A stretch of 48,480 nt of DNA from Bacteroidia bacterium. GTDB taxonomy: Bacteria > Bacteroidota > Bacteroidia > JAIBAJ01. Positions 1 to 48,480 of this stretch are shown piece after piece (the first letter of the stretch is position 1; each line of letters starts with the position of its first letter). Position numbers and translations under genes: made by a program. The notes below the pieces were generated by a model. That model did not search any database. It was not told the origin of the DNA and saw only the letters and a program-made list of their open reading frames with translations. The stretch is from NCBI GenBank assembly GCA_019695265.1, contig JAIBAJ010000015.1, forward strand, positions 1 through 48,480. Direction: 5' to 3'.

Positions 1-899
1 GCAATCACCAAAGCAGTAGGATTGGCATTTCCGATATCTTCTGATGCTAAAATGAGCATTCTTCGGGCAATAAAAAGAGGGTCTTCCCCTCCTTCAATCA
101 TCCGGGCGAGGTAATATACCGCTGCATTGGGGTCGCTACCCCGTATGGATTTTATAAAAGCCGAAATAATATCATAATGTTGTTCACCTGTCTTGTCGTA
201 GAGTGCTATGTTTTGTTGGACAATTCCGAGAACTTTTTCATCTGTAATTTCGATAGAGTCTTGTCCCAGGTTTTTGACAACTAATTCGAACACATTCAGC
301 AATCGTCTGGCATCACCACCTGACAATCTATAGAGTGCTTCTGTTTCGAGGAGTTGGATATTTTTTGATTTAAGAAAACCATCTTTTTGCATTGCCTGGG
401 ATAGGATGGAGAAGAGGTTTTCGTTGCTAAGGTGTTTGAGTACATAAACCTGGCAACGGCTGAGCAAGGCTGAAATTACTTCGAAGGAAGGGTTTTCGGT
501 GGTGGCACCGATCAGGGTAACCCATCCTTTTTCAACAGCACCGAGCAGGCTATCTTGTTGACTTTTGCTAAATCTATGTATTTCATCAATAAATAAGACC
601 GGGTTATTGGTTCCGAAAAACTGGTCACCTCTGGCCTTTTCAATTACTTCACGAATGTCTTTCACTCCGGAGTTGATGGCACTAAGGGAGTAGAACGGAC
701 GTTTAAGGCTATGTGAAACGATATTGGCCAGGGTAGTTTTTCCAACACCCGGAGGGCCCCACAGAATCATGGAAGGAAGCAGTCCACTTTCGATGGCACG
801 ACGGAGCACGGCATTAGGACCTGTTAAATGTTCCTGGCCGATGTACTCGTCCAATGTTTTTGGGCGCATTCGTTCGGCTAAGGGTATATTTTCATCCAT
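1..899 (-). CDS. rarA: Replication-associated recombination protein A (RarA/MgsA AAA+ ATPase), 3' part cut by window edge
   Basis: AAA+ ATPase of the clamp-loader-like RarA/MgsA/WRNIP1 family, which acts at stalled replication forks. About 299 residues are visible; E. coli RarA has about 447, so the C-terminal third lies left of the window. The start reads MDENIPLAERMRPKTL, followed by Walker A GPPGVGKTT (residues 48-56), Walker B-like FIDEIHRFSK, sensor 1 GATTENPSF and an LSRC arginine-finger region. The alternative ATG at 893-895 is out of frame, so 899 is the start. A TACCTTTG box at 904-911 (minus strand) ends only 4 bases before ATG, suggesting a leaderless mRNA. Identity is firm from family-wide motifs. 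Confidence 0.95.
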   Translation of the reverse strand, partial: MDENIPLAERMRPKTLDEYIGQEHLTGPNAVLRRAIESGLLPSMILWGPPGVGKTTLANIVSHSLKRPFYSLSAINSGVKDIREVIEKARGDQFFGTNNPVLFIDEIHRFSKSQQDSLLGAVEKGWVTLIGATTENPSFEVISALLSRCQVYVLKHLSNENLFSILSQAMQKDGFLKSKNIQLLETEALYRLSGGDARRLLNVFELVVKNLGQDSIEITDEKVLGIVQQNIALYDKTGEQHYDIISAFIKSIRGSDPNAAVYYLARMIEGGEDPLFIARRMLILASEDIGNANPTALVI

Positions 900-903
900 G
901 ATA

Positions 904-911
904 CAAAGGTA
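904..911 (-). promoter_or_regulatory. -7 promoter box TACCTTTG of rarA
   Basis: Exact match to the Bacteroidota -7 consensus TAnnTTTG, with 4 bases between the final G and the rarA ATG. A transcript starting at the usual distance from this box would begin at or next to the start codon. Confidence 0.7.
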
Positions 912-1041
912 AACTCCAACTTGAAAGATGGATTAAAAATGGAGGATTTTAGTTGGAATTTTAGTGATTAGAAATAAGATGAAAATTTTAGGATTCTTTA
1001 CAGGCGAATTTAATCATGATTAGAGCCAATGTTTAAGTGTG

Positions 1042-1049
1042 TATCTTTG
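1042..1049 (+). promoter_or_regulatory. -7 promoter box TATCTTTG of the STAS-like gene
   Basis: Exact TAnnTTTG match ending 4 bases before the ATG at 1054, the same geometry as rarA, pheS, the YdeI-like gene and the GWxTD gene in this window. Confidence 0.7.
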
Positions 1050-1053
1050 TTGA

Positions 1054-1485
1054 ATGACGATTGAATCCATCCATGAACAATTTGGACCCGAAGCCCAGTC
1101 GGATATAGATATTTATGATGGATATTTTGTGTTTTTGAGGAAGGACGGGATCATGCAAATTCAATATTTCAAGGATCAAAGTTATGGGGTTGAGGATGCT
1201 CGTAAAATATTAGATTCTTTCAGGAAATTAGGAGGTGGAGAGAGGCGTAAGGTATTAGCAATTTACCACCATAATAATTTGTTTGATCAAGAGGTTATGA
1301 AATTAATAGGAAGTGAAGAAGTGACAAGGCCCTTAGTTAAGGCTGATGCGTTGGTAACGAATAGTTTAGCTTTGAAAATACTTATAAATGGATATTTTCA
1401 TGTGGTAAAGACACCTCGCCCTATTCGGATTTTTAACAACAAGGATGAAGCTGTAACTTGGTTACATGGCTTAACCATCGAATAA
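1054..1485 (+). CDS. Small soluble STAS/SpoIIAA-like domain protein (DUF7793-like)
   Basis: 143-residue cytoplasmic protein with no signal peptide or membrane segment. Its C-terminal half (ADALVTNSLALKILINGY, then P.R.F....A..WL) resembles the small Bacteroidota STAS/SEC14-like proteins grouped as DUF7793. In these a central predicted strand (KVLAIYHHNN here) is followed by a helix, and the protein ends in a conserved Trp-Leu. No catalytic residues are recognisable. It is a single gene divergent from rarA, with its own -7 box 4 bases before ATG. The function of the family is unknown to me; the assignment rests on pattern recognition of the C-terminal motif only. Confidence 0.65.
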   Translation: MTIESIHEQFGPEAQSDIDIYDGYFVFLRKDGIMQIQYFKDQSYGVEDARKILDSFRKLGGGERRKVLAIYHHNNLFDQEVMKLIGSEEVTRPLVKADALVTNSLALKILINGYFHVVKTPRPIRIFNNKDEAVTWLHGLTIE

Positions 1486-1603
1486 GTGAAGTTCTAATCC
1501 CTGTTCTAAAATAAAAGCTAGGAGCAAGACAGGTTGTTATTGCCTTATAAGTTTGGTGTAAATCAGATGGTGTTTCAGTGGTTCTGTAATGAAATGTAAA
1601 CAA

Positions 1604-2938
1604 TTACTTACGCATATTAGGCATATTTCGCATTAGTTTACTCATTTGTTCACGGTTAGTAAACATTTTCATCATTTTTCTAGTCTCATCAAATTGATTG
1701 AGTAATTTATTTACTTCCTGTATGGAAGTTCCACTACCTGCTGCAATACGTTTACGGCGGTTACCATTAATAATAGCCGGGTTTTCTCTTTCAGCCGGAG
1801 TCATGGAAGAAATGATAGCTTCAATTCCTTTAAAGGCATCATCACCAATTTCAATATCCTTCATTGCTTTGCCCATTCCGGGAATCATACCGATTAAATC
1901 TTTCATGGAGCCCATTTTTTTGATTTGATCGATTTGCTTCAGGAAGTCGTTGAAATTGAATTGGTCTTTTGCTAATTTTTTGGTGAGTTCGCGTGCTTGA
2001 TTTTCGTCAAATTGTTGTTGAGCTCTTTCAACCAAGGAAACGATGTCACCCATACCTAATATACGGTCTGCCATCCTCTCCGGATGAAATACATCCATGG
2101 CGTCCATTTTTTCACCTAAACCGACGAATTTGATGGGTTTAGTTACAACGCTACGGATACTTAGGGCAGCACCACCGCGGGTATCACCATCCAATTTGGT
2201 GAGAATTACACCGGTAAAATCAAGGGTGTCATTAAAAGCTTTAGCAGTATTTACGGCATCTTGCCCGGTCATACTATCTACCACAAACAAAATTTCGTTG
2301 GGTTGTAAAGCTGATTTCAATGACGCAATTTCATCCATCATTTGCGCATCAACAGCCAAACGACCGGCGGTATCGATAATTACAACCGAGTGACCTTTGG
2401 ATTTAGCATGATTGATAGCGTTTTTAGCGATTTGAACTGCATTTTTGGTATCAGGTTCTGCATAAACTTCCACTCCAATTTGTTCACCAAGCACTTTCAA
2501 TTGGTCAATCGCTGCCGGGCGATAAATGTCACAAGCAACAAGCAATGGGTTTTTACCTCTTTTGGTTTTGAGGTGGTTTGCTAATTTTCCTGAGAAGGTT
2601 GTTTTACCACTTCCTTGAAGTCCGGCCATCAGAATTACGGTAGGGTTTCCTCCTAATTGGATATCAACCTTGCTTCCACCCATTAATTGGGCCAATTCAT
2701 CATGAACCAATTTTACCAAAAGTTGTCCTGGCGAAACGGAGGTCAATACATCCTGGCCTAGAGCTTTTTCCTTAACTGTGTCGGTGAACTGTTTGGCAAT
2801 TTTATAGTTAACGTCGGCGTCGAGCAAGGCTTTTCTAACTTCTTTCAAGGTTTCAGCAACGTTGATTTCTGTAATTTTTCCTTGGCCTTTCAATACTTTA
2901 AAGGCTCTGTCCAACTTTTCACTTAAATTTTCAAACAT
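1604..2938 (-). CDS. ffh: Signal recognition particle protein Ffh (SRP54 GTPase)
   Basis: GTPase that binds SRP RNA and signal peptides of nascent membrane and secreted proteins and delivers ribosomes to FtsY at the inner membrane. Its 444 residues match the family length. Domain order: N domain (1-85) with the ALLDADVNYK motif; G domain with GLQGSGKTT (G1, 106-114), DTAGRL (G3) and TKLDGDTRGG (G4); methionine-rich M domain from about 300 to the end, finishing MMKMF...MSKLMRNMPNMRK. Start MFENLSEKL is the family start. It is transcribed alone. The upstream TTTCTTTG at about 2996-3003 (minus strand) is a weaker version of the -7 box, with a leader near 58 bases. Confidence 0.98.
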   Translation of the reverse strand: MFENLSEKLDRAFKVLKGQGKITEINVAETLKEVRKALLDADVNYKIAKQFTDTVKEKALGQDVLTSVSPGQLLVKLVHDELAQLMGGSKVDIQLGGNPTVILMAGLQGSGKTTFSGKLANHLKTKRGKNPLLVACDIYRPAAIDQLKVLGEQIGVEVYAEPDTKNAVQIAKNAINHAKSKGHSVVIIDTAGRLAVDAQMMDEIASLKSALQPNEILFVVDSMTGQDAVNTAKAFNDTLDFTGVILTKLDGDTRGGAALSIRSVVTKPIKFVGLGEKMDAMDVFHPERMADRILGMGDIVSLVERAQQQFDENQARELTKKLAKDQFNFNDFLKQIDQIKKMGSMKDLIGMIPGMGKAMKDIEIGDDAFKGIEAIISSMTPAERENPAIINGNRRKRIAAGSGTSIQEVNKLLNQFDETRKMMKMFTNREQMSKLMRNMPNMRK

Positions 2939-3142
2939 GTTTCTTTCGTTTTAGGATGTAACAATTGTATTAAAATTGCTTCAGAATTTCAGGGTGCAAA
3001 GAAACTGATTTTTTTGCTACTGAACTCAGTGTTAAAGCAGGAAAATTTGAGCGATTAATTCCGGCATTTTCAACATTTCCGTTTCAGTAGAATTTGACTT
3101 AAAATGAGTTGAATGAATGTACCAGCGGTTGAGCCTGATGTT

Positions 3143-3598
3143 TTATTGGCTCATTTTATCCAGATAGGATTTGTCTTTGTCTAAAATTCCCTTCCCAAGA
3201 AAATAGATATCATCTGATTGGATATTGGTTAGGTAGGAGGGGTTGTTTTCAAGGAGACTTGAACCCAGGTAGAACCAGTCATCATTTTTTATTTTTTCCA
3301 ATTCAGCCTTATTTTTTAAAACCAAGGCTCTGCCTAGAAAGTACAGATCATCGTCCTTGACAAACTTAAGCAGAGTCTCTTTTTTTTCGAAAATGGATTT
3401 TGCCAAATAATAAATATCGTCGTTTTGGATTTTTGATAAAACTAAAGTGTCATTAGTTATTCGGCTGTACCCAAGGTAATGCAAATCGTTTCCGGAAATG
3501 GATTGAGCGAGGGAATTAAAAGAAAACCCAATGGTTATACTAAAGGCAATAAACCATAAATAGGCCGTTTTTTTTTCAAAAATCTGGGACTCAATCAT
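3143..3598 (-). CDS. Secreted protein made of five 23-residue repeats (unknown function)
   Basis: 151 residues. An N-terminal hydrophobic segment (about 11-30) ending SLAQ looks like a signal peptide. The rest is five gapless tandem repeats of exactly 23 residues at 34-56, 57-79, 80-102, 103-125 and 126-148. The pattern is (I/V)-x-x-D/N-D-(I/L/W)-x-(Y/F)-L-(G/A), then a variable helix-like half rich in K, E and L. For example IQNDDIYYLAKSI, VKDDDLYFLGRAL and IKNDDWFYLGSSL. I do not recognise it as TPR, Sel1, ankyrin or LRR. It lies 89 bp upstream of a TonB-C/VWA fusion gene's 3' end, on the same strand. A TACCTTCG box at 3637-3644 (minus strand) may drive it. Export is inferred; function is unknown. 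Confidence 0.7.
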   Translation of the reverse strand: MIESQIFEKKTAYLWFIAFSITIGFSFNSLAQSISGNDLHYLGYSRITNDTLVLSKIQNDDIYYLAKSIFEKKETLLKFVKDDDLYFLGRALVLKNKAELEKIKNDDWFYLGSSLLENNPSYLTNIQSDDIYFLGKGILDKDKSYLDKMSQ

Positions 3599-3636
3599 GG
3601 TAGCAATACAGTTTGCTTTAAAGGAGAATTAGAGAA

Positions 3637-3644
3637 CGAAGGTA
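3637..3644 (-). promoter_or_regulatory. Candidate -7 box TACCTTCG of the repeat-protein gene
   Basis: Seven of eight bases match TAnnTTTG. It lies 38 bases upstream of the ATG at 3598, giving a short normal leader. Confidence 0.45.
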
Positions 3645-3687
3645 GATAACATTTTTGGGAAAATCGAGGTTGATTTCTCAAAGATTG

Positions 3688-5277
3688 CTAATTCAACACT
3701 TTTTCAAATTTCCCATTTAATAATTTAAAAGTGAAAACACCCAGCTTAATTTGTTGTCCTTCTTGCATTTCATTCAAATCAATTGCCTCACCGGTCATGG
3801 TATGAACGGTGCCTCCTGTTGCTTTGGCAATATCAAGGTAACGTGGATTAGGTGAAAAGCGGCTTGCACATAGAATAATATGAACCGGCTTGGTTAGTTG
3901 AGAAATCAATGCTAAATCACGCGGAGTGGCTAGGTTATCGGCAATCATAACCAGACTTTCGCAGGAAGGGCAAGCTTCCTGAGCTCTTAATAAGGCTTCG
4001 ATGTTGTTTTCAGATTTATCACCACCATTGTTGCAGGCTTTAAGTAAAGTTTCTTTTACCTGCTCAAAGGAGGAGCAGTCGGTACTGTATATACCTCCTG
4101 TATTGCCTAAGGATTTATTTACATCCAGTTTGCCGTCGCCATCATTAAAGAAAAAGGCTTTGGAGAAGTTCTTTTTGGAAATATTTTTTTTGAGCCAACG
4201 CATGGTTTGTGCTAGGTAAGGCGACATACTGGCGGTTACATCAATAACCAAGGCGGAATTTTTCCAATTGTGTTTATCTAACGCTGTTATTACAACTTCT
4301 TCGGCTGCTTTGTCAAGCCGTTCAAAACCAGGAGGTGGTGAAGATTTTACCTCAGGTGAGTTCCTGCCAGACGGAAAAAAGGTAGAATTATTAATTAATT
4401 CACCGGGTTCGGCCTGGCATTTCCCCTTGGTAAATTTAATAGGAAGCATAAAATTGGTAAGTAAAGCATCTCCATTAACACGACCAACTTGCCAATCGGG
4501 CATATTTTGTATAGCTTTTAGTGCAATATCGTCGCATGGTTGGCCAATGCCTAAAGCCACTTTAGAATACCGTAATTTCCCCATGGTGTCTATGGTGAAT
4601 TTGAGGTTTACCTGGCCATTGCAATTGCAACCTGGAGGATTAGGACTGCTTAATAGGACGCCCTTCAAATAGGTTTTGAATTTTTGTTCACCTCCGATAA
4701 ATTGTGTGGGTAGGGTAGGTCCAGTTTTTGCAGGAGGAAATTTTTTGGGACCTGGTTTGGAATTGTCAGGTTCCGGGGTTTTCAATTTATTTTTTGGCTT
4801 TTCCAGCATATCCAAAAAAGCGGATAATTTGGCAATCTCGGTTGAATAAGCCGTACTATCTGTTCCCGGACGGTAGGTAATTAAAAAACCATGGAACATT
4901 TTCCGCCCTTCTTGCAGGTTAGGTACAGCGGTTTGTCCGGTTTCCAAATAGGCTACGCCATCTTCTTGGGTTATACCTGGAATAAACTTTTCAAGTTCTT
5001 TCCAGCGTTTTTGGTTCAAGAGATTTTGATTGAATTTTTCACTGCGTTGAAATTTGGTATAGAAAAGTTCAATTCTAAGTACTTCAAAATGCCTGATTTT
5101 TTCTAAAGTTTCAGGATTTAAAATGGTAGGTTTGTCATAAGGTGTCCTTACTAAAACCTGCCATCCTTTGATGCTTGTGGTATCAAAGTTTTCTACCAAT
5201 CTGGCCTTGGTCATTTGGGCGTTGGTAGAAAATGTTAAACCAAGAAAGGTAAGCAGCGTAATAAACTTAGTTTTCAT
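3688..5277 (-). CDS. Secreted fusion of a TonB C-terminal-like domain and a von Willebrand A-like domain
   Basis: 529 residues from the ATG at 5277; a TTG two codons upstream is a poorer start. Signal peptide MKTKFITLLTFLGLTFSTNAQ. Residues about 190-285 resemble an energy-transducer TonB C-terminal domain: FIGGEQKFKTYL, GQVNLKFTIDTMGKL, then ALKAIQNMPDWQVGRVNG and LPIKF, like FPGG...V.V.F.VD..G...P.W.PG. Residues about 338-500 look like a VWA domain: ALVIDVTASMS gives a MIDAS-like DxTxS (Asp346, Thr348, Ser350), then GGDKSENNIEALLRA and MIADN. Between them is a Pro/Lys-rich linker. There is no N-terminal membrane anchor as in true TonB, so it is probably periplasmic or exported. Role unknown; partner of the adjacent repeat protein is only a guess. 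Confidence 0.65.
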   Translation of the reverse strand: MKTKFITLLTFLGLTFSTNAQMTKARLVENFDTTSIKGWQVLVRTPYDKPTILNPETLEKIRHFEVLRIELFYTKFQRSEKFNQNLLNQKRWKELEKFIPGITQEDGVAYLETGQTAVPNLQEGRKMFHGFLITYRPGTDSTAYSTEIAKLSAFLDMLEKPKNKLKTPEPDNSKPGPKKFPPAKTGPTLPTQFIGGEQKFKTYLKGVLLSSPNPPGCNCNGQVNLKFTIDTMGKLRYSKVALGIGQPCDDIALKAIQNMPDWQVGRVNGDALLTNFMLPIKFTKGKCQAEPGELINNSTFFPSGRNSPEVKSSPPPGFERLDKAAEEVVITALDKHNWKNSALVIDVTASMSPYLAQTMRWLKKNISKKNFSKAFFFNDGDGKLDVNKSLGNTGGIYSTDCSSFEQVKETLLKACNNGGDKSENNIEALLRAQEACPSCESLVMIADNLATPRDLALISQLTKPVHIILCASRFSPNPRYLDIAKATGGTVHTMTGEAIDLNEMQEGQQIKLGVFTFKLLNGKFEKVLN

Positions 5278-5323
5278 AGGCAATACAAGCCAAATGTTTA
5301 ACGTTTCAACCCAAAACCGAAAA

Positions 5324-5491
5324 ATGAAAATTCTTTTCAGTTCACCTTTCAGGAAAACGTTGGTTTTCCTTTTTTCTTGTCTAACCTACATCCTATTGGC
5401 TGCCATGCTATTTTCGTCATGCAGTTCGCAAGGCCATGTCAGAAAATGCGATGGTTCCAGAGGTACCCGAGTTCCGATGGGTGTGTTGTAA
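5324..5491 (+). CDS. Tiny lipoprotein (55 residues) beside glyA
   Basis: A 56-codon frame starting MKILFSSPFRKTL. It has one hydrophobic segment (about 12-31) and a lipobox-like LFSSC with the candidate lipid Cys at residue 33, followed by SSQG. The mature part would be only about 23 residues, basic, ending CDGSRGTRVPMGVL with a second Cys. It is encoded opposite glyA and ends one base before the glyA stop codon, so the two genes are convergent and abutting. It is divergent from the TonB-C/VWA gene. An upstream in-frame extension to 5168 overlaps that gene's 5' end and is not credible. The lipobox and short cationic tail support a real gene; function unknown. Confidence 0.6.
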   Translation: MKILFSSPFRKTLVFLFSCLTYILLAAMLFSSCSSQGHVRKCDGSRGTRVPMGVL

Positions 5492-5492
5492 A

Positions 5493-6764
5493 TTATGAAA
5501 ACAAGGGGAATCCACCCATCAAGTCGTTTACATCTTTTCGAACCGAAGCAATAACTGTTTTGTTATCGAGGTTCATCAAGGTTTTATCAATTAAATCGAC
5601 AATTTGAGGGATGTAAGGTTCTGTAATTCCTCGGGTTGTTATGGCTGGTGTACCTATTCTTATTCCACTGGTAACAAAAGGTGATTTGTCATCAAATGGA
5701 ACCATGTTTTTATTGACAGTAATATCTGCCTCCACCAAACCATTTTCGGCTTGTTTACCTGTTAATCCTTTGGATCGCAAATCAATTAGCATACAATGGT
5801 TATCTGTTCCTCCGGATATAATTTTATAACCTTTTTTCACAAAGCAGTCAGCCATTACTTTTGCATTTTGCACTACTTGAACGCAATAGTCAAGGTATTC
5901 ATCGGATAGAGCTTCTCCAAATGCAACGGCTTTTGCAGCGATTACATGTTCTAATGGGCCTCCTTGAGTTCCGGGGAAAACTGCTCCGTCCAATACAGCA
6001 CTCATCATTTTCAATTCTCCTTTAGGAGTGGTTTGGCCAAATGGGTTTGGAAAATCTTTTCCCATCATAATAACCCCACCTCTTGGACCTCGAAGTGTTT
6101 TATGGGTGGTTGTTGTAACGATATGACAATGAGGCATAGGATCGTTTAGTAATCCTCTGGCAATTAATCCGGCGGGATGAGAAATGTCGGCCAGTAATAA
6201 TGCTCCAACCTGATCTGCAATTTCGCGAAGGGTTTTGTAATCCCAATCGCGTGAGTAAGCAGATGCTCCACAAATAATTAACTTGGGTTTTTCTTTTTTT
6301 GCAGTATCTGCAATTTTATTGAAATCAACTCTTCCTGTATTTTCCTCTACACCGTAAAAGCTTGGTACATATAATTTTCCTGAAAAGTTAACTGGTGAAC
6401 CATGGGTTAAATGACCACCATGGGAGAGGTTAAATCCCAGAATTTTATCGCCCGGATTCAGACAGGCCAGCATAACTGCAGCATTGGCCTGAGCTCCGGA
6501 ATGAGGTTGAACATTGGCCCATTCAGCATTGAACAAAGTTTTTAACCTGTCTATTGCAAGTTGTTCAACCTGGTCAACCACTTCACATCCCCCATAATAT
6601 CTTTTACCAGGAAGTCCTTCTGCATATTTATTAGTCAAAACCGATCCCATGGCTTTCATTACCTGGTCACTAACATAGTTTTCTGAGGCAATTAGTTCTA
6701 TCCCAACTGTTTGACGTTTTTTTTCTTTGTTGATTAGGTTGAAAATCTGGGTGTCGCGTTGCAT
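5493..6764 (-). CDS. glyA: Serine hydroxymethyltransferase (GlyA)
   Basis: PLP enzyme converting serine and tetrahydrofolate to glycine and 5,10-methylene-THF, the main source of one-carbon units in the cytosol. Its 423 residues are the normal bacterial length. Seen: [38 protein letters not shown], the SHGGHLTHG stretch, [10 protein letters not shown] and the PLP lysine in [11 protein letters not shown] (Lys222). Start [11 protein letters not shown] fits the family. A TACCTTCG box lies 22 bases upstream of the ATG. It is monocistronic, with the tiny lipoprotein gene converging on its 3' end. Confidence 0.98.
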
Positions 6765-6786
6765 GTTTTGACAATTTTTAATGGGG

Positions 6787-6794
6787 CGAAGGTA
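6787..6794 (-). promoter_or_regulatory. -7 promoter box TACCTTCG of glyA
   Basis: Near-consensus TAnnTTTG (one mismatch), 22 bases upstream of the glyA start codon. Confidence 0.5.
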
Positions 6795-6859
6795 AGTTAG
6801 ATTACTGGAAGGAAAAATAACCCATCTTTGGAAACTTCTACAGGTTATTAACCAAATCT

Positions 6860-7288
6860 ATGGAGAATCCTCAAAAGCCCAAGCGGAAAATGCAACAGGT
6901 TAGTTTTAAAACCTTAGATGATTTTTGGGAATTTTTACCTGCCGATGAAAAACTTATTTGCAGGAAACTGAGAGCATTGGTTTTGGATTGTATCCCGTTT
7001 GCTACGGAGCAACTTTCGTATAACGTTTTGTATTTCAAAGGACACCGAATGATTTGTTTTATCTGGCCAGCCTCTGTTGGATGGGGAGAAAATCAAAATT
7101 GGAAGGGTGTTAGGTTTGGATTCGCATATGGCAACTATTTGGTGGATGAGGAAGTTTATTGGGATAAAGGAAGCCGAAAACAAGTGGTTTGGAAAGACTT
7201 TCAATCTATCTCAGATATTCAATCCGATATCATTAAGGACTTTTTATTTCAAGCGTATGAATTAGATCAAGGACCTAAACCAAAATAG
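6860..7288 (+). CDS. DUF1801 domain protein (YdhG-like)
   Basis: 142-residue soluble protein with the DUF1801 fold pattern. LRALVLDCIPFATEQLSYNVLYFKGHRMICFIW gives the buried strands and the conserved Tyr-Phe-Lys-Gly-Arg. Then WKGVRFGFAYGN, and a C-terminal helix region SDIIKDFLFQAYELD. The family is small, cytosolic and of unknown biochemical role (E. coli YdhG-like proteins). Start at 6860 (MENPQKPKRKMQQVSF); the later Met at residue 11 is possible since the first ten residues are charged and not conserved. CATCTTTG at 6823-6830 is a one-mismatch -7 box. The gene is divergent from glyA. Confidence 0.8.
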   Translation: MENPQKPKRKMQQVSFKTLDDFWEFLPADEKLICRKLRALVLDCIPFATEQLSYNVLYFKGHRMICFIWPASVGWGENQNWKGVRFGFAYGNYLVDEEVYWDKGSRKQVVWKDFQSISDIQSDIIKDFLFQAYELDQGPKPK

Positions 7289-7402
7289 GTAAATAAAGGA
7301 ATTTCCTGGCAATTTAACAGGGTGTATTGTGATATTATTTTGTTTTATCCAACACGATAAACAAAAGCAAAAAGGTTTAACAAGGTTTGAAAATCAAACA
7401 TA

Positions 7403-7410
7403 TACCTTTG
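7403..7410 (+). promoter_or_regulatory. -7 promoter box TACCTTTG of the secreted protease gene
   Basis: Exact TAnnTTTG match 19 bases before the ATG at 7430, leaving a short leader, unlike the 4-base group. Confidence 0.65.
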
Positions 7411-7429
7411 TGACCTGTTTACTTAAAAT

Positions 7430-9934
7430 ATGAAAAAACTTTTTACAACCATTCTGGTAGGAGCTGTTTGCCTTACCCTGAACACCCAAGCCCAAATTAG
7501 TCACGGAGGTCAACCGCTTTCAAACCATTTCCCTTCTTTATTTAAGTCGGTGGAAGGTGTGGAATTGACAGCTCCAGACCCTTCTAGCCTTTTGGCAGAA
7601 GATCAGGATAGGGCAGTAAAAGGTAGTTTATATCGAATTGGGACTTCCCTTTTGACAGATATAAAGCCTACAAATTCAGGAACTTGGACTCTGTTGCCGG
7701 ACGGAGGAAAAGTTTGGAGATTGCAAGTTTCGGCTTCCGGTGCTAAAGCTTTGGGTTTTTATTTTGACCAATTCCATTTACCAGTAGGTGCTCAATTGTT
7801 TGTATACAATGAAAATAAATCCCAGGTAATTGGAGCCTTTACTTCTGAAAATAATCATGAAAGCGGCTATTTTGCCACCGAAATGATTTTTGGATCTTCA
7901 GCCATATTGGAATTGTACATTCCATTGAAATCAAAAGGTTCCAACCTGCAATTTCACTTAAATGAGGTGGCATATTTTTATAGAAATGTTTATGCTCCTA
8001 AGGATGCCAAGGATTTTGGAGATTCAGAAAGTTGCGAAGTAAATGTTAATTGTTCGGAAGGGAATAACTGGGCTAACCAAAAAAGAGGTGTTGCCAGAAT
8101 TATGGTGAAAGCCGGAAATCAGTATGGATGGTGTTCCGGTTCCTTAATTAATAATACCAATGTGGATTGTTCTCCATTATTCCTAACTGCTGACCATTGT
8201 TCTGAAGGAACCAGTGCCAGTGATTTAAATCAATGGGTTTTTTATTTTAATTACCAGGCTTCAGGATGTACCAATCCTGCTTCACAAGGAACTCTTGCCA
8301 ACCAAACCATGACCGGTGCCACACTTAAGGCCCAAACAACCGGAATGGGAAACCAGGATAGTGACTTTTATTTAGTTCTTCTAAACAACAATGTACCTCA
8401 ATCTTATGCCCCCTATTTTAACGGTTGGGATAGAAATAATACAGCATCAACGGGAGGAGTAGGTATTCACCATCCTGCCGGTGATATCAAGAAAATTTCA
8501 ACCTATACCGGAACATTGGTTTCCAGCACGTATGGAGGAACAGTTGCCAATACACACTGGAGAGTTACCTGGGCAGGAACAGCCAATGGTCATGGTGTAA
8601 CCGAAGGAGGTTCTTCCGGTTCTCCGCTTTTCGGAAGCAATGGATTAATTGTTGGTCAATTAACAGGTGGAAGTTCTTATTGCACCGCACAAACTTCTCC
8701 TGATTTATACGGTAAGTTTTCGTATAGCTGGACTTCGAACGGAGCAGCGGCTAATCGTCAATTAGCACCTTGGTTGGATCCTTCTTCTTCCGGAGTTACA
8801 ACCTTGGCAGGCGTTAACCAGCCATGTGTTCAGGTGGATCCCCCGGTAGCAGATTTCACTGCCAACAATACGGTGGTAGGTATTGGTCAGCAAGTAAATT
8901 TTACTGATTTAAGTACCAACTCTCCAACCAGTTGGAGCTGGAGTGTAAGTCCAAACACATACACCTATGTTCAAGGTACTTTTCCTTCTTCCCAAAACCC
9001 TAAAATGACTTTTTCAAGTGCGGGTTATTACACCATTACCTTAACTGCAACCAATGATGGAGGTTCTGATACAGAAGTGAAAACCAATTATATTTTGGTT
9101 ACTTCCGGTGGACAAACTACGGTTTGTGATACAGCTTTCTACTTTGATGGAAGGTATTATGGTGGTAGTAACTTAGGGGCGAATTTTAGTCTGGATGCTA
9201 CTAACTACGATACTAACACACCTTTTGATGCCACCAACTACAGCACAGAATGGATGTCGTTTTATGAATTGCCAAGCGGTACTGATACCAACTGGTATTT
9301 AGGTAGCCTTTCCTACTTTGATGCTGTTGCAACCAGCAACGATTGGTTAACTTTCGGTCCAGTTTCTATTCCGGCGGTTGGTGCTACCTTACATTGGCAA
9401 CATTTACTTCCGGATAATGATTTCAGAGATGGATACTCGGTAAAAATTTCAACCGTTGGTGCCACCGTTGCAAACCTAAATGCAGGTGCAACTTTGTATT
9501 CTGCTACGGATAATGACCCTTCCACAGATGGAGATACCGTATGGACTGATCAATCCGCAGTTATTTCAGCAGCTACCTATGGAGGACAAAATGTTTATAT
9601 CGGTTTTAAACACGTTTCAACCGATATGTTCTTCCTTTTGTTGGATAATTTGTACATCGATTATTGCACCACTATTCCGGTAGGAATATCTGAAAATGAT
9701 CAATTGGTTTCTGTTTATCCTAACCCGAGCACAGGATTAATTACTATTTCGGGTCTGCTTGCTGATTCCCAGCTAAGTTTATCCGACCTTTCCGGTAGGA
9801 AATTGCTTGTTCCTATTTCTTCCAATGCCGGCCAGGCTCAAATGGACTTGTCCAATTTGGCCAATGGAATGTATCTGGTAAATATTTCCAATCAGGGTCA
9901 AACAAAAGCCTATAAAGTTCAAGTAATAAAATAG
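7430..9934 (+). CDS. Secreted trypsin-like serine protease (lysyl-endopeptidase type) with PKD domain and T9SS sorting tail
   Basis: 834 residues. Signal peptide (1-21, ending TQAQ) and N-terminal propeptide-like region to about 200. The S1-type protease domain has LTADHC (His256), DSDFYLVLL (Asp312) and GGSSGSPLF (Ser396), resembling lysyl endopeptidases, with paired cysteines (GWCSGS...DHC). A PKD domain follows at about 482-560 (VADFTANNTVV, SWSWSVSP, YTITLTATNDGG). Next is a jelly-roll/adhesin-like region (560-750). The C-terminal type A sorting domain (VYPNPSTGLITI ... MYLVNISNQGQTKAYKVQVIK) routes it through the type IX secretion system to the cell surface or medium. Monocistronic. Likely an extracellular nutrient-scavenging protease; cleavage specificity is inferred. 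Confidence 0.93.
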   Translation: MKKLFTTILVGAVCLTLNTQAQISHGGQPLSNHFPSLFKSVEGVELTAPDPSSLLAEDQDRAVKGSLYRIGTSLLTDIKPTNSGTWTLLPDGGKVWRLQVSASGAKALGFYFDQFHLPVGAQLFVYNENKSQVIGAFTSENNHESGYFATEMIFGSSAILELYIPLKSKGSNLQFHLNEVAYFYRNVYAPKDAKDFGDSESCEVNVNCSEGNNWANQKRGVARIMVKAGNQYGWCSGSLINNTNVDCSPLFLTADHCSEGTSASDLNQWVFYFNYQASGCTNPASQGTLANQTMTGATLKAQTTGMGNQDSDFYLVLLNNNVPQSYAPYFNGWDRNNTASTGGVGIHHPAGDIKKISTYTGTLVSSTYGGTVANTHWRVTWAGTANGHGVTEGGSSGSPLFGSNGLIVGQLTGGSSYCTAQTSPDLYGKFSYSWTSNGAAANRQLAPWLDPSSSGVTTLAGVNQPCVQVDPPVADFTANNTVVGIGQQVNFTDLSTNSPTSWSWSVSPNTYTYVQGTFPSSQNPKMTFSSAGYYTITLTATNDGGSDTEVKTNYILVTSGGQTTVCDTAFYFDGRYYGGSNLGANFSLDATNYDTNTPFDATNYSTEWMSFYELPSGTDTNWYLGSLSYFDAVATSNDWLTFGPVSIPAVGATLHWQHLLPDNDFRDGYSVKISTVGATVANLNAGATLYSATDNDPSTDGDTVWTDQSAVISAATYGGQNVYIGFKHVSTDMFFLLLDNLYIDYCTTIPVGISENDQLVSVYPNPSTGLITISGLLADSQLSLSDLSGRKLLVPISSNAGQAQMDLSNLANGMYLVNISNQGQTKAYKVQVIK

Positions 9935-9970
9935 ACTTGTAATAGCTCCCATTTGTTTCTTGTTCCGTTT

Positions 9971-9978
9971 TATCTTTG
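9971..9978 (+). promoter_or_regulatory. -7 promoter box TATCTTTG of pheS
   Basis: Exact TAnnTTTG match ending 4 bases before the pheS ATG at 9983. It supports 9983 over the in-frame upstream codon at 9953, which would put the box inside the coding region. Confidence 0.7.
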
Positions 9979-9982
9979 CCAC

Positions 9983-11014
9983 ATGCTCGATAAGATAAAC
10001 GGAATAAGAAACGAAGCGGAAAGCGAAGTGTTGACTTCGGCAGAAGCTACTGAAAATTTTAGAATTAAGTACCTTGGCAGAAAAGGATTATTGAATGATC
10101 TTTTTGAAGCCTTTAAGCTTGTTCCGGGACCTGAGAAACGTGATGTTGGTAAGGCCTTGAATGAGCTTAAATTGTTTTTAGAGGCCAAGTGGCAAACCGC
10201 TCAGGAGAATACCCAAACTTCTGTGAGCCAGACCCAAGGACTTGATTTAACCTTGCCCGGTGAACCCTACCAATTAGGAAGCAGGCATCCATTGTCCATC
10301 GTTCGTGGAAAAATTGCTGGAATTTTTGAACGAATTGGTTATACCGTTGCCGATGGACCTGAAATTGAAGACGATTGGCATAACTTCTCTGCCTTGAATT
10401 TTCCCTTGAACCACCCGGCTCGGGATATGCAGGATACCTTTTTTGTTGAAAATCCAACAGGAGATGAACCTTTCGTTTTAAGAACACATACTTCCTCGGT
10501 TCAGGTAAGAGTAATGGAGACGACTCAACCTCCCATCCGAATGATTATGCCGGGTCGAGTGTATCGGAATGAAGCTATTTCAGCCCGAGCTCATTGCTTT
10601 TTTCATCAGGTAGAAGGCTTGTATATTGATAAAGATGTTTCATTCGCTGAGTTAAAACAGACATTGCTGTACTTTGCTCAGGAATTGTTTGGAAAAGATG
10701 TTCAAATTCGTCTACGTCCAAGTTATTTCCCATTCACAGAACCTAGCTTTGAGGTGGATGTTTCTTGCAGCCTTTGTGGTGGAAAGGGATGTAATATTTG
10801 TAAATATACCGGCTGGCTCGAAATTCTTGGCTGTGGCATGGTGGATCCCAATGTTCTCGATAATTGCGGAATTGATAGTAAACAATATACCGGCTTTGCT
10901 TTCGGTATGGGAATTGAACGAATTGCACAACTTTTATTTCGAGTTCCGGACTTACGCCTATATTCGGAAAATGATTTGCGTTTCTTAAATCAATTTAAAG
11001 CAGAAAGGTCTTAA
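9983..11014 (+). CDS. pheS: Phenylalanine-tRNA ligase alpha subunit (PheS)
   Basis: Class II aminoacyl-tRNA synthetase alpha chain that charges tRNA-Phe with PheT; pheT is not in the window. 343 residues from MLDKINGIRNEAE, the usual start. N-terminal coiled coil (1-90) is followed by the catalytic core: motif 1 region HPLSIVRGKIAGIF, motif 2 HTSSVQVRVME and GRVYRNEAISARAHCFFHQVEG, motif 3 GFAFGMGIERIAQLLF near the C-terminus. A zinc-like CSLCGGKGCNICK segment appears in many bacterial PheS. It leads a run with the PAP2-like gene 4 bp downstream, then a UbiA-type prenyltransferase and maf. Confidence 0.97.
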   Translation: MLDKINGIRNEAESEVLTSAEATENFRIKYLGRKGLLNDLFEAFKLVPGPEKRDVGKALNELKLFLEAKWQTAQENTQTSVSQTQGLDLTLPGEPYQLGSRHPLSIVRGKIAGIFERIGYTVADGPEIEDDWHNFSALNFPLNHPARDMQDTFFVENPTGDEPFVLRTHTSSVQVRVMETTQPPIRMIMPGRVYRNEAISARAHCFFHQVEGLYIDKDVSFAELKQTLLYFAQELFGKDVQIRLRPSYFPFTEPSFEVDVSCSLCGGKGCNICKYTGWLEILGCGMVDPNVLDNCGIDSKQYTGFAFGMGIERIAQLLFRVPDLRLYSENDLRFLNQFKAERS

Positions 11015-11018
11015 TACT

Positions 11019-11684
11019 ATGTCACAATTTATCCCTGATCTCAGCAATATGGTTTCTTCATGGAACAATTTTGAGCGCAGAATGGCTCAACTTTTATCCA
11101 TCGTGTTTCAACCTATGTTTATGCCATTGCTGACTGCCTGGATGCTTTTTAATAGCCATACCTACATCGATTTTACCTCCGAACCGGTTGTTAGAAAGTT
11201 CGTTTACCTTACCTTACTTCTCACCACCGTTATTTTGCCGGTTATGGTATTTGGTTATCTTTTTAGAAAAAAGATTATTACCACCTACCATATTGATAAA
11301 CGGGAGGAACGTAAGTATGCATTTGTGGTAACCATCTTCTTTATGGGATTAACGTATTGGATTTTTTCTCAAACCAGTTTGCCTTCCATTTTTTACGCCA
11401 TGATTATTGGTGGAATGATTTCAATCCTCATCTCAGCCCTCATTACTTTACTTTGGAAAATTAGTATTCACATGATGGGTGTTGGCGGTTTGGTTGGATC
11501 GGTGGCCGGACTTTCCTACTTATTAAAAATGGATCTTTCCTCCATGATTTATTTTTCTTTGTTTATTTCCGGACTAACCGGGTTTGCTCGTTTGAAGTTA
11601 TTTGCTCATACACCTGCTCAAGTTTACTGGGGCTTTACTCTTGGAATTGTTGTTATGTTCTTGACCGTTGTTGGTTTGGGCTGA
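11019..11684 (+). CDS. Integral membrane protein, PAP2-phosphatase-like with altered active site
   Basis: 221 residues with about six hydrophobic segments. The later part carries KISIHMMGVGGLVG and ARLKLFAHTPAQVYWGFTLG, which line up with the SGH and SRxxxxxHxxxD signatures of membrane PAP2 phosphatases (lipid or isoprenyl phosphate phosphatases). The motif-3 aspartate position is not acidic and the first KxxxxxxRP motif is not evident, so catalysis is doubtful. It begins 4 bp after pheS, and the next gene, a UbiA prenyltransferase, starts 10 bp after its stop. That context suggests lipid or isoprenoid work in the inner membrane. Related Bacteroidota proteins are often called PAP2-like or hypothetical. 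Confidence 0.5.
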   Translation: MSQFIPDLSNMVSSWNNFERRMAQLLSIVFQPMFMPLLTAWMLFNSHTYIDFTSEPVVRKFVYLTLLLTTVILPVMVFGYLFRKKIITTYHIDKREERKYAFVVTIFFMGLTYWIFSQTSLPSIFYAMIIGGMISILISALITLLWKISIHMMGVGGLVGSVAGLSYLLKMDLSSMIYFSLFISGLTGFARLKLFAHTPAQVYWGFTLGIVVMFLTVVGLG

Positions 11685-11694
11685 TTGTATTTTT

Positions 11695-12693
11695 ATGAAA
11701 ACCTTTCTTACCTATTTAAAATTAATCCGCTGGTTTAACCTCTTTATGATGGGGGTAACCATGGTTTTAACCCGGTATTTTTTATTGAATACCTTTTTGT
11801 TGGCAAAAGGTTTGGAGCTGTCTTATCCAACCTTTGAGTTTATTTTGGTAGTGCTTTCTACTGCCCTAATGTCGGCCGGAGGTTATATTGTTAACGATAT
11901 TTTTGATGCCGAAGCAGATACCATTAATAAACCCAATAAATTGTATGTTGGAAAAGATATTTCTGTGCAAAATGCCTGGACTTTGTATTGGATTCATACT
12001 TTACTTGGACTTGCAATTGGCGTTTTTCTAGCTTACCGCATCGAATTGCTTTCTTTAGCCATTGTGCCTTTGCTAATTATTGGCCTGCTTTGGTTTTACA
12101 CCACCACCTATAAAAAAATGCCCTTGATTGGAAATGTTGTCATTTCTGGTTTTACTGCGTTTGTTCCTTTGGTAGTTGGCTTGTTTGAACAAATCGCCGA
12201 ACAAAAAAGCTATCACATGGCTTTTATAGATATTAAATTTGTAATGGGTTTTTCTGTTTTTGCCTTTCTGATTTCGATGGTTCGTGAAATTGTGAAGGAC
12301 CTCGAAGATATGGAGGGTGATCATGAAACAGATTGCCGCACTATGCCTATTGCCTGGGGTGTGCCAATTAGTAAAGGAATTGCCTTGCTTTTTGTGTCGG
12401 TCTTATTGGTTGCGTTGGGTTATTTGGAATACGACCAATGGGTTAATGAAGACAAGTTTTCCTTCTATTATTTCACTTTGTTTATTTCCTTACCAGCTTT
12501 GGTACTTGCTCTGGTAATTGCCCGAGCTAAAACAAAAAAGAATTTCGGAACAGCAAGTTTATTGAGCAAAGTGGTTATGTTAACCGGAATTTGTTCCATG
12601 GTGGTGTTTTGGTATACCCTTAGACCTTATTTTCCTAAGCCTGCTCAAGCCCAGGAAGTAGTACCTCAAGCTCAGGTTCAGGTTGGATACTAA
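11695..12693 (+). CDS. UbiA-family prenyltransferase (geranylgeranylglycerol-phosphate geranylgeranyltransferase-like)
   Basis: 332-residue polytopic membrane enzyme transferring a prenyl chain from a polyprenyl diphosphate. Two Asp-rich Mg-binding motifs are intact: NDIFDAEADTINKPNK near residue 75, and REIVKDLEDMEGDHETD near residue 205, the YxxKDxxDxxGD-type signature. About eight or nine membrane segments. Start MKTFLTYLKLIRWFN at 11695 is chosen because the earlier in-frame codon at 11668 overlaps the upstream gene and gives an unlike N-terminus. Bacteroidota homologues beside maf are usually named geranylgeranylglycerol-phosphate geranylgeranyltransferase. The substrate is not shown by sequence; a quinone aromatic acceptor is less likely. 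Confidence 0.85.
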   Translation: MKTFLTYLKLIRWFNLFMMGVTMVLTRYFLLNTFLLAKGLELSYPTFEFILVVLSTALMSAGGYIVNDIFDAEADTINKPNKLYVGKDISVQNAWTLYWIHTLLGLAIGVFLAYRIELLSLAIVPLLIIGLLWFYTTTYKKMPLIGNVVISGFTAFVPLVVGLFEQIAEQKSYHMAFIDIKFVMGFSVFAFLISMVREIVKDLEDMEGDHETDCRTMPIAWGVPISKGIALLFVSVLLVALGYLEYDQWVNEDKFSFYYFTLFISLPALVLALVIARAKTKKNFGTASLLSKVVMLTGICSMVVFWYTLRPYFPKPAQAQEVVPQAQVQVGY

Positions 12694-12694
12694 T

Positions 12695-13273
12695 ATGAAA
12701 AATTGGACCTTACCATTTAGCCTTATCCTAGGTTCAGGATCGCCTCGACGCAAACAATTGCTGGAAGGTTTAGGTTTGGAATTTGTTGTTCGGGTAAAAC
12801 CTACCGACGAATCTTTTCCGCCCCAGCTCCAAGCCCAAGAAATACCCCTTTTTCTTTGCGAACAAAAAGCAATGGCTTTCGAAGCCCGGGAATTGGGCGA
12901 TTCGGTTTTGATTACTTCCGATACCATCGTTTGGGTGGATAACCGGGTTTTGAATAAGCCCGAAACGGAAGAGGAAGCCATTCAAATGCTGGAAATGCTC
13001 TCCGGAAAAATGCATGAAGTGTATACCGGAGTTTGCCTTCGAAGTGCCCATAAACTGGAAAAATTTGCCGTGCTTACCAAAGTTTACTTCAAGCAATTAA
13101 GCCCGGATGAAATCCAATATTATGTGAAAAATTACAAACCCCTCGATAAAGCAGGCGCCTATGGTGCACAAGAATGGATGGGTTACGTTGCCATTACTAA
13201 GCTGGAAGGCAGTTATTTTAATGTAATGGGTCTCCCTGTTATGGAATTATGGGAAAAGCTTAAGGCGTTTTAG
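12695..13273 (+). CDS. maf: Maf-family nucleoside triphosphate pyrophosphatase
   Basis: 192-residue house-cleaning enzyme hydrolysing dTTP, UTP or modified NTPs to monophosphates. Seen: LILGSGSPRRKQLLEGLGLEF (Maf N-terminal signature), ITSDTIVW with the catalytic Asp, SGKMHEVYTGVCLR, and DKAGAYGAQEWMG near the C-terminus. The ATG at 12695 lies one base after the ubiA-like stop; the TTG at 12683 would overlap it. It is the last gene of the pheS-to-maf run. Its 3' end overlaps the convergent DUF4340 gene by 14 bp (13260-13273). Confidence 0.95.
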   Translation: MKNWTLPFSLILGSGSPRRKQLLEGLGLEFVVRVKPTDESFPPQLQAQEIPLFLCEQKAMAFEARELGDSVLITSDTIVWVDNRVLNKPETEEEAIQMLEMLSGKMHEVYTGVCLRSAHKLEKFAVLTKVYFKQLSPDEIQYYVKNYKPLDKAGAYGAQEWMGYVAITKLEGSYFNVMGLPVMELWEKLKAF

Positions 13274-14276
13274 CTCCACTAAAATAGGACAATGGTACGG
13301 TGAGTTTGTCAAAAACAAAGTACTGTATAATCACTAAATCATCTTCGTTGGAAAGTTTGCCATACATGCGGTCAACATCGTACATTACTTCTTTGTTGTA
13401 GGATGGCATGTTTTGTCCGGGACGTTTTAAATACGACCTAAGTTCTACCTTTTTACCATCTGATTTTACCATTCGGTAAATAGCCAAAGGACTCGATGAA
13501 ACAATCGAATCTTTTATTTTGGCCTCCGGATAATCGAATGCTTCAAAGTTGATAAATTTCCAGCCGGTCAAATAGTCTTTTAACGCCAATGTATCTACAA
13601 TGGCCAGGTTTTTTCCGCTTTGCATGGCCTTTATCGCAAAACTATTGGTTGACAAGATATCGATCTGAAACGAATTATCCGGTTTTTGCGGGTATTCAAC
13701 ACTTACACTTTTTATATCCTTAATAGTGTTGTACCTGAAAATTTCCGTATCGCGCCAATCCTTCATACGTGTCATATACCTTGTGCTTAAATATCCATTA
13801 AATCCAGGAATATAACATATAAACGGAGTCTCATCTCCTTCTTTTATCATGTATGAACCCAGGTCGTCATGTGCTGCTCCACCTACATAATATACCAAAG
13901 CCGGTTCATCTTCATCCTGTGTGTAAATTTCAATTTTTACTGCCCTGGCTGCCATATCTTTTACAATGTTATTGTGCGATTTTTTGGGAACAGGGTTTTT
14001 TACTTCCACCAGACGTATGGTTTTTAATAGGGTGTTCATTGCATCAGCCCTAACCGTGTATTTATTTTCAACCATCCATTCGGTGGGGCTTTTTCGGAAA
14101 AGAGTGACTTTGTTTCCTTTTTTGTCGGCCAGGAAAATTTTCGTAATCGAACTTGTATCTGAAATGGCAAAGTCGGTGGCTGAAAAACTTCCGGTTTTTT
14201 GATTTTTGGTGTACAAAAAGTAAGCAATTCCGGATAAAACAATCAGGATAGCCAGGTAAATCAGGTTTTTCTTCAT
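13260..14276 (-). CDS. DUF4340 domain protein, membrane-anchored
   Basis: 338 residues. One N-terminal transmembrane segment (KNLIYLAILIVLSGIAYFL) leaves the bulk outside the cytoplasm. The body matches the DUF4340 pattern: FAISDTSSITKIFLADKKGNKVTLFR, then W.VENKY.VRADAMNTLLKTI..VEVKNPV, GSYMI, and W.DTEIFRYN. DUF4340 often sits near ABC-type gliding or transport genes, but no such partner is here. It is monocistronic with its own TAGCTTTG box 8 bases before the ATG. It converges on maf with a 14-bp coding overlap. Function unknown. Confidence 0.85.
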   Translation of the reverse strand: MKKNLIYLAILIVLSGIAYFLYTKNQKTGSFSATDFAISDTSSITKIFLADKKGNKVTLFRKSPTEWMVENKYTVRADAMNTLLKTIRLVEVKNPVPKKSHNNIVKDMAARAVKIEIYTQDEDEPALVYYVGGAAHDDLGSYMIKEGDETPFICYIPGFNGYLSTRYMTRMKDWRDTEIFRYNTIKDIKSVSVEYPQKPDNSFQIDILSTNSFAIKAMQSGKNLAIVDTLALKDYLTGWKFINFEAFDYPEAKIKDSIVSSSPLAIYRMVKSDGKKVELRSYLKRPGQNMPSYNKEVMYDVDRMYGKLSNEDDLVIIQYFVFDKLTVPLSYFSGAKTP

Positions 14277-14284
14277 AATCGGTG

Positions 14285-14292
14285 CAAAGCTA
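14285..14292 (-). promoter_or_regulatory. -7 promoter box TAGCTTTG of the DUF4340 gene
   Basis: Exact TAnnTTTG match, 8 bases before the ATG at 14276. Confidence 0.6.
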
Positions 14293-14362
14293 ATTCAAGG
14301 ATGCAAAGCAACAAGGGCATTATTCCTTAAAAATTGCAATTCAATCCGTGTTTTTATTATTT

Positions 14363-14512
14363 GGCGGGTCCCATTCGCATAAAATTTTCAATGGTTCCAA
14401 AAGTTTCAAGGCTCATGGTCGGGCTATACGTTCCTAGTCCTCGCCCCCCTTGGCTAGCGCCTTCGGGGTTCTGTGGGCTATCCACTTCTATCCCTACCCG
14501 AGGGGCCGGTGC
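14363..14512 (-). repeat. Interspersed structured element, copy A
   Basis: GC-rich non-coding element of the six-copy family in this window. In the minus orientation it reads TCGGG, then AGGGATAGA, TAGCCCACAG, GGCGCTAGCCAAGG, GCGAGGACTA, CCCGA and ends in GGGACCCGCC. The outer stem pairs 14497-14501 with 14419-14423 (TCGGG/CCCGA). The inner stem is CCCC/GGGG around GAAGGCGCTAGCCAA. The 3' hairpin is weaker here (CCAT/ATGG). It lies head-to-head with copy B, about 100 bp away. No open frame with gene-like features covers it. The remaining gap (14513-14615) shows nothing recognisable. Confidence 0.7.
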
Positions 14513-14615
14513 AAGTTCCGGGTTTGGGGTTTCATTACAACTGTGGGAAATGAAAATACCCTATTGACCCAACTCAGTCAACCTTCCAACCATAGTTTGA
14601 AATACAACAGTTCGG

Positions 14616-14766
14616 GGTTTGGTCCGGGCAACGATAGAGGCAAGTAGCTCCCGGCAAAGAAGGGCAATGGTGCGTTGGCTGCCGGGACTACAGACGATAG
14701 CGTGACCCGACGCCCTTGACTTCGGTTGGAATTTGGCACCCGAACACCTGGCGGAGGGGGCCCGCA
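14616..14766 (+). repeat. Interspersed structured element, copy B
   Basis: Plus-strand copy. Outer stem CGGG (14625-14628) pairs with CCCG (14706-14709). Inner stem CCCGGCA (14650-14656) pairs with TGCCGGG (14680-14686), seven perfect pairs. The 3' stem CGCC (14711-14714) pairs with GGCG (14750-14753), and the copy ends GGGGGCCCGC. Conserved single-strand parts are GGGCAACGATAGAGGCAAGTAG, in two pieces, and GGACTACAG, GATAGCGTGACCCGA. Its inner stem has a different sequence from every other copy, yet pairs perfectly. The next gene's -7 box starts 53 bp downstream. Confidence 0.7.
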
Positions 14767-14819
14767 TCCAAAAAATTAACATCAGAAAACTTTGCGGACA
14801 ACTTTATACAATCTGCTTT

Positions 14820-14827
14820 TATCTTCG
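14820..14827 (+). promoter_or_regulatory. -7 promoter box TATCTTCG of the YdeI-like gene
   Basis: One mismatch to TAnnTTTG, ending 4 bases before the ATG at 14832. It supports that start over the in-frame codon at 14733, which would run through repeat copy B. Confidence 0.6.
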
Positions 14828-14831
14828 CCTC

Positions 14832-15401
14832 ATGTTGCCTCAATTTTTTACCACAAAAGAAGAATTTAGACACTGGCTTGAACTCCATCACCTTACTGAA
14901 AGTCAGTTACTGGTAGGCTTTTACAAAGTAGGTAGCGGAAAACCCAGCATGACCTGGCCTGAATCGGTTGACCAGGCGCTGTGCTTTGGCTGGATTGACG
15001 GCATACGTAAAAACCTGGATGCCAATTCATATTCCATTCGTTTTTCGCCACGTAAGCCCAATAGCGTTTGGAGTCCAACGAATATACGGAAAATGGAGGA
15101 ACTGAGCCTGGCCGGACTAATGCGGGAACCCGGACTTGCTATTTTTAATAAACGTAGAGCAGATAGCTCCTTGCTTTATTCTTTTGAGCAAAATAATCTC
15201 AGTTTGTTACCGGAGTTTGAACTTGCCTTTCAAGCCAATGCTCAAGCCTGGAGCTACTTTCAAAGCCAGCCCAAAAGTTATCGTAAAGTGGCGATTAAGT
15301 GGGTAATGACTGCCAAACAAGCCACAACACGCGAAAAAAGGATGCTAACTTTGATACATGATTGTGCCGAAGGACGAAAAATTAAACCCCTGAGTTATTA
15401 A
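14832..15401 (+). CDS. YdeI/OmpD-associated (OmdA) family protein
   Basis: 189 residues from MLPQFFTTKEEFRHWL. Typical YdeI/OmdA family features: F.T..EF..WL...H....L.VGF.K, then TWPESVDQALCFGWIDGIRK, RFSPRKPNSVWSPTN, and a C-terminal helical half ending in a basic segment (YRKVAIKWVMTAKQATTREKRM). The family is soluble. E. coli-type members were linked to bacteriocin or antimicrobial peptide tolerance, but the molecular activity is unclear. The gene is preceded directly by two interspersed repeat copies and has a -7 box 4 bases before ATG. It is monocistronic. Confidence 0.88.
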   Translation: MLPQFFTTKEEFRHWLELHHLTESQLLVGFYKVGSGKPSMTWPESVDQALCFGWIDGIRKNLDANSYSIRFSPRKPNSVWSPTNIRKMEELSLAGLMREPGLAIFNKRRADSSLLYSFEQNNLSLLPEFELAFQANAQAWSYFQSQPKSYRKVAIKWVMTAKQATTREKRMLTLIHDCAEGRKIKPLSY

Positions 15402-15494
15402 GGGTGATTACGAACTTAAAGCTGTGATTGTTGGTCTGGGAATAAAGTATTTTCAAAAAGTATCCTAATTCTGTATGCACCAAGCGCATTTCTA

Positions 15495-15502
15495 TACCTT
15501 CG
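15495..15502 (+). promoter_or_regulatory. -7 promoter box TACCTTCG of the serine-hydrolase operon
   Basis: One mismatch to TAnnTTTG, 7 bases before the ATG at 15510. Confidence 0.55.
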
Positions 15503-15509
15503 CACTTGC

Positions 15510-16619
15510 ATGAAAAGGGCGGTATTTTTAGTATTGTTTATTGCCATTGGACTCCAATTTTCGAGCTGTTCATTGGTAAGAACCTTGGTGTATTTTCAGC
15601 CCAAACTGGAAACCTATAAAGCTTTTCCGGAAGTAAAGATTAAGGCTTCTGAACAGCCCTTTCGTTTTTCTGAAGTTAAGGATTTGAACAGGTTAGGTAA
15701 AACAATGCAGCTTAATAACCGAAAACTGAATTCTAAGGTTGTAAATTTGGAAGAGTTGCTTGATAAGGGACCTACGGCATCTTTTCTGATTATTCGAAAC
15801 GATACCATTTTGTATGAATACTACAAGAATGAAATGCCGATGGAAGGTGTGGTAACCACTTTCTCGGTGGCTAAATCGTTCGTTGCTACATTGTTAGGCA
15901 TTGCAATCGAAGAAGGCAAAATTTCTGGAATTGATGAACCTATTACCACTTTTTTTCCTGAATTGGGTAAAAAGTCCCCGGCTTTAAAATCGGTAACCCT
16001 AGCCCACCTTTTGAAAATGAAAAGTGGGATGAAGCAGGCCAATCCAATCGCTTTGTATTATGGAAATAACTTGAAGCATCACATGAAGAAAAGCAGGTAT
16101 AAATTAAAACCTGATTCAGTGTTTGCTTATGACAATGCCAATACACAATTGCTTGGAATGGCTATTGAACGAGCCACCGGAAAGCCCTTGTACCAATACA
16201 TGGAAGAGAAACTTTGGAAACCCTTGGGAGCCGAATACGATATTACCTGGAGTGTTGACAATAATCGGGATAAACAGGTAAAGGCATTTTGTTGCCTCAA
16301 TGGCCGAACCAGAGATTTTGCTAAATTTGGTAGGTTGTATTTAAATAAAGGCAATTGGAATGGTAAACAACTGGTACCCGAGGCCTGGGTTAAATTAACC
16401 GCTATGCATGACCCCAATTCCTATTCGGTGTCGAGGTATAAAATGCATTGGTGGTTGGGAAATCAGGATGTTGGTTCATTTTATGCCAATGGTATGTACA
16501 ACCAATATATTTGGGTTTACCCAAGGAAAAACATTGTTATTTGTCGTTTTTCGGATATTAATCGCGAAACGGATGGGTACTGGCAGGATATTTTTAATGA
16601 AATAGTAGATCAATTATAA
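15510..16619 (+). CDS. Lipoprotein serine hydrolase, beta-lactamase / penicillin-binding-protein-like
   Basis: 369 residues. Lipoprotein signal MKRAVFLVLFIAIGLQFSSC with the lipid Cys at 20, so it should sit in the outer or inner membrane facing the periplasm or outside. The class C beta-lactamase fold (Pfam Beta-lactamase type) shows the nucleophile motif S119-V-A-K122, the Y208-D-N210 motif, and LAHLLKMKSGM typical of esterase/peptidase members. The C-terminal KTG-type box is not obvious; HWWLGN lies in that region. Members include esterases, D-aminopeptidases and DD-peptidases, so real beta-lactamase activity is not implied. The next gene begins two bases after its stop, so they are co-transcribed. 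Confidence 0.88.
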   Translation: MKRAVFLVLFIAIGLQFSSCSLVRTLVYFQPKLETYKAFPEVKIKASEQPFRFSEVKDLNRLGKTMQLNNRKLNSKVVNLEELLDKGPTASFLIIRNDTILYEYYKNEMPMEGVVTTFSVAKSFVATLLGIAIEEGKISGIDEPITTFFPELGKKSPALKSVTLAHLLKMKSGMKQANPIALYYGNNLKHHMKKSRYKLKPDSVFAYDNANTQLLGMAIERATGKPLYQYMEEKLWKPLGAEYDITWSVDNNRDKQVKAFCCLNGRTRDFAKFGRLYLNKGNWNGKQLVPEAWVKLTAMHDPNSYSVSRYKMHWWLGNQDVGSFYANGMYNQYIWVYPRKNIVICRFSDINRETDGYWQDIFNEIVDQL

Positions 16620-16621
16620 GC

Positions 16622-17086
16622 ATGAACTTTTTATACAACGAACTGCAAGAGCTGCAGAGCATGGAAGGCAAAACTCTGGATACTGTTTTCTACCAAATTT
16701 GGCGGAACCGTGCTAATCCTTCCAAACCCTTCGACTTCATTGATAAAATAGAGTTTGTATTTCGGGACAGTCCATCTGTATTGTTAGGTGTAAGTGAAGA
16801 TGCTTTAGGGATTACCGTAAATAATCAGGGCGATGATACCGAGAAGTTAAAGCAGGATTTAATGAATGAGTTTCAGGGCAAAATAACCATGCATGTGGTT
16901 AATATGAATGAAACTGATTTATGGTCACCTGCGGTTGGACAGGTTTTTAGTCATGTTAAACTGGAAAAACTTTCGAATGGAACCTATAGCAACGAGGCGA
17001 TTTTACTCGAGTTTTCAAACAAACACATGGTGGAAGTTCGCTACCTGGACGACGGCTTAATAGCAGAGTTTTATGAAGAGGTTTAG
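16622..17086 (+). CDS. Unknown 154-residue cytosolic protein, operon partner of the serine hydrolase
   Basis: Soluble acidic protein without signal peptide. It begins MNFLYNELQELQSMEGKTLD and has an alternating strand-like middle (KIEFVFRDSPSVLLGVSEDALGITV) and C-terminus (NEAILLEFSNKHMVEVRYLDDGLIAEFYEEV). The strand pattern suggests a beta-barrel-like or beta-sandwich domain with two similar halves, both containing hydrophobic-E-F pairs. I recognise no family. It starts 2 bases after the serine hydrolase stop. The opposite-strand TonB receptor ends 34 bp beyond it. Confidence 0.7.
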   Translation: MNFLYNELQELQSMEGKTLDTVFYQIWRNRANPSKPFDFIDKIEFVFRDSPSVLLGVSEDALGITVNNQGDDTEKLKQDLMNEFQGKITMHVVNMNETDLWSPAVGQVFSHVKLEKLSNGTYSNEAILLEFSNKHMVEVRYLDDGLIAEFYEEV

Positions 17087-17120
17087 CTAACTTTTTCAGT
17101 TAAGAACTCATAGCTTTGGA

Positions 17121-19970
17121 TTAAAACCGTAGAATAACTCCAAGTGTGTAATAAGCACCTGTTTTGTATGATTGTTGTTGCTGATCGGTTTTGCGGCTTA
17201 ATTTACCATCACCATTGGCATCCTGGAGCAATAAGAAGGATTGGTTAAGGATGTTTTGGATAGCCAGACGAATTTCGAGGTGACGCTTAAAGAAGTTTTT
17301 AGAAACGCTTAAATCGAGCGTGTTTCGAGGCATTTCATAAATGTCAGGTGTTCCAAAGGTTCCTACTACCCGAATTCGCGGACCCATAACATTGTACAAC
17401 AAACTGGCACTTAAACCCAAACTGTCGTTTTGGTAGTAAATTCCAGCGTTGATGATGTAAGGTGATTGTCCCATCATCGGACGTGTGCGGCTTTGTCCGG
17501 CAGAATTGGCTCCTAAATCAACTTGCGATTTAATATAAGCACCATTAGCAACCAAGGCAAAATCTTTGATAAAGGTAGTTTCAGATATGAATCTCAAGCT
17601 TTTCTTTAGTTCAACCTCTACTCCGTAACTAACAGCCGATTCGGCATTTCGGAAAGAGAAGTTTCTGGTTCCTCCCGATCCGGTACCGGGAACGAAATAG
17701 GTCTCAATCGGGTTGATGAACTTTTTATAAAAAAAGCCTACATTAATTAATTCTCCTTGTTCAGGGTACCACTCCCAACGTGCATCCAGGTTGTGAATGG
17801 TTGGGGTTTTCAGGCTATCGTTACCGTAAATAACATTGTTAAAGTTGAAATCATAAAAGGCATAAGGGGCCAATTCTCTGAACTCGGGGCGGTTAACAGT
17901 TTTACCATATGCAAGTCGCACCAACATGGTTTTGGTCAGGTTTATGGATAAATTTACGGATGGTAATACACTTACGATGTGTTTGTCGATGTCCAGTGGT
18001 TTTTCGGTAATATCTTTGGAATGCAAGGTTTGGCGGTTGTTTTCAATTCTCACTCCACCATACAAAGTACCATACTTTGCCAATGGGATTTCAAGTGCTA
18101 CATAGGAAGCATATAATTCGTTTCTGGCAGTGTAGCTATCGCTTCCTTTGGTGTCTTCGGTAATTTTTAAGCCATTGCTTGAGTTGATATTGGTGTCGGC
18201 AAACAAGCTATCGAAAGGTTGTGTATACAATCCATAGTTTTGGTAAGTTGCAAACCCGGCTGCAGCATAACCCAAGTTACGAGCCGAGAAGGTACGATTT
18301 TTAATTTCCCCATAAAAACCTGCCTTTACATGTGGAACAAAAACATCCGATACCGGAATTTTCTGATCCAGGTTCACATTAGCAGTTTGAATAGATTCGT
18401 TCAAATCAAAAAACAAGCGGCCCAAGAAAAATGGAGTAGCGGTAAAAGGTATATAAGTTCTAAATGGAACTGAATCGGGCTCTGAAATACCCTTGCTGGT
18501 TCTTACCCTTCTCCAATCCGGGTCTTTTCTTACCGAGCGGCTGTAGGCCAAGGTCCAATCGATGGTCGTTAATTCATGGAAGAATTTATGGGTACCTCCC
18601 AATTGTCCGGTATAAATGGAACGGTTGAAATAGCGGTAAGAATACTCTCTTCGCACTTCACCTTCTTCTAAGTTACGACCTTCACGAATGGTAGTTGTAT
18701 TGTTTCCGATTTGGTTAAAAATATTTTTGAATTCGATTTTGTGGTTGGTTCCAAACCCAAAACTCCAATTGTGCAGAATGCCTTCCCTTACTTGGTTGAT
18801 ATAGGTTTTGTCTTGATAGTCGAAAATGGTATCTGACTTTTGTGCTAAACTGTCATAGGCGTTGTAGTCGGTACGGCGGCTGTTGTAATAAAGATGGGTA
18901 TTGGAATAATTGAGAGCGGTGATATGTCCGATTTTAATTTTATCTCCAATGTTAAATCTGCGAATAAACTCCAGGTTAAATCGTAAATCCGGATTGGCTT
19001 TTTGTGCTACAGTGCTCCAATTGTTCGATAATTCTCTTCCAAGTTGAGTCAATTGGTTTTGTCCTTCTTTGTTGTCAATGGTGTTGAGATTGGCAGGGAA
19101 ATTATCGGGGAGGCTTCGTCCGCCATCATCAAAACCAAGCCATTCGGTTTTTCCGCTTTTATTTACCAGGAATTCGTTAAAGGTGGTTCCTGCGCGGTAT
19201 GAACCTGAAAATCCAACTTTCACTTCATTCTTTTCGGGTGCAGTTTTGGTGAAAACTTTTATAACACCACCTGCAAATTCACCGGGAAGTTCCGGAGCAG
19301 GGGTTTTATAAATTAGCATTCGGTCAATCAATGAACTGGGAACCATGTCAAAAGCAAAGGCTTTTACATCGGTTTCCACCGATGGTGATGTGGTATTGTT
19401 AAGCCAAACCATGTTGTAACGCTCCGATAAACCGCGAATATTCACATAGCGATCATCAATAATCGTTACACCAGGTATACGCTTGATGATTTCTCCTGCA
19501 TCTCTGTCTTGGCCTTTTGCAATTTGCTCACTACCTATACCGCTTACGATTTGTTGGGCCTGGCGGATTTCCGCAACCACTGCTTTTTCGGTATTTCTAA
19601 CTCTTTCGGCTTGAACTACTGCAGTAGCAAGTGTTTTTTTGTCTGTTTTTAAGGTGAAATTCAATACCAGGTTTTCTCCGGGTTTAATCTGAACTTTTTG
19701 AGCTGAAGGTTGATACCCTACAAAGCTGGCAACAATTTCGTAGGTACCTGCAGGAATGTTAAATTGGTAATTTCCATCAAAATCAGTGGTAGCCCCTAAA
19801 CTGGTATTCGGTATGCTTACGTTGGCGAAAGGAATAGGTGTTTCAACGCCATTCAGTACTTCGATAACTTTTCCACTCACATTGGCACTGAATTGATCCG
19901 TATTGGAAAATGCCGAAAAGGAAAGGAAAATTAATGCAACAAAAGCAAAAAGGGTATAAAGTTTTGACAT
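17121..19970 (-). CDS. TonB-dependent receptor with carboxypeptidase-like N-terminal domain
   Basis: 949-residue outer-membrane protein. Signal peptide MSKLYTLFAFVALIFLSFSAFS. A carboxypeptidase-regulatory-like/CarboxypepD_reg domain follows (about 30-115: GKVIEVLNGVETPIPFANVSIPNTSLGATTDFDGNYQFNIPAGTY, in pieces). The plug domain contains RIPGVTIIDDRYVNIRGLSERYN and the beta barrel runs to an aromatic C-terminus (YYTLGVILRF). The start at 19970 is chosen because the signal peptide begins there; the upstream codons to 19997 precede it. This subclass (barrel starting with VNIRGLSERYN) is annotated in Bacteroidota as an outer membrane beta-barrel receptor without a SusD partner, and there is none here. 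The substrate is unknown. It sits 34 bp from the convergent unknown gene. Confidence 0.93.
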   Translation of the reverse strand: MSKLYTLFAFVALIFLSFSAFSNTDQFSANVSGKVIEVLNGVETPIPFANVSIPNTSLGATTDFDGNYQFNIPAGTYEIVASFVGYQPSAQKVQIKPGENLVLNFTLKTDKKTLATAVVQAERVRNTEKAVVAEIRQAQQIVSGIGSEQIAKGQDRDAGEIIKRIPGVTIIDDRYVNIRGLSERYNMVWLNNTTSPSVETDVKAFAFDMVPSSLIDRMLIYKTPAPELPGEFAGGVIKVFTKTAPEKNEVKVGFSGSYRAGTTFNEFLVNKSGKTEWLGFDDGGRSLPDNFPANLNTIDNKEGQNQLTQLGRELSNNWSTVAQKANPDLRFNLEFIRRFNIGDKIKIGHITALNYSNTHLYYNSRRTDYNAYDSLAQKSDTIFDYQDKTYINQVREGILHNWSFGFGTNHKIEFKNIFNQIGNNTTTIREGRNLEEGEVRREYSYRYFNRSIYTGQLGGTHKFFHELTTIDWTLAYSRSVRKDPDWRRVRTSKGISEPDSVPFRTYIPFTATPFFLGRLFFDLNESIQTANVNLDQKIPVSDVFVPHVKAGFYGEIKNRTFSARNLGYAAAGFATYQNYGLYTQPFDSLFADTNINSSNGLKITEDTKGSDSYTARNELYASYVALEIPLAKYGTLYGGVRIENNRQTLHSKDITEKPLDIDKHIVSVLPSVNLSINLTKTMLVRLAYGKTVNRPEFRELAPYAFYDFNFNNVIYGNDSLKTPTIHNLDARWEWYPEQGELINVGFFYKKFINPIETYFVPGTGSGGTRNFSFRNAESAVSYGVEVELKKSLRFISETTFIKDFALVANGAYIKSQVDLGANSAGQSRTRPMMGQSPYIINAGIYYQNDSLGLSASLLYNVMGPRIRVVGTFGTPDIYEMPRNTLDLSVSKNFFKRHLEIRLAIQNILNQSFLLLQDANGDGKLSRKTDQQQQSYKTGAYYTLGVILRF

Positions 19971-20048
19971 GGTTATTTTGTTGCTGCAAAACAACATTTC
20001 TAACCCTATCTCATTATTTCGCCAAGGTTAAGTTTGTGTTAACTTGGC

Positions 20049-21227
20049 TTATTCAACATAAACGACCAATCCCTTCAAATATTCACCTTCCGGATGGAAA
20101 ATGGAAACCGGATGGTCGGCTGGCTGCCGCAGCCGGTGAAGGATTCGTACCGAACGTTTAGCTTCTATTGCTGCTGCTCTTACTGCTCCTTCAAATGCAT
20201 CTGCATCAACCACCTGTGAACATGAAAATGTAAAAACTAAACCTTTTGGTAAAATTCGCTTAAAGGTAGCCTCGTTAAGTCGCTTGTAGGCCATGAGGGC
20301 ATGGTGACGGTTTTTGATGTTTTTTGCAAAGGCCGGAGGGTCTAGAATAACAATATCAAAGTCAAAGTTTGCATCCTTGATATATTCCATAACATCTTCA
20401 GTTAAACTCTCATGCCTGGATGCCCGGATTTTATTTAGTTCTAAATTCTTTTCCAAGAGGTCCATGGCTCGTTTGGATGAGTCAACCGAACACACCAAAC
20501 TGGCTCCATTTTGTAAGGCATACATGGAAAATCCACCGGTGTAGCAAAAGGTGTTCAAAACTCTCTTTCCCTTTGAATATGCACCTAAAAGTGCCCGATT
20601 TTCGCGCTGGTCGATAAAAAATCCGGTTTTTTGTCCTTGTATAAAATCTACCTGAAAACGAATCCCATTCTCAAAGTACTCCTCCTCCTTCAAGTCGCCT
20701 ATTAAAAATCCATCCTCTACATCCAATCCTATTTTGCCAGGCAACGTATCCTTGCTCTTGGAATAAACCTGGGTAATGTTTCCTTCGCCTGCTTTTAGTA
20801 ATGCCTGGGCAATAATTTTTCTGTCCTTGAACATACCCATCGAATGGGCTTGAAGTACCGCAGTACTACCATAAATGTCAACAATAAGTCCCGGTAATCC
20901 ATCCCCTTCTCCATGTGCCAATCGATAAATATTGGTTGGGCCATCCTTTGGAAACAAAGACTTACGAAGGGAATAAGCCTTACTTAATTGCTCCGTATAA
21001 AATTGCTCCAAATCCGGAATAGGCTTAAAATCAAGGATTCGGGCAACAATGCTACCATCGTTGTAGTGGGCTGTGGCTAAAAACTGGTTTCTTGATGAGT
21101 AAATTTCACAAAGGGTTCCGTCTTTTAAACCCAATCCGGTTTTTACTGCACCTGAAAATACCCATCGGTGAAACCTCAACAGGGATTGTTCTTTGTTCGG
21201 ATGAAGGATGAGAGCTGGTGTGGACAT
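20049..21227 (-). CDS. Class I SAM-dependent rRNA large-subunit methyltransferase (RlmI/RlmK-like)
   Basis: 392 residues from the ATG at 21227 (MSTPALILHPNKEQSLLRFHRWVFSGAV); a TTG three codons earlier is less likely. N-terminal PUA-like domain (1-75: HRWVFSGAVKT, GTLCEIYSSRNQFLATAHYN). Then an EEHEH middle, and a Rossmann methyltransferase domain with NTFCYTGGFSMYAL (SAM loop), VCSVDSSKRAMDLLEKN, and LDPPAFAKN in the catalytic region. The RlmI family makes m5C in 23S rRNA, and the LDPPAFAK motif is the family signature. The exact target base is inferred. The start is followed upstream by pirin on the same strand, 39 bp away. Confidence 0.9.
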   Translation of the reverse strand: MSTPALILHPNKEQSLLRFHRWVFSGAVKTGLGLKDGTLCEIYSSRNQFLATAHYNDGSIVARILDFKPIPDLEQFYTEQLSKAYSLRKSLFPKDGPTNIYRLAHGEGDGLPGLIVDIYGSTAVLQAHSMGMFKDRKIIAQALLKAGEGNITQVYSKSKDTLPGKIGLDVEDGFLIGDLKEEEYFENGIRFQVDFIQGQKTGFFIDQRENRALLGAYSKGKRVLNTFCYTGGFSMYALQNGASLVCSVDSSKRAMDLLEKNLELNKIRASRHESLTEDVMEYIKDANFDFDIVILDPPAFAKNIKNRHHALMAYKRLNEATFKRILPKGLVFTFSCSQVVDADAFEGAVRAAAIEAKRSVRILHRLRQPADHPVSIFHPEGEYLKGLVVYVE

Positions 21228-21265
21228 GCGCTGCAAAGAACGGCATTAAATCCTTTGGCCCCTCA

Positions 21266-21976
21266 TTAATTCATTGGTACATCAATTATTACCAACTCAC
21301 TGTCTTTTCCGGCAAGCAAGTTCACGTTTTCCACTTCCCAAATCCCCATACTATCCCGGGTGTTAAGTTCCATGTCTCCAATTTTAACCTGTCCTTGAAT
21401 CACAAAAACCCACAAACCATTGCCCTGTTTTTTCATAGAATAATTCAAACTCATTCCGTGGTCCAGGTTGGTTAAAGAGAACCAAACGTCTTGATTTACC
21501 CACAAAGATCCATCTTCCTGGTTTGGCGACACAACCGTTTGAACCTTGTTTTTTCGTCCTTCTGCTGCAAATTGGGCCTGCCCATATCTAGGTTCAATAT
21601 TTCTTAATTTCGGAAACACCCAAATCTGAAGCAAGTTGGTTGTTTCGCCTTTGTTCGGATTAAATTCGGAGTGAGTTATTCCACTTCCTGCACTCATTAT
21701 TTGAACTTCTCCGTGCTTAATTACCGAGGTATTTCCCATGCTGTCGCGGTGTTGAAGGTCTCCTTTCAATGGAATGGAAACAATCTCCATGTTATCGTGC
21801 GGATGGGTTCCAAATCCCATTCCGGGGGCAATAAGATCGTCGTTAAATACCCGAAGTAGTCCAAAATTCATTTGGTCGGGGTTGTAAAAATGGGCAAAAC
21901 TAAAGGTATGGTGGGCATCTAACCAGCCATGGTTGGCATGGCCGCGCTCATTGGATTTAATAATAGTTGTTTTCAT
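21266..21976 (-). CDS. Pirin-family cupin protein (YhhW-like)
   Basis: 236 residues. N-terminal cupin pirin motif: NHGWLDAHHTFSFAHFYNPD, then GMGFGTHPHDNMEIVSIPLKGDLQHRDSMGN, giving the His-rich metal site (His-x-His and Glu). The C-terminal cupin half is weaker (LNYSMKKQGNGLWVFVIQGQVKIG). Known members are metal-binding and some (YhhW) show quercetinase activity in vitro; a physiological substrate is not established. An exact TACCTTTG box lies 16 bases upstream. Possibly co-transcribed with the methyltransferase gene 39 bp downstream. Confidence 0.93.
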   Translation of the reverse strand: MKTTIIKSNERGHANHGWLDAHHTFSFAHFYNPDQMNFGLLRVFNDDLIAPGMGFGTHPHDNMEIVSIPLKGDLQHRDSMGNTSVIKHGEVQIMSAGSGITHSEFNPNKGETTNLLQIWVFPKLRNIEPRYGQAQFAAEGRKNKVQTVVSPNQEDGSLWVNQDVWFSLTNLDHGMSLNYSMKKQGNGLWVFVIQGQVKIGDMELNTRDSMGIWEVENVNLLAGKDSELVIIDVPMN

Positions 21977-21992
21977 GGTAAAAATGTTGAAG

Positions 21993-22000
21993 CAAAGGTA
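21993..22000 (-). promoter_or_regulatory. -7 promoter box TACCTTTG of pirin
   Basis: Exact TAnnTTTG match 16 bases before the ATG at 21976. Confidence 0.65.
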
Positions 22001-22076
22001 GATGCCTGCATTGGTATAGAAACAGGATAAAAACTGAAAAGTGTGGGAGTTTTAGATTGGTTTTTGTTTTAATGAT

Positions 22077-22227
22077 GCGGGCCCTTTTGCTATGAAAGTA
22101 TGGCCTTTCCCAAAATGGACTGCAAGCAAAAGGCCGGGCTATTCGTTTCAAGTCCTCGCCGCCCTTGGCTATCGCCGCGGGCGTCTGTGGGCTTTCCACT
22201 GCTATCCCTGCCCGAAGCAACCCCAAT
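22077..22227 (-). repeat. Interspersed structured element, copy C
   Basis: Minus-oriented copy. Outer stem GCCCG (22210-22214) pairs with CGGGC (22135-22139). Inner stem GGGCG (22179-22183) pairs with CGCCC (22160-22164) across a 14-base loop. The 3' stem CCTTTTGC (22083-22090) pairs with GCAAAAGG (22126-22133), eight perfect pairs, next to a GGGCCCGC terminal block. Conserved parts are AGGGATAGC, AAGCCCACAG, GATAGCCAAGGGCGGCGAGGACT. It occupies the gap between pirin and the small T9SS gene; the rest of that gap shows no other feature. Confidence 0.7.
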
Positions 22228-22313
22228 CAGTTGTGCATGAAAATTCTATTTCCCCGGTACCAACAATAAATTACGTTTAAATATTCAAGGATTTGATTTC
22301 TCTCTTTCCCTAT

Positions 22314-23003
22314 TTATTGCTTTATTACTTTTTGATGGATAATTTTCCCTCCCTTTGTTTCGAAGGTGATTATGTATAATCCTGCAGGTAAACTAATTGA
22401 TTCCATTGATTTACTGGACAGGCTAATATTTTTGCCTGACACATCCGAAATTCTCAATGACTTCACTTGCTCATTCTGACCAATTACAAGGCTTTCCTGT
22501 TGAAAATAGGCATACGGAATAAAATCCTCTATTGTATTTACCGAGTTAGGTTGTGGGTTAAAATTAAAGGTAAATGTTTGGTCAAACTTGCACGAGTCGA
22601 TCGTTAAAGGACTTAAGTTTTTCATCCAAAGTTCAAAGCTTGCACTTGCATTGGGTGCTAAAGCCTGGGTTTGGTCAAAAAATACCTGCGCAATAGAAGT
22701 GCTGTCAATATTCCACGACGATGCAAATACAATCCATACATCGCCGCTAGGATTTAAAACCAATCCGTCGGGTAGGGGAGTAATAGGAACTAACTTGGCC
22801 TGAGGGTAAGCATAATTGCTGGAAGTGGTATTTTTAATCGGAATTCCTAAATAATAGTCGCCAAACGAAATCCCTCCGGAACTTTGATAAGTAATTAAAT
22901 TTTCAAAGTATTCAAAAGGTTGATCAGTGCAGGAAACGGTTTGAGCTTGAGCTTGAAATCTAGGTATCCAAAGCAACAAAGAAAGAAAGTATAGTTTTTT
23001 CAT
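22314..23003 (-). CDS. Small secreted protein with T9SS type A sorting domain
   Basis: 229 residues from the ATG at 23003, where a signal peptide begins (MKKLYFLSLLLWIPRFQAQAQ). The long upstream in-frame extension crosses the tandem array and is not credible. The middle (about 25-145) is a beta-rich, Cys-paired domain of unknown role. The C-terminal 75 residues end SLRISDVSGKNISL ... LPAGLYIITFETKGGKIIHQKVIKQ, the type A sorting signal that sends proteins through the type IX secretion system. Its promoter must lie in about 25 bp beside the tandem array; TATATTTA (minus strand 23020-23027) is a candidate -7 box. Domain function is unknown. Confidence 0.75.
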   Translation of the reverse strand: MKKLYFLSLLLWIPRFQAQAQTVSCTDQPFEYFENLITYQSSGGISFGDYYLGIPIKNTTSSNYAYPQAKLVPITPLPDGLVLNPSGDVWIVFASSWNIDSTSIAQVFFDQTQALAPNASASFELWMKNLSPLTIDSCKFDQTFTFNFNPQPNSVNTIEDFIPYAYFQQESLVIGQNEQVKSLRISDVSGKNISLSSKSMESISLPAGLYIITFETKGGKIIHQKVIKQ

Positions 23004-23030
23004 AAGTAAGATGGTTTTGTAAATATACAT

Positions 23031-23720
23031 TTTTTTTTGTTTGGCGGAGAGAGAGGGATTACTACGTGAACCCTGGTTGGGGGGCATCAAACAAAAAAAC
23101 CGCTCGTGACCTCGCTTGGTTTTTTTATTTCCACTCCTCACTCAATCCCTGGCGGGCTTGGTTCGGGTTGGAAATAAAAAAACCAACCCTCCGGGCTGGT
23201 TTTTTTTGTTTGGCGGAGAGAGAGGGATTACTACGTGAACCCTGGTTGGGGAGGCATCAAATAAAAAAACCGCTCGTGACCTCGCTTGGTTTTTTTATTT
23301 CCACTCCTCACTCAATCCCTGGCGGGCTTGGTTCGGGTTGGAAATAAAAAAACCAACCCTCCGGGCTGGTTTTTTTTGTTTGGCGGAGAGAGAGGGATTA
23401 CTAACGTGAACCCTGGTTGGGGGGCATCAAACAAAAAAAACGCTCGTGACCTCGCTTGGTTTTTTTATTTCCACTCCTCACTCAATCCCTGGCGGGCTTG
23501 GTTCGGGTTGGAAATAAAAAAACCAACCCTCCGGGCTGGTTTATTTTGTTTGGCGGAGAGAGAGGGATTACTTACGTGAACCCTGGTTGGGGGGCATCAA
23601 ACAAAAAAACCGCTCGTGACCTCGCTTGGTTTTTTTTATTTCCACTCCTCACTCAATCCCTGGCGGGCTTGGTTCGGGTTGGAAATAAAAAAACCAACCC
23701 TAGGGGCTGGTTTTTTTGTT
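23031..23720 (-). repeat. Tandem array: four near-identical 170-bp units carrying the tRNA-Ser 3' end
   Basis: Units start at 23042, 23211, 23381 and 23551 (periods 169, 170, 170); the next period is the real tRNA at 23721. Each unit starts with TGGCGGAGAGAGAGGGATT, identical to the last 19 tRNA bases read from the plus strand, then departs (ACTACGTGAACCCTGG instead of CGAACCCCCGG). Each then carries an inverted repeat of 16 bp (23288-23303 with 23339-23354 in unit 2, 35-base loop), whose arms include T7 and A7 runs. A terminator-like hairpin AACCAACCC/GGGCTGGTT follows. Units differ at only a few bases, so duplication is recent. Not coding: the open frames in it change with every unit because 170 is not a multiple of three. 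Confidence 0.9.
23685..23712 (-). terminator. Intrinsic terminator downstream of tRNA-Ser
   Basis: Read from the minus strand, AACCAGCCCC TA GGGTTGGTT (23692-23712) is followed by a run of seven T. It lies 9 bases after the tRNA CCA end. The plus strand also ends in a T run, so it can act in both directions. Each tandem unit contains a copy. Confidence 0.7.
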
Positions 23721-23808
23721 TGGCGGAGAGAGAGGGATTCGAACCCCCGGTACCTTTCGGCACAACGGTTTTCAAGACCGCCGCATTAGACCGCTCTGCC
23801 ATCTCTCC
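23721..23808 (-). tRNA. tRNA-Ser (anticodon UGA)
   Basis: 88 bases on the minus strand. Acceptor GGAGAGA pairs with TCTCTCC, discriminator G and encoded CCA. The anticodon stem/loop GCGGT CTTGAAA ACCGT gives anticodon TGA, which reads UCA. A long variable arm (TGTGCCGAAAGGTACC) fits the serine class. The T arm is GGGGGTTCGAATCCC. The -7 box TACTTTTG at 23814-23821 (minus) ends only 5 bases before the first mature base, so the 5' leader would be at most a few bases. Confidence 0.97.
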
Positions 23809-23813
23809 GGGGG

Positions 23814-23821
23814 CAAAAGTA
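23814..23821 (-). promoter_or_regulatory. -7 promoter box TACTTTTG of tRNA-Ser
   Basis: Exact TAnnTTTG match five bases before the tRNA 5' end. Because the tRNA end is fixed by structure, this calibrates how close to a transcript start these boxes lie in this genome. Confidence 0.7.
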
Positions 23822-24020
23822 GAAGAAAAGCCTTTCCAACAAACATTCAGAGCTACTTTTTTTATTTTGGATTAAATTATTGGAAAACAATGCGTTATGT
23901 TTTTTTGTATTCTCTATTTTGGCTAGTTCATCCTGGGTGCAACAACAAAAGAGGTAGATAAGATGCCATAGAACTGCAATTTATTTCAGGATTTGGTCCA
24001 ACTATTTTAGGTAAATAAAC

Positions 24021-24028
24021 TACCTTTA
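24021..24028 (+). promoter_or_regulatory. -7 promoter box TACCTTTA of the GWxTD gene
   Basis: One mismatch to TAnnTTTG, ending 4 bases before the ATG at 24033. Confidence 0.55.
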
Positions 24029-24032
24029 CCCT

Positions 24033-25568
24033 ATGTTTTCAAAACTGCTAAAAAGCCTCATAATCTTGGCTCTTCCAATTGGAGTTAATGCTCAAATTTA
24101 TGCAGAAGCCAATTTTCTGCAATTTGCAGCACCTAAAACTGGCACCTACCTGGAAACCATTTTATCTATCGATGCTGGATCCCTGGTTTCCATTTCTCAG
24201 CCTGATTCATCCTTTTCTAGAGGAGCAGGTATTGGTATGCTTATCTTAAATAAAAAAACAAATCAATTTGTTTTTGCCGATAAATACACCTTGATGGCAC
24301 CTAAAACCAAGGATTCAATTTATCCTTACATGGTCTTGGATGTTAGACGAATTCCGCTGAAAAATGGAGAATATGAGGCTCAATTATTTATTTCTGACCT
24401 CCATAATCCAAAAGACACTCTTAAAACCAAACAAACTATTCAAATAGAGCAAAATAGACAGGAAACTTTCTTGAGTGATATTCTGCTTGTTGAAAGCATG
24501 AAACCGACCACCGGCGCAACTAAACTTACCAAAAGTGGATACGATATAATACCATTTACCGGAGCTTTCTACCCTAAAACTATTTCAACCTTGACCTTCT
24601 ATGTGGAAGCCATGTTCAATGAAGCTTTACTTTCTCTTCCCGATAAAAATATTGTATTCCAATTCTTTATCGAAAACGCAGATTCTAAAAGCGTAGTAGA
24701 AGGCTTTTCCGGTTTTTCAAGACAAGAAATTAAAGAAGTAAATATGTTGTGCAAAGAGGTAGATATCCAAAATTTAGGTTCCGGAAATTACAATTTGGTT
24801 ATACAAGTTAAAAATGTGAAGAATGAAATTTTGGCTGCCAAATCAACCTTTTTCCAACGAAGCAATCCTGCTGTAAAATCCCTCAATTCCGATTTTCAAG
24901 AAATTGCCGGTAATTTCGACTATACCACTTCTAATATTTCCCAAAGTTTTGTCGATACGTTTACCAATGTTTCTCTACTGGCTGATTGTATCAAATCCCT
25001 TTATCCAATTTCTACCAACATGGAACAATTGTTTCAGCGCAATCAATTGAATTTGGGTAATTTAGAGCTAATGAAACACTATATGTTGGCGTTTTGGGAA
25101 TCTCGCGATAAGCAAAATCCGGATAAAGCTTGGGCTGATTACTTTGAGCGTGTTAGAGTAGTGGTGAAAAATTATAGTACTCAAATACAACGAGGTTATG
25201 ATACCGATAGAGGAAGGGTTTATTTGCAATATGGTGCTCCCAATACCATGGATATCCGGAGGTTTGAGCCGAACTCCTATCCTTATGAAATTTGGCATTA
25301 TTACCAAATTCCTAATACAGCAACTACCAAACAGCAATCCAATAAAAAGTTTGTATTTTATGCTCAAGATCGTTCTACCAATGATTATAAATTGTTGCAT
25401 TCCACAGCCATTGGTGAAATTTATGATCAACGCTGGCAAATGCGCCTAAATGCCAGAAGCGATCAAAGCCGCAACCTGGATTATACTCAACCAATCGATG
25501 AACAAGGAAGTGGAATAAATAGTCGATTCGGTTCTAGTGCCAACGATTTATTTAATAATCCTCGCTAA
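24033..25568 (+). CDS. Secreted GWxTD-domain protein
   Basis: 511 residues. Signal peptide (MFSKLLKSLIILALPIGVNAQ). The C-terminal third carries the GWxTD domain with its signature changed to GYDTD (residues 388-392): RGYDTDRGRVYLQYGAPNTMDIR, then YPYEIWHYY. The family signature is usually GW.TDRG..YI.YG.P. The N-terminal half is beta-rich with no named domain. The GWxTD family is widespread in Bacteroidota and of unknown function, and often exported. It stands alone, divergent from the tRNA, and converges with the bicarbonate-permease gene 38 bp away. Confidence 0.9.
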   Translation: MFSKLLKSLIILALPIGVNAQIYAEANFLQFAAPKTGTYLETILSIDAGSLVSISQPDSSFSRGAGIGMLILNKKTNQFVFADKYTLMAPKTKDSIYPYMVLDVRRIPLKNGEYEAQLFISDLHNPKDTLKTKQTIQIEQNRQETFLSDILLVESMKPTTGATKLTKSGYDIIPFTGAFYPKTISTLTFYVEAMFNEALLSLPDKNIVFQFFIENADSKSVVEGFSGFSRQEIKEVNMLCKEVDIQNLGSGNYNLVIQVKNVKNEILAAKSTFFQRSNPAVKSLNSDFQEIAGNFDYTTSNISQSFVDTFTNVSLLADCIKSLYPISTNMEQLFQRNQLNLGNLELMKHYMLAFWESRDKQNPDKAWADYFERVRVVVKNYSTQIQRGYDTDRGRVYLQYGAPNTMDIRRFEPNSYPYEIWHYYQIPNTATTKQQSNKKFVFYAQDRSTNDYKLLHSTAIGEIYDQRWQMRLNARSDQSRNLDYTQPIDEQGSGINSRFGSSANDLFNNPR

Positions 25569-25606
25569 AAGTTGTAGTTCTTATATAGTTGAATACAACT
25601 ACTAAA

Positions 25607-26572
25607 TTAGAAGTAGGTGGCAATGGAGTAATAAATCGGAAATCCTAAGGTAATATTCATCGGAAACGTCAAAGCCAAAGGCATCGGTAAGTATAATCCC
25701 GGATCTGCTTTTGGGTTGGCAATTTTCATGGCTGCCGGAACAGCTATATAAGATGCACTTGCTGCTAATACCGCTAAAATAAACCTATTGGCAATCGATT
25801 CAACAAAATAATTGGCCAAATAGGCCATCAAGCATCCATTTAGCAATGGAATAATTAAAGCGAAAAGCAAAGGAAAGCTACCATAGGAAAACATAGAGTT
25901 TAACTTCCTGCCACTCATAATTCCCATATCAAGTAAAAAAATAGCCAGAAATCCTTTAAAAATATCATTGGTGAATGGTTTTATGCCTTCCGCATGCTTG
26001 GTGGTGGTAATGAACCCAATTAGCAAACTACCAATAATAAGCAAAACAGAACCATTGGTCATAGCGTGTGACAATGTTTTGCTCTTGTTATTGTTTACTT
26101 CATTCTCTTGCTTGGAATAAAGAGAAACCATTAATAACCCAACAATAATTGCAGGTGATTCCATTAAGGCCATTACAGCAACCATATGTCCTTCTAAATG
26201 TTGTCCAAGTCCTTCCAGGTAAGCGGAAGCAGTTACAAATGTTACTGCACTTACCGAGCCATAAGAAGCCGCAATTGCTCCGGCATCGTGTAGCTTAAGC
26301 TTAGTTTTAAGAAGATAAAATGTGTAATAGGGTATAAGTATGGAAGAGGAAAGTCCTAGAATGAAACAATATAAAATTTCCCGGTCTATGGTCTCATGTG
26401 ATAATTCCTGTCCTCCTTTAAAACCAATGGAGAAAAGTAAGTAAATAGAAATGAATTTGGATGAATTGGAAGGGATTTCCAAATCGCTCCTGAGGTAAAC
26501 AGCAATAATACCTAATACAAAAAATAATAGGGCAGGATTGGTTAAGTTGTCGCTAAGCAGTTGAAAATTCAT
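25607..26572 (-). CDS. sbtA: Sodium-dependent bicarbonate permease (SbtA family)
   Basis: 321-residue inner-membrane protein with about ten hydrophobic segments. Family motifs: MNFQLLSDNLTNPALLFFVLGIIAV at the start (in pieces), FSIGFKGGQELS, AASYGSVSAVTFVTA, ALMESPAIIVGL, GFLAIFLLDMGIMSGRKL, and SYIAVPAAMK..NP.ADPGLYLP.ALTFPMNI near the end. These match the SbtA/DUF897 permeases, which import bicarbonate with Na+. It is the last gene of the icd-TM-DUF6671-sbtA run, starting 6 bases after the DUF6671 stop. Cyanobacterial SbtA is regulated by a LysR protein and by a PII-like SbtB; here a LysR gene is divergent and no SbtB gene is present. Substrate is inferred from family. Confidence 0.9.
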   Translation of the reverse strand: MNFQLLSDNLTNPALLFFVLGIIAVYLRSDLEIPSNSSKFISIYLLFSIGFKGGQELSHETIDREILYCFILGLSSSILIPYYTFYLLKTKLKLHDAGAIAASYGSVSAVTFVTASAYLEGLGQHLEGHMVAVMALMESPAIIVGLLMVSLYSKQENEVNNNKSKTLSHAMTNGSVLLIIGSLLIGFITTTKHAEGIKPFTNDIFKGFLAIFLLDMGIMSGRKLNSMFSYGSFPLLFALIIPLLNGCLMAYLANYFVESIANRFILAVLAASASYIAVPAAMKIANPKADPGLYLPMPLALTFPMNITLGFPIYYSIATYF

Positions 26573-26578
26573 TTTAAT

Positions 26579-27442
26579 TTATGGGTTACAGTTTTGGCAA
26601 TACATAGGATCAATATTTTCCTTGCCATTAGGGTACAGTATGGTTTTAGAATTTCCGCAGGTTTTACATTGGTATAAATGAGAAATAGCAAATTCGCTCG
26701 GCCATTGACAAATTGAACAGGGTAGGCCTTTTTGAATGGAACTAACTTCAAATCCGGGGGTTTGGCAATACGGACAAAGGGAGTTTATTTTGGAAATTAG
26801 GTTCTGGGTTGCTAAACCTATATTCTTCATCCTGGTCGGATTTAGGTGGGCCCGCATATCGGTTTCTGCCCAAACCTTTCCATATCTGGATTTTAAACGA
26901 ATAAAGTTATCTGATAGACTTTGATGGTCTTGAATTCCTTTAACAATTTCCTTAACTTCCTTTTCTGCTATTCTCAATATAATAGCATGAGAAGGAAAGG
27001 TAATTCTATCGGCAAATTTTTCCAGTTCTTCCAGTGTGCTCAGATACTGTCCATGGAAATTGGTTTCCAACGTAAGGGAACTTCCAACAAAGGTCCAATT
27101 GTTTTTTAAATCAATTAAACAAACCAATTCTTCATTGCATGGAACAAAGGGTATTATGGGATGTGGTCCAAAAGATCCTTCACTTGCAAAACCTAAATCA
27201 TGGTTTCCCCGATTTAGTCCAAATTTGCATTTTTCCACAACTGTATTTTTGGGTGAGTTTTTTCGTTCAATCTCACCTGAAAAGTTTCCAAAAATGTCAG
27301 TATCTACCTCATTGTTGACTTCAACCAGAATGCCCAGTGATTCTTTGGCCAAGGGAGCTATTACTTTTTCTTTGCAATGTTTGGAAGTAAGCAAGGCCTT
27401 TCTACCTTCAAAAAGTTGCCTGGCAGACATAATTTGAGCCAT
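26579..27442 (-). CDS. DUF6671-like protein with C-terminal zinc ribbons
   Basis: 287 residues. The N-terminal two thirds match my memory of DUF6671: KALLTSKHCKEKVIAPLAKESLGI, DTDIFGNFSGEIER, FASEGSFGPHP..PFVPCNEELVCLIDLKN, LETNFHG. The C-terminus has four CxxC pairs (CPYC, CSIC, CKTC, CQNC), likely two zinc ribbons. The start at 27442 lies one base after the stop of the upstream small gene, so translation is coupled. It sits directly before the bicarbonate permease. The invariant histidines and acidic residues suggest a metal-dependent enzyme, but no function is established. Confidence 0.75.
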   Translation of the reverse strand: MAQIMSARQLFEGRKALLTSKHCKEKVIAPLAKESLGILVEVNNEVDTDIFGNFSGEIERKNSPKNTVVEKCKFGLNRGNHDLGFASEGSFGPHPIIPFVPCNEELVCLIDLKNNWTFVGSSLTLETNFHGQYLSTLEELEKFADRITFPSHAIILRIAEKEVKEIVKGIQDHQSLSDNFIRLKSRYGKVWAETDMRAHLNPTRMKNIGLATQNLISKINSLCPYCQTPGFEVSSIQKGLPCSICQWPSEFAISHLYQCKTCGNSKTILYPNGKENIDPMYCQNCNP

Positions 27443-27443
27443 G

Positions 27444-27662
27444 CTATTCCTGATTGAGTTTAAGGAAACTATTGGCTAGAAGCAAGCTAATCAATCCTAA
27501 ACTCCCAAACAATTGATTGTCAGTTTCTTTTGTTAGGAAGCTTAGGCATAAAGCGCATAAACCAATGGCAAAAAGGACTGGAAATAAAATTTGGTTAGAT
27601 AGATCTTCCCACCAATCGGTTAAATTATTGGCCTTGTCCCAACGAATAAGCCGGTTTCCCAT
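27444..27662 (-). CDS. Small two-TM membrane protein overlapping icd 3' end
   Basis: 72 residues from the ATG at 27662 (MGNRLIRWDKANNLTDWWEDL), the first Met that gives a conventional small protein. The frame is open further upstream inside icd but that part is unconvincing. Two hydrophobic stretches: about 24-43 (ILFPVLFAIGLCALCLSFL) and 52-68 (LFGSLGLISLLLANSFL). It overlaps the last 38 bases of icd in another frame and ends one base before DUF6671, so it belongs to the same transcript and is translationally coupled. No family is recognised; a small partner of the permease is a guess. Confidence 0.55.
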   Translation of the reverse strand: MGNRLIRWDKANNLTDWWEDLSNQILFPVLFAIGLCALCLSFLTKETDNQLFGSLGLISLLLANSFLKLNQE

Positions 27663-29061
27663 CAAAACTGTATAAATTTTCAGTTTTAATGACATCCAAA
27701 TTGTTTTCATAAGCATTTTGTAAAAGATGAATAAGGTCTTTATTGTTTAACTTATTGGCATTTTTAGATTTAAATCGACATCTCCAATGGTCGGTGCAGA
27801 ATGTTTCTTTAAATCCATTTGGCCAAACTTTAATTCCTCGGTTTGTAATCATCGATAAACTAACATGTTCGTTGGTGATGTTTCCGGCTAGTTTGGCTAA
27901 CTCATTCGGATCCATTCCTCTCCATTGTATAAAAATATCTACACCTTCAAGTTGCTTGTTCTTGGGCTTAGAGCGTTGATACTTATGGATTTGTAAGGTG
28001 TCTTGAACAGAGAATTCAACAGGTTTTAGTTTGTTTGGTATTTTTCCTAGGTTGTCGATAAGTGCATGGGTGAATTCAATTGTTCCAACTAGTTTTTTAC
28101 TAACTCCCGGTTTGAAAATGTCCTTAGTATGTATACCTTCTTCAATGGTTTTGAGCCAGGCATTTTGAATTTTTTCCGCCGTTTTATGTTCGCCTAGATG
28201 GGTTAACATGAGCACTGCGCCTTGAATTAATCCGGAGGGATTTGCCAGGTTTTTTCCTGCTATATCGGGCGCGGATCCATGAATGGCTTCGAACATGGCA
28301 CACTCTTCACCAATATTGGCTGAACCAGCAAGTCCAACGGATCCTGTAATTTGAGCAGCAACGTCGGAAAGTATATCTCCATAGAGGTTAGGCATTACGA
28401 TTACATCAAATTTTTCAGGTGTATCGGCCATTAATGCTGCACCTATATCAATTATCCAATGTTCGTTTTCTATGGTAGGGTAATCCTTGGCAACTTCATT
28501 GAATACCGAGTGAAATAAACCATCGGTTTGCTTCATGATGTTGTCCTTGGTAAAACAACTTACTTTTTTTCTTTTGTTTATTCTGGCATATTCAAATGCG
28601 TAACGAATTATCTTCTCACAGCCCGGTCTGGAAATGAGTTTTAAACATTGCACTACTTCATCTGTTTGTTGGTGTTCTATTCCTGCATACAGGTCTTCTT
28701 CATTTTCACGAATGATAACTAAATCCATCTGTTGATGCTTGGTCTCAACAAATGGATGAAGGCTAAAGCAGGGTCTTACATTGGCAAATAGGCCTAAAAA
28801 TTTCCTGGTTGATACATTTAAACTTTTATAACCTCCTCCTTGTGGCGTGGTAATCGGTCCTTTCAGGAAAATTTTATTTTTTCGAATTGTTTCCCATGAG
28901 TCCTGACTAATACCGGAGAGGTTTCCATCTAAATAAACTTTTTCTCCTACCTCAATTTCTTCGTATTTGAGATTGGCTCCTGCCGCTTCTAAAATGGACA
29001 GGGTTGCATTCATAATCTCAGGTCCAATTCCATCCCCTTTGGCAATCGTTATCGTTTTCAT
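27625..29061 (-). CDS. icd: NADP-dependent isocitrate dehydrogenase (Icd, long Thermus/Rickettsia-type)
   Basis: 478 residues. Decarboxylating dehydrogenase of the TCA cycle: isocitrate to 2-oxoglutarate plus CO2. Seen: AKGDGIGPEIMNATLSIL, GPITTPQGGGYKSLNVSTRKFLGLFANVRP (substrate loop), IIRENEEDLYAGIEH, KVSCFTKDNIMKQTDGLF, PNLYGDILSDVAAQITGSVGLAGSANIG, FEAIHGSAPDIAGKNLANP. The extra C-terminal domain (about 340-478, LEGVDIFIQWRGMDPNELAKLAGN...) is typical of the ~480-residue forms. First gene of the run ending in a bicarbonate permease, divergent from a LysR regulator. CACCTTTG 14 bases upstream is a one-mismatch -7 box. Cofactor choice is from family, not shown. Confidence 0.93.
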   Translation of the reverse strand: MKTITIAKGDGIGPEIMNATLSILEAAGANLKYEEIEVGEKVYLDGNLSGISQDSWETIRKNKIFLKGPITTPQGGGYKSLNVSTRKFLGLFANVRPCFSLHPFVETKHQQMDLVIIRENEEDLYAGIEHQQTDEVVQCLKLISRPGCEKIIRYAFEYARINKRKKVSCFTKDNIMKQTDGLFHSVFNEVAKDYPTIENEHWIIDIGAALMADTPEKFDVIVMPNLYGDILSDVAAQITGSVGLAGSANIGEECAMFEAIHGSAPDIAGKNLANPSGLIQGAVLMLTHLGEHKTAEKIQNAWLKTIEEGIHTKDIFKPGVSKKLVGTIEFTHALIDNLGKIPNKLKPVEFSVQDTLQIHKYQRSKPKNKQLEGVDIFIQWRGMDPNELAKLAGNITNEHVSLSMITNRGIKVWPNGFKETFCTDHWRCRFKSKNANKLNNKDLIHLLQNAYENNLDVIKTENLYSFDGKPAYSLGQGQ

Positions 29062-29105
29062 GTGAATTATTTTTGCAAAGGTGCTATGGTTTATTATTAG
29101 TATTT

Positions 29106-29133
29106 ATTTATATTTGTTATATTTTATATAAAT
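29106..29133. promoter_or_regulatory. Inverted repeat in the icd/LysR divergent promoter (candidate LysR operator)
   Basis: ATTTATAT (29106-29113) and ATATAAAT (29126-29133) form a perfect 8-bp inverted repeat with a 12-base spacer, in the 79-bp gap between icd and the LysR gene. The spacing and position, 7 bases from the LysR ATG, fit an autoregulatory LysR site. AT-richness of the area makes chance formation possible. Confidence 0.4.
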
Positions 29134-29140
29134 AATTTTT

Positions 29141-30049
29141 ATGAATTACACCCTTAATCAACTTAAGGTTTTTAAAACCATTACTGAAACTGGCAGCATA
29201 ACCAAAGCTGCTGAGCTTCTGCATTTGACTCAACCTGCTGTATCGATACAATTGAAGAATTTTCAGGAACAGTTTGAAATTCCGTTAATTGAGGTAATTG
29301 GAAGAAAAGTGTTTGTTACTGAATTTGGAAAGGAGGTAGCCCAATCTGCCTACCGCATATTGGCAGAGGTTACTGAAATAGAGCAAAAGACTTTGGCTTT
29401 TAGGGAAGTTTTGGTTGGAAAATTAAAATTTTCGGTGGTTTCAACCGGTAAATATGTGATGCCTTATTTTCTTACTTCTTTTGTTAATTCTCACCCGGGG
29501 GTAACCTTACAAATGGAAGTTACCAATAAGAATTTAGTTTTAAGAAGCCTAGAGCTAAATGAAATTGATTTTGCCTTGGTTTCTATTCTGCCAAACCATA
29601 TAAAATTGGAGAAGATTGAGTTATTGGAAAACAGATTATTCCTGGTTGGTCCTGCGGTGAATGCGGTTGATTTGGAGGGGAAAGATTTTTCAGTTTTGGA
29701 GAAGATTCCCTTGATTTTTCGGGAACAAGGTTCAGGGACCAGGCAGGTAATGGAACGATTTCTATCCAATCACCAAATAAATCCGATTAAACGATTGGAA
29801 CTTACTTCCAATGAGGCTGTGAAGCAGGCTATTATGGCAGGATTGGGGTATTCGATAATGCCGTTAATTGGAATAAAAAGGGAGTTTGAGTTAGGCTTGT
29901 TAAAGATTATACCAATTTCCGGTTTACCTATTTTGACCAATTGGAGTTTAATTTGGTTGGCCGAGAAAAAATTATCACCTGTTGCTCGTGCTTATATTGA
30001 ATTCTTGAATCAAAATAAGGATATTATTATGAAAGAGCGGTTTCAATAA
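29141..30049 (+). CDS. LysR-family transcriptional regulator, divergent from icd-sbtA operon
   Basis: 302 residues. N-terminal winged HTH (1-60): MNYTLNQLKVFKTITETGSITKAAELLHLTQPAVSIQLKNFQEQF (in pieces), followed by a linker helix and a two-lobed effector domain (90-300: KLKFSVVSTGKYVMPYFLTSFVNSHPGV, FREQGSGTRQVMERFL, NEAVKQAIMAGLGYSIMPL). FREQGSGTR...N.....A.MAGLGYSI.P is the CbbR/CcmR-like pattern. CbbR and CcmR regulate carbon fixation or inorganic carbon uptake with small-molecule signals. The neighbouring divergent operon contains a bicarbonate permease, so control of that operon is likely. The effector is not known. Confidence 0.92.
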   Translation: MNYTLNQLKVFKTITETGSITKAAELLHLTQPAVSIQLKNFQEQFEIPLIEVIGRKVFVTEFGKEVAQSAYRILAEVTEIEQKTLAFREVLVGKLKFSVVSTGKYVMPYFLTSFVNSHPGVTLQMEVTNKNLVLRSLELNEIDFALVSILPNHIKLEKIELLENRLFLVGPAVNAVDLEGKDFSVLEKIPLIFREQGSGTRQVMERFLSNHQINPIKRLELTSNEAVKQAIMAGLGYSIMPLIGIKREFELGLLKIIPISGLPILTNWSLIWLAEKKLSPVARAYIEFLNQNKDIIMKERFQ

Positions 30050-30082
30050 TTGGCTAATCAATTCCGGGAAGGGCTTAAATCA

Positions 30083-30106
30083 ATTGCTTTTTAATGCAAT
30101 CTTTTT
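30083..30106 (+). terminator. Weak candidate terminator after the LysR gene
   Basis: ATTGC (30083-30087) and GCAAT (30096-30100) form a 5-bp stem with an 8-base loop, followed by CTTTTT. The stem is short, so the call is tentative. Confidence 0.3.
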
Positions 30107-30326
30107 ATATACTGCAAAATGGATACCTCTTTATTTGGATGGAAATGCCCAATTTTAACACTAGTTAGGAATAAGGAATTTAGTTTCTTTGATTTTATTT
30201 CCACCTTTGTGCCGGAAATCGAAAGATTTTCACCCACCCAATACTCATTTATTCTCATTAAACCACCGGAACGACTGTTCTGTTTGTTTAACTAATACTT
30301 CAAGTTTAGGCTTGAACCAATATACC

Positions 30327-30818
30327 ATGAGAATAAATTCAACAATTATTTTAATAGCCATTGCTTCCCTTTGGCTTTTTCAAACAGCTTGCAAAAAGCC
30401 ATCTGATGAAATCCAGCCCGCTCCTGAATTCAATGAAAGAGCTGATACCTCCAGTTTGGTGGTTCAAATAAAGGGATTTAAGAATACGAATGGAAAGGTG
30501 AATATTGCTTTATATAACACCGGTTCATCTTTTAACAACCCGGATCAAATATATCGTTCCTCTTTCGTTTCTGTTTCAGGTAATCCGACGGAGGTAACAT
30601 TTGATAGCATTCCATCAGGCGATTATGCTTTTGCTGTTTTTCATGATGAGAACAATAATCAAAACCTGGATCAGAATTTTTTAGGCATTCCTAAAGAGGG
30701 ATTCTGTTTTTCAAATAACGCCATGGGATCATTTGGTCCACCGAGTTATGATAAAGCAAAATTCAACATTCCTTCCAAGAGTAAGGTAACTCAGGTTGTT
30801 GATTTGGTATTCTATTAG
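30327..30818 (+). CDS. DUF2141 lipoprotein
   Basis: 163 residues from the ATG at 30327 (MRINSTIILIAIASLWLFQTACKK), a lipoprotein signal with lipid Cys at about residue 22. The frame is open upstream to 30189 but that part has no gene features. The body matches DUF2141: LVVQIKGFKNTNGKVNIALYN, FDSIPSGDYAFAVFHDENNNQNLDQNFLGIPKEGFCFSNNAMG, with the conserved DEN.N..LD...LGIP.EG..FS.. core. The family is a periplasmic or surface beta-sandwich of unknown role. CACCTTTG at 30202-30209 would give a 115-base leader in which I see no known riboswitch. It converges with the TrmN6 gene, 6 bp away. Confidence 0.88.
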   Translation: MRINSTIILIAIASLWLFQTACKKPSDEIQPAPEFNERADTSSLVVQIKGFKNTNGKVNIALYNTGSSFNNPDQIYRSSFVSVSGNPTEVTFDSIPSGDYAFAVFHDENNNQNLDQNFLGIPKEGFCFSNNAMGSFGPPSYDKAKFNIPSKSKVTQVVDLVFY

Positions 30819-30824
30819 AATGAA

Positions 30825-31637
30825 CTAAGAAACGGTGGTTTGGGCAGATTGGGAAGGATTCAATGACTGGGGGCAGGGTTTTTTTCCTTCAACTAATGCC
30901 ACTCGTTCTTCTTTATCGAGAAAATAGTTCCCAATAAGTTTCTGATATTCTGGTGAAAATTGACCTGGTGAAATTTGCTGTATAGAAATTTCATCTTCTA
31001 CCAATGGACTTTCTTCTTTTGAAAACTCCATTAGAATCCGTTTTGCCGGTTTACAAACCAAGGTTTTTACCCAGGTCAATCTGGTTAGATATAAATCGTT
31101 TTTTCTTCCTTCTTTAACAGCTCTTTCAAATAATTCAGATGGAAGGATTAAACTAAATTTACCTTGACAAGAAAGGAGATTATTAACCGATAAAAAAAGT
31201 TCATCTAAAGGCAATACCAAATCAGAGTGACGGGCAATTGCTTTGTCCTTTTGGGAGGAATGTAAACATCCGGTGAAGAAAGGAGGGTTGCAAGCAATGC
31301 CATCAAATTTCTGACCTGTTAAACTTAACTCCTGAACAGAGATATGCCTAGATCTTAATCTTTCTCCCCACGGACTATTGGAATAATTTTCCTGAGCTTG
31401 TTCCAGAACGATTGGATTGATATCTACTCCTTTGATAAAGGCTGAATGGCGTTGTGCTAGCATTAAACTGATTACACCGGTTCCACAACCAATATCCAGT
31501 ATTCTTTCAGCACCATTAAAATTGGACCAGGAACCTAATAAAACAGCATCGGTACCAACTCGCAAAGGGCATTTGTCCTGCTTGATGGCAAACTGTTTAA
31601 AATAGAAAATATCCTTGGAATATACGGGTGTATTCAC
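30825..31637 (-). CDS. tRNA1(Val) adenine-N6 methyltransferase-like (TrmN6/YfiC family)
   Basis: 270 residues from a GTG at 31637 (MNTPVYSKDIFYFKQFAIKQDK); no in-frame ATG precedes the SAM motif, so GTG is the start. Seen: PLRVGTDAVLLGSW, LDIGCGTGVISLMLAQR (SAM binding), GVDINPIVLEQAQEN, and the catalytic NPPFFTG of N6-adenine methyltransferases. E. coli YfiC methylates A37 of tRNA1(Val); the exact target here is inferred. A TATTTTTG box at 31660-31667 (minus) lies 22 bases upstream. The 197 bp up to fabH shows no other feature. Confidence 0.88.
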   Translation of the reverse strand: MNTPVYSKDIFYFKQFAIKQDKCPLRVGTDAVLLGSWSNFNGAERILDIGCGTGVISLMLAQRHSAFIKGVDINPIVLEQAQENYSNSPWGERLRSRHISVQELSLTGQKFDGIACNPPFFTGCLHSSQKDKAIARHSDLVLPLDELFLSVNNLLSCQGKFSLILPSELFERAVKEGRKNDLYLTRLTWVKTLVCKPAKRILMEFSKEESPLVEDEISIQQISPGQFSPEYQKLIGNYFLDKEERVALVEGKKPCPQSLNPSQSAQTTVS

Positions 31638-31659
31638 AACTGGCCTCAGGTTTGAGTTG

Positions 31660-31667
31660 CAAAAATA
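31660..31667 (-). promoter_or_regulatory. -7 promoter box TATTTTTG of the TrmN6-like gene
   Basis: Exact TAnnTTTG match, 22 bases upstream of the GTG start at 31637. Confidence 0.5.
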
Positions 31668-31834
31668 AGGTGAATACTTCGATTAAAAAAGGAGTAAAAG
31701 TGAGAAACTTTTAAAATTCAAGGGTTGTGAATCGGGTAAAAAGTGGTTTTTGTTTTTGGTTTTCTTTGATTGGTCTAAGGAAAGAGGCTGTTAAGGCGAA
31801 CTAATTAGTGGGCAGTAAAAATACCTACATCTGA

Positions 31835-32824
31835 TTAGTAGGCCCACTTTAAATAGATACTTCCCCAGGTAAAGCCACCGCCAAAAGCTGCTAAAATAAG
31901 ATTATCTCCTTTTTTAAACCTGTTTTCCCATTCCCAAAGACAAATTGGAATGGTGCCGTTGGTGGTATTTCCATATTTGTGAATGTTCACAATGACTTTT
32001 TCTTCGCTAAGTCCCATGCGGTTAGCTGTAGCATCAATAATTCGTTTATTAGCCTGGTGAGGTACCAACCATGCCACATCGTCGGCACTGAGTTGGTTGC
32101 GTTCCATGATTTGTGCTGCAACATCTGCCATGTTGGTAACTGCAAATTTGAAAACGGTTTGTCCTTCTTGATGCACGTAATGTTCTTTATTGGTGACGGT
32201 TTCAAGGCTTGCCGGATAGGCGCTGCCACCTGCTTTTTGATTGAGGAAGAAACGGCCGCTACCATCGGTTCGAAGGATGTTATCTACGATTCCAAATCCT
32301 TCGGTATTGGGTTCAAGCATTACTGCACCACCGCCATCTCCAAAAATAACGCAGGTTGCCCGATCTTCGTAGTTAATGATGCTTGACATTTTGTCTACCC
32401 CAACTACAATTACTTTTTTGTATTGTCCTGATTCAATAAATTTAGATGCTGTTACCAAGCTGAACATAAAACCGGAGCAAGCGGCAGAAATATCGTAACT
32501 AAATCCGTTTTTAATTCCACATTTATCTGCAATGATATTGGCAGTAGCAGGGAATTGCATGTCGGGTGTTACGGTAGCACAAATCAAAAGTTCAACTTCA
32601 TCCGGTTTGGTATTGGTTTTTTCCAGCAACTTATTTACTGCATGCACAGCCATTTCTGAAGACCCCATTCCTTCGCCTTTCAAAATTCGGCGTTCTCTAA
32701 TTCCGGTACGAGATTGAATCCATTCGTCGGTGGTATCAACCATTTTTTCCAATTCCTCGTTGGTTAGAACATATTCAGGAACATAGGCTGAAATTCCGGT
32801 AATTGCGGCGGTTATTTTATTCAT
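31835..32824 (-). CDS. fabH: 3-oxoacyl-ACP synthase III (FabH)
   Basis: 329 residues. Condenses acetyl-CoA with malonyl-ACP to start fatty acid synthesis in the cytosol. Start [25 protein letters not shown] (in part) fits the family; the frame is open 45 bases upstream through a hairpin and is not needed. Active site: Cys116 in ISAACSGFM, His in VPHQANKRI, Asn in [11 protein letters not shown], plus TRTGIRERR (here SRTGIRERR). It follows rpmF, with an unusual hairpin plus T run just before its ATG. The order DUF177-rpmF-fabH is the conserved Bacteroidota arrangement. Confidence 0.97.
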
Positions 32825-32831
32825 GGGAAAC

Positions 32832-32861
32832 AAAAAAAGCCGAAAGGAAAATCCTTCCGGC
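32832..32861 (-). terminator. Hairpin with T run immediately upstream of fabH
   Basis: On the minus strand GCCGGAAGGA-TTT-TCCTTTCGGC (32839-32861) is followed by TTTTTTT (32832-32838), and then eight bases later the fabH ATG. This has the form of an intrinsic terminator between rpmF and fabH in the same operon, so it can act as a partial terminator setting FabH below L32 or as an attenuator. Confidence 0.65.
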
Positions 32862-32957
32862 AAATACATATTTTGTTAATAAGGCATACAGCAAACCTGG
32901 TGAAACTGAATCACATCAATTGATGAAAGCTTGCTAAAAAAGGTTCAAGGAAACGGA

Positions 32958-33143
32958 TTATGCCGTTTTTTCCATTACAACGCGTCCTTTGTAGTACAAT
33001 TTTCCTTCGTACCAGTGCGCGCGGTGAAAAAGGTGAACTTCGCCGGTAGTTGGACAAGTAGCCAAGGTTGGAGCTACAGCTTTGTAGTGAGTCCTTCTTT
33101 TATCTCTACGGGTTTTGGAGATCTTATGCTTTGGATTTGGCAT
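32958..33143 (-). CDS. rpmF: 50S ribosomal protein L32 (RpmF)
   Basis: 61 residues, [47 protein letters not shown]: basic N-terminus, HRAH motif and a short C-terminal tail, all typical of L32. A single Cys (CPTTGE) remains of the zinc-type Cys pairs of other bacteria. It is in the DUF177-rpmF-fabH run, 27 bp after DUF177. Confidence 0.96.
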
Positions 33144-33170
33144 TTCAGTAAATATTTAAACAGTTTACAA

Positions 33171-33701
33171 TTAGTTCAATTCTAGTCCGCTAAGTTTATC
33201 CCAGCGCGGATCACTGGTTTTTTCTTCTGTTTTAGGAGCCAAATTGTCTAATAATTTTAAAACATTTTGGTCACATAAACTATCATCGTTGTTTAGTTCA
33301 CATCCTACTTTACGAATGGGTACCTGAACTGCAATGAATTCATACAAATGGTGCGATAAATCAAGTTGATAATCATTTTTACCTAAAACAATTACTTCTT
33401 CACTTTCATTTTCACCACCGTCCTCTTCAAATTTAACTATCAAACGTTCATCAGATGAAATCTCATAGCCAAATTCAACCGAACAGCGGTCGCACTCCAG
33501 TTCGATTTCCCCATCAATTTCGAAGTGTAATTCCATAAAACTTGGACGTTTTTCCAAGACTATATGGACATCAACTTCTCCTTTTTTGATTTCGGAGAAT
33601 TCTAATTCTTCAAAGAACTTATCTGTGATTTTCCAATCAAATTCATGGGTTCCTAAACCTAATCCCGAGTATTGAATGGAAAACTCATCCGTCAGCTTCA
33701 T
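33171..33701 (-). CDS. DUF177 / YceD-family protein
   Basis: 176-residue acidic protein. DUF177 core: F..IKKGEVDVHIVLEKRPSFMELHFEIDGEIELECDRCSVEFGYEI, with the conserved CDRC, then a long acidic middle (VKFEEDGGENESEEVI) and the C-terminal PRWDKLSGL motif. The YceD family is linked to 23S rRNA maturation (plants and E. coli), and genes lie upstream of rpmF in many bacteria. Start MKLTDEFSIQYSGLGLG. A TACCTTTG box is 24 bases upstream, driving the three-gene run. Confidence 0.93.
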   Translation of the reverse strand: MKLTDEFSIQYSGLGLGTHEFDWKITDKFFEELEFSEIKKGEVDVHIVLEKRPSFMELHFEIDGEIELECDRCSVEFGYEISSDERLIVKFEEDGGENESEEVIVLGKNDYQLDLSHHLYEFIAVQVPIRKVGCELNNDDSLCDQNVLKLLDNLAPKTEEKTSDPRWDKLSGLELN

Positions 33702-33725
33702 GTCAAACTACCTTAAAAAGGGGTG

Positions 33726-33733
33726 CAAAGGTA
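33726..33733 (-). promoter_or_regulatory. -7 promoter box TACCTTTG of the DUF177-rpmF-fabH operon
   Basis: Exact TAnnTTTG match 24 bases upstream of the ATG at 33701. Confidence 0.65.
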
Positions 33734-33955
33734 TTAAAAAAATTTATTCCACAAGCAGGAAATGCCCATTCAGTTGAAAATTTAAAATGTGCCGTTCTTA
33801 AAACAGCACTTTTTTTTACCGAAAGGTTTAATTCTTTCCGATTCAAACTGCCGGTGATACCTATCTTTCCTGACGAATATAGTCCTATGTTTTTGCTCTT
33901 CAAGAAGTTATTACAAACCGAATTAAAACCTGGGTCGAAGAATGGTAGTTTGGGT

Positions 33956-34120
33956 TTGCACCCCGGGCAACGATTGAGACAAGTAGCCCACAGGAGTTGG
34001 CTGGCCGAACCCATTCGGCACAGCCAACGACGAGGACTACAGGCGAAAGCGTGACCCGAACGCCCATTGCTGAAACTTTGAAAAATGGCATCGACCGGTT
34101 TGGGCGGAAGGGGGCCCGCC
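33956..34120 (+). repeat. Interspersed structured element, copy D
   Basis: Plus-oriented copy with the best hairpin. Inner stem GTTGGCTG (33996-34003) pairs with CAGCCAAC (34021-34028). It continues through a single bulged A into GCCGAA (34004-34009) with TTCGGC (34014-34019), closed by a four-base loop: 14 pairs in total. Outer stem CGGG (33964-33967) pairs with CCCG (34055-34058). The 3' stem CGCCCA (34061-34066) pairs with TGGGCG (34101-34106), and a GGGGGCCCGCC block ends the copy. The long frame 33703-34122 that crosses it is not a gene. The rest of the 33734-34254 gap has a TACCTTTC box at 34215-34222 and nothing else recognised. Confidence 0.72.
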
Positions 34121-34254
34121 AAATCCCGAAAATTAAGAACTCTAAACTGGAATGCATGTTTCTACACGGCAAAATGTAAATTCATATTGAAAATTTGGCC
34201 TGATTTGTGGATTTTACCTTTCCTTTACATCTCTATTGAAATTTACCAGCAGGA

Positions 34255-37200
34255 ATGAAAGTATCGCATGTTTTTAGTCTGATCGCCGGACTCCTCTTTT
34301 CTTCAGTTTCTTTTTCACAGAACTATTCAACGTATTGGAAATCAATAGATAGTCTCGATAAAAAAGGATTGCCGGAATCGGCCCTTCAACGGGTGCGCCA
34401 GATTCGATCCAAAGCCGTCCGTGAAAAAAATCAGTTGGAATACCTCAAGGCTAGTTTGCATTGGTTGAAGTTTTCACAAGACATTTACGACGATAGCCTG
34501 GTTACTCAAATTCGTAGCATTGAGCAGGAAGTAAAGGGGATGCCTGAACCGCAAAAGCAGTTGACCCTTAGTTATTTAGCTGAGTTTTATTCCATGTATG
34601 CCACCGCCAATCAATGGCAGTTTCAAGGGAGAACTAAAGTTCAAATCAGGGAAAATCCGGATTTTTCAAGTTGGGATTACCAATCCTTACTGGATCAAAG
34701 CGCATTTTATTATCGCCAATCATTGGTTAATCCAAAATTTCTTTTTCAGACCAAGGCCGAAAATTATCAGTTGATTTTAACCCAAGAAGAGAATTCAAAG
34801 GCTTTAGCGTCAACACTTTATGATGTTTTGGCAATGCGATATACCACCTTTTTGGGTGAACATTTTAATGGTTTGGAGAATATGAATGAGTCCGGCCTTT
34901 TGGATTATTTAGAAAAGTGTTTTGTTCCCGGCTATGTATTGCTGGAGCAAAAACGATTTCCTTCGGATACAAGTTCTGCCTTTCTTCAAGCGCTGGCCTT
35001 ACATTTTCAATGGCTGGAGTTGCATCAAAATTCTTTGAATTCATTTGTGGATGTTGATTTGAGAAGGTTAAATTGGTTAAATGCCCGTTTCAATCAAAAT
35101 CCAAAATCAAAGTTGCTTTACGAAAAGGCTTTGACAGAAATGCTTGTTAGGTATGCGGAGGAACCTGTTTTTGCTGAAATTTCCTATTTATTGGCACAAT
35201 CGTATCGCGTAAATTCCCAACCATTCTACAGCAAAAGAGGGGTTCAGCAAGGAGAGGAGGATTCAGAATCCTTGCTTAAGGCTAGAAAACTTTGTTTAAC
35301 AGCTTTGCAAAAATTTCCACAAGCCTTTTATTCTCCATACTGTCAGTTGTTGCTTAAAGATTTGGAAGCTCCTTCAATATCCTATCAGGTGGAAGAGATC
35401 CAAATGCCGGGGAGGTCAGGTCTGATTAAGTTTACTTACAAAAATTTGGATTTGAATGGAAAGCCATCCACTGTATATGGTCGTTTGGTACAAATACCGG
35501 CCTCTAACCAAAAGGAAATAATGAATGCCGGAGGTTATTACTCCAACGATTTAAAGAAAACCTTGTTGCAATTTCCTGTTTATAAGGAACTAAGCTGGAC
35601 ATTTGGGGGTGAACAGGATTTGGTGAGCCATTCTACAGAATGCGTTCTTCCTTCCTTAACGGCCGGAGCCTATGTATTGTTGGTGTCTAGAAACCAGGCA
35701 TTTAAAAATGGAGAAGAAATACAGGCTAATTCATTTTGGTGTACCTCCTTAGCATATTCAACTGCTGATTTGTCTGGTGAACGTATATCTTTTGTTGTAG
35801 TAAACCGGTTGACAGGAGAAGCTATGGAAGGAGCAAAAGTGGAGATTTACAATACCGAGTATAACTACAGTTCGGGTAAAAACAAGCAAGTTTTGATAGA
35901 TGCAAAAACAACCGATAAAGATGGGGTGGCGATTTTGGAAGGAAATGCCAATATTTACAACTTATCGGTGAAAATTAGCAAGGGAATCGAAGTGTATTGG
36001 TCCAATCAGCAGGTTTATTTTTCTAAAGAGCAAGAGCAAGTGCTGGATCAAAACATGGTGAGTTTATTTACCGATCGATCTATTTATCGTCCCGGACAAA
36101 CCGTATTTTTCAAAGGTATTTTTTACAGACAAACAATCGATGAATCTCGCCCGTTGGTGAATAAGCAGGTGGCAGTGTTTTTAAAGGATGCTAACTTTCA
36201 GGATGTTTCATCTTTGACCTTGACCAGCAATGAATTTGGGACTTTTCATGGTTCTTTTGTTTTGCCCAAAGGGAAATTAAATGGTGAATATCGCTTGTAT
36301 ACCGGTTCCGGTGAGGTTTCATTTTCTGTTGAAGAATACAAAAGGCCGAAGTTTGAAGCCAATTTTATTCCACCCCTTAACGGTTTTAAGCTAGGAGATT
36401 CTTTCTCCCTGGAATTAGAAGCAAAAACTTTTACGGGATTGCCGGTTGAAAATGCAAGAGTTGAAGTAACTGTTTCGCGCAGTAAACAAATGGTTTGGTA
36501 TTGGTATGGAGGCCGAAACCAAAAAACGGATGTATTGGCTCATCCGGGTTTTGTGACAGATGCCCAAGGGAAAGTGAAGTTGAACCTGGTTCTTACTCCT
36601 CCAGCCAATTCACTGGAAAGCGATTTGTACAATTTCTCATTTGACGCCACGGTTACCGACCCTTCCGGAGAATCACATACCTGTTCATATTCCATTCTGG
36701 TAGGTGCCAAACCTTTTCAGATTCAAACCTCTCTTGGACAAGAAGTTGATCTTGATACTCTGAAACAATTTTACATTCAAGCTAAAAATTCGGCTGGTAA
36801 ATCGGTCAAATCCGTTAATGGACAGGTGAAGATTTATTCGGTTACAGTTCCGGATAAGGCCTTTCAAAAAAGATTCTGGTCACAACCGGATCGATTTACT
36901 TTGAATGAGCAAGAGTTTCATAAATTCTTCCCCGAATACGCATATTCAAATGAGGAAAATCGGGACTTGTTTCCAAAGAAGTTGTTACAAACGTTGAATT
37001 TTAATACGTTAAAGGATAGTTTGATTCCTGTAAAAAATTGGGATGGACAACAACTTGTATGGATAGAAATTACCGGGGCTGCCAATGGGGATACGGTCAA
37101 ATTGAATCAGTTTGTTGAATTGTTTTCCGGTTCAAAACCTAGTCCAAATTCAAAAGATGTTTTACAGGCCAGACTTTTGAAGGAAGAGCTTAAACCCGGA

Positions 37201-40200
37201 GAGAATTTGCAAATGGAATGGGGGCATTTTTTAGGAATGCCTGTATTATTGGAAGTCTTTGTTGGAAATAGAAAGGATCATTCCCAATCCATTGTGATGC
37301 AGCAATGGATGACCGGGGTTGCCCAAAAGTTTCAAATAAAAGAAATTCCTCTTAAACCGGAATGGGGTAAGGAAGTGGATGTGGTTTTAAGTGGATTTTG
37401 GGGGAACCGAAAGCTACAGGTTAAATTGAGTCCTCAAATTGTTGCCGAATCCAAAGAAATGCGCATTTTGGTAGAGAGTATGAGGGATGTGATGGAACCC
37501 GGAAAGCCTGAAAAGTGGAAGCTTAAACTGGTCGATTCTAATGGAAAACCGATGGAGTCAGAATTGCTTGCAAGTATGTATGACGCATCTTTGGATCAAT
37601 TCAGGAAGCATGACTGGAGTTTTAATCCAAACAGTCTGACTAATTATGTATTTCTTTCGGATCGGAATTGGGTTGAATTTGGTAATTCTAATTCCACTAT
37701 CATCAGCTACAAAAAGGCCCAGGATAACATTCGGGTTCGTTCTCGTCAATATTGGAATTTGAATTGGTTTGGGTTTTCCTATTATGGCGAACGACGGTAT
37801 CAAGCATTTCGAATGCTAAATGACTCCGAAGTAAGAACCAAATCAACCGGAAAAGCTTCGGGAAGAAAGTCGAAAAAGGAAGCAGAAGAGACCTTGGCTG
37901 CCGCTGTTGCTGACGGGGATGGTGCAAATGGATTTGTTGGTGGTAATTTTATGGAATCGCCACCTTCCACAGCTGAAGAGTCCAAACCGGATGAGCAGTC
38001 CGGGCAGAATAAAGCGTCTGGAATGCCAGGACTAAGAGCCAATTTAAATGAAACGGCTTTTTTCTTGCCACAGCTTCGAACCAATGAGAATGGGGAAGTT
38101 TTGGTTGAGTTTTCCGCCCCGGAAGCGCTAACAAAATGGAAATTTTTGGCCTTTGCCACTACCAAAGACCTTAGGTTTGCTCCATTGGTAAAAGAAGCTG
38201 TGACCCGTAAATCCTTGATGGTAACTCCTAACTGGCCAAGGTTTTTTAGGGAAGGGGATACCATTTTAATCAGTACCAAAATTAATTTGTTGCAAGAGCT
38301 GCCCAACCAGCCGGTAATGGCCTCCCTGCAAGTGGTTAATCCGCTTACAGGGGAAAACCTTAACCTGAAGGTAATCCGTCAAAGTAGTCCGGCAAATTTT
38401 ACTTCTAAAACTCAGGGTTTGGCCTGGTGGAAATTAATCATTCCTGCTTCAGTTCGAGCATTGGAATTAACCATTGCAGCTCAGGCCGGAGATTATTCGG
38501 ATGCCGAAAGAATGACTTTACCGGTTGTTCCCAATCGCATGCTGGTAACCGAAAGTTTAGCCCTGGAAATCAATCCCGGTGAAAGTAAAATTTTTCATCT
38601 TGAAAAGCTCGAAAACAACAATTCAAATACCTTAACCACTCAATCTCTAAAGCTGGAATTTACCTCCAATCCTGCCTGGCTGGCCATTCAATGTTTGCCG
38701 TATTTAATGGAAGGCGAAAAGGAATGTTCAGAACAAGTGTTTAACCGTTATTATGCCAATACCATAGCTGCTAATGTGGCTAATTCTAACCCAAAAATAA
38801 AGGCTGTTTTTGATCAATGGGGAAATGCACCGGCCCAATTGGAAAAGGCTTTGGGAGAATTGGCACAAACAACTCCTTGGCTTAGAAACGCTTTAAATGA
38901 AACAGAACAAAAACGTAGGGTTGCCCAACTTTTTGATATCAGAAATTTGGAGGCCGAACAAGCAGCCAGCCTTCAAAAATTAGCTGAAATGCAAACCGCT
39001 CAAGGCGGATTTACTTGGTTTCCCGGAATGCCGGTGGATCGTTATATGACTCAACATATTTTGGAAGGTCTGGCCCATTTGCAGCAATTAAAGGCATTAA
39101 ATCCAACAGAAAATGCCCAAGTAACCGAAATCTTAACCCGAGGTTTTGTATATTTGGATCAGGAGTTAATAAAAGATTACTCCTGGTTGAAAAAGGAAAA
39201 CAAAGATTGGAAGAATTACCGAACCAATGAAATTCAACTTCATTACCTCTATGTTCGAAGCTTGTTTTCTTCCACCCAGTTTGTTGGAAACGACCACGAA
39301 GCCCACCGGTTTTTTATCAACCAAATAGAAAAATTCTGGACCGAATATGATTATTATTCCAAAGGATTGGCTGCCATGCTGGAGTTTCATCGTGGACAAA
39401 ATGGCAAGTTTGCAGATATGGTTAAAAGTTTAGAAGAAACGGCCATTAAAAAGTCCGATCTAGGTATGTATTGGAAAAACAATAATGCCGGTTATTGGTA
39501 CGATGCGCCAATAGAAGCCAATGCACTAATGGTGGAAGTTTTCAAAGCCGCCAATAATCAGGTTGCGGTGAGTGAGCTTTGCAAATGGTTGTTGAAGAAC
39601 AAACAAACCAATCATTGGGAATCTTCCAAAGCTACTGCCGATGCCTGTTATGCCTTGCTCATTTCCGGAGGAACCGAGTTGGGAACAGAAACCAAGGTTG
39701 AACTTTCGGTGGGTAAACAAAAAAATATACCTGCTACAGATAAAAACTTGTCGGTCGAAGCTGGTACCGGCTATTTTTCAAAAGAATGGAAGGCTGAGCA
39801 AGTGAGCAATGAAATGGGTAAAGTAAGTGTTCAAAATCCGGGTTCCAAAACAGTTTCATGGGGTGGATTGTACTGGACTTATTTCGAACAGATGGATAAA
39901 ATTACAAAGGCAAATACCTCGCTTTCTATTAATAAAGAGTTGTATGTGGAGCAAACTACCGATAAAGGTCCGGTTTTGGTGAAACTTTCTCCCGGTTTTA
40001 AGTTGCATAAAGGTGACAAGGTGGTGGTTCGTATCGAAATTTCGGTGGACCGCCCCATGGAGTATGTACGCCTGAGCGATATGAGGGCCGCTGGTTTTGA
40101 ACCTACACAAACATTAAGTGAAGGACATTTTCAGGATGGTTTGTACTATTATCAGAGTACCAAAGATTTAAGTACTGATTTTTTTATTCACTACCTGCAA

Positions 40201-40338
40201 AAGGGGAAATATGTGTTTGAATATCCGCTTTCTGTGCAGCAATCAGGTGGGTTTAGCAATGGAATTACGACCATAGAATGCATGTATGCACCGGAGTTTA
40301 GCAGCCACAGCGCAGGGGTGAGGGTTACGGTAGATTAG
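34255..40338 (+). CDS. Alpha-2-macroglobulin family protein with thioester site
   Basis: 2027 residues. Signal peptide (MKVSHVFSLIAGLLFSSVSFSQ) without a lipobox, so probably periplasmic and soluble or secreted. Residues 25-430 form a helical region; macroglobulin-like domains follow (MG2/MG3 around 600: DRSIYRPGQTVFFKG). A low-complexity linker occupies about 1195-1255 (Lys/Ala/Gly-rich, Ser/Pro-rich). The A2M domain is near 1265 (LPQLRTNENGEVLVEFSAPEALTKW). The thioester site C1491-S-E-Q1494 is intact and the thioester-domain motif GGFTWFPGMPVDRYMTQHILEGL is near 1583; the C-terminal domain ends with the receptor-binding-like region (1930-2020). These proteins trap proteases and are often paired with pbpC; no pbpC is seen. 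Interspersed copies D and E flank it in opposite orientation. Confidence 0.93.
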   Translation: MKVSHVFSLIAGLLFSSVSFSQNYSTYWKSIDSLDKKGLPESALQRVRQIRSKAVREKNQLEYLKASLHWLKFSQDIYDDSLVTQIRSIEQEVKGMPEPQKQLTLSYLAEFYSMYATANQWQFQGRTKVQIRENPDFSSWDYQSLLDQSAFYYRQSLVNPKFLFQTKAENYQLILTQEENSKALASTLYDVLAMRYTTFLGEHFNGLENMNESGLLDYLEKCFVPGYVLLEQKRFPSDTSSAFLQALALHFQWLELHQNSLNSFVDVDLRRLNWLNARFNQNPKSKLLYEKALTEMLVRYAEEPVFAEISYLLAQSYRVNSQPFYSKRGVQQGEEDSESLLKARKLCLTALQKFPQAFYSPYCQLLLKDLEAPSISYQVEEIQMPGRSGLIKFTYKNLDLNGKPSTVYGRLVQIPASNQKEIMNAGGYYSNDLKKTLLQFPVYKELSWTFGGEQDLVSHSTECVLPSLTAGAYVLLVSRNQAFKNGEEIQANSFWCTSLAYSTADLSGERISFVVVNRLTGEAMEGAKVEIYNTEYNYSSGKNKQVLIDAKTTDKDGVAILEGNANIYNLSVKISKGIEVYWSNQQVYFSKEQEQVLDQNMVSLFTDRSIYRPGQTVFFKGIFYRQTIDESRPLVNKQVAVFLKDANFQDVSSLTLTSNEFGTFHGSFVLPKGKLNGEYRLYTGSGEVSFSVEEYKRPKFEANFIPPLNGFKLGDSFSLELEAKTFTGLPVENARVEVTVSRSKQMVWYWYGGRNQKTDVLAHPGFVTDAQGKVKLNLVLTPPANSLESDLYNFSFDATVTDPSGESHTCSYSILVGAKPFQIQTSLGQEVDLDTLKQFYIQAKNSAGKSVKSVNGQVKIYSVTVPDKAFQKRFWSQPDRFTLNEQEFHKFFPEYAYSNEENRDLFPKKLLQTLNFNTLKDSLIPVKNWDGQQLVWIEITGAANGDTVKLNQFVELFSGSKPSPNSKDVLQARLLKEELKPGENLQMEWGHFLGMPVLLEVFVGNRKDHSQSIVMQQWMTGVAQKFQIKEIPLKPEWGKEVDVVLSGFWGNRKLQVKLSPQIVAESKEMRILVESMRDVMEPGKPEKWKLKLVDSNGKPMESELLASMYDASLDQFRKHDWSFNPNSLTNYVFLSDRNWVEFGNSNSTIISYKKAQDNIRVRSRQYWNLNWFGFSYYGERRYQAFRMLNDSEVRTKSTGKASGRKSKKEAEETLAAAVADGDGANGFVGGNFMESPPSTAEESKPDEQSGQNKASGMPGLRANLNETAFFLPQLRTNENGEVLVEFSAPEALTKWKFLAFATTKDLRFAPLVKEAVTRKSLMVTPNWPRFFREGDTILISTKINLLQELPNQPVMASLQVVNPLTGENLNLKVIRQSSPANFTSKTQGLAWWKLIIPASVRALELTIAAQAGDYSDAERMTLPVVPNRMLVTESLALEINPGESKIFHLEKLENNNSNTLTTQSLKLEFTSNPAWLAIQCLPYLMEGEKECSEQVFNRYYANTIAANVANSNPKIKAVFDQWGNAPAQLEKALGELAQTTPWLRNALNETEQKRRVAQLFDIRNLEAEQAASLQKLAEMQTAQGGFTWFPGMPVDRYMTQHILEGLAHLQQLKALNPTENAQVTEILTRGFVYLDQELIKDYSWLKKENKDWKNYRTNEIQLHYLYVRSLFSSTQFVGNDHEAHRFFINQIEKFWTEYDYYSKGLAAMLEFHRGQNGKFADMVKSLEETAIKKSDLGMYWKNNNAGYWYDAPIEANALMVEVFKAANNQVAVSELCKWLLKNKQTNHWESSKATADACYALLISGGTELGTETKVELSVGKQKNIPATDKNLSVEAGTGYFSKEWKAEQVSNEMGKVSVQNPGSKTVSWGGLYWTYFEQMDKITKANTSLSINKELYVEQTTDKGPVLVKLSPGFKLHKGDKVVVRIEISVDRPMEYVRLSDMRAAGFEPTQTLSEGHFQDGLYYYQSTKDLSTDFFIHYLQKGKYVFEYPLSVQQSGGFSNGITTIECMYAPEFSSHSAGVRVTVD

Positions 40339-40346
40339 TTTTATTT

Positions 40347-40498
40347 TGGGGGGCTCTTTTTGCCACTCCATTTGTGCTAATCTCGAAGTGTTGAAGGGCA
40401 AAAAGACCGGGCTATCGCCTGTACTCCTTGTCGCCCTTGGCTAGCGCCGCGGGCTCCTGTGGGGTACTTGGCTCTATCCCTGCCCCGGGTGCTTCGAA
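40347..40498 (-). repeat. Interspersed structured element, copy E
   Basis: Minus-oriented copy just after the macroglobulin gene. The 3' stem TCTTTTTGCC (40355-40364) pairs with GGCAAAAAGA (40397-40406), ten perfect pairs; other copies pair with quite different sequences at this place. Outer stem is CCGGGC (40407-40412) with GCCC-C-GG (40482-40488, one bulge). Inner stem is GCCC (40433-40436) with GGGC (40451-40454). Conserved parts: CAGGGATAGAG, CCCCACAGGAG, GGCGCTAGCCAAGGGCGAC, AGTACAGGCGATAGCCC. Confidence 0.7.
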
Positions 40499-40632
40499 CT
40501 AAAAGTAGCTCTTGATCCCACCTTCTTTTCTTGAACCGACTTTGAGTTAAGTGAAAGAAAGAATACCAACCTGTTATCTGAGTTTTGTCTTCTGCCTAAA
40601 GTTTGGAATTTCAATTACTTAGCTTTTGTTTT

Positions 40633-40708
40633 TATTCGATAAAATGGTTATTTGTTTTTATTAAATATTAAATAATATAGATTAATTTTTATTTGTATTC
40701 GATAAAAT
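40633..40708 (+). repeat. Direct repeat TATTCGATAAAAT in the AT-rich upstream region
   Basis: The 13-base word TATTCGATAAAAT occurs at 40633-40645 and 40696-40708, 63 bases apart start to start, upstream of the SGNH-like gene. Six turns of helix apart would fit paired operator sites. No other feature is seen between copy E and this gene except the -7 box at 40711. Confidence 0.5.
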
Positions 40709-40710
40709 TA

Positions 40711-40718
40711 TATTTTTG
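40711..40718 (+). promoter_or_regulatory. -7 promoter box TATTTTTG of the SGNH-like gene
   Basis: Exact TAnnTTTG match, 20 bases before the ATG at 40739, just after the second direct-repeat copy. Confidence 0.5.
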
Positions 40719-40738
40719 GTTACCCTTTGAAAATATAA

Positions 40739-41803
40739 ATGAAATCTATTTCTTACCAATTTCCTCTATTGGTAAGGAAATTGGCAGCTATAACCGGAGT
40801 GCTTATGTTTTCTTTCCTGGTTATTGAAATTTCCTTACGTCTGTTAAATTTCCATCCGGCCCACTTCGGTGAGAAGGAATTAATCCCTCGGGTAAAACCG
40901 GATAGTTTTTTTGAGCCTGATTCCAATTTTGGTTTTCGGGTAAGAAATGGGCAATACCATTTTTATATCAAAGGCAGCTATGTGTTTTCTTCCAACAACG
41001 GAACCATGAACCGAACAATAGGCCTAAAGAAAATTCAGAACTGCGACAAATCGAGTCGGGTGCATCTGTATGGCTGTTCTTACACGTATGGCTTTTCTGT
41101 TTCTGATACCACCAATTATCCGTATTTCCTTCAATCTAAATTGTCAAACTCAATTGTAGTAAATCAAGCAGTACCCGGTTATGGCTTAACTCAAATGTAT
41201 TTAAGACTTCAGCAAGATTTGAAATCTGAGTTTACTAAGCCTTCTGTAGCGGTTTTCAATTATGCTTCCTTTCATGATGAACGTAGTGTATTAAAAAGAG
41301 AATGGATTAATAGGTTTGGTTGGGCATTGCAACATTCTACCGGAAATACCAATTTTGTTTATCCTTACGCAGACGTAGATGATGAAACCGGAAGGCTCCA
41401 AATTAAATATTTACCCTATGCCGACTGGCCTCAGGATTTTCCGCTTAGGTCAAAATCTGCAATAATTCATCTGCTTAATTCTACCTACAACTCACTGATC
41501 GACCGCAGCAAGAATGCCAGACATCAAAAGGCTATGGTTTCTCTTGTAAAGGACATTGACAGACTTTGTAAGCAAAATGGAATTCACCTGTTTTTTTATT
41601 GCATGACCGAGCCTCCTGATTATATCAGAAAAGTATTGATTGAAAATAATATTCGGTTTTCAACTACCTCCATTGATATCTCCAATCCAGACTATAATTG
41701 TTCTCCTTTGGATCCACTTCACCCCAATCAAAGGGCACATGAAGTTTATGCACATGAAGTGTTTCAAATGATTTCATCCGGGAATCTGGTTGATTGGAAA
41801 TAA
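40739..41803 (+). CDS. SGNH/GDSL-hydrolase-like membrane-anchored protein
   Basis: 354 residues. One N-terminal transmembrane segment (KLAAITGVLMFSFLVIEISLRLL) with the body outside the cytoplasm. SGNH features: YGCSYTYG with the candidate nucleophile Ser114 (block I), NQAVPGYGLTQMYLRL (block II, Gly), N in the VFNYASFHD stretch (block III-like) and D325-x-x-H328 in SPLDPLHPNQRAH (block V). Family members are deacetylases or esterases of envelope polysaccharides; the substrate here is unknown. It is followed 50 bp later by a small secreted protein. A 12-base palindrome AACCAATTGGTT lies at 41810-41821 between them. Confidence 0.72.
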   Translation: MKSISYQFPLLVRKLAAITGVLMFSFLVIEISLRLLNFHPAHFGEKELIPRVKPDSFFEPDSNFGFRVRNGQYHFYIKGSYVFSSNNGTMNRTIGLKKIQNCDKSSRVHLYGCSYTYGFSVSDTTNYPYFLQSKLSNSIVVNQAVPGYGLTQMYLRLQQDLKSEFTKPSVAVFNYASFHDERSVLKREWINRFGWALQHSTGNTNFVYPYADVDDETGRLQIKYLPYADWPQDFPLRSKSAIIHLLNSTYNSLIDRSKNARHQKAMVSLVKDIDRLCKQNGIHLFFYCMTEPPDYIRKVLIENNIRFSTTSIDISNPDYNCSPLDPLHPNQRAHEVYAHEVFQMISSGNLVDWK

Positions 41804-41853
41804 ATAGATAACCAATTGGTTTAAATTCCGTTACAATCTTCATTCCCTCACAA

Positions 41854-42417
41854 ATGAAGAAACTTTTCCCGCTGCTGTTTGGATTAATAGCACCGCTGTT
41901 TTCTTTCAGCCAACACCCTCTGCCTAAATCTTTTTCTGATAAAATTGCCAAGTATGGATTGCACTTCACCTATCCTTATGGTTGGGAAACCGTGCCGGTA
42001 TTATCCAACTCAGTTATGCCATACGATTTTGCTGTACATCTTAAATCAGCTTACGAAGGAAAATATTGTGAAATCCGCTACCTTATTCTACCTCCCGGAA
42101 AAGATTTAACTGCATTCCTGGCAGATGCAAAATCTAAAATTTGTCTCCAACTTTTCGAAGCACATGAGAGTTTTGTTAAACTACAACCCAGCGAGGGCGA
42201 TCTTACCAATAAAGCTGATTGGCTAACTACATTTGGTAGTACACAATACGATGATTATCAATTTAAAAAAGATTTCGCGCAGGAATTTACCGATGGAAAT
42301 GTGGTCATCATGGAAAAGAAAGGAAAGGCCAGAATCGTTGTTATGATTTTAAGAAACAAGGACAATTATGCTTGCGATGACCTTTCTCCGGAATTGTTTT
42401 ATTCATTGACATTTTAA
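41854..42417 (+). CDS. Small secreted protein of unknown family
   Basis: 187 residues. Signal peptide MKKLFPLLFGLIAPLFSFSQ, then a soluble domain with KYGLHFTYPYGWETVPV and YCEIRYLILPPGKDLTAFLADAKSKICLQL. Two Cys in the first half and one near the end (YACDDLSPELF). The pattern FTYPYGWE..PV..S resembles the 'psbP-like/DUF1795-like' proteins that start with F.YP.GW, but I cannot confirm this. It begins 50 bp after the SGNH-like gene on the same strand. Function unknown. Confidence 0.65.
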   Translation: MKKLFPLLFGLIAPLFSFSQHPLPKSFSDKIAKYGLHFTYPYGWETVPVLSNSVMPYDFAVHLKSAYEGKYCEIRYLILPPGKDLTAFLADAKSKICLQLFEAHESFVKLQPSEGDLTNKADWLTTFGSTQYDDYQFKKDFAQEFTDGNVVIMEKKGKARIVVMILRNKDNYACDDLSPELFYSLTF

Positions 42418-42554
42418 CCTTTTGGGCTTAGGATTGGCTCAGTTCTTAAAAGCCTACCTGCTTCATTACTTGTTTCTGCTTTTTCGGTAGTTCTTGAATT
42501 TCATTCTGCTACAGATTTGCAAACAGTATAATTGAACCTTGCTGATAAAATTGA

Positions 42555-42562
42555 TACTTTTG
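42555..42562 (+). promoter_or_regulatory. -7 promoter box TACTTTTG of the esterase gene
   Basis: Exact TAnnTTTG match ending 3 bases before the ATG at 42566. It supports that start over the in-frame 42539. Confidence 0.65.
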
Positions 42563-42565
42563 TTC

Positions 42566-43510
42566 ATGCAGTTTGGAAAACTACAAATCAGGAAGGTAAT
42601 TTTGTTTTTTGTTCTTTTCGCCTGGATAAAAATTGCCAATTCCCAACCGTTGTTAGCGGAAGGACAATTGGAGCGGGTTTTATCTTTTCCCTCGGCATAC
42701 CTGGATTCACAACAATTCGATGTTTGGCTTCCTCCTTACTTTAATCCGAACGATCAACATAGTTTGCTTTTTATGTTGGATGGACAAATGCTTTTCGACT
42801 CTACTGAAACCTGGAACCATCAATGCTGGGATGTAGATGAAACTACCGGTCGTCTCATAAATGAGGATTCTATTTCACCGGTTATTATTGTTGCCATTTA
42901 TAGTCAGTGGCAAACTCGCAGAGCCAACTACTTTCCCCAACTTCCTTATGAATCCCTCAACCAGATAGAAAAAGATTCGGTGCAAGCTCAATTTAAACGC
43001 ACCAATTTGGCTCCAAATGGATTTAAGCCAAATTCAGATAACTTCTTAAAATTCATTTCTCAGGAATTGTATCCTTACATTACCTCCCGATATCCGGTTT
43101 ACAAAGATCCGGCACATACTTTTATTGCAGGAAGTTCGATGGGGGGATTAATTTCCATGTATGCCCTTTGTCAATATCCGGAAATTTTCGGTGGTGCAGC
43201 TTGTATCTCTACGCATTGGCCCGGTGGACATACCATGGAGTTCAATCCTTTACCCAAGGCTTTCTTTTCATACCTTCAAAATCACCTTCCAAACCCGGCT
43301 AACCATAAAATTTATTTCGATTGCGGCGATCAAACACTAGACGCCTACTATCCGCCTTTCCAACGTCAGGTAGATGAAATTGTTAAACAAAAGGGTTATA
43401 CTTCTGCCAATTGGTTAACACGGTATTGCCCCGGACAAGCGCACGACGAAAAAGCCTGGAAGTCTAGATTAAACGGAGTACTTCGCTTTTTAATGGCAAA
43501 AGCCAATTAA
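42566..43510 (+). CDS. Secreted alpha/beta-hydrolase, esterase D/enterochelin-esterase-like
   Basis: 314 residues from the ATG at 42566 (MQFGKLQIRKVILFFVLFAWIKIANSQ), a signal peptide. The putative-esterase fold (Pfam Esterase): FDVWLPPYFNPNDQHSLLFMLDGQMLFDSTETW, ISPVIIVAIYS, then the nucleophile elbow G189-S-S191-M-G193 in IAGSSMGGLISMYALCQYP, and a likely acid and His in FDCGDQTLDAYY and GQAHDEKAW. Members include siderophore and feruloyl esterases, S-formylglutathione hydrolases and mycolyltransferases; the substrate cannot be chosen. The box TACTTTTG is three bases before the ATG. Convergent with the sterol-desaturase-like gene (15 bp apart). Confidence 0.9.
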   Translation: MQFGKLQIRKVILFFVLFAWIKIANSQPLLAEGQLERVLSFPSAYLDSQQFDVWLPPYFNPNDQHSLLFMLDGQMLFDSTETWNHQCWDVDETTGRLINEDSISPVIIVAIYSQWQTRRANYFPQLPYESLNQIEKDSVQAQFKRTNLAPNGFKPNSDNFLKFISQELYPYITSRYPVYKDPAHTFIAGSSMGGLISMYALCQYPEIFGGAACISTHWPGGHTMEFNPLPKAFFSYLQNHLPNPANHKIYFDCGDQTLDAYYPPFQRQVDEIVKQKGYTSANWLTRYCPGQAHDEKAWKSRLNGVLRFLMAKAN

Positions 43511-43525
43511 GGGAATAGGGTTGAA

Positions 43526-44704
43526 TTACTTCCGCTCTTCCAATTGATACATCCAAATAATGGAAAAGAAACAGGGTAGGGCCAGCATCCAATTATATGG
43601 GTAAGGAATTGCCCATGCTAATGCCAATGAAGCGGAAAGCCTCAACCATTCTATCCATTTCCAACCCAAAAATCTTGGAAAACCTTGATTGCAAAATCCC
43701 GCAAACAGACTAAGACCCACGAGCCAGTTAAGTGATTTTGCCAAGTTTAAATCGATTTGAAAAAATAGGGAACTCCACCCAATCAGGTGAATGAACTGAA
43801 ACATGGTGTAATAGAAATGGCCGGATATTACCCGGGTTTGATTTGTAGAAGCGGTTGATACTTTTACACCTGCTCCTTGGGGAGGTGCAAACCACCACTT
43901 TACCTTGTTTCTTAAGCCTTTTTGGTTGGTACTTTCTTTCCAAAGTTCCATAAAACGTGCCGTATTGAGGTAAATTAAGTTGCTCCGGTTACGCGTGGCG
44001 GTAATTCCATAAACTACCTTTTCGTTCTCGGGTTGAAAGGTGCCAAACAACCGATCCCAAACAATTAAGACAATTCCAAAATTTTTGTCGAGGTATTGCG
44101 GGTTTTTGCCATGGTGCACCCGGTGGTGGTCGGGAGCTGCCAGTATTAAATTCAATGGCCCGAAATTTCGTATGACTTCAGTATGAATTAACAGGGTGTA
44201 AAATGCAGAAACCAGGGAAATTATTAAAAGCATTTCCGGAGAAATTCCAAGCAAGGCAAGCGGTAGGTTAAACTTAGATTTAATGAAACCATCCAACCAG
44301 TGATTTCTGGGGGTTACGGTCATATTCATTTCTTCTGCTTGGTGATGCATTTCATGGATGGCCCAAAGTAGGTTTACTCGATGAGCTGCATAATGCTCAC
44401 AATACCCAATAAAGTCAATTAATAAAAATGCCACCAACCAATGGTACCACTGATTTTTAAATTCGAAAAGATGGAAATAATGGTAAACCAATCCGTATCC
44501 GGAAAACAACAGCGATTTGAGCAAAACCTCTTTAAAAAGCTGTTCGGTAAATAATTGACTTAGGTTGGTGAAGGAGTTGCTTAGGTTAAGTTTCCAATTG
44601 GATTTTCGGTGGGCCAAGGCATTCAGAACCAGGGATGCAAGTAAAATTCCTATCAGGTAAGGATAGGTTTTTTCAAAAATCAACAGGTGTTCATTTCCTT
44701 GCAT
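43526..44704 (-). CDS. Sterol desaturase / fatty-acid hydroxylase family membrane protein
   Basis: 392 residues. Integral membrane diiron protein with about seven hydrophobic segments. The histidine clusters are all present: HYAAH, HEMHH, HWLDG region, and HRVHHG; the C-terminal half holds more membrane segments. The extra C-terminal part with 'GHFYYTMFQFIHLIGW' resembles the alkylglycerol monooxygenase-like branch. Family members hydroxylate or desaturate lipids with O2. Start at 44704 (MQGNEHLLIFEKTYPYL). No redox partner is nearby. The upstream region holds repeat copy F. Confidence 0.9.
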   Translation of the reverse strand: MQGNEHLLIFEKTYPYLIGILLASLVLNALAHRKSNWKLNLSNSFTNLSQLFTEQLFKEVLLKSLLFSGYGLVYHYFHLFEFKNQWYHWLVAFLLIDFIGYCEHYAAHRVNLLWAIHEMHHQAEEMNMTVTPRNHWLDGFIKSKFNLPLALLGISPEMLLIISLVSAFYTLLIHTEVIRNFGPLNLILAAPDHHRVHHGKNPQYLDKNFGIVLIVWDRLFGTFQPENEKVVYGITATRNRSNLIYLNTARFMELWKESTNQKGLRNKVKWWFAPPQGAGVKVSTASTNQTRVISGHFYYTMFQFIHLIGWSSLFFQIDLNLAKSLNWLVGLSLFAGFCNQGFPRFLGWKWIEWLRLSASLALAWAIPYPYNWMLALPCFFSIIWMYQLEERK

Positions 44705-44827
44705 AAAAGTTGGCTAATGTAAGTGGGAATTGCCTTTAGTAGCATGAAATTGGAAAGTTCATCCAGTCTGAATTTTAGTTTGTAATGCTGGTAGCTTGGA
44801 ATATGGAAGCTTGAATGCTTACTATTG

Positions 44828-44990
44828 GAAGGTCGGAGTGCCTCGGGCAAGGATAGAGGCAGTCTAGCCCACAGGACAACGAAGGCGCTAGCCGAGTTGG
44901 ACGAGGACTAGCGCCGAAAGCCTGACCCGACCGCCTTGCATGGTTATTGGTTGACCAGGAATATTTTGGGCGGGAGGGGGCCCGCCAAAA
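44828..44990 (+). repeat. Interspersed structured element, copy F
   Basis: Plus-oriented copy. Outer stem TCGGG (44843-44847) pairs with CCCGA (44926-44930). Inner stem GGCGCTAG (44884-44891) pairs with CTAGCGCC (44908-44915), eight perfect pairs. The 3' stem CCGCC (44931-44935) pairs with GGCGG (44969-44973), which can instead pair with the end CCCGCC (GGCGGG 44969-44974 with 44981-44986), so two hairpins compete. Conserved parts: GGGCAAGGATAGAGGCAG, TAGCCCACAGG, CGAGGACTA, CGAAAGCCTGACCCGA. It fills most of the gap between the desaturase-like and TerB-like genes; nothing else is seen. Confidence 0.7.
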
Positions 44991-45033
44991 CATTAAAAAT
45001 AAAATTGATTTAAAGCTAAAACAAGTGCCTTAC

Positions 45034-45438
45034 TTAATGCGATAAAATTCGCTTAAGCTGTTTCAAATACACCGATTCGGCTTTGTTTTTTCCTTCAAAG
45101 GCCTCGGCAATTTTTAGAGATGTATCATAGATATGTTTGCGCATTCCTGCATCAATTAATTTGGAATGTTCATGTAAATAGTCCTGAAAATCGCTTAGAA
45201 TATCTTCCGAATCAATTTGATTGGCTTCCATCCAGTCGAAAACAATTTCTATTTGAAAGGCCGAATCGGTGCCAAATTCATCGGTATGTTTCTCAAAAGG
45301 TACCCATTCGTCTCTTACAACCTGGCGAAGTTTTTTGACTTCTTCGCTTCGTACATGCCGATCTGATGCAGCAATTCCGTAAAATAGTTTGCCCAATTCC
45401 TGGTATAAATGAAGGTAAGTTCTAGTTGAATTTTCCAT
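45034..45438 (-). CDS. Small TerB-like protein, coupled to the CoA-transferase gene
   Basis: 134-residue soluble helical protein. LYQELGKLFYGIAASDRHVRSEEVKKLRQVV resembles the N-terminal core of TerB/tellurite-resistance proteins (small all-helical domain with DG.....E motif; here DRHVRSEE). The remaining helices (SAFQIEIVFDWMEA, DILSDFQDYLHEH) are compatible. No metal ligands stand out. It begins two bases after the stop of the acetyl-CoA hydrolase/transferase gene, so the two are co-translated. Why they are paired is not known. Confidence 0.55.
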   Translation of the reverse strand: MENSTRTYLHLYQELGKLFYGIAASDRHVRSEEVKKLRQVVRDEWVPFEKHTDEFGTDSAFQIEIVFDWMEANQIDSEDILSDFQDYLHEHSKLIDAGMRKHIYDTSLKIAEAFEGKNKAESVYLKQLKRILSH

Positions 45439-45440
45439 GA

Positions 45441-46736
45441 CTATAAAGGTTTATATAAATGTTTAAATCGTTTAAAAAAGGCTTTTTCCAATGACTCCTG
45501 ATGTTGGGGATGAGCTATAGAAATTAAGGCTCTGGACCGTTGTTCGAGGTTCATACCGAACAAGTTAACAGATCCGTATTCTGTTACAACCCAATGAATA
45601 TGTCCGCGGGTGGTAACTACTCCGGCACCTTCATTCAAATTGGGCACAATGCGCGACAATCCTTTGTTGGTGGTGGAAGGAATGGCAATTATAGGTTTGC
45701 CTCCATCCGATAAGGCAGCTCCACGTATAAAATCCATTTGTCCGCCAATACCCGAATATTGGTAAGTGCCAATGGAATCAGAGCAAACCTGTCCGGTTAA
45801 GTCAATTTCAATGGCACTGTTGATGGCGGTAACTTTCGGATTAAGACAGATAATTCGGGGGTCGTTAACATAGGCAATGTCCAAGGCCAATACGATAGGG
45901 TTATCATTTACAAATTCGTACAATTGGTTGGTTCCCATCATAAAACCGGTTACACAATAGCCTCTTGATTTTTTCTTTAAGGAGTTATTGATGACCCCTG
46001 TTTTTATCAAGGGAATAACCCCGTCGGAGAACATTTCGGTATGAAGCCCAAGGTTTTTATGAGATCCCAGGTTTTTTACTACCGAATCCGGAATGGTACC
46101 AATTCCCAATTGCAAGGTGGCCCCATCTTCGACCAATTCGGCCACTCGCTTTCCAATTTTATCGGTGATATCGGTTGCACAATGCGCATAGCTGATTTGT
46201 GGTAAAGGTTCATCCACCCAAACTGCTGCATCAATTTTCTCGAAAGGAACCAAGGTGTCGCCATGGGTTCGAGGCATATGGGGATTTATTTGTGCTATGA
46301 TTTTTTTTGCGTTATTTACGGCTGAACGAGCAATATCTACCGAGGTGCCCAAGGAGCAATATCCATGCGAATCGGGTGGGGAAACATGGATGATGGCTAC
46401 ATCCAAGGGTAAAATTCCTCGGTTAAACAGCAAGGGGATTTCGCTTAAAAAAACAGGGATATAATCGCCTCGTCCTTCGTTAACAGCCTTACGGTTACTA
46501 TCTGAAACAAATAAGGAATTCATCAAGAAATGACCTTCGAGTGAAACATCGTTTAAATCTATTCCTTGCAAGGAAATGCTTACTAGCTCAACCTGATTTA
46601 ATCGGTTTTTTTGAGATATCAACTCCTTTAACAAATGTACCGGAGTTGCGGCACTTCCATGGATAAATACCCTTTGACCGGATTGAATCAGTTGAAGGGC
46701 TTCCTGGCTTGATACAAAATCACTAGGTGTTTTCAT
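45441..46736 (-). CDS. Acetyl-CoA hydrolase/transferase family (4-hydroxybutyrate/propionyl-CoA transferase-like)
   Basis: 431 residues. CoA-transferase fold with two similar halves: GQRVFIHGSAATPVHLLKELI (N-terminal), PLDVAIIHVSPPDSHGYCSLGTSVD, LVEDGATLQLGIGTIPDSVV, then GLHTEMFSDGV with the catalytic Glu, YSGIGGQMDFIRGA and VVTEYGSVNLFGM. The reaction is transfer of CoA between acyl groups, passing through a glutamyl-CoA. Substrate specificity is uncertain: acetate/succinate, 4-hydroxybutyrate or propionate. Start MKTPSDFVSSQEALQLIQ. A strong inverted repeat (46740-46782) lies at its start codon, and the TerB-like gene follows two bases after its stop. Confidence 0.92.
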   Translation of the reverse strand: MKTPSDFVSSQEALQLIQSGQRVFIHGSAATPVHLLKELISQKNRLNQVELVSISLQGIDLNDVSLEGHFLMNSLFVSDSNRKAVNEGRGDYIPVFLSEIPLLFNRGILPLDVAIIHVSPPDSHGYCSLGTSVDIARSAVNNAKKIIAQINPHMPRTHGDTLVPFEKIDAAVWVDEPLPQISYAHCATDITDKIGKRVAELVEDGATLQLGIGTIPDSVVKNLGSHKNLGLHTEMFSDGVIPLIKTGVINNSLKKKSRGYCVTGFMMGTNQLYEFVNDNPIVLALDIAYVNDPRIICLNPKVTAINSAIEIDLTGQVCSDSIGTYQYSGIGGQMDFIRGAALSDGGKPIIAIPSTTNKGLSRIVPNLNEGAGVVTTRGHIHWVVTEYGSVNLFGMNLEQRSRALISIAHPQHQESLEKAFFKRFKHLYKPL

Positions 46737-46739
46737 TAG

Positions 46740-46782
46740 TTAGGGTCAAAACAACCGATGCAAAGGTTGTTGTTGACCCTAA
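46740..46782. promoter_or_regulatory. Long inverted repeat at the CoA-transferase start, enclosing a -7-like box
   Basis: TTAGGGTCAA (46740-46749) pairs with TTGACCCTAA (46773-46782), continuing as AACAACC (46750-46756) with GGTTGTT (46765-46771), one unpaired G at 46772 and an 8-base loop: 17 pairs. The near-consensus box AACCTTTG (minus strand 46761-46768) lies in the loop and inner arm. It ends three bases before the start codon. No T run follows on either side, so an operator or translation-control hairpin fits better than a terminator. Confidence 0.6.
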
Positions 46783-46833
46783 TTAACCAAATGAGTACAA
46801 TCAGAATTACGACTGATTATACGCAACTTTTGC

Positions 46834-48480
46834 TTAGAATTCGATAATTAAACCGATGGTAGGAACAATGTTTTTGCTGAAATTTTCCAATAGCACCGGA
46901 ATCCCGTTAGAACCATCCGCTTTTAATGGATTTCCGTCGGTAGTTTCAAATCCTGAATTGTCAGCAGTACGTTTGAAAGTGTAATAGGGCGGAGATTGCT
47001 GTGCAGTCATCATTACATTTTGGAAGTCTAAAAACAAATCCATGCTGAATTTCTTGAAATTGAACATTTTATCTACCCTTAAATCCAACTGGCTAAAGTA
47101 TTTCAGACGTTGGGTATTAAGTTGTGTGTAGTCCAAAATTCCTGTTCCTAACAATACAAAGTTTCGCTGTGAGGCAGTCATGTCAAATGGAGTGTAAGGA
47201 GTTCCTCCTGCAAAACGGTATTTTAAACCAATTTGCCAACCTTTACCCAATTTAATTCCCAAAGTGGTAGAGACCAAGTGTTTGTTATCCCAGGCAGAGG
47301 CAATAAGTTTGCCATCCAATCCGGAATATTTGCTTCTTACAAAAGTGTAGCTAAAGACATAGAAAAGCCGTTTAACCAGTTTTTGTTGAACAAAAAATTC
47401 AAATCCATAAGTTTCACCCAAACCTGAACTTTGAATACGTTCGCTGCCAATGCTGCCAAAATCGCTTCCAAGGTTAGCCAAAGAATAGCCATTGGCCACA
47501 GAAACAGGGTAATCGCTATATTGTTTGAAAAAGCCTTCCAATGTAAAGCGCAAACTTTCATTGGGCAAAAATTGTGTTCCCAAAACATAATGCATAGACC
47601 TGATGTATTTCATGGAACGATTAACCAATTCATTGTTTGCATCGCGGTAGCCTAGGGTGGTGTAGGTTGGGATTTTATAGTACAATCCAACCGATGCTGT
47701 AAGATCCCATTTGGGGGTGATATGGTAGGCAAAAGAAAGTCGGGGTGACAAGGTTTTAAGTGGGTTACTGCCATCTTTCATAAACGAATTCATATCGGTT
47801 CGCAAGCCAAACGAGGTAAGCAACTTATTGTTAAAAAGCTCTTTTGAAACTTGTCCAAATGCTCCATACTTAAAAAAGTCGATCGCTGAACTGATGTTGA
47901 CCGTTAATCCAGGGAAAATGACATTGCCTAAAGAGTCGGTAATGGTGTTGGTTACTTTGTTAAAGAGTTGGGTGTTGTATTTAACATATTGACCCATAAT
48001 TCCGTACGAAATCTTCCAACCATTGATGTATTTGTTAACGTCAATTCTGAGTTTGTTCTCAATTTCCTGGGAGCGAAGTTTGAAGTTGCGTTTGGTTTCA
48101 TCTCCATATTGAGCATCTTCAAAACGGTCAATATCGTTATTGAACATATTTCTGCTAACCGCCACTTGCAGGTAACCTTTGTTGATGAGTCGCTTTAAAA
48201 CAAAACCGGTGGTATAATTCCATTGTTTAATTATAGGTAATGAACGGCGCAAATATTCATTTTCAGGGCTCGATTCCCGGGTTGCACCAAAAGAAAAGTT
48301 GTCGATGGCGCCCAAGCCTATGGCTGTTAGGGTTGTTTTTTCATTGAATTTATGAACTACCTTGTATTGGAAATCGTAAAAATTAGGTCGAATGGGTAGA
48401 TCGATTAGTTTGAATAAAAAGTCGAGGTATGATTTTCGTGCCGAAACAATAAAGTTGGTTTTTTTACCCATTGGACCTTC
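46834..48480 (-). CDS. TonB-dependent receptor, N-terminus cut by right edge
   Basis: About 548 residues of a beta-barrel outer-membrane receptor, running off the right end of the window; the signal peptide and plug are not visible. The visible part begins ...GKKTNFIVSARKSYLDFLFKLID and shows amphipathic strands such as YLQVAVSRNMFNND, YGFEFFVQQKLVKRLFYVFSYTFV and YGLKYRFAGGTPYTPFD; the C-terminal aromatic residue is F (IVPTIGLIIEF). The motif YRFAGGTPYTPFD is typical of Bacteroidota receptors. No SusD-like gene is seen downstream. The substrate cannot be told. It ends 98 bp before the CoA-transferase gene on the same strand. Confidence 0.88.
   Translation of the reverse strand, partial: EGPMGKKTNFIVSARKSYLDFLFKLIDLPIRPNFYDFQYKVVHKFNEKTTLTAIGLGAIDNFSFGATRESSPENEYLRRSLPIIKQWNYTTGFVLKRLINKGYLQVAVSRNMFNNDIDRFEDAQYGDETKRNFKLRSQEIENKLRIDVNKYINGWKISYGIMGQYVKYNTQLFNKVTNTITDSLGNVIFPGLTVNISSAIDFFKYGAFGQVSKELFNNKLLTSFGLRTDMNSFMKDGSNPLKTLSPRLSFAYHITPKWDLTASVGLYYKIPTYTTLGYRDANNELVNRSMKYIRSMHYVLGTQFLPNESLRFTLEGFFKQYSDYPVSVANGYSLANLGSDFGSIGSERIQSSGLGETYGFEFFVQQKLVKRLFYVFSYTFVRSKYSGLDGKLIASAWDNKHLVSTTLGIKLGKGWQIGLKYRFAGGTPYTPFDMTASQRNFVLLGTGILDYTQLNTQRLKYFSQLDLRVDKMFNFKKFSMDLFLDFQNVMMTAQQSPPYYTFKRTADNSGFETTDGNPLKADGSNGIPVLLENFSKNIVPTIGLIIEF

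Follow-up and report, generated by a model that had tools for sequence, protein, structure and literature searches.

A conserved five-repeat protein of a few Bacteroidia lineages, predicted to fold as a compact alpha-solenoid

On its minus strand the window (the whole stretch of DNA analysed, 48,480 nt) carries an open reading frame with its ATG at position 3598 and its stop codon at 3145–3143, encoding a protein of 151 residues that consists of a predicted Sec-type signal peptide, five gapless 23-residue units (residues 34–148) and three final residues. The gene, its parts and its two neighbours are listed below, with helix positions from the predicted structure numbered from the first mature residue.

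3143..3598, minus strand: gene of the putatively exported five-repeat protein, supported by the ORF list, orthologues and purifying selection
3503..3598, minus strand: predicted signal peptide, residues 1–32, ending ...SLAQ, without a lipobox Cys, read from the sequence
3431..3499, minus strand: repeat 1, residues 34–56, from lag analysis; model helices at mature residues 6–16 and 19–24
3362..3430, minus strand: repeat 2, residues 57–79, from lag analysis; model helices at mature residues 28–39 and 42–47
3293..3361, minus strand: repeat 3, residues 80–102, from lag analysis; model helices at mature residues 51–62 and 65–70
3224..3292, minus strand: repeat 4, residues 103–125, from lag analysis; model helices at mature residues 74–85 and 88–93
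3155..3223, minus strand: repeat 5, residues 126–148, from lag analysis; model helices at mature residues 97–108 and 111–116
3688..5283, minus strand: upstream neighbour, a TonB_C-domain protein with a signal-peptide-like start, from a TonB_C scan; gap 89 nt
1604..2938, minus strand: downstream neighbour Ffh (SRP54), given for context; gap 204 nt

The signal peptide was called by eye from the sequence and the family alignment, in which the hydrophobic leader ends in AQ in 14/16 proteins and in SQ in 2/16. The earlier note had described the protein as secreted, and the signal-peptide reading supports export, but the protein is just as likely to stay in the periplasm as to be released. A scan for promoters and terminators yielded nothing above chance, and a search of the window's own genome for paralogues found none besides the gene itself. 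The TonB_C-domain protein encoded upstream is a possible operon partner, in this genome only. Its TonB_C domain lies mid-protein, and its C-terminal part resembles a VWA domain by eye, with no Pfam match at E ≤ 0.001.

An array of fixed length

The five units read, in order, ISGNDLHYLGYSRITNDTLVLSK, IQNDDIYYLAKSIFEKKETLLKF, VKDDDLYFLGRALVLKNKAELEK, IKNDDWFYLGSSLLENNPSYLTN and IQSDDIYFLGKGILDKDKSYLDK. The mean BLOSUM62 score was 1.67 at a lag of 23 and 1.90 at a lag of 46, with all other lags from 5 to 49 below zero, and none of 5,000 shuffles reached the lag-23 score, either at that lag or anywhere between lags 15 and 40. The earlier description of five exact 23-residue repeats holds for the period but not for the letters, since the copies have diverged and any two share only 6–11 of their 23 residues. 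The invariant Asp and the Leu-Gly or Leu-Ala pair noticed before were confirmed, with Asp at unit position 5 and Leu at positions 9 and 21 in all five units, and Gly (4/5) or Ala (1/5) at position 10.

Sixteen proteins could be aligned: the window protein, that of locus L002 and 14 others; locus L008 was left out, as it occupies the same place as L002 on a contig of equal length. All 16 have five units in a gapless register without any indel, so that the relatives, which the earlier note had proposed to check for conservation, keep five of five units in all 15 aligned cases. Among seven of the 16 proteins, picked as divergent, units from the same place in the array agreed at 49% between proteins, against 30% for units of one and the same protein, and the best cross-protein match was the same-position unit in 32/35 cases. 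This position specificity implies that the five-unit array is old and that each unit is under its own constraint; judged from these alignments, the array is an old fold of fixed length and not a young, changing tandem repeat.

Distribution, selection and gene neighbourhood

In a sample of 395 genomes of the class, 16 carried the gene at E < 1e-50, and the next best match was at E of about 0.006 (0.0059). Matches with E between 0.0059 and 1 were attributed to chance; ten of their loci were read and encode unrelated proteins (a response regulator and an Hsp70-like protein, among others). L003 proved to be a chance match within a large protein with the look of an S-layer protein. A first search with the single sequence had returned the same 16 genomes and five weak matches, 21 in total; these five (E 0.0027–0.0097, loci not read) were likewise dismissed as chance. 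The carriers belong to four orders, namely the window's own (1/1 genome), two orders represented by one genus each (7/9 and 7/7 genomes) and a fourth (1/1). The two genomes without a match (2/9), G263 and G123, are from the order of G009, and one of them is 95% complete. Searches of the family and order around the window had only the window's own genome in the sample, and this genome was also the only carrier among 395 genomes of the phylum, a result that says little beyond rarity, since none of the other known carriers can have been included among those genomes. No homologue was found in viral contigs, phages or plasmids.

In 14 of 15 close pairs, all from a single genus, the Nei-Gojobori dN/dS was 0.03–0.09; the fifteenth pair (L006/L009), with nearly identical sequences, gave 0.24. 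The gene is under strong purifying selection in these pairs, and it is real, conserved and present in a few lineages of Bacteroidia.

In all 15 loci outside the window, the repeat gene lies directly 3′ of an ornithine aminotransferase gene on the same strand. The name is our reading of an enzyme that matches PF00202 (the L002 copy was scanned). A possible start of the repeat gene, the start codons at these loci being the analyst's choice, falls between −4 and +35 nt of the stop codon of the enzyme gene in 15/15 loci, and a GTG overlapping that stop by 4 nt is available in 6/15. The gene on the 3′ side varies, with MiaE in seven loci of one order (one representative scanned) and an FMN reductase in seven loci of another order as well as in the only locus of a third (one representative each). 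In the window's genome the enzyme's nearest counterpart (70% identical) is encoded on a different contig, C1, with no repeat gene adjoining. The link between the two genes is strong but not obligatory, and has been lost in the window's genome.

Predicted fold and known repeat classes

AlphaFold2, given the window protein together with the L002 protein, produced one confident model out of five (pLDDT 95.3, pTM 0.88), with ten helices in a 23-residue register, whereas the other four reached pLDDT values of 31–49. From the single sequence the prediction was of low confidence (pLDDT 48), yet helical and with most of the same helices. In the confident model each unit has a helix of about 12 residues (positions 4–15) and one of about 6 residues (positions 18–23), and the repeat protein is thus predicted to be a compact alpha-solenoid of stacked tandem helical hairpins. 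Of the two suggestions made previously, a solenoid or a surface-binding array, the first is the one that these models favour. AlphaFold2 has been described as over-confident on some repeat sequences, although the case in point concerned beta-solenoids of perfect repeats (PMC11795689).

Helix N-caps offer a comparison that does not depend on the model. Residues of the N-cap type (N, D, S, T or G) occupy position 3 in 72/80 units and position 17 in 62/80, counts in which the 80 units (67 distinct) come from related proteins and are not independent, and their placement agrees with the modelled helices. The hydrophobic moment of the long helix, scanned from 60 to 180 degrees, peaked at 100 degrees, but 67 of 2,000 position shuffles equalled it, which makes this a weak test. 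Position 8, which is Y, F or W in 70/80 units, is placed by the helical wheel at about 155 degrees to the hydrophobic face, an exposed location on the wheel only, as neighbouring repeats may cover it.

The family is uncatalogued and has no convincing match to a solved structure. At the limits applied, the window protein matched nothing in Pfam, NCBIfam, PADLOC or PHROGs, in line with the earlier remark that the repeat belonged to no recognised family; no profile search placed it in a known repeat family. Removal of the signal peptide from the window protein and its relatives gave scattered Pfam matches that were below the curated cut-off or inconsequential. The sub-threshold family matches comprised the DcpS N-terminal domain (12/16 members, best E 0.00032; 16.1 bits for the window protein, cut-off 25), SspB (4/16, best E 1e-5) and ICE_Mbov_0398 (5/16, best E 0.00072); two PHROGs also matched below threshold, in 1/16 members each. 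All were rejected, as they fall in various unrelated families. None of the 16 members matched LRV, TPR, Sel1, LRR or MORN in Pfam at E ≤ 10. Foldseek gave best E values of 1.9 in the PDB and 0.57 in BFVD, and a literature search found nothing on this protein or on any 23-residue helical repeat.

It is unlikely that the protein belongs, as a divergent member overlooked by the profiles, to one of the known families of helical repeats, LRV or TPR/Sel1. The LRV unit of about 24 residues pairs a helix with a short 3-10 helix in a right-handed stack, and the 1lrv chain indeed shows 24-residue spacing. As modelled, the present protein (23 residues per unit) resembles LRV (PF01816; 1lrv) in having a short unit, in which a longer and a short helix stack in parallel, and in its acidic residues before the long helix. 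It differs in lacking the signature of the 1lrv chain (VRxxVA and P..L..L), in being apparently exported and rich in aromatic residues, and in the absence of Cys from 15/16 mature proteins. Comparison of the family profile with an LRV consensus written from general knowledge gave E 0.96 over one column, and no PF01816 match at E ≤ 0.001 was present in the window's own genome. LRV structures, including 1lrv, were not among the Foldseek and VIA-align matches listed, which excludes nothing. With the LRV architecture taken from general knowledge and the spacing read from 1lrv, the predicted shape is most like LRV, while membership of that family is not supported.

The TPR unit is a two-helix unit of 34 residues, TPR and Sel1 units having about 34–36 residues each, and its first helix carries a Leu-Gly pair. 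Predicted two-helix units with a Leu-Gly pair in the first helix are what our protein shares with this class, and the nearest solved folds in VIA-align were mostly TPR proteins, the best being the PilW TPR protein 2vq2 (Z 6.1, rmsd 6.6 Å). Matches with Z ≥ 4, however, have rmsd values of 3.7–8.2 Å, so that the likeness may reflect only a common arrangement. Against a TPR consensus from general knowledge the family profile gave E 0.081 over 19 columns; instead of a 34-residue unit, all 16 members keep a gapless 23-residue period, and the second helix of the model has only 6 residues.

A third possibility, hardly credible in our estimation, is that the helical model is wrong and that we are dealing with a leucine-rich repeat protein whose units have 23 residues, like those known from Leptospira. 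It derives from the only match of the family profile among PDB sequences, 4u06 (LIC10831), which we take to be such a protein and which was hit over four repeats, but at a non-significant E of 0.073. Leucine-rich repeats have one beta strand per unit and an LxxLxL motif, whereas neither the single-sequence model nor that made with L002 contains strands, both are helical, and the third Leu of the motif is missing from the spacing L21..I1..D4D5; the Pfam search at E ≤ 10 gave no LRR match either. MORN repeats, Gly-rich beta-hairpins of 23 residues, share the period and nothing else with our protein, which is predicted to be helical and has no Pfam match. A MORN-like protein with Gly-rich units of about 23 residues is encoded at 7284–7706 of L002, a few genes from the repeat gene in one lineage; it forms cluster c6, found in 6 loci, and its closeness is probably a coincidence.

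As a natural solenoid the predicted structure would be minimal, with five fixed 23-residue units and almost no caps, and it is a possible scaffold for repeat-protein design. With unit lengths taken from general knowledge except for PPR, the 23-residue unit is shorter than those of all eight alpha-solenoid subfolds to which we compared it. These eight are the subfolds listed in the abstract of a 2024 review, which gives 31–36 residues for the PPR unit (PMC11514114).

A putative binding surface and a possible link to ornithine

We consider it probable, with a fair margin for error, that the protein belongs to a new short-unit family of alpha-solenoids, is exported, and uses a recurring stripe of Asp and aromatic residues to bind a partner. 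The Sec pathway would cleave off residues 1–32, leaving 119 mature residues to form a rigid stack of five units, each of one long and one short helix. Leu or Ile at positions 1, 6, 9, 13 and 21, together with Gly at 10, would make up the core, and the residue preceding each helix, mostly Asp, Asn, Gly, Ser or Thr, would act as an N-cap. Asp4, the aromatic residue at position 8 and an often basic residue at 11 would line the polar face of the long helix in each of the five units, and on the model this stripe is probably a partner-binding surface; the partner could be, for instance, a glycan, a peptide or some small cationic molecule. Since it comprises only repeats apart from its leader and some terminal residues, the protein is better described as a ligand-binding scaffold or adaptor than as an enzyme.

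The neighbourhood suggests a narrower role that we regard as doubtful, in which the protein partners ornithine aminotransferase as a periplasmic component of ornithine or arginine use, for example as a binder or sensor of cationic amino acids, with coupled synthesis. The invariable same-strand linkage outside the window, the close spacing of the two genes and the overlapping GTG where available are consistent with this, as is the acidity of the mature proteins (net charge −3 to −13). However, the enzyme and the repeat protein would sit in different compartments, the repeat gene of the window lies between the genes of the TonB_C-domain protein and Ffh with the enzyme encoded on a different contig, and only three genera (7, 7 and 1 genomes) supply the linked loci, which thus represent few independent linkage events. 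Given the coupling and the acidic charge, cationic amino acids are a reasonable first candidate ligand, albeit one of low probability, and the association provides a testable link between ornithine metabolism and an exported protein. In its most specific form, which we hold to be quite improbable, the protein would be the founding short-unit (23-residue) alpha-solenoid, translationally coupled to ornithine aminotransferase, and its five stacked Asp/aromatic sites would capture periplasmic cationic amino acids or polyamines (ornithine, arginine). If true, this would be a solute binder built of repeats, unlike the usual two-lobed binding proteins.

Two other features of the window were recorded. 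An exported protein of 834 residues is encoded at 7430–9934; it looks like a trypsin-like protease that carries a PKD domain and, at its C-terminus, a type IX secretion tail. At 23031–23739 there is a tandem array with a period of 170 (4.2 copies, 97% matches), which runs into a tRNA-Ser gene on the minus strand (23721–23808), and its unit may be derived from the tRNA-Ser region.
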